A DNA stretch of 64,000 bases from Pseudomonas sp. HS6 (GTDB lineage Bacteria > Pseudomonadota > Gammaproteobacteria > Pseudomonadales > Pseudomonadaceae): assembly GCF_023375815.1 (NCBI RefSeq), contig NZ_CP067412.1:5890001-5954000 (forward strand). The letters are read 5' to 3'. Position numbers and translations under genes: made by a program. The notes under the pieces were generated by a model. The model ran no database searches. It saw only the letters and a program-made list of their open reading frames with translations, and was not told the DNA's origin. Positions 1 to 64,000 of the stretch are shown one piece after another. How positions within the stretch are numbered: position 1 is the stretch's first letter; each line of letters starts with the position of its first letter.

Positions 1-3000
1 TCGGCGCATTGACGGACTATTTGCTGGCTACCCAGCCCGGAGCGCTGGCCGCAGCGTTTGCCAGTGAAAGGGTGCAGACATTGACGCCCATACCCGCCGT
101 TGAGGCGATTGCGTCCGTGCCTGGTGCACAGGCCAACCTTGAGGCGCGCCTGACACAGTGGGTTCAAGAGGTGGTTCAGCGCTTCAGCGGTCTGTCCGCT
201 CCGGCGGTGGGCGACAATCTGCTGGAGCGTGGCCTGGATTCGGTGGCCAGTATCAATATTGCCACCGAACTGGCACGACGCCTGTCGAGCCAAACCCCGG
301 TCAACATCAGCAAGACACTGTTGTTTGAATATTCAAGCATCGGCCAGATCGTACGTTTTCTCACAGAGCGCTTTGCGGTGCAGGTGGCTGCCGTGCTGGA
401 GACTGCCGTGGAGCAAACGGCGGCAGAGATCAAACCGGCTGACGTGACGGCGAAGGTGACGGCCGATGCCGGTGGCGATGCTGCGTCCGATACCAGCGTT
501 CACTATCGTCCTGACGATATTGCGATTATCGGTGTGGCAGGCGAGTTTCCCGGGGCGGACAATCTGGCCCAGTTGTGGGCGTTGCTGGAGTCCGGGGCGG
601 AGGCGATCAGTGTCATTCCCGCTGAGCGCTGGGACTGGCAGCTCGATTACTGCGCTGACCCCAAACAACCGGGCACCAGCTATGGTCGCCATGGCGGGTT
701 TCTGCGGCGGGCCAAGCAGTTCGATCCAGGCTTTTTTTCCATCACGCCGATTGAGGCCGCGCGTCTGGACCCTCAGGAACGGCGGCTGCTGGAAATGGCC
801 TACCATGCGCTGGAAGACGCCGGGCATTTTGCCTTTCCGCTGGAGAGCACTGGCGTCTTTACGGCGGCGATGTTCGGCCACTATCAAAACCTTAACGCTG
901 CCAGTGCAGTGACGAGCAGTTCTTTCGCCTCGATCGCCAACCGCATTTCCTACACGTTCAATCTTCAAGGGCCGAGCCTGTGTGTCGATACCATGTGCTC
1001 GGGGTCGCTGACGGCCCTGCATCTGGCCATCAACAGTTTGCGCAGTGGCGAATGCGCTCAGGCGTTGGTCGGTGCGGTCAATATCATGCCGCATCCGGGC
1101 AAGTTCAAATTGCTCTCGGCAGGGCGTTTCCTGAGTCCCAGTGGGCGCTGCCACAGTTTTGGTATCGAAGCCGACGGTTATGTGCCGGGCGAGGGCGCCG
1201 TTGCCCTGTTGCTCAAACCGCTGGCCCACGCACAAGCCAACGACGACCGGATTCACGGCGTCATTCGTGCCAGTGCGCTGAATAGTGGCGGACGCTCCAG
1301 TGGTTTTACCGTGCCTTCGGCAAGAGCGCAGGAGCAAGTGATTCGTCAGGCGTTGAGCAAGTCGGGTGTGGAGGCCAGCCAGATCGATTACGTGGAAGCC
1401 CACGGCACCGGCACGCGGCTGGGCGATCCCATCGAGATCAATGCGCTAAGCGCAGCCTATGGCACACGGCAAGGCGAGCGGCGCTGTATCGGGTCGATCA
1501 AGAGCAATATCGGGCACCTTGAGTCGGCTGCCGGGTTGGCTGGACTGGTGAAGATCCTGTTGCAGTTCCAGCATCAGGTGCGAGTGCCGACGCTTAACTG
1601 TGAAATCGAAAATCCCTGGCTGAACCTCGCCGAGACAGACTTTCGCCTGCCGCGCACCCGCGAACCCTGGAGCGCCGAAGCACCACTGCTGGCCGGGCTG
1701 AGTTCGTTCGGTGCCGGGGGGAGCAATGCGCATGTCATCGTTCAGCAGTACATCGCGACGCCAAACGCGCCGGAGCCGCACGCTGAGTATCTGTTGCCCG
1801 TTTCAGCGCGTACCCCCTTGGCACTAAAGGCCCGGATCAACGACCTGAGCACCTGGCTCAAGGAGCACCCGCAGGCCAGCCTCGCGGCGATTGCCTATAC
1901 TCTGGGCGTTGCGCGTGAACACTTTGGCCACCGTCACTGTTTTGTTGCCGACAACCTGGCGAGCTTCACCCGACAGCTGGTGGATGCCGCGGCCGACAAG
2001 ACTGTTGCCGCTCAGTCGCAGTCCGTGTTGCAACCGCTTCAGGCGTCTTATCTGGCGGGTGGGACACTCAACTTTGCGGCGCTGCATGATTGCCGCAGGC
2101 TAGTGTCGTTGCCTCATTATCCGTTTGAAGAACAGTCGTACTGGGATGACCAACTCTTCATCTCGGGGCCGACGGTCACGGCTGTGCAGACCTCTGGCCG
2201 CGAGCATACTGCCGCGCTGGAAAAGATCTCGGAGCCTGTGTGTTTTCAAACCGTCTGGGAGCCGCAAGCGATTCCCCCATCGACGGGCGCGCAAGGGCAG
2301 GGCGTCATTGTCTTTTGCAGCCCGTCGCAATCTCGTGCGTTGGTCGGGCAACCGCACATCGTTGTGGTGACGCTCGGCGACAGTCTGCGCCTGGATGAGC
2401 ACTTCGCCCAGGTGCGCAGTGATTCGATCGACGATTGTCGGCAAGTCCTGCAGCGCTATGCCTCGGGCAATAGGGTACAGCGGCCATGGCTGATCAACCT
2501 GGTACACAGTAGTGCCGAGGACATGCAGGCTGCATGGGCGCGCTGGCAGTTCACGCTGGCCAAGGCGATCAGTGCTGAAGGGGCGGGCTACCGGATGGCC
2601 TTTGTCCACGAAGAACGTCAGGATGCCTGGCCGCTGCCCGCCGCCGGTGCCGTGAACCGATTGTTTCGCGTGTTGCAAATGGAGCAGCCCGAATTCCAGT
2701 TGCTGTCGATGACCGTCGCTGCGCACGATTTTGAACGTGTCCCGGAACTGCTGGTGTCTGTGCGGGGGGAACTGGCCAATGCCGTCGATGGCTTCAGTGC
2801 TACTCGGCATGTGGCCGGTGAGCGTTGGCAGTCCCGCGTTCGTGAAGTGCCCTGGCCGGTGGCGGCCGGCAGCCGTTTTCGCCACCAGGGCGTTTACCTC
2901 ATCACCGGCGGTCTGGGCCTTATCGGGCTGGCGGTCGCGACGCGCTTGATCCAGCAGTTCGACGCCAGGGTTGTGCTGGTCGGTCGCAGCCCCACTGGGA

Positions 3001-5705
3001 ACGTTGAGCGCGACAAGCTGGCCGGGTTGGCGGCACCGGCAAGCGTTGAATACATCAGCGCTGACATCAGCGATAGCGCTGCTGTGAATGATCTGATCAG
3101 ATCGATCATTGCCAGGCACGGTGCATTGCACGGCGTGTTGCATGCTGCCGGCATCACTCGCGACGGGCTGTTGCGCAATAAACAACTGGAAGATTTCCAG
3201 AAAGTGATTGCGGTGAAGCTCAACGGCACGCGTAATCTCGATCATGCGACTGCCGATGTAGCGCTGGATTTCTTCGTGTTGTTTTCCTCTGTGTCCGGGT
3301 TGTTCGGCAATGTCGGCCAGGCCGACTACGCCGTGGCCAATCATTATCTGGACCTGTTCGCTGGCGGCCGTCAGCGGCAAGTCGCGCAGGGGCATCGACG
3401 TGGTTTGAGCCTGTCGGTGAACTGGCCTCTGTGGCTTGAGGAACACAGTGACGACGCGTCGGATCGCGCTGCCCTGGGTCGCTATCTGCAAGACAACTAC
3501 GGCATGCAACCGTTGACCCCGGCTGTCGGCGTCGATCTGTTGGTGCGGCTGATTGATGGCGTGGACGCGAGCATGACGCAGATTGCTCCGTTCATGGGTG
3601 ACAGCGAGAAGATCCGTCGCAGTATTGCTCCCGACCGACTGCACAGCCACTCGGCGCCGCAAGCCGGCGCAGCGACCAACGCTGAAACAAACCGTGAATC
3701 GGCAACGCCTGAGGCACTGAAGTTGCGGCTCAAGGCGCTGTTGAGTGCGTTGACCGGATTGCTCACCGCAAACATCGATGATCATTGCAGTTTTGGTGAC
3801 CTGGGGTTGAATTCGGTCATGTTGCAGCAATTGGCGCAAGACATTGAGGCGCAGTTCAACGTGCCGATGGCACCCAATACCCTGTTTACCTACAACTCGG
3901 TCGCGCAGTTGATCGAATACCTTCATGAGCGCGGTGCGCAGGCGACTGCGGGTTCGTCATCGGTGCCAGGGGTTCCGTCAGCTTCGGCAACGCTGACAAT
4001 GCCGGGTGATGCTACAGAGGCCCATGACCAGCGGATTGCGATCATCGGCATGGACGGCCGCTTGCCCGGCGGCGATGACATCGCCGGATTCTGGCAGGGA
4101 CTGATCGCCAACCGCAGTGCAATCCAGGCGGTACGTCGCTGGCCAGAAAAAGACTGTCACGCCGGAATCATTGCCGATATCGAACATTTCGACGCGCGTT
4201 TTTTCGGTATATCGGCGCGTGAGGCGATGCTGATGGACCCGCAACACCGACTGTTTTTGCAAGCGTGCTACAACACGTTGCTCGATGCCGGTTACGCGCC
4301 GTCCTCGCTGAAACGGGTGGGGGTTTTTGCGGGGGTCCAGTTCACGGATTACCAGACGTTACTGCAGCGATCCGGGCAAAGCTTTCACCCCTTTGCCGCC
4401 ACCGGGAACGCCCACGCCATGTTGGCTAACCGGGTGTCCTACCTGTTCGATTTCGAAGGGCCGAGCCAATCGATCGATACGGCCTGTTCGAGTGCGCTGG
4501 TGGCGGTGAACCGCGCGGTCATGTCGCTGCAACGTGGGGAGTGCGATTACGCGCTGGCCGGTGCCGTCAGCTTGTTGATCGACAGCGACATGACCGAAGC
4601 AGCGCAGAGCATGGGCGTGCTCTCGCCAAACTTTCGTTGCGCCACTTTCGATAGCGAAGCCGATGGTTACGTACGTGCGGAGGGGGTTGGCAGTCTGTTG
4701 CTCAAGCGCCTGGCCGATGCTCGGCGCGACGGTGACAGCATTCATGCGGTGATTGAAGCCGCCGAGGAGAATCACGGCGGGCGGGGGCACTCACTGACGG
4801 CGCCGAACCCCAACGCACAAAAGCGCTTGTTGCTGGCTGCCTACACGCCGGAGCTGGCGGCGCGCGTCAGTTACATCGAGACCCATGGCACGGGCACCCG
4901 CCTGGGCGATCCGGTGGAAATCGATGCCTTGAAGGGCGCCTGGCGCACGCTGGCGCCGGACCAGAAGGACACGGTGTTGCTCGGCTCGGTCAAGACCAAC
5001 GTCGGTCACCTGGAGCCCGCCGCTGCCATTGCATCCTTGTTCAAAGTGATTCTGGCCTTCAAGCACCGAATGCTGCCGGCCAATTTGCATCTGCGCACAC
5101 TCAATCCCTACATCGACTTCGAGCATTCGCCATTCAAAGTGCTGGATCGCAATACGCCCTGGGAGGGGCAGGAGCGCGTCGCCGGAATCAGCTCGTTCGG
5201 TTTCGGCGGCACCAATGCTCATGTGGTGCTGAGCGAGCCGCCGGCCTGCACCACCACACCGCAGGCATCGAGCCATGAGGAACATCTGGTCGTCTTGTCT
5301 GCTCGCAGTTGCGACTCGTTGCTTGCCATGAAGGGGGCCTTGTTGCGGCACCTTGAGTCGCCCTCGGTTCAGTCCCAGGCTCTGGCCGACATTGCATTTA
5401 CCCTGGGGGCCGGGCGTGAGCATTTTGAATACCGTCTGGCCTGGAACGTTCGTACCGTCGATGCATTGGTGCAGGCTTTGCGTGCAGAACTGCCCCCGGA
5501 TATTCGCCAGGTCGGACGCGGCAGCGAAGGCGCCGACCTCGATCAGCAAGGGGCGGACTTGCGCGAACGCTATTTGCAGGGTGGGCAGGTGGCCTGGCGG
5601 ACCTTGTACCCGCAGGCTGGCCGCCTGCATTTGCCAGGTTATGCCTTCGATACGCGCCAGTATTGGTTTGACGATGAAGCACAGGTTCAGCCGGGCAATC
5701 GCTGA
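1..5705 (+). CDS. Trans-AT polyketide synthase, ACP-KS-KR-ACP-KS (5' end cut by the window)
   Basis: Modular polyketide synthase that continues upstream of the window; the first in-frame codon is at base 3. Numbering from the TTG at base 9, the domains are: ACP (phosphopantetheine Ser about 78 in GLDS), ketosynthase KS1 (about 168-590, Cys330 in DTMCSGS, His in EAHGTGT and in NIGHLE), ketoreductase (about 960-1140, TGGLGLIG loop, Ser and Tyr in FSSVSG and QADYAV), ACP (about 1269, GLNS) and KS2 (about 1345-1755, Cys1493 in DTACSS, both His present). No acyltransferase domain is visible, as in trans-AT systems, so malonyl units must be loaded by a separate enzyme. The Asp in HAAGITRDG suggests a B-type ketoreductase (inference). 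The protein stops just after the KS2 linker, with no ACP behind it. The next PKS gene starts 18 bases downstream, so the two are co-transcribed. Confidence 0.95.
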   Translation, partial: GALTDYLLATQPGALAAAFASERVQTLTPIPAVEAIASVPGAQANLEARLTQWVQEVVQRFSGLSAPAVGDNLLERGLDSVASINIATELARRLSSQTPVNISKTLLFEYSSIGQIVRFLTERFAVQVAAVLETAVEQTAAEIKPADVTAKVTADAGGDAASDTSVHYRPDDIAIIGVAGEFPGADNLAQLWALLESGAEAISVIPAERWDWQLDYCADPKQPGTSYGRHGGFLRRAKQFDPGFFSITPIEAARLDPQERRLLEMAYHALEDAGHFAFPLESTGVFTAAMFGHYQNLNAASAVTSSSFASIANRISYTFNLQGPSLCVDTMCSGSLTALHLAINSLRSGECAQALVGAVNIMPHPGKFKLLSAGRFLSPSGRCHSFGIEADGYVPGEGAVALLLKPLAHAQANDDRIHGVIRASALNSGGRSSGFTVPSARAQEQVIRQALSKSGVEASQIDYVEAHGTGTRLGDPIEINALSAAYGTRQGERRCIGSIKSNIGHLESAAGLAGLVKILLQFQHQVRVPTLNCEIENPWLNLAETDFRLPRTREPWSAEAPLLAGLSSFGAGGSNAHVIVQQYIATPNAPEPHAEYLLPVSARTPLALKARINDLSTWLKEHPQASLAAIAYTLGVAREHFGHRHCFVADNLASFTRQLVDAAADKTVAAQSQSVLQPLQASYLAGGTLNFAALHDCRRLVSLPHYPFEEQSYWDDQLFISGPTVTAVQTSGREHTAALEKISEPVCFQTVWEPQAIPPSTGAQGQGVIVFCSPSQSRALVGQPHIVVVTLGDSLRLDEHFAQVRSDSIDDCRQVLQRYASGNRVQRPWLINLVHSSAEDMQAAWARWQFTLAKAISAEGAGYRMAFVHEERQDAWPLPAAGAVNRLFRVLQMEQPEFQLLSMTVAAHDFERVPELLVSVRGELANAVDGFSATRHVAGERWQSRVREVPWPVAAGSRFRHQGVYLITGGLGLIGLAVATRLIQQFDARVVLVGRSPTGNVERDKLAGLAAPASVEYISADISDSAAVNDLIRSIIARHGALHGVLHAAGITRDGLLRNKQLEDFQKVIAVKLNGTRNLDHATADVALDFFVLFSSVSGLFGNVGQADYAVANHYLDLFAGGRQRQVAQGHRRGLSLSVNWPLWLEEHSDDASDRAALGRYLQDNYGMQPLTPAVGVDLLVRLIDGVDASMTQIAPFMGDSEKIRRSIAPDRLHSHSAPQAGAATNAETNRESATPEALKLRLKALLSALTGLLTANIDDHCSFGDLGLNSVMLQQLAQDIEAQFNVPMAPNTLFTYNSVAQLIEYLHERGAQATAGSSSVPGVPSASATLTMPGDATEAHDQRIAIIGMDGRLPGGDDIAGFWQGLIANRSAIQAVRRWPEKDCHAGIIADIEHFDARFFGISAREAMLMDPQHRLFLQACYNTLLDAGYAPSSLKRVGVFAGVQFTDYQTLLQRSGQSFHPFAATGNAHAMLANRVSYLFDFEGPSQSIDTACSSALVAVNRAVMSLQRGECDYALAGAVSLLIDSDMTEAAQSMGVLSPNFRCATFDSEADGYVRAEGVGSLLLKRLADARRDGDSIHAVIEAAEENHGGRGHSLTAPNPNAQKRLLLAAYTPELAARVSYIETHGTGTRLGDPVEIDALKGAWRTLAPDQKDTVLLGSVKTNVGHLEPAAAIASLFKVILAFKHRMLPANLHLRTLNPYIDFEHSPFKVLDRNTPWEGQERVAGISSFGFGGTNAHVVLSEPPACTTTPQASSHEEHLVVLSARSCDSLLAMKGALLRHLESPSVQSQALADIAFTLGAGREHFEYRLAWNVRTVDALVQALRAELPPDIRQVGRGSEGADLDQQGADLRERYLQGGQVAWRTLYPQAGRLHLPGYAFDTRQYWFDDEAQVQPGNR

Positions 5706-5723
5706 AATCAAAGGAGCAGAACA

Positions 5724-8489
5724 ATGCACACGGACGAGACGAACAACATGACAACGCAGATCAAACCGCCACCGGGCGAAAAAGTGGTGATTGTCGCGGC
5801 GGCCTGCCGTTTGCCCGGCAGCGAGTCCTTGTCGGCCTATTGGCAGAACCTGATGGTCGGCCAGCGTTGTGTCGCACCGGTCACGCGTTGGGAGTCTCTG
5901 CGCGGGGCGGCAGTTTATGGTGGCCTGCTGGAACAGGTGGACGCGTTCGATGCGGGGTTTTTTCGTATCTCGCCCAACGAGGCGCGTTGCATGGACCCGC
6001 AACAACGACTGTTGATGGAGACCGTACAACATCTTCTGGATGACGGCGGCGTACCGCTGCAAACCTTGCGTGACTTGCAGTGCGGCGTGTTTTGCACCGG
6101 CCTGCCCGGTGACTACAAGTTTTTGCTGGCACAGGAACCTGAAGCGGCGTTCAGCAGCCACAGCTTTCTGGGTAACGCGGCTTCGTCGCTGGCGGGAAGA
6201 GTGTCGTATTTCTACGATTTTCATGGACCATCGGTGACGCTGGATACCGCCTGTTCATCGTCACTGACAGCCTTGCAGATCGCCGTTGCACAGTTGCGTG
6301 CCGGTGAATGCGAGGCTGCTCTGGTGGCGGGGGTTTCGGTGTTTGCCACCCCAGAGGTGTTCGAGTTTGCCCAACGCTCGAACATGTTGTCGACGAGGGG
6401 GCATTGCGATGCCTTCGGTGACCAGGCCGACGGTTTCGTTCCCTCTGAAGGTGTCGCGGCAATCATGTTGATGAACGCCGACAAGGCTCGCGAACTGGGT
6501 CTGGAGGTGCTGGCAAGCATCGAGGCGATCAGCCTCAACCACGATGGCATGAGTAACGGCATGATGGCGCCCAACAGCCAGGCACAAGCGGCGCTGATCG
6601 CCGGTTCCTACCAACGTTACGGCATCGATGTGGGACGTATCGGCTACGTCGAGGCCCATGGGACCGGCACACAGTTGGGGGATTCGATAGAAGTGGCCGG
6701 GCTGGTCAACGGCTTCCGCGCTCAGCAGCAACCTTATGACGCCTACCTGGGCGCTTCGAAAAGCGTCATTGGCCACACACTGGTGTGCTCCGGGCTGGCC
6801 AGCGTGATCAAGACGCTGATGATCTTTCGTCATGAGACTATTCCGGGCCAGTCTCTGGCGGGGTCCCTCAACAGCGCTCTGCAGCTTGATCGGTTCAAAA
6901 TCAGTGAACAGGCAGTGCCCTGGCCATCCGACAAGGATTACGCCTGTGTCAGTGCATTCGGGTTTACCGGCAGCAATGCTCATCTGGTGCTCGGCAAGCC
7001 TGTGCCGCGTCCGATTGACCCGCAGCACAGCGCCGGCCCTTGGGCGTTTCTGTTCAGCGCGCAATCTTCCGCCAGCCTGCAAGCGCGTATCCGTCAGATG
7101 CTCAGCGTTGTCGACGGTCTGGCCGACGATCAATTGGCGGCGTTCAGTGTGGCGCTTGGTAAAGGAAGCCAGGTCTATCGTCTGCGTCTGGCTGTCACGG
7201 CTTCGACGCGTGAATCTTTGACGATGCAGTTGCGGCAATGGCTGGCGACACCAGCAGAGCCACTCGACGTCGGTCGCTTCAGGGGCGAAGCCTTGGGCGA
7301 CCCGGTGCTTGAGGAGCGTTTGCAGCGCTGGTTGGCGGGCCACGATCAGGCGCTGTACAGCACCGCGCAAACGGTTCGCTACCCACGCATCGACCTGCCG
7401 GGTTACCCCTTTGATCGAAAATCCTACTGGGTCGGGACCGCGCTGATAGCCGCGCAGGCAGCCGTTGCCAGGCCGGATTCGCCACGAGGCAATGTTTTGC
7501 AGGCGCTGAAAAGTGATCTGGCGCGTTTGCTCGGATTCGATGAGGCCGACATTGATACCAACCGCTCGCTGCGCGATTACGGTGTCGATTCGATTTCGTT
7601 GATTGAATTGTTGGGTCGAATGGGTGCCGGTGCCAGCCGGATGCAGCCTCACGATGTCTTCGATTTTCCAACCATTGCCGCGCTGGCCGAAGCCGTTGAG
7701 GGATTGCAAGCCGAATCGACAATCGCGTTCGACAGGGACGTCGACAGGCCGATGAGTCGTACGCCGATGACTTGGACACAAACTGGACAAGGGCGGGCGA
7801 TTTTACTGCTGCCACCGCTGAACATGAGCGCGCAGGCCTGGATGCAGCAAGTCAACGTCCTGACGCGCCAGGGTTTCGCCCTGCACATCCCGTCCTATCC
7901 CGGTCATCAGGGCACCCCGCTGGATGAAGGCCGGTTCAGTCTGGAAGGGCTGGTGCTGGAGATCGAGGCTTACATCAATCAACAACTTGGCGGCCGTGCG
8001 GTGCCGGTAGTGGGTTGGTCTTTGGGAGGTTGTCTCGCCCTGGCGCTCGGCCAGCGCGCCCCGGCAATCGTCGAATCGATGATCCTGATCAGCACTGCCG
8101 CACGTTTTGGCGATGATATCTTCGGCAAGACCATCGAGTTGAATGCTGAGCTTAAAGCCCATGCCGACTACCTGGACATCTTGCTCGAACCTCGGCAAAA
8201 CATTGCCGAGCAAGTGGGGGCCGGCGCATCGATGAGTACGCTGAGTCATTATTATCAGATGCTCGGAGCACTCGATTTCAGCGCGCAACTGCCGAGCATT
8301 GATGTACGGACGTTGATCGTTCACGGTCAGCAGGATGTCGTCATCGCCCGAACGGATGTGGAATTGCTGCAGCGTTTGCCGGATGCCCGCCTGGAAGTCT
8401 TTGCCGATCAGGGGCATTTTATTCCGTTGACTGCTGCGCGACGTTTCAATGAGCTTCTGTTCGACTTTGTAAAGGCTCGGCAACATTGA
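5724..8489 (+). CDS. Terminal polyketide synthase module, KS-ACP-thioesterase
   Basis: A 921-residue PKS that should carry out the last condensation and release the chain. The ketosynthase spans about 19-430 with the full triad: Cys177 in DTACSSS, His in EAHGTGT, His in VIGHTL. The ACP is at about 590-660 (Ser about 622 in GVDS). The C-terminal alpha/beta hydrolase (about 690-915) shows the GWSLGG nucleophile elbow (Ser about 766), Asp in HGQQD (about 870) and His in QGHFI (about 897), so it is a thioesterase-type release domain. The ATG at 5724 follows an AAGGAG site with 7-base spacing. There is no AT domain. It begins directly with a KS although the preceding protein already ends in one, which is an unusual KS-KS junction. 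The product cannot be predicted from this fragment. Confidence 0.94.
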   Translation: MHTDETNNMTTQIKPPPGEKVVIVAAACRLPGSESLSAYWQNLMVGQRCVAPVTRWESLRGAAVYGGLLEQVDAFDAGFFRISPNEARCMDPQQRLLMETVQHLLDDGGVPLQTLRDLQCGVFCTGLPGDYKFLLAQEPEAAFSSHSFLGNAASSLAGRVSYFYDFHGPSVTLDTACSSSLTALQIAVAQLRAGECEAALVAGVSVFATPEVFEFAQRSNMLSTRGHCDAFGDQADGFVPSEGVAAIMLMNADKARELGLEVLASIEAISLNHDGMSNGMMAPNSQAQAALIAGSYQRYGIDVGRIGYVEAHGTGTQLGDSIEVAGLVNGFRAQQQPYDAYLGASKSVIGHTLVCSGLASVIKTLMIFRHETIPGQSLAGSLNSALQLDRFKISEQAVPWPSDKDYACVSAFGFTGSNAHLVLGKPVPRPIDPQHSAGPWAFLFSAQSSASLQARIRQMLSVVDGLADDQLAAFSVALGKGSQVYRLRLAVTASTRESLTMQLRQWLATPAEPLDVGRFRGEALGDPVLEERLQRWLAGHDQALYSTAQTVRYPRIDLPGYPFDRKSYWVGTALIAAQAAVARPDSPRGNVLQALKSDLARLLGFDEADIDTNRSLRDYGVDSISLIELLGRMGAGASRMQPHDVFDFPTIAALAEAVEGLQAESTIAFDRDVDRPMSRTPMTWTQTGQGRAILLLPPLNMSAQAWMQQVNVLTRQGFALHIPSYPGHQGTPLDEGRFSLEGLVLEIEAYINQQLGGRAVPVVGWSLGGCLALALGQRAPAIVESMILISTAARFGDDIFGKTIELNAELKAHADYLDILLEPRQNIAEQVGAGASMSTLSHYYQMLGALDFSAQLPSIDVRTLIVHGQQDVVIARTDVELLQRLPDARLEVFADQGHFIPLTAARRFNELLFDFVKARQH

Positions 8490-9292
8490 ACAGTCGGACC
8501 CCAACCCGGCAGGAACCGGGCCCGTGCGTACTGGGTGGGTTCCTCACCGAAATCGAAGCGCTGGACCTGGGCCTGACGGCAGTCACGGCGGTGTCGGGGC
8601 GGTTTGATCTGCGGCATTTCAATCGTGGTTTGTACGCCTGCGCGGGTATTGATTGTCCGCCAGCCATTGCCCGGGCGGTCACTGGCCGTCAGGCCGAATA
8701 CCTGGCCGGACGCTGGTTGAGTCAGCATCTGTGGGCCGGGCGCAATCTCGCTCCGGTGCAGGTGGGTTCGGGGCCGCATCGTCAGCCGATATGGCCGGGC
8801 GGCTGGATCGGCTCCATCAGCCACACATCGTCAATTGCGCTCAGTTGTCTGGCCAGGACCTGCGAGGTCGGGTTGCTCGGTCTGGATTTGGAGCCGTGGC
8901 TGACACCCGAGGTCGCAAACAGAATCAGCGCAACGATCGTCGACCCTCAGGAGGCCCGTTACCTTGCGGCGCAGGGGACTTTCGAGCAGATGTTGACCCT
9001 GGCTTTTTCGGCCAAGGAAAGCCTGTTCAAGGCCCTGTTTCCGCAGGTTGGCCGGTATTTTGATTTCGATGCCGCGCGCCTCGTCGAGATACATTGGCCC
9101 ACCGGGCGCCTGGTGTTGAGGGTGGCACAAGAGCTGTCAGCGTCGATCCGGGCCGGTATGCTTTTTGAAGGCCATTTTCAAATAGGGGCAGATGCCGTGT
9201 TCACGGTCATCGCCCATCCGCCGGGTGCTGTTGCGCATCACCAGGGAGCGGTGCGTTGCCCCTCGGGCCGATTATTCAAGGAAGTGTCATGA
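8486..9292 (+). CDS. EntD/Sfp-superfamily 4'-phosphopantetheinyl transferase
   Basis: This enzyme should move phosphopantetheine from coenzyme A to the serine of the ACP domains encoded just upstream. The 268-residue protein carries the family landmarks: GRQAEYLAGRW near residue 72, SISHT (about 112), the acidic metal-binding GLDLE (about 132) and FSAKESLFKALFP (about 173), which is the EntD-type form. The TTG start at 8486 overlaps the upstream stop as TTGA and has an AAAGG-like site before it. Such tight overlap implies translational coupling. Its place inside the polyketide operon supports a dedicated role, although it could also serve other carrier proteins of the cell. Family assignment is firm; pathway dedication is inferred. 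Confidence 0.9.
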   Translation: MNSRTPTRQEPGPCVLGGFLTEIEALDLGLTAVTAVSGRFDLRHFNRGLYACAGIDCPPAIARAVTGRQAEYLAGRWLSQHLWAGRNLAPVQVGSGPHRQPIWPGGWIGSISHTSSIALSCLARTCEVGLLGLDLEPWLTPEVANRISATIVDPQEARYLAAQGTFEQMLTLAFSAKESLFKALFPQVGRYFDFDAARLVEIHWPTGRLVLRVAQELSASIRAGMLFEGHFQIGADAVFTVIAHPPGAVAHHQGAVRCPSGRLFKEVS

Positions 9293-10890
9293 CTCAACGG
9301 TTACTGCAACTTGATCAAGTGTCGTTCAACCTGCCCGACGGGCGCGTGCTCTTCGATCACTTGAACCACACCTTCAGTTCCAGGGCCACGGGCATCGTGG
9401 GTGCCAATGGGTGTGGCAAGTCCTTGCTCGGCCGGCTCCTCACGGGTGAACAACAGCCCACCAGTGGTATCGTTCGCCGCGAAGGGCAGGTGTACGCGGT
9501 GGCGCAGTTGCTTGAACCCGAGCGCTTTCCCTCCGTCGCCGCGCTGGCCGGGGTCGAGCCTGTTCTGGCGGCGCTGGCGCGCATTGCCCAAGGCAGCGTC
9601 GATGATGCCGACTACGCACTGGCGGTCGACCAATGGGATTGTGCCACTCGCCTTGAGGCGGAATTGCAGCAGATCGGCCTCGGTCATTTGAGTGCCGATT
9701 CTTGCACCGACACGCTGAGCGGTGGCGAGCGGCAGCGGGTGGCGCTGATGGGCGCGTGGTTATCAAGGGCCGACTGGCTGATTCTGGATGAACCCAGCAA
9801 TCATTTGGATATCGATCAGCAGCACAAGCTCGCGCAGCAAATCGAGCGCTGGCCCAATGGACTGATCCTGATCAGCCACGACCGCAGTCTTCTGGAACAC
9901 GTCAACGAAATTGTCGAGCTTTCGCCCTTGGGGCTGGCGGTGTATGGCGGCAACTACAGTCATTATTCTGCGACGCGCGAGCAAGAGCAGCAGGCGTTTC
10001 AGTCGGCATTGCAAGGCGAGCGGGCACAGGCCCGGCGTGAGCAACGTGAGATGGTCGTGCAGATGGAGCGTCAACAACGACGCAATGCTCGCGGTGACCG
10101 TCAGGCGCGTGACGGTAACCAGACCAAAATCATTACCAACGCGCAAAAGGAGCGCAGCGAAAACAGTCAGGGCAAGTTACGCCTCACTCAACAGTTGGCC
10201 CGCGAACAACAACAGCAACGTATCGCCGAGGCCCGGGCACGCTGTGCACCAGAGATCCAGCGCGTGATGTTGTCACCGGAATGCTCGGTGCCCAGAGGCA
10301 AGCTGATTGTGCAATTGATCAATGTCGTTCTGCCATTTGGCCACACGGAACCTGTCAATCTGACGCTGACTGGACCGATGCGTGTGGCGATTCTGGGTAC
10401 TAACGGCAGCGGTAAATCGACGCTATTGCAGGTCATCGCCGGAAAACTTGCCGCGCGTGCAGGGGAGGTTGTACGCAGTTGTCATGTCGGTTGGCTGGAT
10501 CAACATGCCGGACTGCAGCATCCCGAACGGACGGCGGTGCAGTGGCTTTACGAAAGTAATCCGCAACTGCCCGAAGCCGAAGCGCGAACGCGGTTGGCGC
10601 AGATGGGTATTGATGCGGATCGGGCGAAGCTCAAAACCTGTCAGTTGAGCGGCGGCGAGCGTCTGAAAATTGCCCTGGCCGCAGAGTTGTACGCGCTACG
10701 GCCACCACAATTACTGTTACTGGACGAGCCTGACAACCATCTGGACTTGCCCAGCAAAATCGCCCTCGAACAGATGCTTGATCAATACACCGGCGCGTTG
10801 ATTGTCGTTTCCCACGATCTTGCTTTTTTACAGGCGATACATCTGGATGCCGAATTCTATCTCGGCAGCGAACCGGCTTATTTGGGATAA
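9289..10890 (+). CDS. ABC-F family ATPase, two fused nucleotide-binding domains
   Basis: A soluble 533-residue protein with two ABC cassettes and no membrane segments, so it is not a transporter. Cassette 1 has GANGCGKS, LSGGERQ and LILDEPSNHLD; cassette 2 has GTNGSGKST, LSGGERLK and LLLDEPDNHLD. Between them lies a charged, Gln/Arg-rich helical linker (about residues 235-330) like the ribosome-reaching linker of ABC-F proteins. The ATG at 9289 overlaps the upstream stop (ATGA) and follows AAGGAAG. Members of this family act on ribosomes; some protect them from antibiotics. As the last gene of a polyketide operon it may give self-protection, but housekeeping ABC-F paralogues are common in Pseudomonas, so that role is inference. 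Its 3' end overlaps the convergent batD by 13 bases. Confidence 0.92.
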   Translation: MTQRLLQLDQVSFNLPDGRVLFDHLNHTFSSRATGIVGANGCGKSLLGRLLTGEQQPTSGIVRREGQVYAVAQLLEPERFPSVAALAGVEPVLAALARIAQGSVDDADYALAVDQWDCATRLEAELQQIGLGHLSADSCTDTLSGGERQRVALMGAWLSRADWLILDEPSNHLDIDQQHKLAQQIERWPNGLILISHDRSLLEHVNEIVELSPLGLAVYGGNYSHYSATREQEQQAFQSALQGERAQARREQREMVVQMERQQRRNARGDRQARDGNQTKIITNAQKERSENSQGKLRLTQQLAREQQQQRIAEARARCAPEIQRVMLSPECSVPRGKLIVQLINVVLPFGHTEPVNLTLTGPMRVAILGTNGSGKSTLLQVIAGKLAARAGEVVRSCHVGWLDQHAGLQHPERTAVQWLYESNPQLPEAEARTRLAQMGIDADRAKLKTCQLSGGERLKIALAAELYALRPPQLLLLDEPDNHLDLPSKIALEQMLDQYTGALIVVSHDLAFLQAIHLDAEFYLGSEPAYLG

Positions 10891-12518
10891 AGCGGCGGCA
10901 AGCCGCTGTCACCCACCGGATCCTGTACCCGTTCAGCGGTTGGAATTGTGCGGATTGCCCGCCAAAGATCCTCACCCTGCCAGTGCTGCCCGGTCTCGCT
11001 ATAAAGCGCGCCATTCAAACCGTCCAGGGCGTCGGACAACGGCACAAAACGCGCCGCCATGTCCGCGAGGGTTTCCGGTTGCTGACGAGCCCAGGCGTCG
11101 AGGGCCTGGCGGGTGGCGTGTGGGTCGTTGGCCTGACTGGCGCGTTTGATGTCGTCGAGCAGGGTGCGCGGGCTTGGGCCGGTTTGAGTGGCGCGCAGGA
11201 TTGCCGGTTGCCAACGGGCACGCCACCACAGACCGAAGCCGAGCAGGGTGGTGCAGGCCAGAATCAGCGTGCTGAGTTTCCACCACCACAGCGCTTCGCT
11301 GTCGGCGCCGCTGAGCGGTTGAGCGCTGCCGGCGGGGGTGTCGACTTGCAGGCTCGGGTTGTTCACCACTTGCAGGGTGCGCGCCGGCAGGCTGGTGTGT
11401 TCCAGGTGATCCTCGAAGGTGTTCCACCACACCACGTCAACGGTCGGCAGTTCGATCGAACCGCTGCGGCTCGGTACCAGCGCTTCGCGTTCTTCACGGC
11501 TGCCGATCAGGCCGCGTTCGCTGCTCTGGTTGTTGAGTACCGGCTGATCCGGATAGCGGCGCAAGCCATTGGCCTCGGTGGCGGGCAGGGCGGGCAGCTG
11601 TGAACTGGCGAGGCCTTCGACCTTGAGGGTCAGGCTGCGGGTCAGAGAGTCGCCGACCTGTGTGTGATCCGGCTCCGGGTTCCAGCTCTCGCTCAGGCTC
11701 AGGCTGCGGGCCGGCAGCCACGGCGCATCGCTCGGATACGTGATCGGTTTGGGTTTGACGGTCAGCGGGATTTCCGAGGACGTGACCCGCAGCAATTTGC
11801 CGGTTTTCGGCCCTTGGGCGGTGGGATCTTTTGCCGGCTGAGTGTCGACCAATGTGGCGCTGAAGGTCTGCGGGGTGGTGGTCAGCAAACCACTGTGCTG
11901 CGGATAGATCGCATAGCGCATCTCGATCACGCCATGCCGCACACCGTTGATGTCTTTTTCGTAGGTGCGCGTGTCGCCCAGTTGTTCGATACGCGCGTCG
12001 GCGATCTGCAACGGGGTCACGCTGCTGTCGTCGTACAGCGAAACCGAATGGTAGATGCGCAGGGTCAGGATCGCCTGGGCCTGCACGTAGACGCTGTTCT
12101 GGTCGAGGCTGGATTCGATGAACACCGGATCGAGGGCATTCTTTTCTTCGTGAACGTCGCTTTCAACCACTTGTACGGTGATTGGTTGGCTCTCGGTTTC
12201 GCCCAGTTTCAACGGTGGAATTTCCATGCTGCCGTTCTGTTTCGGCAGCAGGGTGATGATCCAGCGGGTGGTGGCGCGGTTCTCGTTGTTGAGGGTGGTC
12301 AACTGGTTGACCTGCCGCGTGCCGCGCACTTCGAACAGCGGTTCCAGCGGGGTCAGATCCGGTTTGCCGAACTGCGTGACATCGTTGGATTCGAGGGTGA
12401 GTTCGACCGTCTCGCCGGAGTTCAGGCGACTGCGATCCACACTGGCCGTCAGCCCGGCCGCCTGGGCGGTGGCCGTGCAGATCAGCAGGGGCAGCAAAAG
12501 AGCGGTGAAACGGGTCAT
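10878..12518 (-). CDS. batD: BatD-like periplasmic/membrane protein
   Basis: Last gene of the Bat operon, 546 residues. A signal peptide (MTRFTALLLPLLICTATAQA) leads into a large beta-rich periplasmic region with the BatD opening pattern (VDRSRLNSGETVELTL, then a repeated Ig-like arrangement). One membrane helix follows at about residues 418-436 (LSTLILACTTLLGFGLWW) and then a cytoplasmic tail. BatD proteins accompany MoxR ATPases and VWA proteins in an envelope complex whose biochemical task is unsettled; aerotolerance and stress survival have been proposed. The start overlaps the stop of the upstream VWA-TPR gene by four bases (ATGA), so it is translated with it. The gene ends inside the last codons of the convergent ABC-F gene. 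Confidence 0.9.
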   Translation of the reverse strand: MTRFTALLLPLLICTATAQAAGLTASVDRSRLNSGETVELTLESNDVTQFGKPDLTPLEPLFEVRGTRQVNQLTTLNNENRATTRWIITLLPKQNGSMEIPPLKLGETESQPITVQVVESDVHEEKNALDPVFIESSLDQNSVYVQAQAILTLRIYHSVSLYDDSSVTPLQIADARIEQLGDTRTYEKDINGVRHGVIEMRYAIYPQHSGLLTTTPQTFSATLVDTQPAKDPTAQGPKTGKLLRVTSSEIPLTVKPKPITYPSDAPWLPARSLSLSESWNPEPDHTQVGDSLTRSLTLKVEGLASSQLPALPATEANGLRRYPDQPVLNNQSSERGLIGSREEREALVPSRSGSIELPTVDVVWWNTFEDHLEHTSLPARTLQVVNNPSLQVDTPAGSAQPLSGADSEALWWWKLSTLILACTTLLGFGLWWRARWQPAILRATQTGPSPRTLLDDIKRASQANDPHATRQALDAWARQQPETLADMAARFVPLSDALDGLNGALYSETGQHWQGEDLWRAIRTIPTAERVQDPVGDSGLPPLYPK

Positions 12519-14251
12519 CGAGTGTTTTCCTGATCCTGATGTTGTTGCTGTTCGTACCAGAATTTGCGTCGCAGCAGTTCGCCCGGATCGTCCGGGATCT
12601 TACCCAGCCACTGTTCCAGTGCCTGGCGTTGCTCGCCTTCGAGGTTGTCCTCGCTAGGGCGCAGCGTCGGGCTGGTGTTCTGTTCTTCGTCCGGCGCGCT
12701 GTTGGGCAATTCGTTGGGACCTGGCTGCGGCGGGGTGGTCGGCGGTGGTTCGCTGGCCGACTCCGCAGGCTGGGCCTCGCTTGGCGCATCATTCTTGACC
12801 GCCGGTGGCGGCGCAGTGGCGGGCGGTGGTTCGTCGCCCGGCACGTTTTGCTGCGTCGGTTGCTTCTCGGGCTCGGTCGGCGGCGGGGTGTTTTTCTGCT
12901 TGAGCAGGTTTTCCACCAGCGCCTTGTTGGTCAGTGCCGGACGTAAGTCCGGCTGCAATTCCAGGGCCTGTTCATAGGCATCGATCGCCGCTTCCAACTC
13001 ACCGCTTTTCGCCAGTGCGTTGCCACGATTGTAGTGGGCGCGGGCATCGCTGCCTTCGGCGAAACGCTGGGCGGCGCCACTGTAGTCGCCGGCTTCGTAC
13101 AACGCCAGCCCTTGCCATTGATGATCTTCGAAGTGTTTCGCCGCCTCTGCCGGACGCTTCTGCTTGAGCAGATGCAAACCCTGCTGATCGGGGCGCAGCC
13201 ACAGGTCCTCGAAATCAAAAGCGTAGCTCGGCTGCGGCAGGCAAAACAGCAGCGGCAGGCAGAACAACCAGCCACGGCGCCCGGCGCACGCGGCGAGCAG
13301 CAACAACGGCAATAGCAACCAGTAACCCTGATCGGCCCAAGTATCGAGGCGCAGGGTCTGGCCGTCGTTGCGCAGGCTGCGCGGGCCATTGAGCAGGCCA
13401 AGGCTGCGCAGATCCGACTCATCCAACCGTGCGCTGTGGTACTCGCCGCCCACGGAATTGAGGAAGGCGCCGAGGCCGGGGCTGTCGAGTTGCGGCACGC
13501 GGATCGCACCCTGGGCGTCCTTGAGGAAACTGCCGTCCTCCTGAGCAATCGGCGCGCCCTCGGCGGTGCCGATGCCGAGCATCAACAGTTGCGCCGATTG
13601 CCCGCTCAACGCATGGCGAATGCCTTGACGTTCCTCATCGGACAGCGAAGAACCAATCAGCAGGATGCGTCCCTGACCCAGTGCGCCTTGTTCCAGCAAG
13701 GCCAGCGCCTTGCTCACCGCAAGATCGGCGCGATGGCCGCTTTCCGGCATCAGCGACGGCTTGAGGGCATCAAGCAGATTACGACTGGTCGCCAGATCAT
13801 CCGACAGCGGCACCAACGTATGAGCGCTGCCCGCGTAAACCACGATGGCGGTCTGTGCATCGCTGCGTGCTTGCAGCAGATCGAACAACTTGCGTCGGGC
13901 CTGTTCCAGACGCGTCGGCGGTGAGTCGGTGGCGAGCATTTCCGGAGTCAGTTCCAGCACCACCACTAGCGGGTCGGCGGGTTTCTGGCTGGTCTGTTCG
14001 ACGCGCTCCCAGCTCGGCCCGAGCAGCGCCAGGATCGTCAGCAGCCACGCGCCGCCCAGTGCGACCCACGGCAACTTGCTGTCGCGACCACTGCCGCCAC
14101 TGAGCAACACAGCATGGAACGCCGGCGGCAGAATCATTTGCCAGCGCCCGGCGCGTTTCTGCCGGTGCCAGAGTTGCCAGATCAGCCAGCCGAGCAGCGG
14201 CAACAACAGCAACCACCACGGACGGAACCAGTGCGGCCAGAGAGCGATCAT
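12515..14251 (-). CDS. VWA-TPR membrane protein (BatB/BatC-type fusion)
   Basis: 578 residues that combine what other bacteria split into BatB and BatC. Two N-terminal membrane helices (about 9-26 and 62-80) precede a von Willebrand A domain (about 92-270). A further hydrophobic pair (about 315-345) is followed by a TPR region (HYNRGNALAKSGELEAAIDAYEQALELQPD) and a long Pro/Glu/Gln-rich tail (about 455-530). The metal-binding DxSxS motif of VWA domains is replaced by ELTPEM, so this copy probably does not bind metal in the usual way. It overlaps both neighbours by four bases. Family placement is firm; function in the MoxR/Bat complex is known only in outline. Confidence 0.9.
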   Translation of the reverse strand: MIALWPHWFRPWWLLLLPLLGWLIWQLWHRQKRAGRWQMILPPAFHAVLLSGGSGRDSKLPWVALGGAWLLTILALLGPSWERVEQTSQKPADPLVVVLELTPEMLATDSPPTRLEQARRKLFDLLQARSDAQTAIVVYAGSAHTLVPLSDDLATSRNLLDALKPSLMPESGHRADLAVSKALALLEQGALGQGRILLIGSSLSDEERQGIRHALSGQSAQLLMLGIGTAEGAPIAQEDGSFLKDAQGAIRVPQLDSPGLGAFLNSVGGEYHSARLDESDLRSLGLLNGPRSLRNDGQTLRLDTWADQGYWLLLPLLLLAACAGRRGWLFCLPLLFCLPQPSYAFDFEDLWLRPDQQGLHLLKQKRPAEAAKHFEDHQWQGLALYEAGDYSGAAQRFAEGSDARAHYNRGNALAKSGELEAAIDAYEQALELQPDLRPALTNKALVENLLKQKNTPPPTEPEKQPTQQNVPGDEPPPATAPPPAVKNDAPSEAQPAESASEPPPTTPPQPGPNELPNSAPDEEQNTSPTLRPSEDNLEGEQRQALEQWLGKIPDDPGELLRRKFWYEQQQHQDQENTR

Positions 14252-15327
14252 CGGCGCCTCCGCAGGCGCAAACGCTTGAGGCGCTCGCGCCAGTCAGGCA
14301 GGGGGCTTTGCAGATACAGCTCCTTGGTGAACAGCCGTTGCAATGGGTTGTCCGGCCACAATTCACGGGCGACCAGCAACATGCTCAACAGCAACGCGAA
14401 TGCCAGTGGCCATTGGTACAACGCCTGGGCCGGGCGCGCCTGGGTCGGTTGCTGGGCCACCGGTTCCAGTTGGTCGAGGGTGTCCTTGATCGCTTGCAGT
14501 TCCTTGCCATCGCGGGCGCGGAAATAGCGGCCGCCGGTCGCGTCGGCAATCGCCTTGAGCGCCGGCTCGTCGAGGTCGAGAGTCGGATTACCGCCCAGCA
14601 GTGCCGTGGCGCCGCTTTCTTCGGGGTCGGCACCGATGCCGATCGGATAGATTTTCACGCCTTCATTGGCGGCCAGTCGTGCGGCCGTCAACGGATCGAT
14701 TTCGCCGCCGTTGTTGGCGCCGTCGGTGACCAGAATCAGCACGCGGCTCTGGGCCGGGCGCATGCGCAGGCGTTTCAGGGCCAGGCCGATGGCGTCGCCA
14801 ATGGCGGTGTTCTTGCCGGCGATGCCTATACGCGCTTCATCGAGCCACACGCGCACGGTCCGTCGGTCAAACGTCAGCGGCGCCTGTAGATAAGCCTGAC
14901 TACCGAACAGGATCAAACCGACCCGGTCGCCATCGCGGCTTTCCAGGAAATCACCAAGCAAATGCTGAACCAGCGACAGGCGACTGACGTCCTCGTCGTT
15001 CCATTGCATGTCGGGGAAGTCCATCGAACCGGACACGTCCACCGCCACCAGCAGATCGCGGCCGCTGGCGGCAATCGGCAACGGTTCGCCGAGCCATTGC
15101 GGGCGGGCGGCGGCGATCAGTAGAAACAGCCACAGCAGCATGAACGGTGCCTGTTGGCGCCAGGCCGGCAGATTGGCCCGGGCACGGCGGCGGGCGAGGC
15201 CCTCGAGGTCTCCGAGGAAACTCACTTTCAATGCCGGTTCGCCGCTGTCGGCCACCGGCAGCACAAGGCGCATCAACCACGGCAGTGGCAACAGCACAAA
15301 GATCCACGGCCAGGCGAATTCAAACAT
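14248..15327 (-). CDS. VWA-domain membrane protein (BatA-type)
   Basis: 359 residues: two N-terminal membrane helices (about 5-20 and 60-75), a von Willebrand A domain with an intact MIDAS motif (DVSGSM near residue 93, then the Thr and Asp of the VTDGANNGGE segment) and a C-terminal helix (about 310-325). The intact metal site contrasts with the degenerate one in the adjacent VWA-TPR protein, so this is probably the ligand-binding partner. The start overlaps the upstream DUF4381 gene by eight bases and the stop overlaps the next gene by four, giving a compact operon. VWA proteins of this kind are linked to MoxR AAA ATPases, which are thought to act as chaperones that load metal or assemble complexes (family knowledge). 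Confidence 0.92.
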   Translation of the reverse strand: MFEFAWPWIFVLLPLPWLMRLVLPVADSGEPALKVSFLGDLEGLARRRARANLPAWRQQAPFMLLWLFLLIAAARPQWLGEPLPIAASGRDLLVAVDVSGSMDFPDMQWNDEDVSRLSLVQHLLGDFLESRDGDRVGLILFGSQAYLQAPLTFDRRTVRVWLDEARIGIAGKNTAIGDAIGLALKRLRMRPAQSRVLILVTDGANNGGEIDPLTAARLAANEGVKIYPIGIGADPEESGATALLGGNPTLDLDEPALKAIADATGGRYFRARDGKELQAIKDTLDQLEPVAQQPTQARPAQALYQWPLAFALLLSMLLVARELWPDNPLQRLFTKELYLQSPLPDWRERLKRLRLRRRR

Positions 15328-15817
15328 GCTTGCGGATCCACGTGTCGACGGCTTGCGTCAGGCCGGCGATGGCCTTGTCGTCGAGTTTGCACTCGGGTTT
15401 GTACGCGCCTTCGACCAGCACCATCCAGCGTGTCAGGCCGGCGGCGGGGCAGCGGTTGTCGAGAAACGCCAGCCATTTGCGCCCATTCAGCGTGTGACTC
15501 TGGCTGTAGGGATAATGGTTGCGGCACAGGCGTTTGAGCAAGCCGTTGAGCTGTTGCAGCCAAGCGCCGGCCGGGGCGCCGTCGTAGGGTTTTGCCATTT
15601 GCGCCAGCTCGGCGAGTGCGGCGATGCGCACCGGATCGAGCGGGATTTCGGCGCGCACGACGGGTTTCTTCTTGATTGGAATGAAACGGCGCAGACGCCA
15701 CAGCACGACGCCGATCAGCGGCAGTAACAGAAGCAGCAGCCACCAGCCCGGCGCCGGCGGCCAGAAGGCAATCGGTGGCGGGGAAATCAGCGGTTGCAGT
15801 TGTTCGAGGCCGTTCAT
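15320..15817 (-). CDS. DUF4381 membrane protein of the MoxR/Bat operon
   Basis: 165 residues with a single strong membrane helix near the N-terminus (about 24-44, GWWLLLLLLPLIGVVLW), preceded by a short Pro-rich segment (LISPPPIAFWPPAPG). The rest is a soluble, probably cytoplasmic, alpha-helical domain with the repeated LxxLNGLLKRL and WLxFLD patterns seen in DUF4381. It sits between DUF58 and VWA genes with ATGA overlap on its start side, the usual place for this family. No enzymatic motif is visible; it is probably a structural part of the complex. Confidence 0.88.
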   Translation of the reverse strand: MNGLEQLQPLISPPPIAFWPPAPGWWLLLLLLPLIGVVLWRLRRFIPIKKKPVVRAEIPLDPVRIAALAELAQMAKPYDGAPAGAWLQQLNGLLKRLCRNHYPYSQSHTLNGRKWLAFLDNRCPAAGLTRWMVLVEGAYKPECKLDDKAIAGLTQAVDTWIRKHV

Positions 15818-16758
15818 CGAACTTTCCCCGGACGCTGCGGGTTGAGGAACTCGCGCATCTGCTCGACCATTTCGCTCTGGGTGCTCAACGGCATCAGCAA
15901 CACCCGCAGTTTCTGCGCGAGCAGTTCCCAGCGGGCGATGCGCGCTTCGGCCTGGGCGCGATAGGTCTGGCGCAGGTCGAAGTTGAGGGTGTCGAGTTCC
16001 AGTTGCGCGCCGCGTTCAGCGAATCTCAGCAGTCCGGCGGCGGGCAGGGCGTGATCCAGTGGATCGGACAGTGGCAGCATCAGCAGGTCGCAATGGCGCG
16101 ACAGCAGGCTCAGTTGTTGCTCGGCGCTGTCGCTCAGGGCGCGTTCGTCACAGATCACGATCACCAGACTGCCCGGCCGCAACACTTCACGGGCCCGGCG
16201 CAACGCCACGCCAAATGCATCGCGATCCGGCTCCCGCTCGCTGTGCAGCGACTGATTGACCTTCACCAGCCGATTGAGCAGTTGCAACAGGCTCTGCTTG
16301 CTGCGGCGCGGTTTGATTTCGTAATGCTCGTTGTCGCCGAACACCAGTCCGCCGACCCGATCGTTGTGGCCCAGCGCGGCCCAGCCAATCAGCGCCGCCG
16401 CCTGCGCCGCGAGCACCGATTTGAACATTAACCCGGAACCGAAGAACAGCCGCGTGCTTTGCTCGACCATGATGAAGATCGGCCGTTCGCGTTCTTCATG
16501 GAACAGCTTGGTGTGCGGTTCCTGAGTCCGTGCGGTCACGCGCCAATCGATGGTGCGCACGTCGTCGCCGGCCTGATAGACCCGGACCTGATCGAAGTCC
16601 ACGCCACGCCCGCGAAATTTGGAGTGGTGCAGGCCGATCAGCGGGCTGCGCTGGCTCGGCGTGGAAAACAGCTGCACTTCGCGTACGCGGTGACGCATCT
16701 CGATCAGCTCGGAGAGGCTGACGCGAATACCCGGTTCGGACGGCAGGGAGGCGTTCAT
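15814..16758 (-). CDS. DUF58 protein of the MoxR/Bat operon
   Basis: A DUF58 protein of 314 residues if translation starts at the ATG at 16758, five bases after the moxR stop. An in-frame extension upstream exists but would run back into moxR and has no family match, so the shorter start is chosen. The family signature lies at about 46-90 (FRGRGVDFDQVRVYQAGDD followed by RTIDWRVTARTQ and FHEERER), and a VWA-like fold follows (IMVEQS, then LVIVICDERALSD). DUF58 proteins almost always accompany MoxR ATPases. Exact activity is unknown. Overlap of the stop with the next start (ATGA) shows coupled translation. Confidence 0.9.
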   Translation of the reverse strand: MNASLPSEPGIRVSLSELIEMRHRVREVQLFSTPSQRSPLIGLHHSKFRGRGVDFDQVRVYQAGDDVRTIDWRVTARTQEPHTKLFHEERERPIFIMVEQSTRLFFGSGLMFKSVLAAQAAALIGWAALGHNDRVGGLVFGDNEHYEIKPRRSKQSLLQLLNRLVKVNQSLHSEREPDRDAFGVALRRAREVLRPGSLVIVICDERALSDSAEQQLSLLSRHCDLLMLPLSDPLDHALPAAGLLRFAERGAQLELDTLNFDLRQTYRAQAEARIARWELLAQKLRVLLMPLSTQSEMVEQMREFLNPQRPGKVR

Positions 16759-16763
16759 CGGGG

Positions 16764-17723
16764 TCAAGCGACGGCTACGACGTCGAGAATCCGCTGCACC
16801 ACCCGATCCTGGTCGATGCCAGCGGCTTCGGCCTCGAATGACAGGATGATGCGGTGACGCAACACGTCGAACAGCACAGCCTGGATGTCTTCCGGGCTGA
16901 CGAAGTCGCGACCGGCCAGCCAGGCGTGGGCGCGGGCGCAGCGGTCGAGGGCGATCGAACCACGCGGGCTGGCACCGTAGGCAATCCACTCGGCCATTTC
17001 CGGGTCGAATTTGGCCGGGTTGCGCGTGGCCATGACCAATTGCACGAGGTATTCCTCCACGGCGTCCGCCATGTACAGACCGAGGATTTCCTTGCGTGCG
17101 GCGAAGATAGCTTGCTGGCTGACCCGTCGCTCGGGCTTGGTCTCGCCATTCAGGGCTTCACCCCGGGCCTGTTGCAGGATCCGGCGTTCGACGGCGGCGT
17201 CTGGGAAACCGATTTTTACGTGCATCAGGAAGCGGTCGAGCTGCGCTTCGGGTAGCGGATAAGTGCCTTCCTGCTCGATCGGGTTCTGCGTGGCCATCAC
17301 CAGAAACAGCGGCGACAGCTCGTAGGTGCTGCGCCCGACACTGACCTGGCGCTCGGCCATGGCTTCGAGTAGCGCCGACTGGACCTTGGCCGGGGCACGG
17401 TTGATTTCGTCCGCCAGCACCAGGTTGTGGAAGATCGGGCCTTGCTGGAACACGAAGCTGCCGGTTTCCGGGCGATAGATCTCGGTGCCGGTGATGTCGG
17501 CGGGCAGCAGGTCCGGGGTGAACTGAATGCGATGGAACTGGGCTTCGATGCCTTCGGCGAGCTCTTTGATCGCTTTGGTCTTGGCCAGACCCGGAGCGCC
17601 CTCGACCAGCATGTGGCCGTCGGCGAGCAGGGCGATGAGCAAGCGCTCGATGAGTTTTTCCTGGCCGAGAATCTGCGTTGAAAGAAAGGTTCGCAGCGCC
17701 AGCAGCGCTTCACGATGTTCCAT
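16764..17723 (-). CDS. moxR: MoxR-family AAA+ ATPase
   Basis: First gene of the Bat operon, 319 residues. It shows Walker A (GAPGLAKT, about residue 40), Walker B (LVLADEIN, about 103), the MoxR-type sensor stretch (MATQNPIEQEGTYPLPEAQLDRF, given here in parts: MATQNPIEQEG then PEAQLDRF) and a helical lid with SPRGS. MoxR proteins are ATP-driven chaperones that act with VWA proteins; here the partners are the five genes downstream. The ATG at 17723 follows an AGGA site. The upstream region (17724-18003) holds a REPIN but no evident promoter consensus that I could fix. In P. aeruginosa the same ATPase lies beside gdhB, as here. Confidence 0.94.
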   Translation of the reverse strand: MEHREALLALRTFLSTQILGQEKLIERLLIALLADGHMLVEGAPGLAKTKAIKELAEGIEAQFHRIQFTPDLLPADITGTEIYRPETGSFVFQQGPIFHNLVLADEINRAPAKVQSALLEAMAERQVSVGRSTYELSPLFLVMATQNPIEQEGTYPLPEAQLDRFLMHVKIGFPDAAVERRILQQARGEALNGETKPERRVSQQAIFAARKEILGLYMADAVEEYLVQLVMATRNPAKFDPEMAEWIAYGASPRGSIALDRCARAHAWLAGRDFVSPEDIQAVLFDVLRHRIILSFEAEAAGIDQDRVVQRILDVVAVA

Positions 17724-17896
17724 CGATGACTGTTCCTGGAAAGGGTGGCCACAGGCGTTCGGATAACGCCGGGGCTGGGGGCGTTACTTTAATCCATCGC
17801 AGGGGGTGGCGACTAACGGCATTTTGCGCAAAGTACGGGAAATGACCGGGGGATTTGTTGGAATTTTGTAGACAGGGAAAGTTGGGGTACCAGTTC

Positions 17897-17990
17897 CGGC
17901 CCTATCGCAGGCAAGCCAGCTCCCACATTGACCGCGTTCTGTCTGTATTACGCGTTCCCCTGTGGTAGCTGGCTTGCCTGCGATGAGGCC
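17897..17990. repeat. REPIN: inverted pair of REP sequences
   Basis: Two REP-type sequences face each other: CCTATCGCAGGCAAGCCAGC at about 17900 and its counterpart GCTGGCTTGCCTGCGATGAG at about 17968, with about 35 bases between. The right arm has TGTGGTAGC where most copies read TGTGGGAGC. Such pairs are non-autonomous mobile palindromes spread by RAYT transposases in Pseudomonas. It lies between the moxR promoter side and the end of the small acidic gene. Confidence 0.85.
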
Positions 17991-18003
17991 AGTGCAGACA
18001 CCA

Positions 18004-18357
18004 TCAAATCTGGCTGATAAAGGTGCCAGTACCATCAAGAATGTTCTTCAGGGTTTCCTCGACCTCGGCCAGATCCACCATGTCCGGGTTGTAGGTGATT
18101 TCCAGCACATCATCACCATTCAACGCATCGGCATCCGCTGCGGCGATTTCGATTTTCAGCAAGGTCTTGGTCAGAGTGACTTTAACGCCATCGAGGGTGG
18201 ACGGCTCGCCATCCAGCGTGATCTCCAGCTCATCCTCGTCCGGGTAGCGGCTCATCAGAAACATGTCGCCCTTGTCGCTGTGGCAGCAGAGCATAGCCAT
18301 GTTGTCTTCTTCGTCGTCGCACGGGTTGACGATCAAAAGGGCGGTGGTCATTTGCAT
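18004..18357 (-). CDS. Small acidic conserved protein beside gdhB
   Basis: 117 residues, strongly acidic (runs such as DDEED, PDEDELE and AAADADAL), with no signal peptide and no membrane segment. I do not recognise a named domain. The start at 18357 (MQMTTAL) has an AGGAA site seven bases upstream; a second ATG at 18351 is also possible. In P. aeruginosa a hypothetical gene occupies the same spot between gdhB and the moxR operon, so it is probably conserved across the genus (synteny from memory). It is transcribed away from gdhB and towards moxR. Function unknown. Confidence 0.8.
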   Translation of the reverse strand: MQMTTALLIVNPCDDEEDNMAMLCCHSDKGDMFLMSRYPDEDELEITLDGEPSTLDGVKVTLTKTLLKIEIAAADADALNGDDVLEITYNPDMVDLAEVEETLKNILDGTGTFISQI

Positions 18358-18872
18358 GGGAAATTCCTGCCTCGGCGGGCTCGGTGGTCGCAATAAAGCG
18401 CGATTCTGCCAGCCCTCGGGAATTTCTGCTCGCCTGAGTGTCAGAGGATGTGTCGTGAACGCGACGCAGGTCAATGGTCATTCCTGGCACGCATGTACCG
18501 TAAATACGGGGATTCAGACCGGCGTTCTGCCCCATGAATGCTAGTGTTTACCGATGCGCTTGCCTCGGTTTACGTGCCAATGACCGAATATGTCGCAGCA
18601 CCGCAAGCAGACACATTGTCGCACCCATTAAGCTGCGCAACGGATGAGCACCCGTAAAGGCATTGCCATGGCCCGCGAGCGGCGCCCGGCAGTCGTTTTT
18701 GCAGATGCCCATTCATGGAAGGTGAATGTGACCTGAGTGTCTCGTCCAGCTTCACCCACCTGTCACCCTGTTTCCTCTGCCCGAGATTCAGGAACAGGGC
18801 GACGGAACGCCCCGAAAGGGGTTTTGTACGCGACGCTTTCCATCAATAACAAGCCCAAGCGGAGTACCACAG
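18358..18872. other. Intergenic region between divergent genes, gdhB leader
   Basis: 515 bases without a convincing gene between the divergent small acidic gene and gdhB. It must carry both promoters, but I cannot place either with confidence. A short GC hairpin with a GAAA loop followed by TTTT (CCCCGAAAGGGGTTTT, 18810-18825) sits about 50 bases before the gdhB start. It might act in the leader, but the stem is only four base pairs. Confidence 0.5.
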
Positions 18873-21800
18873 ATGGCGTTCTTCACCGCAGCCAGCAAAG
18901 CCGACTTCCAGCACCAACTGCAAGCGGCACTGGCGCAGCACATCAGTGAACAGGCACTGCCACAAGTGGCGCTGTTCGCTGAACAATTCTTCGGCATCAT
19001 TTCCCTGGACGAGCTGACTCAACGTCGCCTCTCCGACCTCGCTGGCTGTACTCTTTCTGCGTGGCGCCTGCTTGAGCGCTTCGATCACGCGCAACCGCAA
19101 GTGCGCGTCTACAACCCTGATTACGAACGTCACGGCTGGCAGTCGACCCACACCGCGGTCGAAGTGCTGCACCACGACCTGCCATTTCTGGTGGACTCGG
19201 TGCGTACCGAGCTGAACCGCCGCGGCTACAGCATCCACACCCTGCAGACCACCGTGCTCAGCGTGCGTCGTGGCAGCAAGGGCGAGTTGCTGGAAATCCT
19301 GCCTAAAGGCACAAGCGGCGAAGGCATTCAGCACGAATCGCTGATGTACCTGGAAATCGACCGCTGCGCCAACGCGGCCGAACTGAATGTGCTGTCCAAG
19401 GAACTGGAACAGGTTCTGGGTGAAGTCCGCGTCGCGGTTGCCGATTTCGAGCCGATGAAGGCCAAGGTGCAGGAAATCCTCACCAAGCTCGATAACAGCG
19501 CATTCGCCGTCGATGCCGACGAGAAGACCGAAATCAAGAGCTTCCTGGAATGGCTGGTGGGCAACCACTTCACCTTCCTCGGCTACGAAGAGTTCACCGT
19601 TGTCGATCAGGCCGATGGCGGCCACATCGAATATGACCAGAACTCGTTCCTCGGCCTGACCAAGATGCTGCGCACCGGTCTGACCAACGAAGACCGTCAC
19701 ATCGAAGACTACGCCGTGAACTACCTGCGCGAACCGACGCTGCTGTCGTTCGCCAAGGCTGCGCACCCGAGCCGCGTCCACCGTCCGGCCTACCCGGACT
19801 ACGTGTCGATCCGTGAAATCGATGCCGACGGCAAAGTCATCAAGGAACACCGCTTCATGGGCCTGTACACCTCGTCGGTGTATGGCGAAAGCGTACGTGT
19901 CATCCCTTACATCCGCCGCAAGGTCGAAGAGATCGAGCGCCGTTCCGGCTTCCAGTCCAAGGCCCACCTGGGCAAGGAACTGGCACAGGTGCTGGAAGTG
20001 CTGCCGCGTGACGACCTGTTCCAGACTCCGGTCGACGAACTGTTCAGCACCGTGATGTCGATCGTGCAGATCCAGGAACGCAACAAGATTCGCGTATTCC
20101 TGCGCAAAGACCCGTACGGCCGTTTCTGCTACTGCCTGGCCTACGTGCCGCGCGACATCTACTCCACCGAAGTCCGCCAGAAAATCCAGCAAGTGCTGAT
20201 GGAGCGCCTGAAGGCGACCGACTGCGAGTTCTGGACCTTCTTCTCCGAGTCCGTGCTGGCTCGCGTGCAACTGATCCTGCGCGTAGACCCGAAAAACCGC
20301 ATCGACATCGACCCGCTGCAACTGGAAAACGAAGTCATCCAGGCTTGCCGCAGCTGGCAGGACGACTACGCCGCCCTGACCGTTGAAACCTTCGGCGAAG
20401 CCAACGGCACCAACGTGCTGGCGGATTTCCCGAAAGGCTTCCCGGCCGGCTACCGCGAGCGTTTCGCTGCGCACTCGGCCGTGGTCGACATGCAGCACCT
20501 GCTCAACCTGAGCGAGAAGAAGCCGCTGGCCATGAGCTTCTACCAGCCGCTGGCTTCCGGCCCGCGCGAGCTGCACTGCAAGCTGTATCACGCCGATACC
20601 CCGCTGGCGCTGTCCGACGTGCTGCCGATCCTGGAAAACCTCGGCCTGCGCGTGCTGGGTGAGTTCCCGTATCGTCTGCGTCACAACAACGGTCGCGAGT
20701 TCTGGATCCACGACTTCGCGTTCACGGCCGCTGAAGGCATGGACCTGGACATCCAGCAGCTCAATGACACCCTGCAGGACGCGTTCGTCCACATCGTGCG
20801 CGGCGACGCCGAAAACGATGCGTTCAACCGTCTGGTGCTGACCGCCGGCCTGCCATGGCGCGACGTCGCGCTGCTGCGTGCCTACGCTCGCTACCTGAAG
20901 CAGATCCGTTTGGGCTTCGACCTCGGCTACATCGCCAGCACCCTGAACAACCACACCGACATCGCTCGCGAACTGACCCGGTTGTTCAAGACCCGCTTCT
21001 ACCTGGCGCGCAAGCTGGGCAGCGATGATCTGGACGACAAGCAACTGCGTCTGGAACAAGCGATCCTGACCGCGCTGGACGACGTTCAAGTCCTCAACGA
21101 AGACCGCATCCTGCGTCGTTACCTGGACCTGATCAAAGCGACCCTGCGCACCAACTTCTACCAGACCGACGCCAACGGCCAGAACAAGTCGTACTTCAGC
21201 TTCAAGTTCAACCCGCACTTGATCCCTGAGCTGCCGAAGCCTGTTCCGAAGTTCGAAATCTTCGTTTACTCGCCACGCGTAGAAGGCGTGCACCTGCGCT
21301 TCGGCAACGTTGCTCGTGGCGGTCTGCGCTGGTCCGACCGTGAAGAAGACTTCCGTACCGAAGTCCTCGGCCTGGTAAAAGCCCAGCAAGTGAAAAACTC
21401 GGTCATCGTGCCGGTGGGTGCGAAGGGCGGCTTCCTGCCGCGTCGCCTGCCACTGGGCGGCAGCCGTGACGAGATCGCGGCCGAGGGCATCGCCTGCTAC
21501 CGCATCTTCATCTCGGGCCTGTTGGACATCACCGACAACCTGAAGGACGGCAAACTGGTACCGCCGGCCAACGTCGTGCGTCATGACGACGATGACCCGT
21601 ACCTGGTGGTCGCGGCGGACAAGGGCACTGCAACCTTCTCCGACATCGCCAACGGTATCGCCATCGACTACGGCTTCTGGCTGGGTGACGCGTTCGCGTC
21701 CGGTGGTTCGGCCGGTTACGACCACAAGAAAATGGGCATCACCGCCAAGGGCGCGTGGGTCGGCGTACAGCGCCACTTCCGCGAGCGCGGCATCAATGTT

Positions 21801-23759
21801 CAGGAAGACAGCATCACTGTGGTCGGCGTGGGCGACATGGCCGGTGACGTGTTCGGTAACGGCCTGTTGATGTCCGACAAGCTGCAACTGGTTGCTGCGT
21901 TCAACCACCTGCACATCTTCATCGACCCGAACCCGAACCCGGCGACCAGCTTCGTCGAGCGTCAGCGCATGTTCGACCTGCCGCGTTCGGCATGGTCCGA
22001 CTACGACACCAGCATCATGTCCGAAGGCGGCGGTATCTTCTCGCGCAGCGCGAAGAGCATTGCCATCTCCCCGCAGATGCAGGAACGCTTCGACATCAAG
22101 GCCGACAAACTGACCCCGACCGAACTGCTGAACGCCTTGCTCAAGGCACCGGTGGATCTGCTGTGGAACGGTGGTATCGGTACTTACGTGAAAGCCAGCA
22201 CCGAAAGCCACGCCGATGTCGGCGACAAGGCCAACGATGCACTGCGCGTGAACGGCAACGAACTGCGCTGCAAAGTGGTGGGCGAGGGCGGTAACCTCGG
22301 CATGACCCAACTGGGTCGTGTGGAATTCGGTCTCAATGGCGGCGGTTCCAACACCGACTTCATCGACAACGCCGGTGGCGTGGACTGCTCCGACCACGAA
22401 GTAAACATCAAGATCCTGCTGAACGAAGTGGTTCAGGCCGGCGACATGACCGGCAAGCAACGCGATCAGTTGCTGGCAAGCATGACCGACGAAGTCGGTG
22501 GTCTGGTGCTGGGCAACAACTACAAGCAGACTCAGGCCCTGTCCCTGGCTGCCCGCCGTGCCTACGAGCGTGCTGCCGAGTACAAACGCCTGATGAGCGA
22601 CCTGGAAGGCCGTGGCAAGCTGGACCGTGCCATCGAGTACCTGCCGACCGAGGAGCAGCTCACCGAGCGCGCCGCGACGGGCAAGGGCCTGACGCGTCCA
22701 GAACTGTCGGTACTGATCTCGTACAGCAAGATCGACCTCAAGCAACAGCTGCTGGATTCGCTGGTGCCGGATGACGACTACCTGACCCGCGACATGGAAA
22801 CCGCGTTCCCGCCGACCCTGGTCAGCAAGTTCGCCGAAGCCATGCGCCGTCACCGTCTGAAGCGCGAAATCGTCAGCACCCAGATCGCCAACGATCTGGT
22901 CAACCATATGGGCATCACCTTCGTTCAGCGACTCAAAGAGTCCACCGGCATGACCCCGGCGAACGTGGCTGGCGCTTACGTGATCGTGCGTGACATCTTC
23001 CACCTCCCGCACTGGTTCCGTCAGATCGAAGCGCTGGACTATCAGGTCTCTGCTGATGTGCAACTGGAGCTGATGGACGAGCTGATGCGTCTGGGCCGTC
23101 GCGCTACGCGCTGGTTCCTGCGTGCCCGTCGCAACGAGCAGAACGCTGCCCGTGACGTCGCGCATTTCGGTCCGCACCTCAAGGAGCTGGGTCTGAAGCT
23201 GGACGAGCTGCTGAGCGGCGAAATCCGCGAAAACTGGCAGGCGCGTTATCAGGCTTACGTCGCAGCCGGTGTACCGGAATTGCTGGCGCGTATGGTGGCG
23301 GGGACTACCCACCTCTACACGCTGCTGCCGATCATCGAAGCGGCCGACGTGACCGGTCAGGACCCAGCCGAAGTGGCCAAGGCGTACTTCGCCGTGGGCA
23401 GCGCGCTGGACATCACCTGGTACATTTCGCAGATCAGCGCCTTGCCGGTGGAAAACAACTGGCAGGCCCTGGCCCGTGAAGCGTTCCGCGACGACGTCGA
23501 CTGGCAGCAACGCGCGATCACCATCGCCGTTCTGCAAGCGGGCGGCGGCAACCTGGACGTGGAAGAGCGTCTGGCGCTATGGATGGCGCAGCACGACGCC
23601 ATGATCCAACGCTGGCGCGCCATGCTGGTGGAAATCCGTGCCGCCAGCGGCACTGACTACGCCATGTACGCGGTGGCCAACCGTGAGCTGAACGACGTGG
23701 CGCTGAGCGGTCAGGCGGTTGTGCCTGCTGCGGCGACTGCGGAGCTTGAGCTTGCTTGA
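18873..23759 (+). CDS. gdhB: NAD-specific glutamate dehydrogenase, large (180-kDa) type
   Basis: Catabolic enzyme that oxidises L-glutamate to 2-oxoglutarate and ammonia with NAD+. At 1628 residues it matches the usual length of the large bacterial class (about 1600). A long N-terminal regulatory region with ACT-like folds covers about the first 700 residues. The dehydrogenase core follows, with LRFGNVARGGLRWSDREEDF and the substrate-lysine segment VPVGAKGGF (about 846), then the nucleotide-binding part (VVGVGDMAGDVFGNG, about 985) and a long helical tail. In Pseudomonas this enzyme is induced by arginine and is allosterically activated by it (family knowledge). The ATG at 18873 follows a GGAG site. 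A strong terminator lies directly after the gene. Codon bias here leaves the antisense strand open for over 1500 codons, which I regard as an artefact. Confidence 0.97.
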   Translation: MAFFTAASKADFQHQLQAALAQHISEQALPQVALFAEQFFGIISLDELTQRRLSDLAGCTLSAWRLLERFDHAQPQVRVYNPDYERHGWQSTHTAVEVLHHDLPFLVDSVRTELNRRGYSIHTLQTTVLSVRRGSKGELLEILPKGTSGEGIQHESLMYLEIDRCANAAELNVLSKELEQVLGEVRVAVADFEPMKAKVQEILTKLDNSAFAVDADEKTEIKSFLEWLVGNHFTFLGYEEFTVVDQADGGHIEYDQNSFLGLTKMLRTGLTNEDRHIEDYAVNYLREPTLLSFAKAAHPSRVHRPAYPDYVSIREIDADGKVIKEHRFMGLYTSSVYGESVRVIPYIRRKVEEIERRSGFQSKAHLGKELAQVLEVLPRDDLFQTPVDELFSTVMSIVQIQERNKIRVFLRKDPYGRFCYCLAYVPRDIYSTEVRQKIQQVLMERLKATDCEFWTFFSESVLARVQLILRVDPKNRIDIDPLQLENEVIQACRSWQDDYAALTVETFGEANGTNVLADFPKGFPAGYRERFAAHSAVVDMQHLLNLSEKKPLAMSFYQPLASGPRELHCKLYHADTPLALSDVLPILENLGLRVLGEFPYRLRHNNGREFWIHDFAFTAAEGMDLDIQQLNDTLQDAFVHIVRGDAENDAFNRLVLTAGLPWRDVALLRAYARYLKQIRLGFDLGYIASTLNNHTDIARELTRLFKTRFYLARKLGSDDLDDKQLRLEQAILTALDDVQVLNEDRILRRYLDLIKATLRTNFYQTDANGQNKSYFSFKFNPHLIPELPKPVPKFEIFVYSPRVEGVHLRFGNVARGGLRWSDREEDFRTEVLGLVKAQQVKNSVIVPVGAKGGFLPRRLPLGGSRDEIAAEGIACYRIFISGLLDITDNLKDGKLVPPANVVRHDDDDPYLVVAADKGTATFSDIANGIAIDYGFWLGDAFASGGSAGYDHKKMGITAKGAWVGVQRHFRERGINVQEDSITVVGVGDMAGDVFGNGLLMSDKLQLVAAFNHLHIFIDPNPNPATSFVERQRMFDLPRSAWSDYDTSIMSEGGGIFSRSAKSIAISPQMQERFDIKADKLTPTELLNALLKAPVDLLWNGGIGTYVKASTESHADVGDKANDALRVNGNELRCKVVGEGGNLGMTQLGRVEFGLNGGGSNTDFIDNAGGVDCSDHEVNIKILLNEVVQAGDMTGKQRDQLLASMTDEVGGLVLGNNYKQTQALSLAARRAYERAAEYKRLMSDLEGRGKLDRAIEYLPTEEQLTERAATGKGLTRPELSVLISYSKIDLKQQLLDSLVPDDDYLTRDMETAFPPTLVSKFAEAMRRHRLKREIVSTQIANDLVNHMGITFVQRLKESTGMTPANVAGAYVIVRDIFHLPHWFRQIEALDYQVSADVQLELMDELMRLGRRATRWFLRARRNEQNAARDVAHFGPHLKELGLKLDELLSGEIRENWQARYQAYVAAGVPELLARMVAGTTHLYTLLPIIEAADVTGQDPAEVAKAYFAVGSALDITWYISQISALPVENNWQALAREAFRDDVDWQQRAITIAVLQAGGGNLDVEERLALWMAQHDAMIQRWRAMLVEIRAASGTDYAMYAVANRELNDVALSGQAVVPAAATAELELA

Positions 23760-23773
23760 GTAGCTGCTGAATG

Positions 23774-23809
23774 AAAAAGCCCCGCACTCGAAAGAGGCGG
23801 GGCTTTTTT
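23774..23809 (+). terminator. Rho-independent terminator after gdhB
   Basis: A 12-base stem (AAAAAGCCCCGC with GCGGGGCTTTTT), an 11-base loop and a following run of T, starting 15 bases after the gdhB stop. The A-run on the left also lets it work on the opposite strand. Confidence 0.93.
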
Positions 23810-23851
23810 ATGTCTGGTGTTCGGCGGTATTTGAGTGTTGCTGCACAAATC

Positions 23852-24170
23852 CAGCCCCTCACCCCAGCCCTCTCCCCAAAGGGGAGAGGGGGAAAGGGAG
23901 CCGATCTTCATGCTCTTCCAAACCTGAGTTCGAATCGATATTTCACGTCGGCGTAACTCTAACAAACACCTCGATCAGTTCCCTCTCCCTCCGGGAGAGG
24001 GCTAGGGTGAGGGCCGCGGTCTAACCATCATCGCAAGGGAGCCGGTCTTCATGATCTTCCAAACCTGAGTTCGACTCAGGAATAACAGGTCGATGTATTT
24101 CGCCCAGACCACTCGGTCAGTCCCCTCTCCCTACGGGCGGTCCGACGTTTCGGGAGGGTTAGGGTGAGGG
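23852..24170. repeat. Composite of three CCCTCACCC..CCCTCTCCC palindromes with an internal direct repeat
   Basis: Three copies of a palindrome family fill this 320-base gap: 23852-23891 (forward), 23980-24013 (reversed) and 24122-24170 (reversed, with an insertion in its loop). Between them a 38-base segment that starts GGGAGCCG and ends CCTGAGTTCGA occurs twice (about 23897 and about 24039) in direct orientation with two or three changes. The same palindrome occurs again at 43989. It differs in sequence from the REPINs in this window. No gene is visible inside. Confidence 0.85.
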
Positions 24171-24184
24171 CAGCGGCCTAACTA

Positions 24185-24898
24185 TCACCGCACACTAAGA
24201 CCTTGTTTACTCTCGAGCATCGACACTTTACCTGCCGCCCCAGTCAACAAATTACTGAGCGACTGGTCAAACTTCTGCAACGCCCTAACCTGAACTTCCT
24301 GCTGCTGATTAATATCCGCAACAATCTCCTCCGACCGCTTGAAGTCCGCCCAGACCGGCGTCAACTCTTTCGCCTCGGATCCCTTGGCCGTTCCGACATA
24401 GTTGAACTTGCCGTCATAGAAGTCCGCACTCACATCGGCCTTGATGTCCGAACTGCGCGAGGTAATCAACTGGCTGTGAGTATCGATGATCGCTACTACA
24501 TCGGGATTCGCCGCACGCAGGCTTTGCATGTCCGGGTACACCGTGACCGAGCCGAACTGGCGTTGCAGCGAGGCTTTCACCCAATCCACCGCCATGTCCG
24601 GTTTCGAGGTGGCGACGTAGGCGTCATGGATCGGCTGCACCAGTAAACTCTGGCCGAAACCGGTGCCGGCGTTGGCCTGATAGTCGCGCAGGTATTCGCG
24701 GTTGGTCTGGGTGCTAGGGCTGTAGACGACGCCCAGCGAGACGCCGGGACCACTTTTCACCTGAGTGGCGCTGCTGCGTCCCACCGGTTGGGTGAACAGC
24801 GTGTCGAGGGAGGAAACCGCTTTTGGAGCGGTGGGAACGGAACAGGCGGACAACGCTAAAACCGATATCGCCAAAGTACTGGCAAAGGCAAGTTTCAT
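24185..24898 (-). CDS. Predicted lipoprotein, about 237 residues
   Basis: The ATG at 24898 follows GGGAGACTCACC and begins a lipoprotein signal (LAISVLALSAC, Cys about 18), so the mature protein should be anchored in a membrane, probably the outer one. The rest is soluble, with alternating strands and helices (LGVVYSPSTQTNREYLRDYQ, then VTVYPDMQSL and DVVAIIDTHSQL) and a C-terminal helical segment (QQQEVQVRALQKFDQSL). I do not recognise the family with certainty; the central part resembles LPS-assembly or curli-related lipoproteins only loosely. It stands alone, facing the repeat array, with about 240 bases upstream. Confidence 0.82.
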   Translation of the reverse strand: MKLAFASTLAISVLALSACSVPTAPKAVSSLDTLFTQPVGRSSATQVKSGPGVSLGVVYSPSTQTNREYLRDYQANAGTGFGQSLLVQPIHDAYVATSKPDMAVDWVKASLQRQFGSVTVYPDMQSLRAANPDVVAIIDTHSQLITSRSSDIKADVSADFYDGKFNYVGTAKGSEAKELTPVWADFKRSEEIVADINQQQEVQVRALQKFDQSLSNLLTGAAGKVSMLESKQGLSVR

Positions 24899-25085
24899 GG
24901 TGAGTCTCCCGTGAAGCAACTTCAGTCGGAAAGTCAGAGGTGTCGGGGTTGATTAAATGGAACCGGCGACAGTTGCCTCAGACTACTCCCGCGAAACTGA
25001 AAACAACCTGACAATTTGCTGAATGACTGTCATGCAATAGTTTTATTGGCTGTAAGCGCTTTTGATTAATTGCCGCGAGAAATTA

Positions 25086-25116
25086 AAAAGGCGCAAATCA
25101 ACGATTTGCGCCTTTT
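25086..25116 (-). terminator. Rho-independent terminator after the cupin gene
   Basis: A 14-base perfect stem (AAAAGGCGCAAATC with GATTTGCGCCTTTT) closed by AAC. It begins 24 bases after the end of the minus-strand cupin gene. The symmetric A and T tracts could stop transcription from either side. The remaining bases between here and 24899 are AT-rich and hold only the lipoprotein promoter region. Confidence 0.92.
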
Positions 25117-25139
25117 ATTTATGGCTGGTTAAACAACCA

Positions 25140-25541
25140 TCAGTTTTTCAATGGGATCAGCACTTGCTCGTCCGGCGACAGCACCATGAACACCAGCAAC
25201 TTGGCCGGCTTGGTTTTGCTGGCGTTTTTCGACACCAGATGTTCGGAGCCGGCGGGTTCGTACCAGAACTGGCCCTTCTTGTAGGTGATTGCCTCTTCGC
25301 CCTTGACCTGGGAAGTCACTTCGCCTTCGAGCACATACGCCATGGCCGTGCCGTCGTGTTTGTGGGCGATGGAGGACTGGCCGGGTTTGTAGTCGACTTC
25401 GATCATCATGGCTTTTTTGCCCGGGACGTTTTTCAGCATTTGGTCCTGCAGGACCGAGACTTTTTCGGAGGCATCGTGAGCCATGGCGGCGGCAGAAACA
25501 GACAGGGCGAGAGCGGCGGCGAAAATGTGCAGGAGTTTCAT
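25140..25541 (-). CDS. Exported cupin-fold protein
   Basis: 133 residues with a signal peptide (MKLLHIFAAALALSVSAAAMA) and a single small cupin barrel. The metal-site pattern is visible as HKHDGTAMAYVLEGE (two His and a Glu region) and later PAGSEHLVSKN (third His). The motif AYVLEGEVTSQVKG is typical of small cupins that bind a metal and a small ligand. Substrate unknown. The ATG at 25541 follows GGTGACCC rather than a clear SD. It is a single-gene unit with its own terminator. Confidence 0.88.
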   Translation of the reverse strand: MKLLHIFAAALALSVSAAAMAHDASEKVSVLQDQMLKNVPGKKAMMIEVDYKPGQSSIAHKHDGTAMAYVLEGEVTSQVKGEEAITYKKGQFWYEPAGSEHLVSKNASKTKPAKLLVFMVLSPDEQVLIPLKN

Positions 25542-25663
25542 GGCGGGTCACCTGTGAAGTGGGGGAGTCGGTCTTCACAGTAGTCCGCGTGGAGGGCTAT
25601 TCAAACGGCCAATATTCGGGAAGTTCGGGTGACCAATCCTCGATATTTCTGTGCTTCCAAATA

Positions 25664-25779
25664 CGCCATCGCTGGCAAGTCGAATCGTCGCACCGCAGAC
25701 TCCCACAGGTTTCGTATCGTTCAAAAATCATATGAACGACAACAGAACCTGTGGGAGCCTGGCTTGCCAGCGATGGCGT
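25664..25779. repeat. REPIN with a damaged left arm
   Basis: The right arm (25747-25779) is a full REP (CCTGTGGGAGCCTGGCTTGC then CAGCGATGGCG). The left arm (25664-25710) keeps GCCATCGCTGGCAAG and CTCCCACAGG, but the middle is replaced by TCGAATCGTCGCACCGCAGA. The partial decay marks it as an older insertion. Confidence 0.8.
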
Positions 25780-25786
25780 CAGTAAG

Positions 25787-26080
25787 TCAAACGATAGGGA
25801 AACTGTTGAAATCGACGCTGTTAGCCAGCCGACTGTCGATCAAATCGATAAACCCCTGAGCCTCAGGCCGGTTGAAGTGCGCCTGCATCGCCGCTTCCGA
25901 CTGCCAATGGGCACTGACCGTCCAGCGGTGGCTGTCGTCGGGGCAGCGGTCGACCATATAGGAATCGCAGCCCGGTGTTTCGCGCAGGGTTTCGACGATC
26001 TTCTGCAACTGCTTGCCCAGCTCCTCGGAGCGGCCGGCCGCAGCCTGCACCTGTACGGTGTTGATCACTTCGTTGGACAT
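25787..26080 (-). CDS. Antibiotic-biosynthesis-monooxygenase (ABM) fold protein
   Basis: 97 residues of the dimeric ferredoxin-like ABM/YgiN family: VINTVQVQAAAGRSEELGKQ forms the first strand and helix, and WTVSAHWQSEAAMQAHF is the typical core strand and helix. Such proteins include quinol monooxygenases and dehalogenase-like enzymes; no specific substrate can be read here. The ATG at 26080 follows CAGGAGTGTGAGCA, a good ribosome site. It reads out of the intergenic region behind the MocR-type regulator and could be co-transcribed with it. Confidence 0.88.
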   Translation of the reverse strand: MSNEVINTVQVQAAAGRSEELGKQLQKIVETLRETPGCDSYMVDRCPDDSHRWTVSAHWQSEAAMQAHFNRPEAQGFIDLIDSRLANSVDFNSFPIV

Positions 26081-26203
26081 TGCTCACACTCCTGAATCAG
26101 GCCGGACGAATCCTGCTCATTGAGGGATAACGCCTGTGCAGAATAGGCCTGCACCCCCGGATCACCAATAACCAATCGGCGGGTAATCCGTTAGTCCAAT
26201 CTA

Positions 26204-27637
26204 TCAGGCGACCTGTTGCAGAATGTCGCGCAGGCGATCCAGTGCGATATCGATGTCCAGCGTCTCGATGGCGCCGAAACCGAAGTACATCCCGCTTCGT
26301 GAAGGCTGCTGGTAATAGAAGCCATCGATGGCGTACAGCCCGACTTCGACCTTTTTCGCTAGTTCGATCACCAGCGGCAAGTCGATCGGCACCCGGCAGA
26401 ACACCGCCATATGAAAGCCCGCACTCGCCGGCACGGCCTCCAGCCACGGCGCGAGGTCGGTGGCCATGCGCGCCAGGATCCGCTCGCGGCGCTGGGCGTA
26501 AATGGTGTGGCAGCGGCGGATGTGCTTGAGCAGGCAGCCCTCGGCGATGAACTTGGCCAGCGCCCATTGCGGCAGGGTAGAGGCGTGCAGATCGGTGAGC
26601 TGCTTGGCGCGGATCACCGCTTCGAGGATCGCCGGCGGCAGAATCGCATAGCCGAGCCGCAGCTCCGGCAGCAGAGTCTTGGAGAAGGTGCCGACGTAGG
26701 CAACGATGCCGCGCTGATCGAGGTTGTGCAGCGAATCGGTCGGGCGGCCCTCGTAGCGGAACTCACTGTCATAGTCGTCCTCGATGATGATCGCGCCGAG
26801 CTCATGGGCCCGGACCAGCAACGCTTCGCGCCGCGCCTGGCTCATCGGCATCCCCAGCGGAAACTGGTGCGACGGCGTCACGTAGATCAACCGGGTGCCA
26901 TCGGGAATGTGCTCGACCTGAATCCCCTCCGCATCGACCGGCACCCCGACCACCGTGGCGCCGTGAGTACCGAACAGCAGTCGGGCTGGCGGATAACCCG
27001 GGTCTTCCATCGCCACCAGACTGCCGGGGCGCAGCAGCACGCGGGCGATCAGGTCCAGCGCCTGTTGTGCGCCGTTGCACACCACGATGTCTTCGTCCTG
27101 GCAGTTCACGCCACGGGAAAACGCGATGTGCCGGGCAATCGCATTGCGCAGCGCCGGCAGGCCTTCCGCCACGCTGTAAAAGCCTTTGGAACCCGCCATT
27201 TGCCGCATGGCGTGGGAGACACAGCGGCGCCAGTCATCGTGGGGAAACTGGCCCTTGCTGGTGGCACCACCGATGAAGTCGTAGCGCAGCGAGCCTTCCA
27301 GCGTCGGATGGCGCAGGAACACCGGCAGGTTGCACCAGCTCTCGATCACCTCGGAACTGGCCAGTTCGGAATGGCTTTGCTTGCGCTGAACCGGCATCGG
27401 GCGGGCGTTGACGTACGTACCCTTGCCGATGACGCCGGTGAGGAAGTTTTCGTAAGTCAGCTGCGCGTAAGTGTCGGAAATGGTCTTGCGCGAAATCCCC
27501 AGTTGCTCGGCGAGCAAGCGACTCGGCGGCAGTTGCGTGCCGGCGGCCAGACGCCCGGATTCAATGGCGCCCCGCAGTTGCTGATACAACTGACCGGCCA
27601 GATCCTTGCGGCCGTTGATCACGACATGAAGTTCCAT
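26204..27637 (-). CDS. MocR/PdxR-family transcriptional regulator (GntR HTH plus aminotransferase fold)
   Basis: 477 residues from the ATG at 27637 (MELHVVINGR). The N-terminal winged helix has the GntR pattern (LYQQLRGAIESGRLAAGTQL, then LAEQLGISRKTISDTYAQL). The C-terminal part is a fold-type-I aminotransferase domain with IIEDDYDSEFRYEGRP and the PLP-lysine region TFSKTLLPELRLGY, so it probably binds pyridoxal phosphate as an effector. A longer in-frame reading upstream to 27982 crosses a REPIN and is rejected. The AhpD-like gene starts divergently about 310 bases away and is its most likely target, as such pairs recur in Pseudomonas. Confidence 0.93.
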   Translation of the reverse strand: MELHVVINGRKDLAGQLYQQLRGAIESGRLAAGTQLPPSRLLAEQLGISRKTISDTYAQLTYENFLTGVIGKGTYVNARPMPVQRKQSHSELASSEVIESWCNLPVFLRHPTLEGSLRYDFIGGATSKGQFPHDDWRRCVSHAMRQMAGSKGFYSVAEGLPALRNAIARHIAFSRGVNCQDEDIVVCNGAQQALDLIARVLLRPGSLVAMEDPGYPPARLLFGTHGATVVGVPVDAEGIQVEHIPDGTRLIYVTPSHQFPLGMPMSQARREALLVRAHELGAIIIEDDYDSEFRYEGRPTDSLHNLDQRGIVAYVGTFSKTLLPELRLGYAILPPAILEAVIRAKQLTDLHASTLPQWALAKFIAEGCLLKHIRRCHTIYAQRRERILARMATDLAPWLEAVPASAGFHMAVFCRVPIDLPLVIELAKKVEVGLYAIDGFYYQQPSRSGMYFGFGAIETLDIDIALDRLRDILQQVA

Positions 27638-27740
27638 ACCGACGGGGCTCTCCGGGCAATTGAGTGTGCCGGCCAGATTACTCCCGTTTGTCTGCGGGGC
27701 AGTAGTTGCGCGGAGTAAAAACCTCGAATTGGTCACGTAC

Positions 27741-27834
27741 CCTGTGGGAGCTGGCTTGCCAGCGATGAGGCCTTCGGATCCGGCATTAGTGTAAGCAGGT
27801 ATACCGCCATCGCTGGCAAGCCAGCTCCCACAGG
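27741..27834. repeat. REPIN, intact
   Basis: Two well-kept REP arms face each other: CCTGTGGGAGCTGGCTTGCC at 27741 and GGCAAGCCAGCTCCCACAGG ending at 27834, with about 45 bases between. It sits in the divergent promoter region of the MocR-type regulator and the AhpD-like gene, so it may separate their promoters. Confidence 0.92.
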
Positions 27835-27948
27835 TATTGAGTTTGGTCCGGGGGCAATGGTCTGCCGGTTTTCCGTGGAATTGGGGCTGTAACGCTGGCC
27901 TATCAGCGCTTACCGTGAAATCACTCTTCTGCTGCCCGAGACCCGCCC

Positions 27949-28392
27949 ATGTCCCCGCGTCTGGATTACTACAGCGCTTCACCCAAAGCCATGAAAGCGA
28001 TGATTGCCCTGGAAGCGCTGACCAGCAGCCTGAGCATCGAGGCGCCGTTGCTGCACCTGATCAAGATCCGCGCCTCGCAACTCAACGGCTGCGCGTTCTG
28101 CACCGACATGCATTCGGTGGAAGCACGGCGGGCAGGGGAGACGGATCGACGGCTGTACGCCATCGCAGTCTGGCGCGACAGCGGCTTCTTCAACCTGCGC
28201 GAGCGGGCCGCACTGGCATGGGCCGAGACTGTCACGCTGCTGGCGGATAGCCGGGTGCCTGACGATGTTTACCAGCAGGCGCGGGAACAGTTCAACGAGA
28301 CTGAACTGGTGGACCTGACCATGGCCGTCAGCACCATCAACAGCTGGAATCGCCTGGCGGTGAGCTTCCGACAGGTCCCCGCAGACCATTGA
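27949..28392 (+). CDS. Carboxymuconolactone decarboxylase/AhpD-like protein
   Basis: 147 residues of the alkylhydroperoxidase-D-like fold. The signature is IKIRASQLNGCAFCTDMHS, with the CxxC pair and downstream His of peroxidase-type members, followed by ETDRRLYAIAVWRDS. These proteins reduce peroxides or act as small antioxidant partners. The Cys pair and His argue for a redox role rather than decarboxylation. The divergent MocR-type regulator is its probable controller. The ATG at 27949 lacks a strong SD (GAGACCCGCCC). Confidence 0.9.
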   Translation: MSPRLDYYSASPKAMKAMIALEALTSSLSIEAPLLHLIKIRASQLNGCAFCTDMHSVEARRAGETDRRLYAIAVWRDSGFFNLRERAALAWAETVTLLADSRVPDDVYQQAREQFNETELVDLTMAVSTINSWNRLAVSFRQVPADH

Positions 28393-28410
28393 TCAATGCC
28401 AAATACAAAA

Positions 28411-28518
28411 TACTGTGGGAGCTAGCTTGCTAGCGATGGCGGTTTGTCTGTGCAATCAATGTTGACTGACAGGACGCTATCGTCGGAACGCCGCACGGAG
28501 CAGGCTCGCTCCCACAGT
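28411..28518. repeat. Degenerate REPIN
   Basis: The left arm reads TACTGTGGGAGCTAGCTTGC (about 28411-28430), with TAG replacing TGG, followed by TAGCGATGGCGG. The right arm ends GAGCAGGCTCGCTCCCACAG near 28518 but belongs to a different REP subtype (CAGGCTCGCTCCCAC). A mixed pair like this suggests recombination between subtypes. Confidence 0.75.
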
Positions 28519-28525
28519 AGAACAG

Positions 28526-28840
28526 TTAGTTCGGTGGCCGCTGCGGTTTCACCGACGTGCCAAACGTATTGCCCATCCGCGTACTGGTGGCCGCCGGCGT
28601 CGCCAGCCCAACCTGATTCGGCGGACGCTTGTCGATCGGCACATTCATCGCTTCCTGATTCTTCTGCGCAGCCGCCGCGCCGTCGGGGTTGTTGCCCATC
28701 TGCTGGCTCAGGCAGTCGTAATTCGGCGCCTTGTAACCGCCCACGGTCACCTCGACGCAACCCACTGCCTGCTCGGCATGCACGCCGCCCGACAGGGTCA
28801 ACAACAGCCCGCTCAGCGCCAATGTCCACAGTGATTTCAT
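28526..28840 (-). CDS. Small exported protein of unknown function
   Basis: 104 residues with a clear signal peptide (MKSLWTLALSGLLLTLSGGVHA) and a short polar mature part with two Cys (VGCVEVTVGG and NYDCLSQQMG), probably forming a disulfide. The tail is rich in Pro, Asn and Thr and looks unstructured. No family recognised. The ATG at 28840 follows GGAGGCACGC, an excellent ribosome site, which supports it as a real gene. The segment between it and vreA (28841-29020) holds the vreA promoter region. Confidence 0.8.
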   Translation of the reverse strand: MKSLWTLALSGLLLTLSGGVHAEQAVGCVEVTVGGYKAPNYDCLSQQMGNNPDGAAAAQKNQEAMNVPIDKRPPNQVGLATPAATSTRMGNTFGTSVKPQRPPN

Positions 28841-28931
28841 GCGTGCCTCCTGGCTGGCCCGAAGGGGCCGCTCTGGCTCAAGAGTCTAGTGCAACGGCGG
28901 CGCCGATCCCGTGATGGTTTTTTTGCAGTGG

Positions 28932-28949
28932 CCGTCACACCAGATTCAT
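28932..28949 (+). promoter_or_regulatory. Possible Pho box upstream of vreA
   Basis: CCGTCAC-ACCA-GATTCAT has the layout of two 7-base PhoB half-sites four bases apart (consensus CTGTCAT). The first half matches 5 of 7 and the second only 4 of 7. The P. aeruginosa vreA operon is under PhoB control, which makes the spot plausible, but the match alone is weak. Confidence 0.3.
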
Positions 28950-29020
28950 AAACAGCCCTCAGGATGACGGTTTTCAGGAATACATCAGCCGTGCAGCGAG
29001 GCCGTGCCAGGGAGGATGTT

Positions 29021-29710
29021 GTGCGCTCAGCGCTCGTGCGCCAGCTCTGTCTGGGGCTGTTGCTTGGCTTGTTTCTGAGCCGCGCCAGCGCCGATCCGGT
29101 GCCGGCATCGATGCGCATGACGCTGCACATCCCGGCCCAGGAACTGGCCCGAGCCCTCGATCAGTTCAGCCGCGCCACCGGCATGGCGGTGCTGGTCGAC
29201 AGCCAACTGAGTCGCGGTCGGCGTTCCCTGGCGGTGGACGGTGAATTCACCGCCGCCGAAGCATTGCGCCGGATGCTCGGCGGCAGCGGCTTGATGGCCA
29301 AGTACAGCCGCGACGACGCGTTCACCTTGCAAGTGGCGCAAGTCGAGGAAGTGCCAATGCCGGCGGAGAAACCGACCCCCGCCAGCGCAGCCGTCAACCG
29401 CAGTTACGCCACGGCGGTGCAGGCCGCGATTGAACGCAACCTGTGCCGCTCGCCGCTGACCCGGCCCGGTAGTTTTCGCGCCGTGTTGCAGTTGTGGATC
29501 GGCCGCGACGGCGTGGTGCAGCACAACCGGTTGGTCACCTCGACCGGCGATGTTCGGCGCGATGCAGCGCTGGTAGACAGTTTTCACACGCTGAAAATCG
29601 ACCGGCCGACACCCGGCGCATTGCGCCAGCCAGTCACCTTGCTGTTGTTACCCGAATCTTCAGGAAAGCGCATGGAATGCACAGAATGGGAAGGAGTTTC
29701 CGGGGGATGA
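29021..29710 (+). CDS. vreA: VreA-like STN-domain signalling protein without receptor barrel
   Basis: 229 residues from the GTG at 29021, chosen because AGGGAGG lies five bases upstream; an ATG at 28964 is in frame but has no spaced SD. After a signal peptide (LCLGLLLGLFLSRASA) comes a secretin/TonB short N-terminal domain (about 30-110: MTLHIPAQELARALDQFSRA, then LSRGRRSLAVDGEFTAAEAL and the SGLMAKYSRDDAFTLQ end). The C-terminal half resembles a TonB C-terminal domain (about 120-220). No outer-membrane barrel is encoded, which is the hallmark of P. aeruginosa VreA. It should signal in the periplasm to VreR. The stop overlaps the vreI start (ATGA). Confidence 0.88.
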   Translation: MRSALVRQLCLGLLLGLFLSRASADPVPASMRMTLHIPAQELARALDQFSRATGMAVLVDSQLSRGRRSLAVDGEFTAAEALRRMLGGSGLMAKYSRDDAFTLQVAQVEEVPMPAEKPTPASAAVNRSYATAVQAAIERNLCRSPLTRPGSFRAVLQLWIGRDGVVQHNRLVTSTGDVRRDAALVDSFHTLKIDRPTPGALRQPVTLLLLPESSGKRMECTEWEGVSGG

Positions 29711-30258
29711 AAGACGCCGGACAAAGTTCGATGGTCCAGCTGTTCCTGACGTCCTACGAGGACTTTCGGGTGCGCCTGCGACGCCGTCTCGGCTCGGAGG
29801 ACCTGGCCAACGACGTGCTGCACGAAACCTATCTGCGGGTCGACCGCATGGAAGCGCCGCCGAACCTGCTGCGGCCCAACGCCTACCTCTATCGCATGGC
29901 CCTGAACATCGCCGCCGACCGCCGCCAGGCTGATGCGCGACTGCTCACCGGTAGCGAAGTCGAAGAACTGCTGCAAGTCAGCGACGAAGCGCTGGACCCG
30001 ATGCGCGTGGTTGGCGGCCAAAAGGAAATCCAGTCCCTGCTCAGCGCCCTCTACGAGCTGCCGGCCCGGCGCCGCCGGATCTTCATCGCCGCACGGCTGG
30101 AAGAAGCGCCGCACCTGGAAATCTCCCAGCGTTTCGGCATCTCCACACGCATGGTAGAGAAGGAAATCAAGGCTGCCCTCGGACACTGCGCGGCCAAACT
30201 GGAAAGAAAAGTGTTTCAGCGGTTCGGTCGCGGGGCCGGAAAACCGTCTAGTGAATGA
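29707..30258 (+). CDS. vreI: VreI-like ECF sigma factor (FecI type)
   Basis: 183 residues. Sigma region 2 is at about 15-75 (DLANDVLHETYLRVDRM and LYRMALNIAADRRQ) and region 4 at about 110-165 (LPARRRRIFIAARLEEAPHL, then ISQRFGISTRMVEKEIKAAL). The ATG at 29707 overlaps vreA by four bases and the end overlaps vreR by eight, so the three are translated together. In P. aeruginosa VreI drives hxc, the DING/LapA gene and pdtA; the same genes follow here, so they are its expected targets (established for the homologue, inferred for this strain). Confidence 0.92.
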   Translation: MKDAGQSSMVQLFLTSYEDFRVRLRRRLGSEDLANDVLHETYLRVDRMEAPPNLLRPNAYLYRMALNIAADRRQADARLLTGSEVEELLQVSDEALDPMRVVGGQKEIQSLLSALYELPARRRRIFIAARLEEAPHLEISQRFGISTRMVEKEIKAALGHCAAKLERKVFQRFGRGAGKPSSE

Positions 30259-31243
30259 AGCTCCGATTGAGTGTCCCGATCAACCCGTCGAGTACCTGTG
30301 CGTTTTGAACATCTTCCGTCTGACACCTGCCGAGCCCACGCCTGCCGAGCGTCTGCAAAGCGAAGCCCGCGACTGGCTGATCCTGCTGACCTCCGGCCGC
30401 GCCACGGTCGCCGACGCCCGAGCGCTGCGCCAGTGGTGCGCGCAAAGCCCCGAACACGCCCGCGCCTTCGAAGAGTGCAAGGCCCTGTGGCACCTGCTGC
30501 AACCGGCGGCGGAAGCGACGCAGGCGCCACGACGGTTTGGACGCCGGGCCTTTCTCGGCGGGGCGATTGCCGCGTCGGCGGCGTTTCTGCTGGTACGCGG
30601 CACGATACCGGGCGGGTTCTCCGGGCTTGGCGCCGATTACATCACCGAAGTCGGCCAGCAACGTCGCGTCGAACCGGCCGATGGCTTGAGCCTGGAACTG
30701 AATACCCAGACCCGCATCAACCAGCGTTCGGTGGATGAGGGCGTGCAAGGCTTTGAACTGGTCAGCGGCGAAGTCGAAGTGCAGACCGCACGCCTGCCGA
30801 TGGCGATGCAGGCCGGTGGCGGCTGGTTGCGGGCGAGCAAGGCGCGGTTCAACCTGCGCAACCTCGATCAACAGGTGTGCGTGACGTGCCTCGATGGCGC
30901 AGTAGAAGTGGAAGTCGAAGGCCGCAGCCTGCGCCTTGAGCCGGGCCAGCAATTGACCTACGACGCGCAACAGGTCGGCACCGTGCAAAGCGTCGACACG
31001 GCGGCGGTGATGAACTGGCGTCAGCAGGTGCTGGTATTCAACGGCGCGACGCTGAGTCAGATGATCGACGAGATCAACCGCTATCGCCCGGGGATGTTGC
31101 TGCTGCTGAATCGCGATCTCGGCCAGCGCCGCGTACAAGCACGGTTCTCCCTCGATCAACTGGCCGGCGTAGGTGCACTGATCCGTGATGCCTACGGCGT
31201 CAAATGCACCGAACTCCCAGGCGGCGTAGTCGTCCTCAGCTAA
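30251..31243 (+). CDS. vreR: VreR-like anti-sigma factor (FecR type)
   Basis: 330 residues from the GTG at 30251, overlapping vreI. The cytoplasmic N-terminal domain has the DUF4880 pattern (ARDWLILLTSGRATVADARA, then LRQWCAQSPEHARAFEECK). One membrane helix lies at about 102-118 (GGAIAASAAFLLVRG). The periplasmic FecR domain follows (LSLELNTQTRIN, FELVSGEVEV, LDGAVEVEVEGRSLRLEPGQ), and the C-terminal end is STN-like (LSQMIDEINRYRPGMLLLL). It should hold VreI at the membrane and release it on a signal from VreA. Confidence 0.92.
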   Translation: MNEAPIECPDQPVEYLCVLNIFRLTPAEPTPAERLQSEARDWLILLTSGRATVADARALRQWCAQSPEHARAFEECKALWHLLQPAAEATQAPRRFGRRAFLGGAIAASAAFLLVRGTIPGGFSGLGADYITEVGQQRRVEPADGLSLELNTQTRINQRSVDEGVQGFELVSGEVEVQTARLPMAMQAGGGWLRASKARFNLRNLDQQVCVTCLDGAVEVEVEGRSLRLEPGQQLTYDAQQVGTVQSVDTAAVMNWRQQVLVFNGATLSQMIDEINRYRPGMLLLLNRDLGQRRVQARFSLDQLAGVGALIRDAYGVKCTELPGGVVVLS

Positions 31244-31273
31244 CCCAACACAACCCCCACAAACACCCCAAAC

Positions 31274-31366
31274 CCTGTGGGAGCGGGCTTGCCAGCGATG
31301 GCGGTATGTCAGGCAATGAGATGTTGGATGTGCAGGCCCCATCGCGGGCAAGCCCGCTCCCACAGG
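31274..31366. repeat. REPIN, CGGGCTTGC subtype
   Basis: CCTGTGGGAGCGGGCTTGCC at 31274 faces GGCAAGCCCGCTCCCACAGG-like sequence ending at 31366, about 50 bases apart. It uses GAGCGGGCTTGC instead of the GAGCTGGCTTGC of the other intact copies. It fills the gap between the convergent vreR and hxcW genes. Confidence 0.9.
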
Positions 31367-31383
31367 ATTAGAGGTGACTGGAC

Positions 31384-31992
31384 TTACTGCAACGGCCCCA
31401 TCACCTGCCGATACTTCTCCGGCCCTTGCGGTGTCTGCTGAGTCAGCCGCACCTCCAACCCCAACGGATCCTCCCGCCGATTCCCGCTCAACTGCCGCCA
31501 CCCCTTGTCCGCCTCCCAGACCCGCACCTGCAAATCACTCACCTCACCCAACACCGCCACCCCCGCCGTCGGCGCAGGCAACGGATACCGACTCCGCGCC
31601 GGCGCCACCGCGCGATACAACGTGTCCCCCTTGAGCCACCAGCGCACCCGCTGCAAAGCCCCCGGCTGATCCGCCGCGCTACGAATAATGTCCAGCCGAA
31701 ACCCCTTGCTGTCACTGCTGCGCACCGTAACGGCAGGCGGGGCCGTCACCGGTTCGTCCTCGGTGCCGACCTTCTTCGGCTCCGTCAGCTCGATCCCGGC
31801 GCGCATCTCCACATCCCGCTGCATCTGATTCAACGCCCGCAACAGGCTGTCGCTCTGCTCACCGCTGGCCTGCAAATGGCTGTCGGCGCGCGTGACACTG
31901 TCCAGCCCCTTCCAGGCAATCAAGCTGACCACCGCCATCAACAGAATCGCGACCATCACCTCGATCAGCGTAAAACCTTGTTGTCTGTTCAT
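31384..31992 (-). CDS. hxcW: Type II secretion minor pseudopilin GspJ (HxcW)
   Basis: 202 residues. The prepilin peptidase site and pilin helix are MNRQQG/FTLIEVMVAILLMAV, with Glu5 present. The remainder matches GspJ: a long minor-pseudopilin head with LDSVTRADSHL and RVRWWLKGDTLYRAVAPA. GspJ joins the tip of the pseudopilus with GspI and GspK. It overlaps hxcU by four bases on the same strand. The upstream neighbour in the locus is the VreAIR module, the expected regulator. Confidence 0.92.
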   Translation of the reverse strand: MNRQQGFTLIEVMVAILLMAVVSLIAWKGLDSVTRADSHLQASGEQSDSLLRALNQMQRDVEMRAGIELTEPKKVGTEDEPVTAPPAVTVRSSDSKGFRLDIIRSAADQPGALQRVRWWLKGDTLYRAVAPARSRYPLPAPTAGVAVLGEVSDLQVRVWEADKGWRQLSGNRREDPLGLEVRLTQQTPQGPEKYRQVMGPLQ

Positions 31993-32441
31993 TGCACGCT
32001 AATCCGGCCCGAAGCATCGCGCAGCACGCTCAACCGATTGAGCCCGTCAGACAGAGTCAACTGCAGCGGCGGATTGATCCACTCCGCGTTCAGCACCACC
32101 TTCTGCTTCGGCTCGACCCGCACCTCCAGCTTCGGACTCTGCCAGGGACGCGGCCGCAACTGCGGGTCCCGATCGAAATGATCAAAACCCTTGCCACTGT
32201 CACTACGCCGACTGAACCGAAACCCCTTGCCATCGCTCAACCACGCAATCGGCCGGCCATCGGCGCGGGCCTCAGCCTGAGCAATCTGCAGCAACTGCGC
32301 CACGCGCTCGGCGTCCTTGCGCAACAACTGCAACGGATCGGGCTTGATACTCAAACTGATCACCGCACTGGCGATCCCGATGATCACCAGCACCACCATC
32401 AACTCGATCAGCGTAAAACCCTGCTGCCTGCACCGGTTCAT
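31989..32441 (-). CDS. hxcU: Type II secretion minor pseudopilin GspH (HxcU)
   Basis: 150 residues from the ATG at 32441. The N-terminus (CRQQG/FTLIELMVVLVIIG) has the peptidase site and Glu5. The head follows the GspH plan, with AERVAQLLQIAQAEARADG and PIAWLSDGKGFRF. GspH is a minor pseudopilin near the pseudopilus tip. It is divergent from hxcP, with 132 bases between them that must hold both promoters. An upstream in-frame extension to 32549 lacks family similarity and is not used. Confidence 0.92.
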   Translation of the reverse strand: MNRCRQQGFTLIELMVVLVIIGIASAVISLSIKPDPLQLLRKDAERVAQLLQIAQAEARADGRPIAWLSDGKGFRFSRRSDSGKGFDHFDRDPQLRPRPWQSPKLEVRVEPKQKVVLNAEWINPPLQLTLSDGLNRLSVLRDASGRISVQ

Positions 32442-32573
32442 CGAATGCGCACTCCCTTGCGTCCAGCCCGTCCCAAAAAACCATCCTGCACGGCCAACAT
32501 GTAAGGCGTGTGAAATAAAACCGTGAGAATTGCCGCGTAGTCTGGTCACCGGGACTAAAAGGAGATTCAGCCC

Positions 32574-33005
32574 ATGAGATTCACCGCACGCTTTTCACCC
32601 CCCCAAATCATCCAGGCCGCCGCACTGCTGGCCGCCCTGGTCGGCATCGCCACCTGGTCATCCCTGCTCCTGACCACCGCCGAATCCCACACCCCGGCCG
32701 CCACGCCACAACTGCTCGCTGCACGTAGCGACAACCCCGCGTTGCAGTGGTTTTCCAACCGCACGGCGCCGGTGGAGATCAAGGTCAGCGGCGTGATGGC
32801 GGGGAGTCGCGGGGCGGTGGCGATTTTGAGTTTGAACGATGGGCCGCCGAGGAGTTTTTTGCAGGGGGAGCGGGTGAGTCCTGGGGTGAGGTTGGTGGCG
32901 GTGGAGGGGGATGGGGTGGTGATTGAGCAGGGGGGGGAGAGGGTGCGGTTGGAGGTGGAGAAGTTGGGGGAGGGGGTGGAGATGCCTAGGTTGGTTAGGC
33001 CGTGA
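32574..33005 (+). CDS. hxcP: Type II secretion inner-membrane protein GspC (HxcP)
   Basis: 143 residues with one N-terminal helix (IIQAAALLAALVGIATWSSLLL, given in parts: IIQAAALLAALVGIATW) and the GspC homology region (APVEIKVSGVMAGSRGAVAI, then PRSFLQGERVSPGVRLVAVE and VVIEQGGERVRLEV). No PDZ or coiled-coil end is present, giving the short form found in Hxc-type systems. It connects the inner-membrane platform to the secretin. The ATG at 32574 follows AAAAGGAGATTCAGCCC. It should lie next to hxcV, but about 11.2 kb of accessory DNA separates them here. Confidence 0.88.
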   Translation: MRFTARFSPPQIIQAAALLAALVGIATWSSLLLTTAESHTPAATPQLLAARSDNPALQWFSNRTAPVEIKVSGVMAGSRGAVAILSLNDGPPRSFLQGERVSPGVRLVAVEGDGVVIEQGGERVRLEVEKLGEGVEMPRLVRP

Positions 33006-33473
33006 TTCTTTAGGAAAGGTCGCCTGAGGTTTCCGGTCGAGGGAGTGCCTTCTCGGATAGCAGTACAGGCGTCTTTGGACAGCAAGATAGGGCTCAAGAA
33101 AAGACGATTTATGGTTAATTTCAGCCCAAAGCACGTATGGATGTGTGGACCCAATACTTCACTTATCAAGGTGTGATAGCCTTTTACCATATGTGCGGCT
33201 AGTCTTCTGTTGATGTTTGACTGGTGAGGGATCGGTATGAAGGATTCTTGGGTTGTATTAGGTATGAGTATGGTCATCACGGCCAAACGCATGGAAAAGC
33301 TCTTGGAAAAAAATCAGCTAGTTTAGGCAGGAAGTGACCCCTTGTAGGTTTAAAATATCGATCTTGATAGCGCATTCGATTATATTATTTTAAATAAATG
33401 CATTGTATGGCTAGTGTTCTTAGGTCATAAATAAAAATAAAACAAAATACTGACGCAGAAGGCGGGCAGAATA
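33006..33473. other. Junction between hxcP and the accessory region
   Basis: 468 bases in which composition drops from GC-rich to clearly AT-rich towards the right, marking the left edge of foreign DNA. The last 120 bases contain long A/T tracts that probably include the promoter of the NTPase gene. No repeat or attachment-like sequence is obvious at the edge. One short frame with a good ribosome site is listed separately. Confidence 0.6.
33237..33326 (+). CDS. Possible 29-residue peptide
   Basis: MKDSWVVLGMSMVITAKRME followed by KLLEKNQLV. The ATG has a GAGGG site six bases upstream. The peptide has a hydrophobic stretch and a Lys/Glu-rich end, so it could be a small membrane-associated peptide or a remnant of a larger gene. 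No homologue is known to me; short length makes chance quite possible. Confidence 0.25.
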   Translation: MKDSWVVLGMSMVITAKRMEKLLEKNQLV

Positions 33474-35936
33474 ATGGACTACGAAACTTGTTATCAAGCA
33501 GCACTTGATTTGCTCGAGCTGTCTCAAAAGGAGTCTTGTGATCGCAATGAAGCGCAAACTCGATTCGACCTGGTTGACCATTTTCTAGAGCGCTGCATGG
33601 GGTGGGATCATCTAGAGATAAAAGTTGAGCAGCCAAATGGTCCGGACTATACGGATTATGAGCTGGGCACACCACGCAAGATGATTTATGAAGCAAAGAG
33701 ACAGTCAAAGCATTTTGAAATACCTGCTGGTAACCACAAGCATATACATAGTTTAAAGCAAATAAAAAAGCTTTCAAAAACCAATGAGGAGGCACTAAAG
33801 CAAGTTCAGGAATACTGCGCAAATAGAGGTGTAACATACGCAGCTATTACAAATGGTGAGCAAGTGATCGCGTTTGTTGGTAGTCGCCAGGATGGTATAG
33901 AACCTTTGGATGGCAAGTGTTTTGTCATATCCAGTTTCAATCAGCTGATTAAAGATTTTCCTCTTGTACATAGCTTGTTAAGCAAGGTTGCAATTGAAGA
34001 AAATAGATTGATGGCGTATCTGAATTCGGGTGGAAGCATAAGCACTCCGACAAAACTAAGCTCCTCACTTCCCACTTATCCAGACCTGAAAGAGAGGAGT
34101 GACTTTCAGGCTAGTTTGAAAATAATTTCAGATATAGTACTTGAGGATGTGCTTGGAGATAAGTCTATAGAAAAAACCTTTTACGAGCAGTGCTATTGCG
34201 AGGCCGGTGCCTTGTCACAATACTCGCTTCTAAGCAAGAAAATACTTAGCTATCGATATGCTGCATTGTTTTCTCCAGGAGATTCAAATCCTACATTGCA
34301 ACCTGTAAAAGGTGATAGGAAAAAAGTTTCAAAGCTGTCAGATGAAGTGGTTGCTTTAACTACAAGTAAAAGACCCATAGTACTCATTGGTGATGTTGGA
34401 GTTGGTAAGACGTCATTCATTAAAAACTTGATAAATGTTTCAGCGAAAGAAGAGTTCGAGAACGCTTTGTTTATCTATATCGATTTAGGTAGGCAGGCTA
34501 ACTTCTACGACAATATTAGAGATTTCGTTATAGATGAAACGGAAGCTCAGTTGCATGACAAACATGAAGTTGATCTTTATGAGTCCGGTTTTATATTTGG
34601 AGTCTACCATTCGGAAGTCGCTCGATTTAGACGGGGGTTGGATGGCGACTTGGAGGAAACTGATCCTCCTGCTTATAAGAAAGCGTTGAAAGAACATCTG
34701 AGAGAGAAGACAAAGAATAAGCCTGAACATTTAAGGCGGTCGATTGATCATATATCCAAAGCAAGGCACAAGCAGGTTGTTATAGCGATAGATAATGCGG
34801 ATCAGCGTAGTCTTTCCGTACAGCAAGAAGCGTTTGTAATCTCAGAAGAAATAGCATCTGGATGGGGCGCGGTCGTATTTATTACAGTTAGACCACATAC
34901 GTTTTATCAATCTAAAAGGTCCGGGGCGTTGGCGGCCTACCCAACCAAAGCTTTTACTATATCCCCCCCTAGAATTGATTTGGTTCTGGAGAAGCGGCTT
35001 GGGTTCGCTTTGAGTATGGCAAGTGGTAAAACCCCAATTGAACAGCTTCGTAGCTCCAGACTGGGTATGAGCTCTCTAGCACATTTTCTTGAGGCGATCC
35101 TCTTTACATTAAATCAGACTGATGAACTTATAACTCTCATTGATAATATTTCAAACGGAAACGTCAGGACCGCTGTTGAGCTAGTTGTGAATTATATCGG
35201 TAGCGCCAATGCCGACTCGGAAAGAATAATTAAAGAAATGATTTTGGGTGAGAAGTACAAAATCCCGGTTCATGATTTTGCTAAAACCATTATTTATGGG
35301 GAGTATGTCACCTATTATCCAGAGCGCTCGATGGCATTTAATTTGTTTGATGTGAGCGCAGCAGACTCTCGTGAGCATTTTTTGGCGTCAATAATTATTT
35401 CGCTATTAGATAATGCTGATACATTGAAAAATGCCGAGGGCTTTGTTAGAGCGGATGCTTTGTTTGATAAGATTCAAGGTCTTGGTTTTTCCAAGTCGCA
35501 AATAGAAATAAAGCTCAGAAAGTTGACCAATAAAAAACTTATTAAGGCCTCTGAAAGGATAACGTTTGAGGAAGATATAACAGGGCTTATCGGACAAATG
35601 CCAGACTCTTTCCGGGTTACGGCAACGGGGGTTTACCATATTCAGTACTGGTCAGCAGATTTTGCGTATCTGGATGCGATGTTATTCGATACTCCTATAT
35701 TTGATCGAGAAGTCAGGCAGGAGATAGCGGCGGCGATTCGCAATACTGATCTTTCTGTGCGATTTAATAGGGCTGGTAAGTTTCGTGACTATTTAACGGC
35801 AATATGGCGGAGTTCAAATATTAAGTCCGAATATTATAGCTGGGAAGAAAGTGTAAGTATATGTAGCGGTTCTTTTGAAAAGGTTCAGTACTTTTTTGAT
35901 AAAAAAGAAACTGCTCGAAAAGGGTTTGGAAAATAA
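33474..35936 (+). CDS. PD-(D/E)xK nuclease-like / P-loop NTPase fusion (candidate defence protein)
   Basis: 820 residues, in DNA far richer in A+T than its neighbours. The N-terminus (about 25-170) looks like the nuclease domain of type I restriction R subunits: an acidic pair at D58/D61 in PDYTDYEL, E73 and K75 in IYEAKRQ, then Gln-Tyr and TNGEQVIAF near 132. A P-loop NTPase follows, with Walker A GDVGVGKTS at 306-314 and Walker B VVIAIDNAD near 439, then a helical region and a winged-helix-like part (about 655-720, GFSKSQIEIKLRKLTNKKLI). Nuclease plus signalling-type NTPase in one chain is a common plan for phage-defence effectors, but I cannot assign it to a named system. It is a single gene with its own terminator; no methylase or helicase is nearby. 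The domain reading is inference from motifs. Confidence 0.8.
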   Translation: MDYETCYQAALDLLELSQKESCDRNEAQTRFDLVDHFLERCMGWDHLEIKVEQPNGPDYTDYELGTPRKMIYEAKRQSKHFEIPAGNHKHIHSLKQIKKLSKTNEEALKQVQEYCANRGVTYAAITNGEQVIAFVGSRQDGIEPLDGKCFVISSFNQLIKDFPLVHSLLSKVAIEENRLMAYLNSGGSISTPTKLSSSLPTYPDLKERSDFQASLKIISDIVLEDVLGDKSIEKTFYEQCYCEAGALSQYSLLSKKILSYRYAALFSPGDSNPTLQPVKGDRKKVSKLSDEVVALTTSKRPIVLIGDVGVGKTSFIKNLINVSAKEEFENALFIYIDLGRQANFYDNIRDFVIDETEAQLHDKHEVDLYESGFIFGVYHSEVARFRRGLDGDLEETDPPAYKKALKEHLREKTKNKPEHLRRSIDHISKARHKQVVIAIDNADQRSLSVQQEAFVISEEIASGWGAVVFITVRPHTFYQSKRSGALAAYPTKAFTISPPRIDLVLEKRLGFALSMASGKTPIEQLRSSRLGMSSLAHFLEAILFTLNQTDELITLIDNISNGNVRTAVELVVNYIGSANADSERIIKEMILGEKYKIPVHDFAKTIIYGEYVTYYPERSMAFNLFDVSAADSREHFLASIIISLLDNADTLKNAEGFVRADALFDKIQGLGFSKSQIEIKLRKLTNKKLIKASERITFEEDITGLIGQMPDSFRVTATGVYHIQYWSADFAYLDAMLFDTPIFDREVRQEIAAAIRNTDLSVRFNRAGKFRDYLTAIWRSSNIKSEYYSWEESVSICSGSFEKVQYFFDKKETARKGFGK

Positions 35937-35958
35937 TCCTGCTCTTAAAGAGCATGGT

Positions 35959-35990
35959 GCGATTTATTTCATGTAATAAATCGCCCTTTT
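35959..35990. terminator. Terminator between the convergent NTPase and lipoprotein genes
   Basis: A 10-base stem (GCGATTTATT with AATAAATCGC), a TCATGT loop and CCTTTT after it, 20 bases past the NTPase stop. On the other strand the A-rich left side is weaker, so it mainly serves the plus-strand gene. Confidence 0.8.
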
Positions 35991-35996
35991 ATGCAG

Positions 35997-36569
35997 CTAT
36001 TTTTTTAATAGTCTTATTCCCGAATGATGGATGTCTTTCACGCGAATGAACCCAAACTCACTAGCGGGAACCCCATCTAGAACTACTGAGACTTTTGTCC
36101 ACGCGCCAGGCAATAGCGCTTCATTGAAGGTGATTTCTTTGGATTTAGCCTGTTCGTTCATTGGAGATCCTTTTTCATTGACCTTTCCCCAGTCGATGGT
36201 CGCTTTTAAGCCGGAAATAGTGGCTGAAAGCGTATTTCCAAATTCAAGGGTCACTTTTGTTCCGTTTGCGTAAGGTTTGATATCAATCAGGCTTGCGGTA
36301 AGAACACCTAGGTCGAAGCGAACAGTTCTATAACCGTCAGAACCCGGTGTGAGATATGCCACCCGATCAAAGGTGCTGACTAGCTTATCCCATTCATATG
36401 AGTCTCTGTCATTGTTAATAGCCTTGGTTAGAGTCTCTAGGCTTTTTTCTAATTCTAGGATTTTCTCTTGTGACTGTTTTATTTCTTGTTTTGCTGTCTC
36501 GAGTTTCTGGTCATCTTTGCAGCCACTTATAAGAAAAATTAGCGTGAGAAGGGCTATAATTGTTTTCAT
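35997..36569 (-). CDS. Lipoprotein with coiled coil, DUF3251/YajI-like
   Basis: 190 residues. The lipobox LIFLISGC (Cys about 17) shows export and lipid anchoring. A coiled-coil region spans about 22-55 (KLETAKQEIKQSQEKILELE). The C-terminal domain has the strand pattern of DUF3251 (FDLGVLTASLIDIKPYANGT, then KVTLEFGNTLSATISGLK). E. coli YajI is the best-known relative and has no assigned function. The ATG at 36569 follows AAGGGATAATAAA. Like the neighbouring NTPase gene it is AT-rich, consistent with the same foreign origin. Confidence 0.82.
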   Translation of the reverse strand: MKTIIALLTLIFLISGCKDDQKLETAKQEIKQSQEKILELEKSLETLTKAINNDRDSYEWDKLVSTFDRVAYLTPGSDGYRTVRFDLGVLTASLIDIKPYANGTKVTLEFGNTLSATISGLKATIDWGKVNEKGSPMNEQAKSKEITFNEALLPGAWTKVSVVLDGVPASEFGFIRVKDIHHSGIRLLKK

Positions 36570-36648
36570 TTTATTATCCCTTAAAAAATGGGGAGGGTTA
36601 TTTCCAACAAAAACAATCCGTCACAATTCTTCGAATTTTTTTTGAGAG

Positions 36649-37272
36649 TCAGTGGTCCCCGTCGGGTCTAATAAACGTTCGCACTGTTGGCTGAGGGGCG
36701 AACTCCTCATCAACTCTTTGTATCCAAGTGGTGTTTTCTGTATTTCTAGCTGAGCCAATCACGATTCTTATAGCGTATGCCCGACACATATCAAGTAGCG
36801 AATTTGGGATCTGCTCTAGCAAGCCTTTGTATTCGTCAATGTTGCCGTCGCGATAGTTGTATATGTCAGCGCACCAAAGCCCGTAGACCCATTCGCTGAT
36901 ATCTTCATCAGAATGTGACTGGCTGTTGACCAAAGATTTGACAAAGGTCTCTACGTGTTTGCGTTCACGCTTGCCGAATCCGCGAGTAGTAAGGCTGAAG
37001 AATTTTAATGCTTTGATGGCATGGCGGGCTTCCCAGGTTAGAGAATCCAGTGATTCTGGATCACGCATCAAAGGTACGAGTTGATACGGATTCAACAACT
37101 CGCCTGTCTCAGGAATGACTGCATGCATTATCCGATCTAGATTGAACGTCCGACGCTCCTCCCGAGTATGGCAAAACGCATCAATATTGTTCTCGTTTTC
37201 CAAACGTAGGTCCGAGATTTCCCGCTCCGTAATCTGACCGGAACCATCTTGATATTTGATGACTATGCCCAT
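36649..37272 (-). CDS. WYL-like protein without an HTH domain
   Basis: 207 residues. The first 50 (IVIKYQDGSGQITEREISDL, then DAFCHTREERRTFNLDRI) match the core of the WYL ligand-sensing domain, including the C-x-x-R-x-x-R-T-F-x-x-x-R arrangement. WYL proteins often regulate defence systems. The rest (about 70-205) is helical, with TRGFGKRERKHVETFV and EWVYGLWCADIYNYRDG, and is not recognised; it may be a TerB-like helical bundle. No DNA-binding domain is visible. A GTG at 37275 just before the ATG is an alternative start. Moderate GC and position suggest it belongs to the accessory block. Confidence 0.75.
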   Translation of the reverse strand: MGIVIKYQDGSGQITEREISDLRLENENNIDAFCHTREERRTFNLDRIMHAVIPETGELLNPYQLVPLMRDPESLDSLTWEARHAIKALKFFSLTTRGFGKRERKHVETFVKSLVNSQSHSDEDISEWVYGLWCADIYNYRDGNIDEYKGLLEQIPNSLLDMCRAYAIRIVIGSARNTENTTWIQRVDEEFAPQPTVRTFIRPDGDH

Positions 37273-37390
37273 CACTGCTCTCTTCCTATGCAGTCCAGCG
37301 TCTGATAATCCAACAAGGGAACAGATCCATGTTTGGAAAATGAATCCGTTCCGACGACAAATGTCGATTAAATAGGCGGTCAGCCTGCAA

Positions 37391-37525
37391 TTAGTCTCCG
37401 GGCTTATGCTTGTGGATAGGCAAAGTCGGGTGTTTTTTATCGTTGGGTGGATTCACATGCCGCCTACGGTCTTCCTTGCCATCTTCACGCTTTGGCTTTG
37501 GGCCTGGCTTGATATCAGTAAACAT
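37391..37525 (-). CDS. Small basic, Pro-rich protein
   Basis: 44 residues with many Lys, Arg, Pro and His (DIKPGPKPKREDGKEDRRRH, then a Pro/His-rich end). It is most likely unstructured. The ATG at 37525 is preceded by ACAGGAGTTTCT, a textbook ribosome site, and this is the main reason to list it. I know of no function. It lies 170 bases from the divergent PAAR gene, and the gap should hold promoters for both. Confidence 0.5.
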   Translation of the reverse strand: MFTDIKPGPKPKREDGKEDRRRHVNPPNDKKHPTLPIHKHKPGD

Positions 37526-37695
37526 AGAAACTCCTGTAAAGAACGGTGATGAGAAGCTCTGAAAAAGTAGCACATGGCCACTCACTTGGCTTATTCCGTT
37601 TTGAATACAGATTGGGAGCAGCCCTCAGGTCAACGTTCAAGCGGCTTTCTGATAGAGTCCGCACTCGTTCAATCCGCTGACAGGAAGTCAAGCAC

Positions 37696-38334
37696 ATGGC
37701 AAAACCTGCCGCACGCATTACTGATCCAACCTCCTGCCCAATGCCCGGGCATGGTCCGAAGGCCATCGCCTCAGGATCCCCCGACGTGTTCTTCGACGGC
37801 CTCGCTGCCGCCCGTAAAGGAGATTCCTGTACCTGTGGAAGTGCCCTGGTGTCAGGTGTTTCCGCCACAGTGTTCATCAACGGCAAGAATGCTGCGCTGA
37901 TCGATACCACAGGTTCACACGGCGACGTTGTCATTGGTGGTTCGGGGACTGTCATCATCGGGGATTCGCATACCCCGGCACCTTTCATTCCTCCTTTACC
38001 TCTCGCCATTCAGAAACGATTCGGGCAGTCGTTCAGTGTTACCGACAGTGAGACGGGTAAGCCGTTGGCGTTTCGTGACTACGTTGCGACGGTCAATGGC
38101 GTCGAGACCAAAGGCGTCACCGATGCTGATGGCATCGCGCACATCAAGACGCCGACGCCCCAGACGTCGAGATGTGCGGCAAAAAATAGAAATGCTCATT
38201 TGGCCGAGGTCGTCAGTTTCACCTGGCAACCTCGGCCATTTTCTTTCCGGCCATTGAGCGACAGCAATCAGCCGCTTACGTGTTCACCTCAACATGATCC
38301 AACGCCTGATTCACTGCCAACCCTGCAACCATAA
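37696..38334 (+). CDS. PAAR-domain protein with a C-terminus that looks frameshifted
   Basis: The first 95 or so residues are a PAAR domain (MAKPAARITDPTSCPMPGHG, later GSHGDVVIGGSGTVIIGD), the sharp tip that binds VgrG on type VI secretion systems. Next comes a short domain (FSVTDSETGKPLAFRDYVAT, GVTDADGIAHIKTP) found after PAAR in Pseudomonas. From about residue 155 the reading loses sense: it runs through a terminator hairpin (38201-38245) and 59 bases into the antisense DUF6124 gene. Another frame ends at a TAG at 38187-38189, just before the hairpin. An indel near 38160 would explain this, leaving a protein of about 160 residues. The ATG follows CAGGAAGTCAAGCAC. No T6SS core genes are in the window. 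Confidence 0.8.
   Translation: MAKPAARITDPTSCPMPGHGPKAIASGSPDVFFDGLAAARKGDSCTCGSALVSGVSATVFINGKNAALIDTTGSHGDVVIGGSGTVIIGDSHTPAPFIPPLPLAIQKRFGQSFSVTDSETGKPLAFRDYVATVNGVETKGVTDADGIAHIKTPTPQTSRCAAKNRNAHLAEVVSFTWQPRPFSFRPLSDSNQPLTCSPQHDPTPDSLPTLQP
38201..38245 (+). terminator. Terminator inside the extended PAAR frame
   Basis: TGGCCGAGGT (38201-38210) pairs with ACCTCGGCCA (38229-38238) over 10 bases with an 18-base loop, followed by TTTTCTTT. It is well placed between the TAG at 38187 and the end of the convergent DUF6124 gene, which supports the view that the PAAR gene should stop before it. Confidence 0.7.
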
Positions 38335-38638
38335 CCACCTGCGCAATCCCCAGTGCAGTCTTGCGGTGCGCTGGTTCCAGGATCGCGGCGAAGTTGCTGA
38401 GCATTTCGCTGGCGGAATCCAGGGATTCGCTGGCGTTGGCCAGGAGCGATTCGCTGTTGTAGGCGGGGTTGGCCAGGAACATGGGGTCGTGTTTGTGGTG
38501 GCTGCCCATGATGCGTTGTTGTGGGGTGAGGTAGTGGTCGAGGGCGCGTTCGGCGGCTTCGTTGAGGGTTCGGGAGTTGGGGGATTGGTAGGGGGAAGCT
38601 GGGTCGGTTTCTGGTGGATTTGGTGTTGGCTTGATCAT
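38276..38638 (-). CDS. DUF6124-type small protein, copy 1
   Basis: 120 residues with the family opening MIKPTPNPPETDPASPYQ and the conserved helix AAERALDHYL. A helical C-terminal half (LLANASESLDSASEMLSNFA, then GIAQVVMVAGLAVNQALDHV) is mildly hydrophobic. Pseudomonas genomes carry several such genes; function is unknown. It is closely related to the copy at 40975 (same opening and DHYL helix). The ATG at 38638 follows CTGGAGTTACATCT, and the GGAG is complementary to a GGCTCC segment 12 bases upstream of it in the leader described separately. Composition is like the host. Confidence 0.85.
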   Translation of the reverse strand: MIKPTPNPPETDPASPYQSPNSRTLNEAAERALDHYLTPQQRIMGSHHKHDPMFLANPAYNSESLLANASESLDSASEMLSNFAAILEPAHRKTALGIAQVVMVAGLAVNQALDHVEVNT

Positions 38639-38640
38639 AG

Positions 38641-38978
38641 ATGTAACTCCAGGGTGAAAAAGTGGAGCCATCAGCCTCGCTACCAAACGAGGGTGGTGGC
38701 CATACGGAGGTTGGTAGACCGGTCACCTGGATACCCGGCGCGTCCGAAGACGCCCTACGCATGGCCACCATAAAACAGAGGACGAAAGAGTCCCTGCAAA
38801 CTGGAGTTGCGATGCGACAGGTAAGCCGGGCTACCAAACCCGATCACTGTTTTTTTCAGTGACCCGGAAACGATAAAACCCGCACCCTGGACGCACAAGC
38901 CGGCGGATTCTGGCGTAGTCGTAGGCAATGACGCAAGGCGTTGTAGCCTTGAGGAAGTAACGCTGAGTGTCTTTAAAC
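38641..38978 (-). ncRNA. Candidate structured leader RNA of DUF6124 copy 1
   Basis: A leader of about 340 bases that matches the one at 40632-40974 in layout. Visible elements on the minus strand: an A-loop hairpin TCACTG..CAGTGA (38862-38844), hairpin CGGG-TTTGGTAG-CCCG (38842-38827), a 12-pair stem GGTGGCCAT..ATGGCCACC (38769/38695) that encloses a TTCG-loop hairpin (about 38754-38737) and the strand CTACCAA (38717-38711), hairpin CCTCG-TTTGGTAG-CGAGG (38692-38675), and GGCTCC (38669-38664) complementary to the ribosome site GGAG (38650-38647). CTACCAA can pair with either TTTGGTAG loop. The start is set at a conserved GTTTAAA that may be a -10 region. Covariation with the other copy is given under findings. 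Confidence 0.7.
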
Positions 38979-39108
38979 AGCATTGAAAAAATCGGTTAAA
39001 CAAACTGTCGGCACAGCGTCCGTTCTTGCGGTATAGGGGGCCGTCAGTGATTGAACAGGGCGAAAAACAAATACAAGAGAAATGACCGTTGGTCGTAAAC
39101 ATCCGAAT

Positions 39109-39128
39109 ACCTGTCAGATCTGACAGGT
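39109..39128. promoter_or_regulatory. Perfect 20-base palindrome upstream of the Ig-like gene
   Basis: ACCTGTCAGA followed directly by its reverse complement TCTGACAGGT, with no spacer. It lies 66 bases before the start of the Ig-like gene. A perfect palindrome of this size may be the operator of a dimeric regulator; no T-run follows, so it is not a terminator. The rest of 38979-39194 shows nothing else. Confidence 0.5.
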
Positions 39129-39194
39129 GACGCTTCCTGCGGTCCTTGATTGAATCACTCCGTCAAACCAATCCCACGAAACGGAGTTACTGAC

Positions 39195-39497
39195 ATGTCT
39201 ACAGCAAAGTCCAATGCCATCGTACCCCTGATCCTTTCTATCAGGGATTCCAAGGGTGGTGAAGTGCCTCAAGGCGGAGTGACCCCTGATACCACTGTGA
39301 CAGTCGCAGGTCGTGCTGAACCAACGAAGAAAGTTGAAGTGCTCGATGGAACAGTTTCGAAAGGCACTGCCCATGCTGACGCAGCAGGCAGTTGGTTACT
39401 GGTCTTAGGTGGACTTGCTCTGGGTGCACACTCGATTACGGCCTCAGATGACGGAGCTGTGTCAGCTACCAGAAAATTTTCAGTGGTTCAACAGTAG
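39195..39497 (+). CDS. Small bacterial Ig-like domain protein
   Basis: 100 residues that form almost exactly one bacterial Ig-like domain: VTPDTTVTVAGRAEPTKKVE, then GSWLLVLGGLALGAHSITA and a final strand ATRKFSVVQQ. The motif pattern is like the repeated adhesin modules of large surface proteins, but here it is a stand-alone protein with no signal peptide. It might be a detached module or a cytoplasmic binding protein; function unknown. The ATG at 39195 follows ACGGAGTTACTGAC. It lies between the two inverted leader-DUF6124 units. Confidence 0.75.
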   Translation: MSTAKSNAIVPLILSIRDSKGGEVPQGGVTPDTTVTVAGRAEPTKKVEVLDGTVSKGTAHADAAGSWLLVLGGLALGAHSITASDDGAVSATRKFSVVQQ

Positions 39498-39601
39498 AAA
39501 ATAGATTCAACGGAAAGATCGGGAGATTTGAGGCACGAGGTTCTCAAGGATCCCGATCTGTTCCTCATACATCGTGCCTGACGTTTTTGAGCGGGCCAGG
39601 G

Positions 39602-39845
39602 CTAGGGGTTTTCCGGGCGGCTGAGCAACGTTTCAATCCGAGCCAGAGGAGGTCGCACCTGACTCCGATCAAAGACTTGCACCCCAACCTTGAGCAACCG
39701 CCCATTCTCCACCCCCCCCCAATCACCTGCTCACACCGCAACAACAACCTCCCTTGATCACACTCCATCGCCTTAACCCCATCGGCAATCTTCCCTCCAG
39801 CCGCAACTCCGCCATCCGACTCTGCGCCGCAATCATCGCAATTGA
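39602..39845 (-). pseudogene. Decayed 3' fragment of a second hxcV (gspI)
   Basis: About 240 bases align with the 3' half of the intact hxcV at 44182-44562, including its TAG stop (39602-39604). A stretch of about 110 bases in the middle (from about 39679) is nearly identical, while both ends differ at many bases. Two indels in C tracts break the frame: nine C at 39712-39720 against seven in the intact gene, and four C at 39777-39780 against five. The 5' part of the gene is missing; the match stops at about 39845, next to a palindromic repeat. It cannot make a working pseudopilin. Confidence 0.88.
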
Positions 39846-39860
39846 AAGAAGGGGACCGTG

Positions 39861-39908
39861 AAAGAAGGGGACAGATTTATTTTCCAGAAAATAGATCAGC
39901 CCCCTTTG
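39861..39908. repeat. GGGGACAGATTTATTT-type imperfect palindrome
   Basis: AAAGAAGGGGACAGATTTAT faces ATAGATCAGCCCCCTTTG with CCA between the T- and A-rich centres, so the whole 48 bases can fold back. The arm GGGGACAGATTTATTT is a widespread proteobacterial palindrome of the REP kind. A partial copy (GAAGGGGACC) lies just before it. It marks the truncation point of the hxcV fragment. Confidence 0.75.
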
Positions 39909-39947
39909 TTTCCTTTGTTTCTGACGGGGCGCCGCATCAAGATCTGC

Positions 39948-40430
39948 TTAGTCGCCCAAATCAACGGCATCACCGTTAGCCCGGACATAATAATTATCGA
40001 ATTCACCGCTTTCGACGAACACGAAGCCATGGCGAGTGTAAAAACGATTTGAAGCGCTTTCCTGGAGAGCACCGACCTTGATGGGGCGCCCGATCTCATC
40101 AGCCTCTCTGAAAATCTGAGTAAGAACTTCAGAGCCGATTCCTGCTCCTTGAGCACTGGGCATCACATACAAGTGGTCAAGCAAAAGCTCGCTCTGGTGG
40201 TCTTTGATTACGACAAAACCGACCAGATCACCTGATACTTCTATGCGGCGAGTGCTGTTAACGTCGAACCCAGCAACAAATCGTTCGCGCGCACGATCTG
40301 GGTTAAATCGTCCAAGCCGTTCAAGGCTCTCGCGCATGGCCTCAATTCTGATGGCTACCAGATTTTCCAGGTCGTTATTGGAAGCTGCGCATAAAACGAC
40401 AGCGGAGTTTTGATCAACGGAGGCTGGCAT
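39948..40430 (-). CDS. GNAT-family N-acetyltransferase
   Basis: 160 residues from the ATG at 40430, which has AGGGTG six bases upstream; an in-frame ATG at 40448 has no ribosome site. The acetyl-CoA site shows as LYVMPSAQGAGIGSEVLTQI, the Q/R-x-x-G-x-G/A pattern of motif A, and the C-terminal ASNRFYTRHGFVFVESG is the usual last GNAT motif. Substrate cannot be read. The single gene sits between the hxcV remnant and the second leader, in host-like composition. Such enzymes are frequent passengers in accessory regions. Confidence 0.88.
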   Translation of the reverse strand: MPASVDQNSAVVLCAASNNDLENLVAIRIEAMRESLERLGRFNPDRARERFVAGFDVNSTRRIEVSGDLVGFVVIKDHQSELLLDHLYVMPSAQGAGIGSEVLTQIFREADEIGRPIKVGALQESASNRFYTRHGFVFVESGEFDNYYVRANGDAVDLGD

Positions 40431-40631
40431 AACAAGCACCCTAAACATGGTCGGTCAGTCATTATGCAGAGAACAGATTCCGCATAACCACTCCTGCTTC
40501 GGTTCAATGGAGGCGACGGCTCCATATCAGCTTCAGAGGGATGTGTTCGCCGGACGCTTACGTTTGTTGGGGCAAGGGGACGGATCTGTCGTGGGGTCCG
40601 AGACGCAATGAGAATTCCGATAAGCACCAAC

Positions 40632-40974
40632 GTTTAAAAAGACATCTCCAGACACTCTCTCAGGCTACATATCCTTGCGCCGTTGCCTACAGCTACGCCA
40701 GAATCCGCCGGCTTGTGCGCCTTGGGGACGGGTTCTATTGTGGTGCGGTCGCTGACGAATCAGTGATCGGATTTGACCGTCCGCCCAACATCAAGGCGCA
40801 CCAGCGTTCTGCACGTGTTCAGGCATTGTCTGAAATCATGTCGCGGTGGCTGTGCGTGGGACACCTTCGGGTGTGCCGGATTCCTTGATGTCCGGTCGGT
40901 CAACCCGCGTACAGCTGCCACCCTGTTTGTTTGACCGCGAACGGTGGCGGCTCCGGTCATCAAGGAGCTTCACC
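40632..40974 (+). ncRNA. Candidate structured leader RNA of DUF6124 copy 2
   Basis: Second copy of the leader, ending at the start codon. Elements in order: GTTTAAA (40632), the conserved stretch GCCTACAGCTACGCCAGAAT and CCGCCGGCTTGTGCG (about 40685-40719), hairpin CGCTGA-CGAA-TCAGTG (40750-40765), hairpin CGGA-TTTGACCG-TCCG (40768-40783), a stem GGTGGC-TGT-GCG (40845-40856) with its partner ending GCCACC near 40922, enclosing a TTCG-loop hairpin (about 40858-40877) and CGGTCAA (40897-40903), hairpin GTTTG-TTTGACCG-CGAAC (40925-40942), and GGCTCC (40949-40954) complementary to the ribosome site GGAGC (40964-40968). CGGTCAA matches both TTTGACCG loops. Confidence 0.7.
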
Positions 40975-41334
40975 ATGATCAAACCAACACCCACCCCGCC
41001 CGAAACCGAATCGGTTTCCCCCTACGAATCCATAGATTCCAGAAAACTCCACGAAGCCGCCGACCGCGCGCTCGACCATTATCTCTGTCCGCCCGGCTCC
41101 ACGCCGCCCCCACGTAGAACCCGCGGGATGTATGCCGTGACTGCGGACAACAAAAACGAAGAACTGCTGATTGATGCCAGTGAAACTCTCGCTTCGGCCC
41201 AAACCATTGCCCAAAACATCGCCAGTCTGGTGCCGGCTTCGCAGCGTCGGGCGTTGGTGGGGATTGCGCAGTTGATCATGCTCGGGGAGTTGGCGGTGAA
41301 TCGGGCGTTGGATAATTTGCAATTGCCGGAGTGA
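40975..41334 (+). CDS. DUF6124-type small protein, copy 2
   Basis: 119 residues opening MIKPTPTPPETESVSPYESI and continuing with the helix AADRALDHYL, as in copy 1. The variable middle (PPGSTPPPRRTRGMYAVTAD) is longer in Pro and Arg. The C-terminal half (TIAQNIASLVPASQRRALVG, then IAQLIMLGELAVNRALDNL) is helical and partly hydrophobic. Function unknown. The ATG at 40975 follows AAGGAGCTTCACC. The two copies point away from each other, so together with their leaders they form an inverted repeat of about 700 bases around 39.8 kb. Confidence 0.85.
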   Translation: MIKPTPTPPETESVSPYESIDSRKLHEAADRALDHYLCPPGSTPPPRRTRGMYAVTADNKNEELLIDASETLASAQTIAQNIASLVPASQRRALVGIAQLIMLGELAVNRALDNLQLPE

Positions 41335-41380
41335 GGCAGATCTCGGGATCACCTGCTAATTAAAACGGGTGTCAATTCTG

Positions 41381-41462
41381 GCGCCTTCGCGAGCAAGCTC
41401 GCTCCCACGGGGATTTAGCGGGGGAAAGGGGATTGAATTATTTCATTCGGTCCCCTTTGTTT
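41381..41462. repeat. Single REP next to an AAAGGGGA..TCCCCTTT palindrome
   Basis: CGCGAGCAAGCTCGCTCCCA at about 41388 is a lone REP of the CTCGCTCCCAC subtype, with no facing partner. About 15 bases on, AAAGGGGATTGAAT (about 41425) faces ATTCGGTCCCCTTT (about 41446), an imperfect palindrome resembling the one at 39861. Confidence 0.7.
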
Positions 41463-41809
41463 CTTAACCCGCGCCGCTGCTATCTGGCTCCGAAGGCACA
41501 TCCGGACATTCATCGGTCCATCGCGTAACCGTCATGTCTTTGAGTCGCTCACCCATGCTTCGTGCAGGTTGCCTGAGGCAAAAGGTGCGCTCACAAATCT
41601 GACAATGTTGGGGTTGACCGTTAGTGAGTGATCGCCAATCTCGCTGTTCGTCGATCCGCCACGTACAGCCGCCATAAAACACTGATGATTTGACCCCGGA
41701 GTCCGCAAGCCAGAAATCCGGATTTTCCCTACAAAGAACACCGATCCATCCTGCATTCAAACCTGATTCCGTTCCCCAAAGTCCCTCGTTTTCAGAACGG
41801 GACACGGAC
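41463..41809. other. Region upstream of the effector gene
   Basis: 347 bases with no gene I can support. The minus strand has an open frame of 113 codons (41464-41805) with a GTG start, several Cys and Trp and no recognisable motif. It would begin five bases from the chosen effector start, so it is doubtful. The effector's own frame is also open upstream to a TTG at 41690. The region must hold the effector promoter. Confidence 0.4.
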
Positions 41810-43135
41810 GTGACCAGACTTATCCCTCAAAGCGAACTCCATGGCCAGCGCGACCAGATCCTCGATTCCTACCAGGCCATGGAAGACTTCCGACAGGCAT
41901 TGAATCGCCCGGACGAACTGCCCGGATTCGACGACCTGTTAAACGCCATGGGCCTGCATCGTTCGAACTACATGCAAGGCGCGAATGAGCGAAAACTCAT
42001 CGATGCTGTGCGTAACGGTGAGTGGGCATTGGTGAAGCCACGCATGGCTACAGACAACGGCGGCGCCTCCTGGAACGCCTTCAACCCCAAACCCGAGCCA
42101 CCTCCCGCACAACACCTGGTGGAGGAACACGCCTACACCTTGCCGCAACCCGCTGAATCGGGTTTTCACATTGTTCAGAAACCCATGACGCTCGAAGCGC
42201 TTGAACGGGAGTTGTACGAAGTCAGGCCCGGCGACTCACTGCGTCGCGAATTCCGTTCTCTCAATCGACATCTCGGTGAGCAGGTCAAACCTGGGCAAAT
42301 GGTCTTGTTCAGCGACTCTCGCAACTACACGTGCCGGCGCGAAGAAGCACAGATGATGGCCGCTGCGGAGAAGGTGAACGAGGCGCTGAAAGATCTCTCG
42401 GATGAAGAGGCTTCGTTCATGGTTGAGCATCATGAGGTTATTGAGCCGTTTCTGGAGGTGTCGGCGGGCACATTAGGCGTGGCGTCATTCATGATCGGCC
42501 ATCATCTGGAAGGATTGAAAAACACCCTCAAAGAGCTGGAGCAACTGCATCAGCAGCAATACACCCAACATCGTCATCTGCATGCTCCGGAGTTCTTTGC
42601 CAAACGCAAGCGTCTGATGGCGAAACTGGATGCCAGCCTTGGGCCGCTGGTACGCAAAGGCACCGGTCTGCCGGATCATCCAAAACTCAAACGTGCACTG
42701 GGATTGTCCAGCCGCCGAATTGTTCACCGATGGGGCAAGGCAGGCGCACCGGCACAACTACCCGGATATGCAACCAACATTGCGGGCGTTGCCAGAGCAG
42801 CGAAGTTCATGAAGGGAGGTGGTTATCTCGGCATAGGTCTGCAACTGGGCGCATCCAGCTCAAAAATCTACGAGGTATGCGCGTCCGACCGCGAGTCGGA
42901 ATGCAGGCAAGTGAGGTTTGTCGAGGGAGGGAAAATGGTGGGCGGGACTATTGGAGCGATTGCTGGTGGAACTCTTGGAGGGAAGGTAGGTTCGGCGGTT
43001 TGCGCGAAGTTGAAGGGAGTGGGAAAACTGGTGTGTGTGCTTGTGGTCGGTGCGGCTGGTTCCGTTGAGACAGGAACAAGGACGACCGAGCTAGGGGAGT
43101 CAATCGGCCAAGAACTCTATGAGTATTCTGAATAA
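41810..43135 (+). CDS. Putative pore-forming toxin with glycine zippers (T6SS-type effector)
   Basis: 441 residues from the GTG at 41810 (GGGA eight bases upstream); a TTG at 41690 in the same frame would add 40 residues without obvious sense. Residues about 135-165 (VRPGDSLRREFRSLNRHLGE, then QVKPGQMVLFSD) resemble a degenerate LysM module. A helical middle follows. The C-terminus has a Gly-rich membrane segment (KGGGYLGIGLQLGASSS, about 335) and a strong glycine zipper (GGKMVGGTIGAIAGGTLGGK, about 374-393), then a hydrophobic stretch (GKLVCVLVVGAAGS). This resembles Tse4-like pore-forming effectors. Two small membrane proteins follow at once, as immunity genes do. No PAAR or Rhs is fused; the PAAR gene 4 kb upstream may or may not be its carrier. 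Toxin function is inferred. Confidence 0.7.
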   Translation: MTRLIPQSELHGQRDQILDSYQAMEDFRQALNRPDELPGFDDLLNAMGLHRSNYMQGANERKLIDAVRNGEWALVKPRMATDNGGASWNAFNPKPEPPPAQHLVEEHAYTLPQPAESGFHIVQKPMTLEALERELYEVRPGDSLRREFRSLNRHLGEQVKPGQMVLFSDSRNYTCRREEAQMMAAAEKVNEALKDLSDEEASFMVEHHEVIEPFLEVSAGTLGVASFMIGHHLEGLKNTLKELEQLHQQQYTQHRHLHAPEFFAKRKRLMAKLDASLGPLVRKGTGLPDHPKLKRALGLSSRRIVHRWGKAGAPAQLPGYATNIAGVARAAKFMKGGGYLGIGLQLGASSSKIYEVCASDRESECRQVRFVEGGKMVGGTIGAIAGGTLGGKVGSAVCAKLKGVGKLVCVLVVGAAGSVETGTRTTELGESIGQELYEYSE

Positions 43136-43515
43136 TGGAAATCACCCAATCAGCATTCGCTTGGGCCTGTGGAGCGCTGATCCTGCTGGGCATAATCAAC
43201 TGCGCAATGATTTTCTACGCCGTTTATACAAAACTCGAAGCGCTGGAAAACCACTTTGACGATTGGCTATACCTGATCACGGACTGGCGTTCTTCAGGTG
43301 GGAGTTTTCACTGGAGAACTCTTCGAATGGCAGAGGTCAGCCGGTTGATTACCTCCAAGAGTATCCAACGGCAGGAACCGTTGCTGATCGACGCCGTTGA
43401 ACGCCTTCCCAGAGGACTCAGGTTCTGGGCGACGCGTCCATTTCATGTCGGCTATTTTGTATGCGGCGGGACTGCGGTGCTTTGGCATTACGGGAAATAC
43501 AGAGGTTTTTTGTAA
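43135..43515 (+). CDS. Small membrane protein, probable immunity protein 1
   Basis: 126 residues. One strong N-terminal membrane helix (AWACGALILLGIINCAMIFY, about 9-28), a soluble middle (LEALENHFDDWLYLITDWRS) and a weaker C-terminal hydrophobic segment (VGYFVCGGTAVLWHYG). The start shares one base with the effector stop (TAATG), which indicates coupled translation. The layout, with the membrane helix first and a second at the end, is like immunity proteins against pore-forming effectors. It is a distant paralogue of the next gene: both have TM, KL-E-E-H in the following helix, and a final segment ending near G-F/L. Confidence 0.72.
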   Translation: MEITQSAFAWACGALILLGIINCAMIFYAVYTKLEALENHFDDWLYLITDWRSSGGSFHWRTLRMAEVSRLITSKSIQRQEPLLIDAVERLPRGLRFWATRPFHVGYFVCGGTAVLWHYGKYRGFL

Positions 43516-43569
43516 TGGGGCAAAGAGAAAAACAATCCCTCGGTGAAGTGGTTTACGAAGCCTCTCCCC

Positions 43570-43956
43570 ATGACTGAAATCAAACTTCTGTTCGCCGCCA
43601 CTGGCATTGCTTTACTGGTGCTGATCATCACCAACGTTCTGGTGATGATCTATGTCGGGTATTTCAAGCTTTCCGAAATTGAGTCGCACCTTGAAAATTG
43701 TTATCTGCTCCATAACTGCCCGCAGAAGGGACGTTCCGGTTTTTGGGCGCGCAGGTACAGACTCAATGTGATCACTGCTTTGCTTCGTAAACGTCCTTCG
43801 CTCCTGTTGCTGGATAATCCGAACGCCCTCGAAGATGTCCGGAGCCTTCCGCTGAATTTGCGGCGGTGGGTCGAAATTCCATATCGATTGAATGCATTTT
43901 CTCTGCTGGGGATTATGGCTTTGTATGGTTGGGCGGAATATCTAGGATTGTTTTGA
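43570..43956 (+). CDS. Small membrane protein, probable immunity protein 2
   Basis: 128 residues from the ATG at 43570, chosen by alignment with the upstream paralogue; a GTG at 43543 is in frame. The membrane helix is LFAATGIALLVLIITNVLVM, followed by FKLSEIESHLENCYLLHNC, and the last segment FSLLGIMALYGWAEYLGLF is again hydrophobic. Order of elements and lengths match probable immunity protein 1 though sequence identity is low. A tandem pair of diverged immunity genes suggests protection against two effector variants. The ribosome site is weak. Confidence 0.68.
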   Translation: MTEIKLLFAATGIALLVLIITNVLVMIYVGYFKLSEIESHLENCYLLHNCPQKGRSGFWARRYRLNVITALLRKRPSLLLLDNPNALEDVRSLPLNLRRWVEIPYRLNAFSLLGIMALYGWAEYLGLF

Positions 43957-43988
43957 GGCGTCGGTTAAAACGGGTGGAACAAGAGCCT

Positions 43989-44186
43989 GCCCTCACCCCA
44001 GCCCTCTCCCGGAGGGAGAGGGGGCCGAGGGAGGTGTCTGGCGTTGTACATCGACCTGGGCGACCGAGTTGATTATGGGTTCAACGCGGCGTGTGCGAGT
44101 TGGTGAGGATCTTCAAGTTGGTATCGGAAATTTCCCACGGTCGATTCGCTTGCATACGAGCGATTCGACGTTTTGGGAGGGCTAGG
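43989..44186. repeat. CCCTCACCC-family palindromes reaching into the hxcV stop
   Basis: A full unit of the family seen at 23852 lies at 43989-44033 (GCCCTCACCCCAGCCCTCTC, then CGGAGGGAGAGGGGG). Its reversed, damaged partner appears at about 44166-44186 (GACGTTTTGGGAGGGCTAGG), so the pair spans the gap. The CTA in that partner is the hxcV stop codon on the minus strand. Between the arms nothing is recognisable. Confidence 0.7.
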
Positions 44187-44562
44187 GATTTTCGGGGCGG
44201 CTGAGCAACGTCTCCAGCCTCGCCAACGCCGGCCCCTCCTGGCTACGATCAAACACCTGCACCCCAACCTTGAGCAACCGCCCATTCTCCACCCCCCCAA
44301 TCACCTGCTCACACCGCAACAACAACCTCCCTTGATCACACTCCATCGCCTTAACCCCCATCGGTAATCTCCCTTCCAACCGAAGTTCAGCTATCCGACT
44401 CTGCGCCGCAATCATCGCAATCGAGCGATCCCGCAAAATCCCGCTGCTCTGCGTCATCAACCCCGCCACGCGCACGGCGGCGGACATGGCGACGGCGATG
44501 ATCGCCAGTGCGACGAGCACTTCAATCAGGGTGAATCCGGCTTGCGGGGAGGGGGTGCGCAT
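44182..44562 (-). CDS. hxcV: Type II secretion minor pseudopilin GspI (HxcV)
   Basis: 126 residues from the ATG at 44562. The peptidase site and helix read PQAG/FTLIEVLVALAIIAVAM with Glu5. The head contains SRIAELRLEGRLPMGVKAM and the CDQGRLLLRCEQVIGG segment with its Cys pair, typical of GspI. It starts the pseudopilus tip complex with GspJ and GspK. The gene lies divergent from hxcT and faces the accessory region, and its 3' end is nearly the same as the fragment at 39602. An upstream in-frame extension to 44631 is not used. Confidence 0.92.
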   Translation of the reverse strand: MRTPSPQAGFTLIEVLVALAIIAVAMSAAVRVAGLMTQSSGILRDRSIAMIAAQSRIAELRLEGRLPMGVKAMECDQGRLLLRCEQVIGGVENGRLLKVGVQVFDRSQEGPALARLETLLSRPENP

Positions 44563-44708
44563 CGGGGTCTCGGGCGGTCGGGCAGCCCTTGACGCTAACG
44601 CCCGTGCTTGACGGCTTGACGACGAAAACACCCGAGGATTTTCAACATCCCTGACATATCTTCTTGCAACACTGCGCGTCGAATCGAATCAAGCCAGGGA
44701 ATGACGAG

Positions 44709-45167
44709 ATGGATATCGCGCAATTCAAACAGCCCAGTCGACCGAGCCGGATGCCCCGTGGGCAGCAGGGTTTCACGCTGATCGAGATCATGGTGGTCGT
44801 GGTGATTCTCGGGATTCTGGCGGCGATGGTGGTGCCCAAGGTGCTCGACCGGCCGGATCAGGCGCGGGCCACCGCGGCGAAGCAGGACATTGGCGGGTTG
44901 ATGCAGGCGCTGAAGTTGTATCGCCTCGATCACGGCACTTACCCGAATCAGAGCCAGGGTCTGAAAGTGCTGGTGGAGCGGCCGGCCGATGCGAAGAACA
45001 CCAACTGGCGCTCGTACCTGGAGCGCCTGCCGAATGACCCGTGGGGTCGTCCTTATCAGTACCTCAATCCCGGTGCCAACGGCGAGATCGACATCTTTTC
45101 CCTCGGCGCCGACGGCCAGCCTGACGGCGATGGCGTGAATGCCGACATCGGTTCCTGGCAGTTGTAA
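44709..45167 (+). CDS. hxcT: Type II secretion major pseudopilin GspG (HxcT)
   Basis: 152 residues from the ATG at 44709 (GGGAATGACGAG before it). The cleavage site and helix are GQQG/FTLIEIMVVVVILGIL. The head shows the full GspG signature: LDRPDQARATAAKQDIGGL, YRLDHGTYPNQSQGLKVLVE, LPNDPWGRPYQYLNPG and a calcium-site-like end (FSLGADGQPDGDGVNADIGS). It is the main subunit of the pseudopilus. It begins the hxcTXYZQRS run; hxcX starts nine bases after its stop. Confidence 0.96.
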   Translation: MDIAQFKQPSRPSRMPRGQQGFTLIEIMVVVVILGILAAMVVPKVLDRPDQARATAAKQDIGGLMQALKLYRLDHGTYPNQSQGLKVLVERPADAKNTNWRSYLERLPNDPWGRPYQYLNPGANGEIDIFSLGADGQPDGDGVNADIGSWQL

Positions 45168-45175
45168 GGCCGGTC

Positions 45176-46129
45176 ATGAACAGCCAATCGAACCAGCAGG
45201 GGATGGCGATCATCAGTGCGCTGCTGATCGCGGCGGTGGTCGCGGTGATCGCCGCCGGCATGCTGACCCGCCAGAGCGTTTCGACCCGTGCGCTGGAAGC
45301 CGAACAATTGCGTGTGCAGGGCCGTTGGGTGTTGCACGGCGGGTTGGAGATCAGCCGGCAATTGTTGTGGGACGCGCGGCAGCGCGATCCGCTGACCCGA
45401 CTCGATCAGCCTTGGGCGCAGCGGTTGAACGCTCAGGGTTTCGAGGGGCGGCTGGAGGACGAGCAGGGCAAGTTCAACCTGCGCAATCTGGTGGCCAACG
45501 AGCGGATCGATGATGCGCAGGTGCAGGCGTTCGAGCGTTTGTGCGAGTTGATCGGTGTCAGCAGCGGGTTGAGCCGGCGCATCAGTCAACGAGTGATCGC
45601 CTCTTACCCCCATCTGTTAAATGCACAACTGACGGAAAAAACCGTGGCAAAGAATTCCTTCGACAGCGGTCGCGGCACCTCGCCAGGTGCCTCGCGCAAA
45701 CCGCAAACGCCAACCCTGCCGATGCTGCGTAATCTGGAAGACCTGCGCAGCGTCGACGGGGTCAACGATGCTGTGCTGCTGAAACTGGCGCCGTACCTGA
45801 CGGTGATTCCGGCGACCACCTGGCTCAACGGCAACACCGCCACCGCGCCGGTGCTGGCGGCTTATGTGCCGGGGTTGTCGCTTGAACGGGCGCAGGCGCT
45901 GATCAATGAGCGTGATGCCGGGCGCTGGTTCATCAACCGCGGGGATTTCGTCAATCGCCTGCGCTTGCCGCAATTGGAGATCACCAGCGTCAAGGTCGGC
46001 ATTACCAGCGACTGGTTCCGTCTGCGCGGGCAGGCGCGGCTCGATCAGCGGCGGGTCAGCCTCGATGCGTTGTTGCATCGCAGTGAAGACCGTTTGCCAC
46101 AAGTGATCTGGTCGCGGGTGGGCGTATGA
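45176..46129 (+). CDS. hxcX: Type II secretion tip pseudopilin GspK (HxcX)
   Basis: 317 residues. The N-terminus QQG/MAIISALLIAAVVAVIAAG has the peptidase site but no Glu5, as is normal for GspK. The head has the GspK landmarks KFNLRNLVANERIDDAQVQA, then LRNLEDLRSVDGVNDAVLLK and the helix-hairpin-helix-like GRWFINRGDFVNRLRLP. GspK caps the pseudopilus. The ATG at 45176 lies near the end of hxcT; its stop overlaps hxcY by four bases. Confidence 0.93.
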   Translation: MNSQSNQQGMAIISALLIAAVVAVIAAGMLTRQSVSTRALEAEQLRVQGRWVLHGGLEISRQLLWDARQRDPLTRLDQPWAQRLNAQGFEGRLEDEQGKFNLRNLVANERIDDAQVQAFERLCELIGVSSGLSRRISQRVIASYPHLLNAQLTEKTVAKNSFDSGRGTSPGASRKPQTPTLPMLRNLEDLRSVDGVNDAVLLKLAPYLTVIPATTWLNGNTATAPVLAAYVPGLSLERAQALINERDAGRWFINRGDFVNRLRLPQLEITSVKVGITSDWFRLRGQARLDQRRVSLDALLHRSEDRLPQVIWSRVGV

Positions 46130-47286
46130 ACCACGTGCGCGTAAATTTGCCGCCACTGGCGGAACTCGATCTCGACAGCGAACTGGACTGCGCGTGGCTG
46201 GACCGCCACGGCAAGATCACGCGCGAGGATCGTCAACTGCTGCGCAAACTGCCGAAGCAACCGCTGGTGTGTTTCCTGCACCCGACCGACAGCTTGCTGG
46301 CGAGCATCAACCTGCCGCCGCTGACCACCAGCAAAACCGCAGCGGCCGTGCAGTGCGCCGCGCAGGCGTTGATGCTCAGCGACATCAGCTCGATGCACGT
46401 CGCCCATGGGCCACGAGATGCCTCGGGGCAGGTGCAGCTTGCCTGGCTGCCGCGTCGGGACTTGCAATACCTCGGGCAGTTGCTGCACCAGGTCGGTTTG
46501 AACCTTAAAGGTCTGTATCCGGCGGCCTACAGTTTGCCGGTGATGAGTGGCGGCGTCGGACGGTTGTACGGCGATCATCTGTTATTGCGCCAGGGGCCGG
46601 ACTCGGCGCAGGTGCAACCGTTGATCGATGAAGCATGGCTGATGGAAATCGCCTTGCCTGCGCACTGGATCGGTGAAGGCGGGCCTGACGCGGTGCAATC
46701 GACACTGGCTGATTCACAACGCTGGTCCGGGCCCTTGCCGGGCTGGGGGCTGCACGCTGGCATTCAACAGCCGGGCACCGAGCCTCGCGGCTGGGGCCGG
46801 GCATTGGGTCTGGGTGCGTTGGCTCTGGCGGTGTGGGTGATCGGTTTGAACCTGTACGCGGCCCGTGAGGCCGGGGCAGGGCAACAGATCAAGGCGCAGA
46901 TGGCGCAGCGGGTGAAGCAGGCGTTTCCCGAGTTGCCGGTGATCCTCAATCCGCTGCAACAGGCGCGGCAGCAAATTGCGGCTCGCCAGCAAGGCGCGGC
47001 GGATGCGCCGGGGCAGGATTTCACGTGGCTGGTGTTGCAGGCCGGCAGTGGCATGCCGTCCATGGCGGGCACGGTGCAGCGTCTGGCGTTCGTCGACGAA
47101 GAGTTGCGATTGAGTCTGCTGCCTGAGGCCCGACGCTCGGGTAACGACAAGGACTGGCAAGGGACGCTGGCCCAGGCCGGCATTAGCGTCACCTCCGATG
47201 ACGATGGCTGGATCTTGCGCCCGGCAGGCGAAGTGGCTGCCAACGACAACGACAACGACGACAGCAGCGGAGCCGAAGATGAGTAG
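46126..47286 (+). CDS. hxcY: Type II secretion platform protein GspL (HxcY)
   Basis: 386 residues. A cytoplasmic actin-like domain (about 1-225; VCFLHPTDSLLASINLPPLT and SSMHVAHGPRDASGQVQLAW) that recruits the ATPase is followed by one membrane helix (about 226-243, LGLGALALAVWVIGLNLY) and a periplasmic ferredoxin-like end. The tail is a run of Asp and Asn (ANDNDNDDSSGAEDE), which looks dispensable. The ATG overlaps the hxcX stop and the end overlaps hxcZ by eight bases. Confidence 0.9.
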   Translation: MNHVRVNLPPLAELDLDSELDCAWLDRHGKITREDRQLLRKLPKQPLVCFLHPTDSLLASINLPPLTTSKTAAAVQCAAQALMLSDISSMHVAHGPRDASGQVQLAWLPRRDLQYLGQLLHQVGLNLKGLYPAAYSLPVMSGGVGRLYGDHLLLRQGPDSAQVQPLIDEAWLMEIALPAHWIGEGGPDAVQSTLADSQRWSGPLPGWGLHAGIQQPGTEPRGWGRALGLGALALAVWVIGLNLYAAREAGAGQQIKAQMAQRVKQAFPELPVILNPLQQARQQIAARQQGAADAPGQDFTWLVLQAGSGMPSMAGTVQRLAFVDEELRLSLLPEARRSGNDKDWQGTLAQAGISVTSDDDGWILRPAGEVAANDNDNDDSSGAEDE

Positions 47287-47824
47287 CCCGGTGCTGGCCA
47301 GGTATCGCGCCGGTTGGCAGCGCTTCAACGTTCAATTGCAGGCCCGTTGGCAGCCGTTGGCGTTGCGGGAAAAACGCATGGTGGGAGGGATGGCGGCGCT
47401 GCTGCTGGGGCTGTTTGTGTGGATGGCGTTGATTCAGCCGCCGCTGAAGAAGATCGCCGCATCGCAAGTCGAAACCCCGAAATTGCGCGCCCAGGCCGAA
47501 GCGCTGGAAGTGCTGCTGCGCGATGTCAGCGTGCGCCCGGACGGGCAAAACCTGGAGCAGTCGCTGCAACAGACTTTGCAGGCCAGCGGACTGGGCGGCC
47601 ATTACCAACTGGCAGCCGCGTCCGCCGGCTGGCAGTTGACCTTCGACGCGGCACCCGCCGACGCCGTGCTCGACTGGCTGCTGAGCCAACCCCGGAATTT
47701 TTCACTGCAAGTGGTCGAGGCTCGTCTGCAACGCGCAGACGACGCGGCGACCGATGACACCGCCGGCACTCTGTCGGGCACCGTACGCATGGATCAGGCG
47801 CTGGGCGCTAAGGAAGCTTCATGA
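47279..47824 (+). CDS. hxcZ: Type II secretion platform protein GspM (HxcZ)
   Basis: 181 residues from the ATG at 47279. A short cytoplasmic start with ARWQPLALREKRMVGGMAAL leads to the single membrane helix (LLLGLFVWMALI, about 40-52), followed by a periplasmic domain of the GspM kind (LEQSLQQTLQASGLGGHYQL and VLDWLLSQPRNFSLQVVEAR). It partners GspL in the inner-membrane platform. An in-frame upstream extension into hxcY is rejected because the chosen start gives the family-typical beginning. The stop overlaps hxcQ by four bases. Confidence 0.9.
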   Translation: MSSPVLARYRAGWQRFNVQLQARWQPLALREKRMVGGMAALLLGLFVWMALIQPPLKKIAASQVETPKLRAQAEALEVLLRDVSVRPDGQNLEQSLQQTLQASGLGGHYQLAAASAGWQLTFDAAPADAVLDWLLSQPRNFSLQVVEARLQRADDAATDDTAGTLSGTVRMDQALGAKEAS

Positions 47825-50178
47825 AGGGGTCAGGGTCCAAACGCATGGCGTTGCCGATGCTGTTGATGGCATTGAGCGCGTGCAGCAACACCACACCACC
47901 CAATCAACCGCCGCTGCTGGTGGACAGCGAACTCGGCCGGCCGCTGGCCAACACCCAGCGCAGTGGCGACGCGGTGCTCGACCGCGAGCGTGCGCAGGCC
48001 CAGGCCAGACCCGCGCCGAAGCAGTTGCACAACATCACCGAACGCGCCCGCAGTGGCGGTTCGGCGCGGGGCACGACGTTGCCGGCCAATCCGTTGGGCG
48101 ACCAACCGGTGACGCTGAATTTTGTCGACGCCGATATTCAAGCGGTGGTCCGGGCGTTGTCGCGCTCCACTGGTCAGCAGTTTCTGGTCGACCCTCGGGT
48201 CAAGGGTAATTTGACGCTGGTCTCCGAAGGCCAGGTGCCGGCGCATCAGGCTTACGACATGCTGCTGGCGGCGCTGCGCATGCAGGGCTTCAGCGTGGTG
48301 GACGTGGGCGGCGTGGCGCAGGTGGTGCCGGAGGCCGACGCCAAGTTGCTCGGCGGGCCGATTTACAGCGCTGACAAACCGGCCGGCAACGGCATGCTCA
48401 CCCGCACGTTCCGCCTGCAATACGAGAACGCAGTGAACCTGATCCCGGTGCTGCGCCCGATCGTGTCGCCGAACAATCCGATCAATGCCTATCCGGGCAA
48501 CAACACCATCGTCGTCACCGATTACGCCGAAAACCTCACGCGGGTCGCGCAACTGATTCAGGGCATCGACACGCCGAGCGCCATCGACACCGACGTGGTG
48601 CAGATCCAGAACGGCATCGCCGCCGACATCGCACCAATGGTCGCTGACCTGCTCGACGCTCCGGGCAACGACCCGACACAGAAAATCGCGGTGATCGGCG
48701 ACCCGCGCTCCAACACCATCATCATCCGCGCCGGCAGCCCGGAGCGCACGGAGCTGGCGCGCAACCTGATCTACAAACTCGACAACGCCCAAAGCAACCC
48801 GAGCAACCTGCACGTGGTGTATCTGCGCAACGCACAGGCCGGCAAACTGGCGCAAGCGCTGCGCGGATTGTTGACCGGTGAGAGCGACAGCGGCACCAGC
48901 GACAGCGCACGTTCGGTACTTAGTGCGATGGGCAGCTCGACCAATTCGGGCGGCGGGCAGAACGGCCAGAGCGGTACGCAAACCAACGGCAGCACCTCGA
49001 CCACCAACAGCGGCAGCACCGGCGGCGGCTACGCTCAGGGTAGCAGCGCCACCAGCGGCAGCGGCAATGCGCAAAGCAGCGAACAAAACGTCGCCTTCAG
49101 CGCTGGTGGCGTGACCATTCAGGCAGACGCCACCACCAACACCTTGCTGATTTCCGCGCCGGAACCGCTGTACCGCAACCTGCGCGAAGTCATCGACCTG
49201 CTCGACCAGCGCCGCGCACAAGTAGTGATCGAGAGCCTGATCGTCGAAGTCGGCGAGGACGATGCCAGCGAATTCGGCGTGCAATGGCAGACCGGCAATC
49301 TGGCTGGTAATGGCGTGATCGGCGGCGCCAACCTTGGTGGCTCGGGGATCAACGTCAACGGCAAGACCAGTGTCGACGTGTTGCCCAAAGGTTTGAACCT
49401 CGGCTACGTCAACGGCACGGTCGACATTCCTGGCATTGGCAAAATTCTTGACCTGAAAGTGCTGGCCCGTGCCCTGAAGAGCAAGGGCGGCACCAACGTG
49501 CTATCGACGCCGAACCTGCTGACCCTGGACAACGAAGCGGCGAGCATTTTCGTCGGCCAGACCATCCCGTTTGTCAGCGGCAGTTACGTCACCGGCGGCG
49601 GAGGCACCAGCAACAACCCGTTCCAGACCGTGACCCGCGAAGAGGTCGGTTTGAAGCTCAACGTGCGTCCGCAGATTTCCGAGGGTGGTACGGTGAAGCT
49701 CGACATCTATCAGGAAGTCAGCAGCATCGACGAGCGCGCTTCGGCGGCCTCCACCTCGGCGGGGATCGTCACCAGCAAGCGTGCGATCGACACCAGCATC
49801 CTGCTCGACGACGGGCAGATCATGGTGCTCGGCGGTCTGCTGCAGGACGGCTACAGCCAGAGCAATGACGCGGTGCCATGGCTCTCGAACATTCCGGGGC
49901 TGGGCGCGCTGTTTCGCAACGAACGCCGCTCGATCACCAAGACCAACCTGATGGTGTTCCTGCGCCCGTACATCATTCGCGACAGCGCGGCGGGGCGCAG
50001 CATCACGCTCAATCGCTACGACTTTATGCGCCGCGCTCAAGGCGGGCTGCAACCGGAACGCAGCTGGGCGATGCCGGACATGCAGGCGCCGCAATTGCCG
50101 ACGGCTGCGCAAGGCGTGCCGGCGACGCTGCCGGGGACGGGCCCGCGCGCGACCATCAAAGCGGTGCCGCTGCAATGA
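47821..50178 (+). CDS. hxcQ: Type II secretion secretin GspD, lipoprotein form (HxcQ)
   Basis: 785 residues that form the outer-membrane channel. The signal ends in MALSAC (Cys about 21), a lipobox, matching P. aeruginosa HxcQ, a secretin that uses its own lipid anchor to reach the outer membrane without a pilotin. N-domains follow ([20 protein letters not shown], then [20 protein letters not shown] and [20 protein letters not shown]). An unusually long Gly/Ser/Thr/Asn insert occupies about 355-425. The secretin core ([20 protein letters not shown], then [20 protein letters not shown] and [20 protein letters not shown]) and an S-like tail finish it. It overlaps both neighbours by four bases. 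Confidence 0.96.
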
Positions 50179-51581
50179 GCGCATTGCCTTACGCTTGGGC
50201 CAAGGCGCAGCGGATTTTGCTGCGCGACGGTGTGCTGACGGTGTGCCCGTCGACGCCGGGCTGGTCGATCAGCGAGGTGCGGAGGCAGTTCGGCGCGGCC
50301 AGGCTTGAGCGGGTGCGCGATGACGAACTCGACGGCTTGCTCGCCACGGCCTACGCCGACACCGGCAGTGCGGCGGCGGTCGTCGGGGCGGCGGAAAACG
50401 AAGTCGACCTCGACCGCCTGATGCAGGACATGCCGGAAATCACCGACCTGCTCGACACCCAGGACGGCGCGCCGGTGATCCGCATGATCAACGCCTTGCT
50501 CACCCAAGCGGCACGGGACGAGGCCAGCGACATTCACATCGAACCGTTCGAAACCCACTCGGTGGTGCGCTATCGGGTCGACGGCACCCTGCGCGACGTG
50601 GTGTCGCCACGCAAGGCCTTGCACGGTGCGCTGGTGTCGCGGATCAAGATCATGGCGCAGCTCGACATTGCCGAAAAACGCCTGCCACAGGACGGTCGTA
50701 TCGCATTGCGCGTGGCCGGGCGGCCCATCGACATTCGTGTCTCGACCGTGCCCACCGGTCATGGCGAGCGGGTGGTGATGCGTCTGCTGGACAAGCAGGC
50801 CGGACGCTTGCATCTGGAAACCCTGGGCATGGACGCGCAGGTGCTGGCCAAACTCGATCACCTGATCCGCCAGCCCCACGGCATCGTGTTGGTCACCGGC
50901 CCGACCGGTAGCGGCAAAACCACCAGTTTGTATGCGGCGCTGGCGCGGCTGGATGCAAGCACCAGCAACATCCTCACCGTGGAAGATCCGGTGGAATACG
51001 ACCTGCCGGGCATCAGCCAGATTCAGGTCAACACCAAGATCGACATGACCTTCGCCCTCGCTTTACGCGCCATTTTGCGGCAGGACCCGGACATCATCAT
51101 GATCGGCGAGATCCGCGACCTCGAAACCGCGCAGATCGCAGTGCAGGCTTCGTTGACCGGTCACTTGGTGCTGGCGACTTTGCACACCAACGATGCGGTG
51201 TCGGCGGTCAACCGCTTGATCGACATGGGCGTCGAGCCGTTTCTGTTGGCTTCGTCGATGTTGGGAGTTTTGGCCCAGCGCTTGGTGCGGCGGCTGTGCA
51301 ATCAGTGCAAACAGGAAGACCCCGCGACGCCCGGCACCTGGCGCCCGGTCGGTTGTGCGGCGTGCAATCACACCGGTTACAGCGGCCGGACCGGCATTCA
51401 TGAATTGTTCTGCATCGACGACGACATCCGCACCCTGATTCACCAAGGGGCAGGGGAGCAGGCCTTGCGTGCGGCGGCGAGCAAGGCCGGGATGTTCAGC
51501 CTGCGTGAAGACGGCGAGCGCTGGATCCGCAGCGGTGCCACGGCCCCTGAAGAAATCCTTCGTGTGACACGGGACGCCTGA
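50175..51581 (+). CDS. hxcR: Type II secretion ATPase GspE (HxcR)
   Basis: 468 residues from the ATG at 50175, which overlaps the hxcQ stop. It has the N-terminal platform-binding part, a SDIHIEPFE motif near residue 116, Walker [11 protein letters not shown] (about 241), the Asp box EDPVEYD, Walker [10 protein letters not shown] (about 305), the His box [14 protein letters not shown] and the zinc-finger tetracysteine CNQCKQ..CAACNH (about 376-396). It powers pseudopilus assembly from the cytoplasm. An extension upstream in the same frame lies in hxcQ and is ignored. Confidence 0.96.
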
Positions 51582-52792
51582 TGAATCGCTATCGTTTTGA
51601 AGCCGCCGATGCCAGCGGCAAGATCGAATCCGGGCATCTGGAGGCGGAGAGTCAGGGCGCCGCGTTTGGCGTGTTGCGCGGTCGTGGCTTGACGGCGTTG
51701 TCGGTGGAGAAGGAGAGCAATGTCTCCCAGCACGGCGGCGGTGGCATGTTCAGCGCCAGGATGTCGGATAACGATCTGGCGTGGGCCACACGGCAGCTGT
51801 CGAGCTTGCTCGGGGCCAGTCTGCCACTTGAGGCCGCGTTGAGTGCCACGGTCGAACAAGCCGAGAAAAAACACATCGCCCACACCCTCAGCGCCGTGCG
51901 CGCCGATGTGCGCAGCGGCATGCGCCTGGCTGAAGCACTGGCGGCGCGGCCACGGGACTTTCCGGAAATCTACCGGGCGCTGATTGCGGCGGGCGAGGAG
52001 TCCGGCGATCTGGCGCAGGTGATGGAACGGCTGGCGGATTACATCGAGGAACGTAACAACCTGCGCGGCAAGATTCTCACCGCGTTCATCTATCCGGGCG
52101 TGGTCGGATTGGTGTCGATCGGTATTGTGATTTTCCTGCTGAGTTACGTGGTGCCGCAGGTGGTCAGTGCGTTTTCCCAGGCGCGGCAGGATCTGCCGGG
52201 GCTGACGCTGGCGATGCTCAATGCCAGTGATTTCATCCGCGCCTGGGGCTGGTTGTGCGCGGGCGTCATGGCCGGTGCGTTCTGGAGCTGGCGCCTGTAT
52301 CTGCGCAATCCGGCGGCACGTTTGAGCTGGCATCATCGGGTGCTGAAGTTGCCGCTGATCGGGCGGTTTGTGCTGGGGCTGAACACCGCCCGGTTCGCCT
52401 CGACGCTGGCGATTCTCGGCGGTGCCGGGGTGCCGTTGCTGCGCGCGTTGGAGGCGGCGCGGCAGACCTTGTCGAATGATCGTTTGAGCCTGAGCGTCAA
52501 TGAGGCCACCGCCAAGGTGCGAGAGGGTGTGAACCTCGCGGCAGCGCTGAAAGTGGAGAACGTGTTCCCGCCGGTGCTGATTCACCTGATCGCCAGCGGC
52601 GAGAAAACCGGTGCATTGCCGCCGATGCTCGAGCGTGCGGCGCAAACCCTGTCCCGCGATATCGAGCGCCGAGCGATGGGCATGACGGCCTTGCTGGAGC
52701 CGCTGATGATTGTGGTGATGGGCGCGGTGGTGCTGGTGATCGTGATGGCGGTGCTGTTGCCGATCATCGAGATCAACCAGTTGGTGCAGTAA
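51581..52792 (+). CDS. hxcS: Type II secretion platform protein GspF (HxcS)
   Basis: 403 residues with the two repeated GspF domains (TRQLSSLLGASLPLEAALSA and FASTLAILGGAGVPLLRALE) and three membrane helices (about 170-190, 220-240 and 370-395, the last LMIVVMGAVVLVIVMAVLLP). It is the polytopic core of the inner-membrane platform. The start overlaps the hxcR stop by one base (TGATG). It ends the run of hxc genes; no prepilin peptidase (GspO) is present, so the general PilD must serve it. Confidence 0.95.
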   Translation: MNRYRFEAADASGKIESGHLEAESQGAAFGVLRGRGLTALSVEKESNVSQHGGGGMFSARMSDNDLAWATRQLSSLLGASLPLEAALSATVEQAEKKHIAHTLSAVRADVRSGMRLAEALAARPRDFPEIYRALIAAGEESGDLAQVMERLADYIEERNNLRGKILTAFIYPGVVGLVSIGIVIFLLSYVVPQVVSAFSQARQDLPGLTLAMLNASDFIRAWGWLCAGVMAGAFWSWRLYLRNPAARLSWHHRVLKLPLIGRFVLGLNTARFASTLAILGGAGVPLLRALEAARQTLSNDRLSLSVNEATAKVREGVNLAAALKVENVFPPVLIHLIASGEKTGALPPMLERAAQTLSRDIERRAMGMTALLEPLMIVVMGAVVLVIVMAVLLPIIEINQLVQ

Positions 52793-52813
52793 GTGGGCTG
52801 TGTTGTCTGTACT

Positions 52814-52915
52814 GGCCCTATCGCTGGCAAGCCAGCTCCCACAGTGGACAGTGCTGATCATTGATTTTATGTACGCCCAAGAAACCTGAGGGAGCTGGCT
52901 TGCCAGCGTTGGGGT
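52814..52915. repeat. REPIN after hxcS
   Basis: GGCCCTATCGCTGGCAAGCC at 52815 pairs with GGAGCTGGCTTGCCAGCGTT ending near 52910, about 45 bases apart. The right arm reads TGAGGGAGC instead of TGTGGGAGC. It probably helps to end the hxc transcript, as no T-run terminator is visible after hxcS. Confidence 0.85.
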
Positions 52916-53278
52916 CAGTGACAGCAACAAATAATCCAAACTTTTTTCCAGGACTTCAGCATCACCCGACCCTCATTCCCCCCATCCTCGGGTTCTCCTT
53001 TCTGTCATCTGCAACGGCCCTTCACGGGCTGTGGCCGATTCCCTCGAAAAGCTTGCCGTAGACACTCCGCACAACCGCGCAAACACCCGAGAAAATCCCT
53101 CGAAAATCAGCCTGCACCTCCCGAGGTTTTTTCCTTTATCTGTCACCGGAAACTGCGAATTTCTCAGTGCGACTTAACCACGGACCCCGCTTGCGAAGGT
53201 CGGCGGTGAGTCTTCCCAGTGTCATGCAAGACCCCTGAAAACCTGTGTTCACAACCAACGTTGAAAAGGAGATTCTTC
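52916..53278 (+). promoter_or_regulatory. Upstream region of the DING gene
   Basis: 363 bases with no gene. Two half-site-like CTGTCA sequences occur (CTGTCAT at 53002 and CTGTCAC at 53140), each without a good partner at the four-base Pho-box distance. They may point to PhoB control, but the matches are poor. A VreI-dependent promoter is expected here from P. aeruginosa, yet I cannot locate it by eye. Confidence 0.4.
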
Positions 53279-54388
53279 ATGTTCAAGCGCACTCTGATCG
53301 CAGCTTCCCTGACCGTCGCTGCCCTGGCTTCCGCCCAGGCCATGGCCGCCAACGTTACCGGTGGTGGCGCGACTCTGCCTGCCGCTCTGTACAAAGGTTC
53401 TGCCAACAGCATTCTGCCGGCCAACTTCAGCTACCTGGGTACTGGTAGCGGCACCGGCAAGACCGCTTTCCTGACCAACAACTCGGCACTGTTCAGCACC
53501 ACCGGTTCGGTTCACTTCGCCGGTAGCGACTCGATCCTCAGCGCTTCGGAAATCAGCACCTACAACACCAACTTCGGTGCTTCGTACGGCCCGCTGATCC
53601 AGTTGCCTTCGGTGGCCACTTCGGTTGCCATTCCGTACAAAAAATCCGGTCAGACTGCTCTGAACCTGACCAGCGCTCAGCTGTGCGATGCCTTCTCCGG
53701 CGCCAAAACCACTTGGGGCGCTCTGCTGGGCACTGCCGACACCACGCCGATCCGCGTTGTTTATCGCAACGTTTCCAGCGGCACTTCGGAAATCCTGACC
53801 CGTCACCTGAACTCGATCTGCCCGACTCAGTTCACCACCAACTCCACCTTCACCAGCGCTCGTCTGCCAGCCGGTTCGACCCTGCCTTCGAACTGGGTAG
53901 GCGTTGCCGGTACTGCTGATGTGGCCACTCAAGTCAACGCGGTTGACGGCTCCATCGGTTACGTCGGCCCGGACGGTGTGAATGCCGCCAGCAACGCAGT
54001 GGTTGCTCGCGTCAACGGCGTACAGCCAACCACCGCCAACGTTTCGCTGGCTCTGGGTTCGGCTGCTCTGCCAACCACCCCTTCGAACCCTTCGCAGTGG
54101 GTACCGGTCGTACCTAACCCAGCCAGCGGTTACCCGATCGTGGCTTACACCAACTTCATCTTCGGCCAGTGCTACAAGGATGCAGCCGTGGCCGCTGATG
54201 TCAAAGCCTTCCTGACCACCCACTACAGCAACCCGGGCAACAACGCTGCCACCGTCGCTCACAGCTTCACTCCGGTTCCAACCAACTGGAAAGCGGCTGT
54301 GACTGCCAACTTCGTCACCAACACCTCGGGCAACAACCTGAACATCAACAACGCCAGTGTCTGCAACGCCATCGGTCGTCCTTTGTAA
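53279..54388 (+). CDS. DING/LapA-type exported phosphate-binding protein
   Basis: 369 residues with signal peptide (LIAASLTVAALASAQAMA). The mature start ANVTGGGATLPAALYKGS is the DING family opening (DINGGGATLP in others). The phosphate-binding fold shows in YLGTGSGTGKTAFLTN, HFAGSDSIL, TSVAIPYKKSGQ and VYRNVSSGTSEIL, with the Ser/Gly loops that hold phosphate. In P. aeruginosa the equivalent LapA is secreted by Hxc and has phosphatase activity, so this is the probable Hxc cargo. A PstS transporter component is less likely because no pst genes follow. The ATG at 53279 follows AAAAGGAGATTCTTC, and Ala/Thr/Asn-rich codons show strong expression bias. Confidence 0.9.
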   Translation: MFKRTLIAASLTVAALASAQAMAANVTGGGATLPAALYKGSANSILPANFSYLGTGSGTGKTAFLTNNSALFSTTGSVHFAGSDSILSASEISTYNTNFGASYGPLIQLPSVATSVAIPYKKSGQTALNLTSAQLCDAFSGAKTTWGALLGTADTTPIRVVYRNVSSGTSEILTRHLNSICPTQFTTNSTFTSARLPAGSTLPSNWVGVAGTADVATQVNAVDGSIGYVGPDGVNAASNAVVARVNGVQPTTANVSLALGSAALPTTPSNPSQWVPVVPNPASGYPIVAYTNFIFGQCYKDAAVAADVKAFLTTHYSNPGNNAATVAHSFTPVPTNWKAAVTANFVTNTSGNNLNINNASVCNAIGRPL

Positions 54389-54408
54389 GCCTCGCTTAAC
54401 CGGTAATG

Positions 54409-54445
54409 AAATGGCAGCAGCCTTCGGGCTGCTGCCATTTTTTTT
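54409..54445 (+). terminator. Strong terminator after the DING gene
   Basis: A 14-base perfect stem (AAATGGCAGCAGCC with GGCTGCTGCCATTT), a TTCG loop and a run of T directly after, 20 bases past the stop codon. Confidence 0.95.
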
Positions 54446-54579
54446 GGCCGATTTACTCCTCATTCATGAAGTTTGTGTGACATCCGTTCGGTCTCGGCCC
54501 TCGCCAACCGCCTATGTCGTAACAGCAGGGGCAAGCCGACCTGCGGCCTTGTGTGGCAAACAAAAAGGATCTCGTAGTG

Positions 54580-57500
54580 ATGCTCGCTCGCCCATCCCGT
54601 CGCAGTACCCGTGTTCAGCCTCAGCAGCGTATGGCCGCCGATCCGGCGCTGTGGTTGCTCAAGCCTTTGGCGCAGGCGATTGCCTTGTGCCTGGTGGCGG
54701 GCAGTGCCGAGGCGGCGACCGCGTTCAGTTCGGGATGGTTTGCCGCCAAAGGCGCGGCGCAACAGGCCGCGGCGGCACGCCCGAGCGTGGGCGGATTGCC
54801 TGGGATGACGCCACCGCTGGCGCAGCAGCAAAAGGCCAACCAGCAGTTGCAGCGCTCGATTCAGACCCTGAACAACACGGTGGCCGCCATTGCTGCGCAA
54901 CAGGCGGCACAGGCGGCCGGTCGTACGGCGGCGCTGGGTACGGTGCAGCTTGTGCCGGACGGTCTGGGCGAGGGCGGCTTGAAGGTCGATAACAGCCTCA
55001 CTCAAGGCTGGCAGAACGCCAAAGGCCCGCAGCAGACTCAGGTCGACGGCAAGACCACAGTGAAGATCGAACAGACCGCCGACAAGGCGATCCTCAACTG
55101 GGAGACCTTCAACGTCGGGCGCAACACAACGGTCGACTTCGCCCAGCAGTCGAACTGGGCAGTGCTTAACCGGGTCAACGATCCGAACGCGCGGGCCAGT
55201 CAGATTCAGGGCCAGATCAAGGGCAACGGCACGGTGATGTTGATCAACCGTAACGGCATCGTGTTCAGCGGCACCAGCCAGGTCAACGTGCGCAACCTGG
55301 TGGCGGCGGCGGCCAACATTACCGACATTCAATTCCGCGACCGGGGCCTGTTTTTCGACAGCACCGGCAGCCAGCCGACGTTCACCGAGGCGGCCGGCAA
55401 GGTGCTGGTGGAGCGCGGTGCGTCTATCGAGACGGCGCGGCCGGCCAAATCGACCGATGCCGGCGGCTATGCCTTGCTGCTCGGCAACGAGGTGCAGAAC
55501 GACGGCAGCATCAACACCGCCAAGGGCCAGACTGTGCTCGGCGCGGGGGATCGCTTCTACATTCGCAAAGGCTCGGGCACTGAAGGCAATGGCTTCTCGA
55601 CGACGTTCGGCAACGAAGTCACGCCGGGCTTCAAGACCGGCAGCGCTGCCGGCAAGGTCAGCAACAACGGTCTGATTCAGGCATCGACCGGCGACATCAC
55701 CCTGACCGGCCATGAGGTCGTGCAAAATGGCGTGTTGCTGGCCAGCACTTCGGTCGCGACCCGCGGCACCATCCATTTGCTCAATCCGGCCACTGACACT
55801 CAGGGCAGCGTGACGCTGGGGCAGGGCAGCGCGACGGCGATCCTGCTCGACAGCAGCGATCTGACCGCCCTCGACAGCCAGCATCAGGCGGCCCTGACGG
55901 GCGTTACGCCTACCAACCGTATTCGTAGCGATCAGTCGCGCATCGACATACAGAGCGGTGGCAGTGTCGAGTTCGAGAGCGGCTCGATCACCCTGGCTAC
56001 CGGCGGACAAGTAGCGGTGGCGGCGCAGCGTCGCAGCCTGGTGCGTGATGGCGCGATGATCGATGTCTCCGGTGCCATCGGCGTGAAAGTGGCGATGGAA
56101 TCCAACAGCATCAAGATCAACGTCCAGGGCAACGAGCAGCGCGATGCGTCAGGCAATCGCGATAAAGGTGCGCTCAACAGCAATGACGTGTGGGTTGATG
56201 TACGCGAACTGGTTTACGTACCGGCCGGCACCAACGGCTATGCCACGGATCGCTGGTACACCGCTGGCGGTTTGCTGGAGGTCGGCGGTTATCTCGGCAC
56301 CCAGGGCCATAGCATCGGTGAGTGGATGGCCCAGGGCGGAATGGTGAGTTTCGCCGGCAATGACGTGGTGACCGAGAAAGGCTCGTTGATCAACCTGTCC
56401 GGCGGCACGCTGGATGTACAAAGTGGCGAGATTCGCCAGAGCTGGTTGCGTGGTGCGGACGGGCACCTGTATGAAATCTCCAGAGCTCCGGGGGATCTGC
56501 TCTACACCGGGCTGTACAAGGGCTTTGAAGACAACAGTCAGCGCTGGGGCCAGACGAACTATTACTACAACCCGTTGATTGCGCCGAGCAAGCGTCAGGA
56601 ATCGGGCTACACCGTGGGACGCGATGCCGGGCAACTGGTGATCGGCACCCGCAACGCTGTGCTGGAAGGCCAGATGCTCGGCGAGGTTTATCAGGGCGAG
56701 CGTCAGACCCAGGCGCCGCGTGCCGTACTCGATGGCTATGCACAGAGTCAGACGGCGCTGGCGCGACGCGGACAGTTGATAGTTGGCAGTTATGACCCGG
56801 CGTACGTGGCGGCCTCCGGTGGCTTGCTCTATGGGCTCAATCCGTTGCTCGATCAGGTGCAGATCGGCGGCGAGCGCCCGGTTGCCGGTAATGATCTGGA
56901 TCTGACCGCTGCGGTGTCCGATGCGCGCAACGGCAAGCTGTTCCTCGATGCCGGACAGCTCGGTGACTGGCAACTGGGCGCATTGAAAGTGGCGGCCAGG
57001 GAACGGATCGACGTGCAAGGCGCCGTCACGGTCGGCAACGGCGGTGACATCACCCTTTACGCGCCGCACGTGCAGGTCAACGCAGACCTGACCGCGCGGG
57101 GCGGCAGCCTGCACCTGGGCAACGTGCTCAATCAGCTCAACACCGATCACCTCACCGACACCCGGCTGGTCACACCGACCGGCAAGTCCACGCGGGTGAG
57201 CGTGGCTGAAGGGGTGCAACTGGATACCCGAGGTGTGTGGAGCAATCTGCGCACCAACCCGGACGATGCCGCCAGCCTGGCGTATCTGGACGGTGGCGTG
57301 GTGTCGATTCGCAGCAGCGGCGACATCGAGGTCGGTGCCGGCAGCCTGCTGGACGTGTCTTCTGGTGGAGCGATTCTGGCCAACGGCAAGACTCGCGGTG
57401 GCAAGGGCGGTGACGTGATGCTGGAGTCCAGCGCCTTGTCCGCGCCGGGTGACAGTCACCTGACCCTGGATGGCCAACTGCGTGGTTACGGTGTGTCCGG

Positions 57501-60500
57501 CGGTGGCCGCCTGTTGATTCAGGCGGGCGATATCCTCATCGGCCAGACCGGTAAACCCCTTGCCGACAACACGTTGCAACTGCAACCGGATCTGTTCGAC
57601 AAGGGCTTCTCTGCCTATAGCCTCATCGGCCTCAATCGGCTGGACGTTGCGGACAATACCCGCGTTGACGTATTGATGCCGGTCTACCGTTTTGGTGACG
57701 CCGCAGCCAACCAGGCCAGTGGCACGGCTCCACGGCAGGCGCTGGAATTGTGGACGCCAACGCTCTATCAGGAAAATCCGGTCAAGGCGCAACTGACCCA
57801 GCGTGCCGGCGCCAGCCTGGCTTTGCAGGCCGGCTCCAGCGAGATCGCTCTGGTCGATCCGGCCCGTAACACCTTGACCCTCGGCCAGGGCTCGCGCATC
57901 AGTGTCGATCCGGGGCAGCGCATCAACCTGCGTAGCGCCGGCCAGCTCACAGTCGATGGCGAGCTGAATGCCTGGGGCGGCACGATCGATATCCGCCAGC
58001 AACAGTTCGGCTCGATTAATGTTGCCGATTCCTCGCAGACGGCGGACAGGAAAATTCACAACCGTTCGATCTGGATCGGCGAGCATGCGGTGCTGGACGT
58101 GGCCGGTCGCGTGGCCACCGGCATTGATGCGCTGGGGCGTGTGTATGGCCAGGTCGGCAAGGGCGGCTCAATCATCATCGGCGGTGAAACCGATGCGAAG
58201 AAAGCCACGGCTACGTCGGCCGACGCTTATGTGATCGTGCGAAGCGGTGCGCGCCTGGATGCATCCGGCGCACAAACGATGCTGGATATCACCGGGCAGG
58301 GGCCGACGCTGGTTGCCACGGATGGCGGGCGAATTTCGCTGAGCTCCTACAACGGCCTGTTCATCGAAGGCGACCTGCGTGCCGCGGCTGGTGGCGCCGG
58401 GGCGGCGGGTGGGCGACTCGACATTGCGCTCGAGACGCCGAGTTATTTGCGCAGCGATGCCAGCAACGATGTTCGTGTGCCGCGCGAAATCGTCATCGGC
58501 CAGGACGCCGGTCCGTCGCTGTTGCCGGCCGGTCTGCAAGCGGGTGATGCCGCACCCGCGCTGCAATACGGTCGTGCCCGGCTGGGGGCCGATCAGTTGA
58601 TGTCCGGCGGGTTCGATAACCTGAGCGTGTTGAGCAACGGTCTGCTGTCGTTCGACGGCAACGTCGATTTGCACCTGAATCAAAGCCTGAGCCTTTACGC
58701 CGGCGCCCTGTCACTGGCCGACGGCTCGAACGACAACGCGCGGATCAATTTGTCCGCGCCTTACGTGCGCCTGTCGGGGACGGGCAAGTATTTCGAGGCT
58801 CCCGGCAATATCCGGCCGCGGGTGATGAACACTCCGACCACCGAAGTGGCGCCGGCACAGTTCACCGCCACGGCGGATCTGCTGGATCTGGGCAACAGTC
58901 TGTCGTTCGGCACGGCCGGGTCGATCGTGCAGCTCAGCGGCCCGGCCTTGCAGGTCGGCCGTCGTGGATTTGAGAAGGTCACGCTCGACAGCCGAGGTGA
59001 TCTGCGCTTTCTGGCACCCACCGGTAACGTCGAGAAAACCGAACTCTGGACGCCGGGAGATCTGGACCTGCGTGCCGCACAGATCTACCCCGCCAGTGAT
59101 GTCGTGGCCGAGGTGCGGGTGGGCTATCAGAGTGTCCAGCGTGACGCCAACCCGGCGCGGACCTTACGAATCGGCAGCTCCGGGGCGGCGCCTGCCGCGT
59201 TGCCCTACTCGGTCTTCGGCAGCCTGACGCTGGCCGCCGCGCATATCGAGCAGGGCGGGGTGATCCGCGCGCCATTGGGCATGATCAATCTGGGTGACAA
59301 TCTGGTCCTTGATACCCAGGCCCTGCATCTGTTGCCAGGCAGCATCACGTCGGTGAGCGCCGCCGGACTGGTCATGCCTTATGGTGGCACCACAGACGGC
59401 ATCGACTATCGCTACAACGGCAAGTCTGTGCTGCTCAGAGGGATCACCGCTGAATCCGCCGGCGTGACGCTGACCTCGCAATACGTCGATGTACAAGGCG
59501 GCGCGGTGATCGACCTGTCGGGCGGCGGTGATTTGCGCGGGACCGGTTTCGTTTCCGGCCGTGGCGGTTCCACCGATGTCCGTTATAACCCGCTGGTGCG
59601 CAATACCACCGACGGCACCTTCAGCCTGCCGGGCCTGGCCAGCAACCCGGTGTACGCGATCGTGCCGGGGAATCAGAGCGCCTATGCACCAATGCTCGCC
59701 GAGGCGGGGGCGGTCGATCCGCGCATCGGTCAGCAGATCACCGTTGGGGCCGGTGTGCCGGGGTTGGCAGCGGGCACCTATACGCTACTGCCCTCGACGT
59801 TTGCGTTGTTACCGGGTGCCTTCCGGGTCGAGGTCAATGGTCAAACGGCACCCGGGGTGCCCCGTGTTGCGCTGCCACTGCGCAATGGTTCGTGGACAAG
59901 TTCGGGGCAGATGTCGATTGCCAACACCGGCCTGCGTGACAGCCTGGCGAGCCAGGTCATCCTGACGTCTGCCGATGTGCTGCGCCGTTACTCGCAGTAC
60001 AACGAGACCTCTTTCAGTCAGTTCATCCAGAGCGATGCGACGCGCCGGGGCGTGCCTCGTGCATTGGCGCCCATGGACGGCAAATCCCTCAGACTGAACC
60101 TGTCCCAGGGATCCGCGTCGGGTAACGCGCTGGATTTCAACGGTCAGGCGCTGTTTCAGCCGGCCACGGGCGGCGTCGTCGGGACGGCGGTAGTGCACGG
60201 CGCGGCGAATTTCGAGATTCTCGGCGCAGGGCATTCGAGCACTGAAGGTTTTGCAGGTGTGTCGCTGTATGCCGACAGCCTCAACGCGCTCAACGCCGGC
60301 CGCTTGACGATCGGCGCGCAACCGACGATCGATTACAACACGTCGGGCAACATCATCGCTTTCAGCGGTGATACCTCAACGATTACCCTGCGTGAGGGTG
60401 CCGTGTTGTCGGCCCCCGAAGTGCTGTTGCGCACCACCCGGACCGATGGCGGTATTACCCTCGAAGCCGGCTCGAGCATCAACACTTTGGGGCGTGGCAA

Positions 60501-63500
60501 TGTTCCTTATGACTCCAGCACCGGCTTCATCTATAAACCGGGTGCGGCGGGGCTGCTGGTGGTGTCGAACGGCTGGACCAATGTTCTGGCGCCAGAGGTC
60601 TCGGACAGGATATCCGGCTCGGGCAACATTCTCATTGGCCGTTGCCCGACGACAACCTGCAACAACCCGACGCTGCTCTATTCCAGCGGCAGCATTACCG
60701 CTGCCACCGACAAGCAATTCGATCTCGACGAGTCGGTGCGCTTCGGCACCCGTCATCTGATGCTGGCCGTGGGCTCCGTCAATGCCGGAAGTGCCGAGGC
60801 CTTGAGCGCCGCCGGCAATCGGGTGCCCACCGGTCTGACCCTGAACCAGAGCGTCTTGAACCGCCTGTTGCGGGGCGATACACAGTTCGGTGCACCGGCG
60901 CTGGAAACCCTGAGCCTGACCAGTCGCGACGCGTTCAATTTCTACGGCAATGTCAGCCTCGATACGCTGGATCCGCAGACCGGCGTCAGCAAACTGCAAA
61001 ACCTGATCCTCAGCACCCCGGCCATTTACGGTTTGGGTGAAGGCGGCGACGTAGCGTCCATTCGCACCGCCAATCTGATCTGGAACGGTGCCACCCAGGC
61101 ACCAGGCGCAGTGATCACGGGCGGCGCCGGCACCGGCCGGGGCACGCTCGATATTCAGGCGCAACGCATCGAGTTCGGTTACGGCGCCAACCCGCAGGCC
61201 AGCGGCCTGGATGTGAACAAACGGTTGGTGCTGGGTTTTGCCGACGTCAATCTCACCGCCAGCGAACGCATCACCGCCAACCACAAGGGCAGCCTGGCGG
61301 TGTATCAGGCACAGGGCGTTTTCGATCCGATCAACGGTTATGCGTACAGCGGCGGCAATCTCACGCTGCGTACGCCGTTGCTGACGGGGGAGGCGGGCTC
61401 GGTCAACCTGCTCAAGGCCGGTAAAGACCTGACCCTGACGGGTGCCGGTACGGCGGCCGCCGCCAATGCCCTGGGAGCGGAATTGACCCTCGATGCCCGC
61501 AGTGTATTGCTGGACAGTCGTATCGCCTTGGCCAGCGGCAAACTGGTGGTCAAGTCCGAGGACGATGTGACCCTCGCCAGTGGCGCGTATCTGGACATGG
61601 CCGGCCGCACGTTGCCCTTCAACGATGTGAACAAGTACAGCTGGGGCGGTGATGTGGCGCTGTACAGCAGCCACGGCAATATCCGCCAGATGGCGGGTTC
61701 GCGAATCGATCTGTCGGCGCGCAACAATCAGGCCGGTAACCTGAGTGCCGTCGCGCTGGCCGCCGATGCCGGCATGGTCGATCTGCAAGGCGATATCCTC
61801 GGTGCCAGCAGCGGCTATTACGATGCCGGCGGCACGCTGGTGCCGTACAAGGCCGGTGGCGTGGATCTCCGCGCGCAGCACCTCAATGGCGATGCGAGTC
61901 AGCAATTCGCGGCCCTCAATCAGCGCTTGAACGCGGGGCAGGTCTTTGGCAGCCGCAGCTTGCAGCTCAAACAAGGCGATCTGTTGATCGGCGACGGGCT
62001 CAAGGCTGCCGAAGTCAATGTGTCGGTGGACAACGGCCGGCTGACGGTTGCTGGTCTGATCGATGCCAGCGGCGAGCGGGTCGGCAGTATTCGACTGTCT
62101 GCGCAAAACGGCCTGACGGTCGCGGGCAATGCCGTGCTTGACGCCCATGGTCGTGTACTGCGAGTCGACAGCTACGGCAAGATCATCGACGCACCGAACC
62201 GGGCGATGGTCGAGCTCAACTCCGGGCAAGGCGTGCTGACCCTCGGTGCCGGTGCGCGCATCGATTTGCGCCATGGCACCGAGGCCGTTCGCGGCTCACT
62301 GCCGGGTCAATCCGACGGGCTGCTGCGCGGCACGCTGGAACTGAACGCGCCGCGTCTGGGTGCCGATGACATCGCCATCGATGCCAGCGGTGCGCTGAGC
62401 ATTCAGGGTGCCCGCTCGATTGGCCTCAACGCCACGCGCCGCTATACCGATGCCAGCGACGGCACGGACCCGGCGGCCAGTGGACGTCCGTATCAGGTGA
62501 TCGATCAGGCGTACCTCGATCGTATCCACGGCGACAGCACGGCGTTCATCGACGCGGCGCTGGCCAACAGCAACTTGCTGAATAACAAACTGGCCGGCCT
62601 GAACAACGCAACCTATGCCGACGCCTTCCATTTGCGCCCCGGTGTCGAGATCGCCAGTAAAACCGCCGACGGCGATCTGGTGGTGCAGGGTGATGTGGAC
62701 TTGTCCGGTTACCGCTATGCCAGCCTGAATCCGCATACGCAGAAGACTTCGGTATACGGCTCGGGCGAGGCGGGTAACCTGGTGATTCGCGCGGGCGGCA
62801 ACCTCGATATCCACGGCAGCCTCAACGACGGTTTCGCGCCGCCGCCGGAGACCGTGGACGATGCCGGCTGGAAATTACTGCCGGGGATTCAACCGTTCGG
62901 CGGCGATCTGATCGTGCCGGGGGCGGGCGTCACTCTGGCAGAGGGTACGTTGTTCCCGGTCGGCGCCACGTTGAACTACGACCTCCCGCTGCAAGCGACG
63001 ACGCTGGCCAGCGGCACGTTGCTGCCGGTCGACGCCACGCTGGCGGCGCCTTACACGTTCGGCGCCGGCACGGTGCTCGCGGGCTCGGTTCGCGATGCTT
63101 CGGGCCATTTGCTGTATGCCGCCGGTACGCTGCTCGCCGACAGCGTGACTTTGCCAGCGGGCAGCCGGTTGGGAGCGGGTATCCGCTTGAACAACGCAAC
63201 GGCGCTGCAAGCTCTGCGCTGGCCGAAGGGCGTGCCACTGCCGGGCAGCGTCGAGGCGGGAAACAACGCGATCAAGGGCGTGCGCCTGAGCGGTTCGCTG
63301 GCCCTGTTGCGCGGTTCGCTGATTCCGTCGATGACCGATGTCGTGCTGGCGGACGGTACGGCGTTCATCGAATTGCGGCCATTGACCGGCACGACTCAGG
63401 GCCGCAATTGGGCGGTCGCCAGCCTGTTGCCGGCCGGCAGCGCGTCGTGGTCGATGCGCGTGGTGGCGGGTGCCGATCTGAGCGCTGCGGACAGCCGGGC

Positions 63501-64000
63501 GATCAAACCGGTGTCCAGCGATGGCCACCTGCGCCTGGCCGACACCCACTACGGCCTGACCGTGACAGAAAAGCCACCGACTCTGGTCTGGGGCGAAGGC
63601 AACCTGGGCGGCTTCACACCGGGTGACCCTGTCCCGGATGATCAACTGATGTGGTGCGATTGGGCGCCGAACTCCTGTGTGCCCGCCCCGCGTTGGGTCT
63701 GGGCACCGGACAACTGGATGGGTATGCCCCCTGGCTCGCCGATGACCGACGATGATGTGCTCGCCTGGTGTGGTGCATTCCCGGAACTGTGCGTGGAAAA
63801 CAAACCGGGTATCACCGTAAAGACCCGCTCGCAGATGTTCAGCGTGTTGCGGACCGGCACCGGTGATCTGGACGTGCTTGCCGCCGGCGACCTGAGCATG
63901 GATTCGCCGTACGGCGTCTACACCGCCGGCACTCAGTCCGAAGGCATCGATCCGCGTTTCAATCAGCCTCGCGGACGCCTGTCGGACAACGGCTCGGTGC
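54580..64000 (+). CDS. pdtA: PdtA-like two-partner-secretion exoprotein (3' end beyond the window)
   Basis: At least 3140 residues with no stop to the window edge. The ATG at 54580 has AAGGA ten bases upstream; a GTG at 54577 is also possible. A long signal region (about 17-50, LLKPLAQAIALCLVAGSAEA) precedes the TPS secretion domain of filamentous-haemagglutinin type (about 130-300): TTVDFAQQSNWAVLNRVND, then GNGTVMLINRNGIVFSGTSQ and NLVAAAANITDI. A beta-helix of repeats with the GNLVIRAGG-like pattern follows throughout. A late section has four Cys and many Trp (residues about 3020-3075). In P. aeruginosa PdtA lies at the same place after lapA and is induced by phosphate limitation. The partner transporter pdtB is expected beyond the window. 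Confidence 0.93.
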   Translation, partial: MLARPSRRSTRVQPQQRMAADPALWLLKPLAQAIALCLVAGSAEAATAFSSGWFAAKGAAQQAAAARPSVGGLPGMTPPLAQQQKANQQLQRSIQTLNNTVAAIAAQQAAQAAGRTAALGTVQLVPDGLGEGGLKVDNSLTQGWQNAKGPQQTQVDGKTTVKIEQTADKAILNWETFNVGRNTTVDFAQQSNWAVLNRVNDPNARASQIQGQIKGNGTVMLINRNGIVFSGTSQVNVRNLVAAAANITDIQFRDRGLFFDSTGSQPTFTEAAGKVLVERGASIETARPAKSTDAGGYALLLGNEVQNDGSINTAKGQTVLGAGDRFYIRKGSGTEGNGFSTTFGNEVTPGFKTGSAAGKVSNNGLIQASTGDITLTGHEVVQNGVLLASTSVATRGTIHLLNPATDTQGSVTLGQGSATAILLDSSDLTALDSQHQAALTGVTPTNRIRSDQSRIDIQSGGSVEFESGSITLATGGQVAVAAQRRSLVRDGAMIDVSGAIGVKVAMESNSIKINVQGNEQRDASGNRDKGALNSNDVWVDVRELVYVPAGTNGYATDRWYTAGGLLEVGGYLGTQGHSIGEWMAQGGMVSFAGNDVVTEKGSLINLSGGTLDVQSGEIRQSWLRGADGHLYEISRAPGDLLYTGLYKGFEDNSQRWGQTNYYYNPLIAPSKRQESGYTVGRDAGQLVIGTRNAVLEGQMLGEVYQGERQTQAPRAVLDGYAQSQTALARRGQLIVGSYDPAYVAASGGLLYGLNPLLDQVQIGGERPVAGNDLDLTAAVSDARNGKLFLDAGQLGDWQLGALKVAARERIDVQGAVTVGNGGDITLYAPHVQVNADLTARGGSLHLGNVLNQLNTDHLTDTRLVTPTGKSTRVSVAEGVQLDTRGVWSNLRTNPDDAASLAYLDGGVVSIRSSGDIEVGAGSLLDVSSGGAILANGKTRGGKGGDVMLESSALSAPGDSHLTLDGQLRGYGVSGGGRLLIQAGDILIGQTGKPLADNTLQLQPDLFDKGFSAYSLIGLNRLDVADNTRVDVLMPVYRFGDAAANQASGTAPRQALELWTPTLYQENPVKAQLTQRAGASLALQAGSSEIALVDPARNTLTLGQGSRISVDPGQRINLRSAGQLTVDGELNAWGGTIDIRQQQFGSINVADSSQTADRKIHNRSIWIGEHAVLDVAGRVATGIDALGRVYGQVGKGGSIIIGGETDAKKATATSADAYVIVRSGARLDASGAQTMLDITGQGPTLVATDGGRISLSSYNGLFIEGDLRAAAGGAGAAGGRLDIALETPSYLRSDASNDVRVPREIVIGQDAGPSLLPAGLQAGDAAPALQYGRARLGADQLMSGGFDNLSVLSNGLLSFDGNVDLHLNQSLSLYAGALSLADGSNDNARINLSAPYVRLSGTGKYFEAPGNIRPRVMNTPTTEVAPAQFTATADLLDLGNSLSFGTAGSIVQLSGPALQVGRRGFEKVTLDSRGDLRFLAPTGNVEKTELWTPGDLDLRAAQIYPASDVVAEVRVGYQSVQRDANPARTLRIGSSGAAPAALPYSVFGSLTLAAAHIEQGGVIRAPLGMINLGDNLVLDTQALHLLPGSITSVSAAGLVMPYGGTTDGIDYRYNGKSVLLRGITAESAGVTLTSQYVDVQGGAVIDLSGGGDLRGTGFVSGRGGSTDVRYNPLVRNTTDGTFSLPGLASNPVYAIVPGNQSAYAPMLAEAGAVDPRIGQQITVGAGVPGLAAGTYTLLPSTFALLPGAFRVEVNGQTAPGVPRVALPLRNGSWTSSGQMSIANTGLRDSLASQVILTSADVLRRYSQYNETSFSQFIQSDATRRGVPRALAPMDGKSLRLNLSQGSASGNALDFNGQALFQPATGGVVGTAVVHGAANFEILGAGHSSTEGFAGVSLYADSLNALNAGRLTIGAQPTIDYNTSGNIIAFSGDTSTITLREGAVLSAPEVLLRTTRTDGGITLEAGSSINTLGRGNVPYDSSTGFIYKPGAAGLLVVSNGWTNVLAPEVSDRISGSGNILIGRCPTTTCNNPTLLYSSGSITAATDKQFDLDESVRFGTRHLMLAVGSVNAGSAEALSAAGNRVPTGLTLNQSVLNRLLRGDTQFGAPALETLSLTSRDAFNFYGNVSLDTLDPQTGVSKLQNLILSTPAIYGLGEGGDVASIRTANLIWNGATQAPGAVITGGAGTGRGTLDIQAQRIEFGYGANPQASGLDVNKRLVLGFADVNLTASERITANHKGSLAVYQAQGVFDPINGYAYSGGNLTLRTPLLTGEAGSVNLLKAGKDLTLTGAGTAAAANALGAELTLDARSVLLDSRIALASGKLVVKSEDDVTLASGAYLDMAGRTLPFNDVNKYSWGGDVALYSSHGNIRQMAGSRIDLSARNNQAGNLSAVALAADAGMVDLQGDILGASSGYYDAGGTLVPYKAGGVDLRAQHLNGDASQQFAALNQRLNAGQVFGSRSLQLKQGDLLIGDGLKAAEVNVSVDNGRLTVAGLIDASGERVGSIRLSAQNGLTVAGNAVLDAHGRVLRVDSYGKIIDAPNRAMVELNSGQGVLTLGAGARIDLRHGTEAVRGSLPGQSDGLLRGTLELNAPRLGADDIAIDASGALSIQGARSIGLNATRRYTDASDGTDPAASGRPYQVIDQAYLDRIHGDSTAFIDAALANSNLLNNKLAGLNNATYADAFHLRPGVEIASKTADGDLVVQGDVDLSGYRYASLNPHTQKTSVYGSGEAGNLVIRAGGNLDIHGSLNDGFAPPPETVDDAGWKLLPGIQPFGGDLIVPGAGVTLAEGTLFPVGATLNYDLPLQATTLASGTLLPVDATLAAPYTFGAGTVLAGSVRDASGHLLYAAGTLLADSVTLPAGSRLGAGIRLNNATALQALRWPKGVPLPGSVEAGNNAIKGVRLSGSLALLRGSLIPSMTDVVLADGTAFIELRPLTGTTQGRNWAVASLLPAGSASWSMRVVAGADLSAADSRAIKPVSSDGHLRLADTHYGLTVTEKPPTLVWGEGNLGGFTPGDPVPDDQLMWCDWAPNSCVPAPRWVWAPDNWMGMPPGSPMTDDDVLAWCGAFPELCVENKPGITVKTRSQMFSVLRTGTGDLDVLAAGDLSMDSPYGVYTAGTQSEGIDPRFNQPRGRLSDNGSV

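Follow-up and report, generated by a model that had tools for sequence, protein, structure and literature searches.

Two related leaders precede two DUF6124 genes in the window (the whole 64,000-nucleotide stretch of the Pseudomonas sp. HS6 genome that was analysed), and their shared hairpins raise the question of what kind of RNA they form. The original prediction was a switch-like RNA for which no family of such form had been described. Comparison with Rfam showed that a described family exists. By covariance model, both copies passed the curated cut-off (45 bits) of the C4 antisense RNA family RF01695, with 82.3 bits (E 1.4e-15) for the minus copy and 75.3 bits (E 7.9e-14) for the plus copy (7.5 kb scanned). 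These matches are far better than expected by chance and rule out an unknown riboswitch-like family. On c4-a1b1 (RF03163), the minus and plus copies scored 45.8 and 43.7 bits, just below the curated cut-off of 46.7 bits; position and words nevertheless agree. Phage P1 itself scored 68.8 bits on RF01695 and 51.0 bits on RF03163. A weak isrK (RF01394) match was seen in the a1b1 region of both window copies, of L189-L195 and of P1, with every match below the isrK cut-off of 50 bits and no match listed for L188 or L196.

All hairpins and paired changes that had been quoted for the two leaders were present in the sequence at the given places, and they correspond to the parts of a C4 module. CGGG-TTTGGTAG-CCCG and CGGA-TTTGACCG-TCCG are the a1 hairpins, CCTCG-TTTGGTAG-CGAGG and GTTTG-TTTGACCG-CGAAC are the a2 hairpins, GGTGGCCAT/ATGGCCACC is C4 stem P1, GCGTC-TTCG-GACGC is stem P2, and CTACCAA/CGGTCAA is the C4 word a'. 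In the minus copy (module G000_5928689, all features on the minus strand), the c4-a1b1 element, a hairpin followed by the a1 hairpin, lies at 38823..38876 with the a1 word TTGGTAG (minus-strand reading), the complement of a', at 38831..38837. The b1 candidate TTACCTG (38818..38824) pairs with part of b', including one G-U pair, and is weaker than the other words. The C4 RNA at 38689..38775 holds the b' word TATCCAGGTGA (38723..38733) and the a' word CTACCAA (38711..38717); the a2 word TTGGTAG (38680..38686) is in the hairpin directly after C4, and it is followed by GGCTCC (38664..38669), the b2 site TCACCCTGGAG over the Shine-Dalgarno sequence (38647..38657) and a DUF6124 gene of 120 aa (38276..38638; PF19619, 60.8 bits). 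In the plus copy (module G000_5930839, plus strand), the c4-a1b1 element is at 40735..40787, the a1 word TTGACCG at 40773..40779, the b1 word ACATCAAGG at 40788..40796 and the C4 RNA at 40839..40925, with b' TTCCTTGATG at 40881..40890 and a' CGGTCAA at 40897..40903. The a2 word TTGACCG (40931..40937), again in the hairpin directly after C4, GGCTCC (40949..40954), the b2 site CATCAAGGAG over the Shine-Dalgarno sequence (40958..40967) and a DUF6124 gene of 119 aa (40975..41334; PF19619, 64.1 bits) follow. By eye, the order in both copies is a1, b1, C4, a2, b2 and start codon, as in the P1 annotation, in which a1-b1-C4-a2-b2 precedes icd.

The C4 words of both copies are complementary to their own a2 and b2, as in the immI modules of P1 and P7. 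The a' strand complements both its own a1 and its own a2 (7 Watson-Crick pairs with each in the plus copy), so the single strand with two alternative partners had been seen correctly. The second word had been missed. This is b', formed by the loop of C4 hairpin P3, and its partners are the ribosome site and the upstream b1. In the plus copy, TTCCTTGATG forms 10 contiguous pairs with CATCAAGGAG, 9 of them Watson-Crick; in the minus copy, TCCAGG and CCTGGA form 6 contiguous pairs, with further pairs past a one-base bulge. GGCTCC does lie opposite GGAG of the ribosome site in both copies and can pair with the Shine-Dalgarno sequence, and 64 of the 161 modules from seven genomes have CTCC at this place, while simple shuffling of the letters left it there in 9.6 on average. 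Taken together, the covariance model, element order and word complementarity, with b2 on the ribosome site, are those of P1/P7 immI, and judged from their sequence both leaders are C4 antisense RNA modules of the phage P1/P7 type. Since the window cargo is DUF6124 and not icd with an antirepressor gene, they are C4 RNAs but not an immI operon by cargo.

A translational switch had been proposed for these leaders; the role at the ribosome site held, while kissing loops acting solely in cis depart from the known mode of action, in which a processed antisense RNA targets a2 and b2. In a purely cis-acting switch, a' would swap between the a1 and a2 loops of one mRNA and no RNA would be released. 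The complementarity of a' to sites on both sides of C4 agrees with such a switch, as do the ability of GGCTCC to hide the ribosome site and the fit of the 3' strand of stem P1 to the strand after a2, which was better for self than for non-self (16.29 compared to 15.00, 0/2000 permutations). However, the full C4 fold and the P1 spacing are present, b', which addresses the ribosome site as a second word, is superfluous to that proposal, and passages of PMC5320573 report that the C4-like RNAs of Acinetobacter baumannii are strongly expressed and seem to be cut from larger transcripts. We consider a switch working in cis only to be quite unlikely.

The window copies are two of many. The Pseudomonas sp. 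HS6 genome has 28 C4 matches, 27 of which exceed the RF01695 cut-off, and 27 full modules, 25 more than the two that had been assumed. RF03163 matched 25 times in this genome, 5 above and 20 below its cut-off. All 27 full modules are in sense orientation, 46-54 nt upstream of a start codon, which compares with 47 nt from the Rfam C4 end to the start codon in P1; the start codon is that of the gene itself, except for a short leader ORF in 2 of the 27. Placement before a DUF6124 gene, as originally described, is true for 20/27. At the 87 loci found by protein search (78 named Pseudomonas loci drawn from the best 80 of 218 retained matches, with one more from a phage record and eight from viral contigs), C4 was directly before the gene in every case. 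A single-stranded DNA role had been named as the main alternative; such a structure might serve recombination or be a mobile element end. The copies are indeed dispersed, repeated and palindromic, but their gene linkage in 27/27 modules is fixed in orientation and start-codon spacing, they are complementary to the ribosome site, and the plus-copy protein had no plasmid match, so this alternative was rejected as extremely improbable.

Across the genus, C4 was present in 138/149 Pseudomonas genomes, with up to 30 matches per genome, and no DUF6124 was found in 143 genomes outside Pseudomonas. The plus-copy DUF6124 protein matched 1 phage record and 1 viral contig, and one DUF3077 protein matched 7 viral contigs; phages as the main carrier were not supported by these few matches. 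The L189 module is flanked by genes for an integrase and an alpha/beta hydrolase. Given that phages are known to have C4, that copies adjoin prophage genes and that some look broken (6/167 matches in seven genomes were set aside, and 27/167 had cargo matched by none of four profiles), the modules could be decayed prophage remnants without function. Yet 27 of the 28 matches of this genome keep their parts and an open gene, pairing is retained while the words change, and C4 is found in nearly all of the 149 genomes of the genus, which makes decay very unlikely.

We then analysed the 161 C4s that were left after the broken-looking matches were set aside (the same set was used for the CTCC, order and cross-match counts). 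Consensus stems, taken from an RNAalifold structure on a MAFFT alignment, were 96.9% canonical compared to 85.9% when the 3' columns were shuffled among sequences, a control that does not keep relatedness, and changes on both sides occurred in 16/22 pairs, whereas shuffling gave 10.9 on average and 15 at most. The stems thus exceed the shuffled control, and with the Rfam match this supports the original view of a structured RNA with genuine paired changes. An automatic check of a1 before b1 agreed in 113/161 modules, with noisy upstream best matches.

Nearly all 27 modules have a pair of short matching words to themselves. When own and other targets were compared in these modules, none of 10,000 permutations reached the observed complementarity for b'-b2, b'-upstream, a'-a2 or a'-upstream; as controls, two other pairings were reached in 7619 and 8309, and in 707 and 353, of 10,000 (duplex energy and ungapped score). 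For 140 C4 matches in six genomes, 0/2000 within-genome permutations reached the same four pairings. The control J-Da was reached in 154/2000; the control H-Db, whose window overlaps the real site, was likewise significant (0/2000). By ungapped score, the own b2 ranked first for 19/27 and the own a2 for 21/27. Against private addresses, RNAduplex energies ranked the own b2 first for only 10/27 and the own a2 for 1/27, and they were of little use as a measure of specificity. The b2 site was weak in two further modules of this genome (L029 and L037), and the minus C4 showed an apparent 6 pairs with the plus target, by eye only via letters of the P3 stem. Averaged over the C4s, the fit to the own target far exceeds that to the targets of paralogues.

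Positional orthologues showed that a change of both words in step is possible: word b was replaced, with pairing retained, in 5 of nine orthologues (one of ten reciprocal pairs and two non-reciprocal pairs were left out). Both words cross-matched in 22 of 3798 ordered within-genome pairs, no fewer than the 19.8 predicted by independence. At protein identity of at least 90%, b' loop identity was 0.58 between genomes (828 pairs) and 0.55 within genomes (15 pairs); divergence between genomes is therefore about that within genomes, and privacy within a genome is not singled out by these data. Distinct b' words were counted by string, so that near-identical words count separately. The Fisher tests (227 modules from 40 genomes, pairs whose proteins share at least 60% identity) rest on pairs that are not independent, and they do not separate orthology from genome membership. 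A first paralogue metric admitted unrelated pairs and omitted 13/140, and it was not relied on.

Of the 167 C4 matches of seven genomes, 98 stand before DUF6124-like cargo, 20 before a relative that no Pfam family matches, 12 before DUF3077 and 10 directly before Bro-N genes of antirepressor type. All eight scanned Bro-N-like proteins passed the Pfam Bro-N cut-off and matched PHROGs named anti-repressor, like the phage antirepressor operons with Bro-N or, as in P1 ant, KilAC; the scanned DUF6124 and DUF3077 proteins, in contrast, had no Bro-N or KilAC match. In nine DUF3077 modules (2 of this genome and 7 viral, several of the viral ones near-identical), the C4 target begins a leader ORF of 19-31 codons, the stop of which overlaps the DUF3077 start in 8/9 and ends 4 nt before it in 1/9, a coupling that resembles the icd-ant operon of P1. 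The AlphaFold model of DUF6124 is small and helical (mean pLDDT 75.4; helices 22-37, 61-85 and 88-115), and it had no Foldseek match at E <= 0.001; a PDB sequence search with the DUF6124 profile likewise gave 0 matches. Against the cargo of this genome, NCBIfam matched 0/27, and PHROGs gave two unnamed families with two members each. Because C4 silences an antirepressor operon in P1 (ant is annotated there as the C4-controlled antirepressor gene) and some chromosomal modules carry Bro-N, DUF6124 and DUF3077 proteins are most likely the same kind of cargo, regulators that would be disruptive if constantly made; we hold this less firmly than the identity of the leaders. What ties DUF6124 to antirepressors is its shared position and its relatives.

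Taken together, these results make it very probable that the leaders are C4 antisense modules of the P1/P7 immI type that silence themselves through private addresses. A single promoter, with candidates at 38870..38898 (minus strand; TTGTGC, 17 nt, TATCGT) and 40713..40741 (plus strand; TTGTGC, 17 nt, TATTGT) proposed from consensus and, in the minus copy, conserved position in the upstream-region alignment, would place leader and gene on one transcript. C4 would fold into three stems and then be excised by RNase P, which, according to passages of PMC5320573, cuts C4 out in P1. The free C4 can pair with a2 through a' and with b2 through b', by which the ribosome site would be covered, and by analogy with P1 this would block DUF6124 translation; the upstream a1 and b1 may be a second site, as decoy or for timing, for the same two words. 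As the modules differ in both words, each C4 would act mainly on its own mRNA, and the chromosome would hold about 27 small genes that are silenced by their own C4 and largely insulated.

Passages of PMC12197685 and PMC8546580 describe C4 as a trans-acting RNA in P1, from which we infer trans action of these C4s. The C4s might then act chiefly on other RNAs, those of incoming phages or unrelated host mRNAs, with the gene behind them incidental. The words do vary strongly, and both types of target are suggested in passages of PMC5320573 for the C4-like group 1 sRNAs of A. baumannii, of which one genome has 21 similar RNAs with a variable a' loop. Pseudomonas genomes likewise have many similar C4s, but, unlike those sRNAs as so described, they belong to complete modules that include a target and a gene of their own, and their most variable word is b'. 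As full modules have matching a2 and b2 sites in their own mRNA that change in step with C4, action chiefly on other RNAs is unlikely. These alternatives overlap in part, and their probabilities need not sum to one.

The C4 modules of Pseudomonas differ from P1/P7 immI in that they are chromosomal, with mostly DUF6124 cargo, that both words are diverse, and that a1b1 scores are often below the RF03163 cut-off. The C4 family itself is already described; the number of copies and the wiring are new, and in the open-licence literature we recognised no paper that connects C4 with DUF6124 or that reports C4 from Pseudomonas. A further reading is that each cell holds about 30 mutually orthogonal C4-target pairs, a domesticated and diversifying library of two-word locks that silences antirepressor-type small proteins. 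Its words would be selected to be private as in the P1 and P7 immunity groups, a module entering without a matching C4 would be expressed at once (self versus non-self), and b' would be swapped in step at three sites faster than the RNA scaffold or neighbouring genes. As b' differs about equally between and within genomes at equal protein identity, we regard this reading as tentative and rather doubtful.

The open-licence search found no paper on DUF6124 and one passing mention of DUF3077, and this gene family now becomes a regulon that can be tested. A single cell has up to 30 natural pairs of RNA and target, which are expected to be largely free of cross-reaction and are a possible source of orthogonal gene-control parts. 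With so many natural pairs, the long-standing question behind P1/P7 heteroimmunity, why the words of C4 diverge, can be tested as well. Our results suggest that a phage immunity RNA has been amplified into a genus-wide chromosomal system.

Inspection of the sequence showed that the two leaders lie before both DUF6124 genes as originally predicted (38641-38978 on the minus strand and 40632-40974 on the plus strand of the window) and that all of the quoted hairpins are present. Comparison with Rfam identified both as C4 antisense RNA, above the cut-off of 45 bits, at 38689-38775 on the minus strand (the minus copy, 82.3 bits) and at 40839-40925 on the plus strand (the plus copy, 75.3 bits). Therefore, the family has already been described, and the claim that the leaders belong to no known family was not borne out. 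The hairpins upstream of C4 scored 45.8 and 43.7 bits against the c4-a1b1 model, slightly below its cut-off of 46.7. Sub-threshold matches to isrK RNA were seen in the a1b1 regions of both window copies, of the fetched loci L189-L195 and of phage P1, and none was listed for loci L188 or L196; from these shared matches, isrK and a1b1 may be related. The Rfam P10 sRNA model also matched the window, at 37716-37787 on the plus strand (62.9 bits, cut-off 37) within a PAAR-motif gene; the match may be an RNA within that gene or a piece of coding sequence that was catalogued as an sRNA.

The annotated record of phage P1 and the Pseudomonas leaders agree in the order a1, b1, C4, a2, b2 and then the gene (icd in P1); a1 and a2 are the partners of the C4 word a', and b1 and b2 those of the word b'. 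P1 itself scored 68.8 bits against the Rfam C4 model and 51.0 bits against a1b1; its a words are TTGACAG, its b words are GTTAGTGC/GTTAGTGA, and its b2 is annotated shortly upstream of the start codon. The end of the Rfam C4 match lies 46-54 nt from the start codon in 27 modules of the HS6 chromosome (G000) and 47 nt in P1, the codon being the gene's own except in two modules, where it is that of a short leader ORF. The strand CTACCAA or CGGTCAA, originally proposed to pair with both loops, is real and equals a' of P1, but the second word was overlooked: b', the loop that closes the third stem of C4, pairs both with b1 and with the ribosome site. Upstream alignment revealed a TTG-type box and, 17 nt further on, a TA-type box directly before the a1b1 hairpins; by their sequence, these boxes likely form a promoter. 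The block AGAATCCGCCGG was found upstream of 14/27 modules in HS6 and, in other Pseudomonas genomes, of 13/27 (G011), 10/30 (G045), 13/22 (G033) and 2/20 (G098), with none in G018 and G003; since many modules lack it, it is not essential. At 40943-40952 on the plus strand, the strand after a2 is complementary to the 3' strand of the first C4 stem (stem P1), and a similar strand was seen by eye in phage P1. Across 161 modules, pairing of these two strands scored 16.29 for self and 15.00 for non-self (0/2000 permutations), and the strand after a2 could possibly act as a third-strand switch.

In the HS6 genome, a single contig of 6.55 Mb, the C4 model matched 28 sites, 27 of them over the cut-off, and the a1b1 model 25 sites, 5 of them over the cut-off. 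All but one of the C4 matches (27/28) are followed by matches to both words and an open gene, with b2 weak in two; near the remaining match, there is no gene of 60 codons. G011, a closer relative of HS6, has 27 C4 matches, and G003, G018, G033, G045 and G098 have 10, 30, 22, 30 and 20 (up to 150 scored candidates). C4 was present in 138 of 149 Pseudomonas genomes in a genus scan, in which a count of 27 per genome means at least 27. Across the order, 20/145 genomes have C4, and the 19 besides HS6 carry 1-6 copies each. DUF6124 was found in 1/145 of these genomes, namely HS6, and was absent from 143 genomes outside Pseudomonas and from the one other Pseudomonas genome drawn.

Among the 27 cargo proteins encoded behind C4 in HS6, DUF6124 was detected in 21 and DUF3077 in 2 (one protein has both), and five have neither (E <= 0.01); a MAFFT alignment joined all 27 over the C-terminal half, the last seven at low identity. 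The AlphaFold model of the plus-copy protein predicts three helices, with helices two and three forming a hairpin. Of the 24 DUF6124 hits in HS6, 20 lie behind a C4 and two are the second gene behind a module; for the other two, no C4 match was listed nearby. The second genes (G000:C1:2031323-2031511 and 5106139-5106327) each follow the first DUF6124 gene of their own module, and the first proteins of these two modules are 98% identical, with a common a' and unrelated b' words. One of the two without a listed C4 nearby, a DUF6124/DUF3077-like gene at G000:C1:2038900-2040900 (L146), has, by eye, a divergent phage-type repressor-like gene beside it. In the phage record EU982300, a C4-DUF6124 unit and prtR are divergently oriented, and in L189, on a viral contig, such a unit is flanked by a phage integrase gene on one side and an alpha/beta hydrolase gene on the other. 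C4 lay directly upstream in 87/87 loci retrieved through their protein or annotation (L188-L274); the 78 with names were among the best 80 of 218 matches and are therefore the closest relatives.

When the cargo of 167 C4 hits in seven genomes was assigned with four profiles of our own, 98 were DUF6124-like, 20 belonged to a Pfam-less set, 12 were DUF3077 and 10 were Bro-N. The other 27 fit none of the profiles; some carry other short open frames, and in 14 pieces match one of the profiles in some frame (E <= 0.01). Of the ten Bro-N proteins, eight were compared with Pfam and PHROGs; 8/8 passed the Pfam Bro-N cut-off and 8/8 matched PHROGs named anti-repressor. One of these eight has the DUF6124-type start MIKVTPNPPE ahead of Bro-N, so that different cargo seems able to stand behind the same leader. 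The C4 target begins a leader ORF of 19-31 codons in nine modules with DUF3077 (two from HS6 and seven viral, several near-identical); the stop of this ORF overlaps the DUF3077 start in 8 and lies 4 nt before DUF3077 in one, and this coupling resembles icd-ant, the P1 operon silenced by C4.

By an ungapped pairing score, the C4 words matched their own targets better than permuted ones in all four pairings, both in the 27 HS6 modules (0/10,000 permutations) and in 140 hits from six genomes (0/2000 within-genome permutations). In the 140 hits, own vs permuted means were 19.83 vs 13.78 for b'-b2, 17.23 vs 12.44 for a'-a2, 18.79 vs 16.25 for b'-upstream and 18.20 vs 14.83 for a'-upstream. In the control pairings of the HS6 modules, the observed value was reached by 7619 (energy) and 8309 (ungapped) of 10,000 permutations for b' with the a2 zone, and by 707 and 353 for a' with the b2 zone. 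In the 140 hits, the latter control gave 154/2000, and the former came out significant, its window there overlapping b2. By ungapped score, the own target ranked first for b2 in 19/27 and for a2 in 21/27 HS6 modules, vs 10/27 and 1/27 by duplex energy; among the 140 hits, it ranked first within its genome in 79 (b2) and 77 (a2). Compared as strings in 161 modules (six set aside), b' was distinct in 27/27, 27/27, 29/29, 22/22, 20/20, 26/26 and 9/10 modules of the seven genomes. Both words cross-matched in 22/3798 ordered pairs vs 19.8 expected under word independence, so this count shows no avoidance beyond chance; by eye, many of the 22 draw on letters of a stem or concern a target that lacks a proper a2. 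The sole clear same-address case in the seven genomes is the near-identical pair G003:C1:13691 and 4778550, with identical C4 near the contig's two ends; it stems from a duplication of recent date or from overlapping assembly ends at the origin.

Within genomes, both words were shared in 2/46 pairs whose proteins have an identity of 90% or more; both pairs come from draft genomes, one counting via stem letters by eye. L237 and L246, in one draft genome, have both words in common, L246 lying near a contig end with a weak upstream a' match. At 80% identity or more, the counts were 2/105 within vs 271/2383 between genomes, with pairs non-independent and orthology confounded. In 15 within-genome pairs (90%, seven genomes), the b' loop was 55% identical, close to the 49% seen for random pairs, and the scaffold was 84% and the proteins 93% identical. 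Between genomes, at equal protein identity, the b' loop was 58% identical (828 pairs); thus, fast b' change is general and a within-genome effect is not proven. HS6 and G011 share ten reciprocal positional pairs, of which that of G000_5105390 was left out, since a paralogue has the same partner as its best match (the words of this pair differ too). In the remaining nine, both words were kept in three, including the plus window copy; a fourth came close, with the same a' and, by eye, the core of b' intact; b' was replaced and a' kept in three, and both were replaced in two. Pairing with the own sites was kept in each genome, the fourth pair being judged by eye, and mean identity was 0.88 for the scaffold, 0.92 for the a' word and 0.65 for the b' loop.

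Taken together, the modules have a common fold, order, spacing, word pairing and gene linkage, and their words and target sites change in step. Many C4-like RNAs in one genome were reported for A. baumannii (PMC5320573); a high copy is therefore no novelty by itself. Within the open-licence PMC literature, as far as searched, complete modules with their own targets, DUF6124/DUF3077/Bro-N cargo behind C4, and two-word addressing with fast b' turnover are new. According to PMC5320573, PMC12197685 and PMC8546580, C4 of P1 is processed by RNase P, and a' and b' bind the mRNA and block translation. By this model, C4 of the Pseudomonas modules would be transcribed and cleaved and would act in trans to repress translation of its own gene. 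The modules would be insulated from one another in the cell, and the DUF6124 proteins may have an antirepressor-like role.
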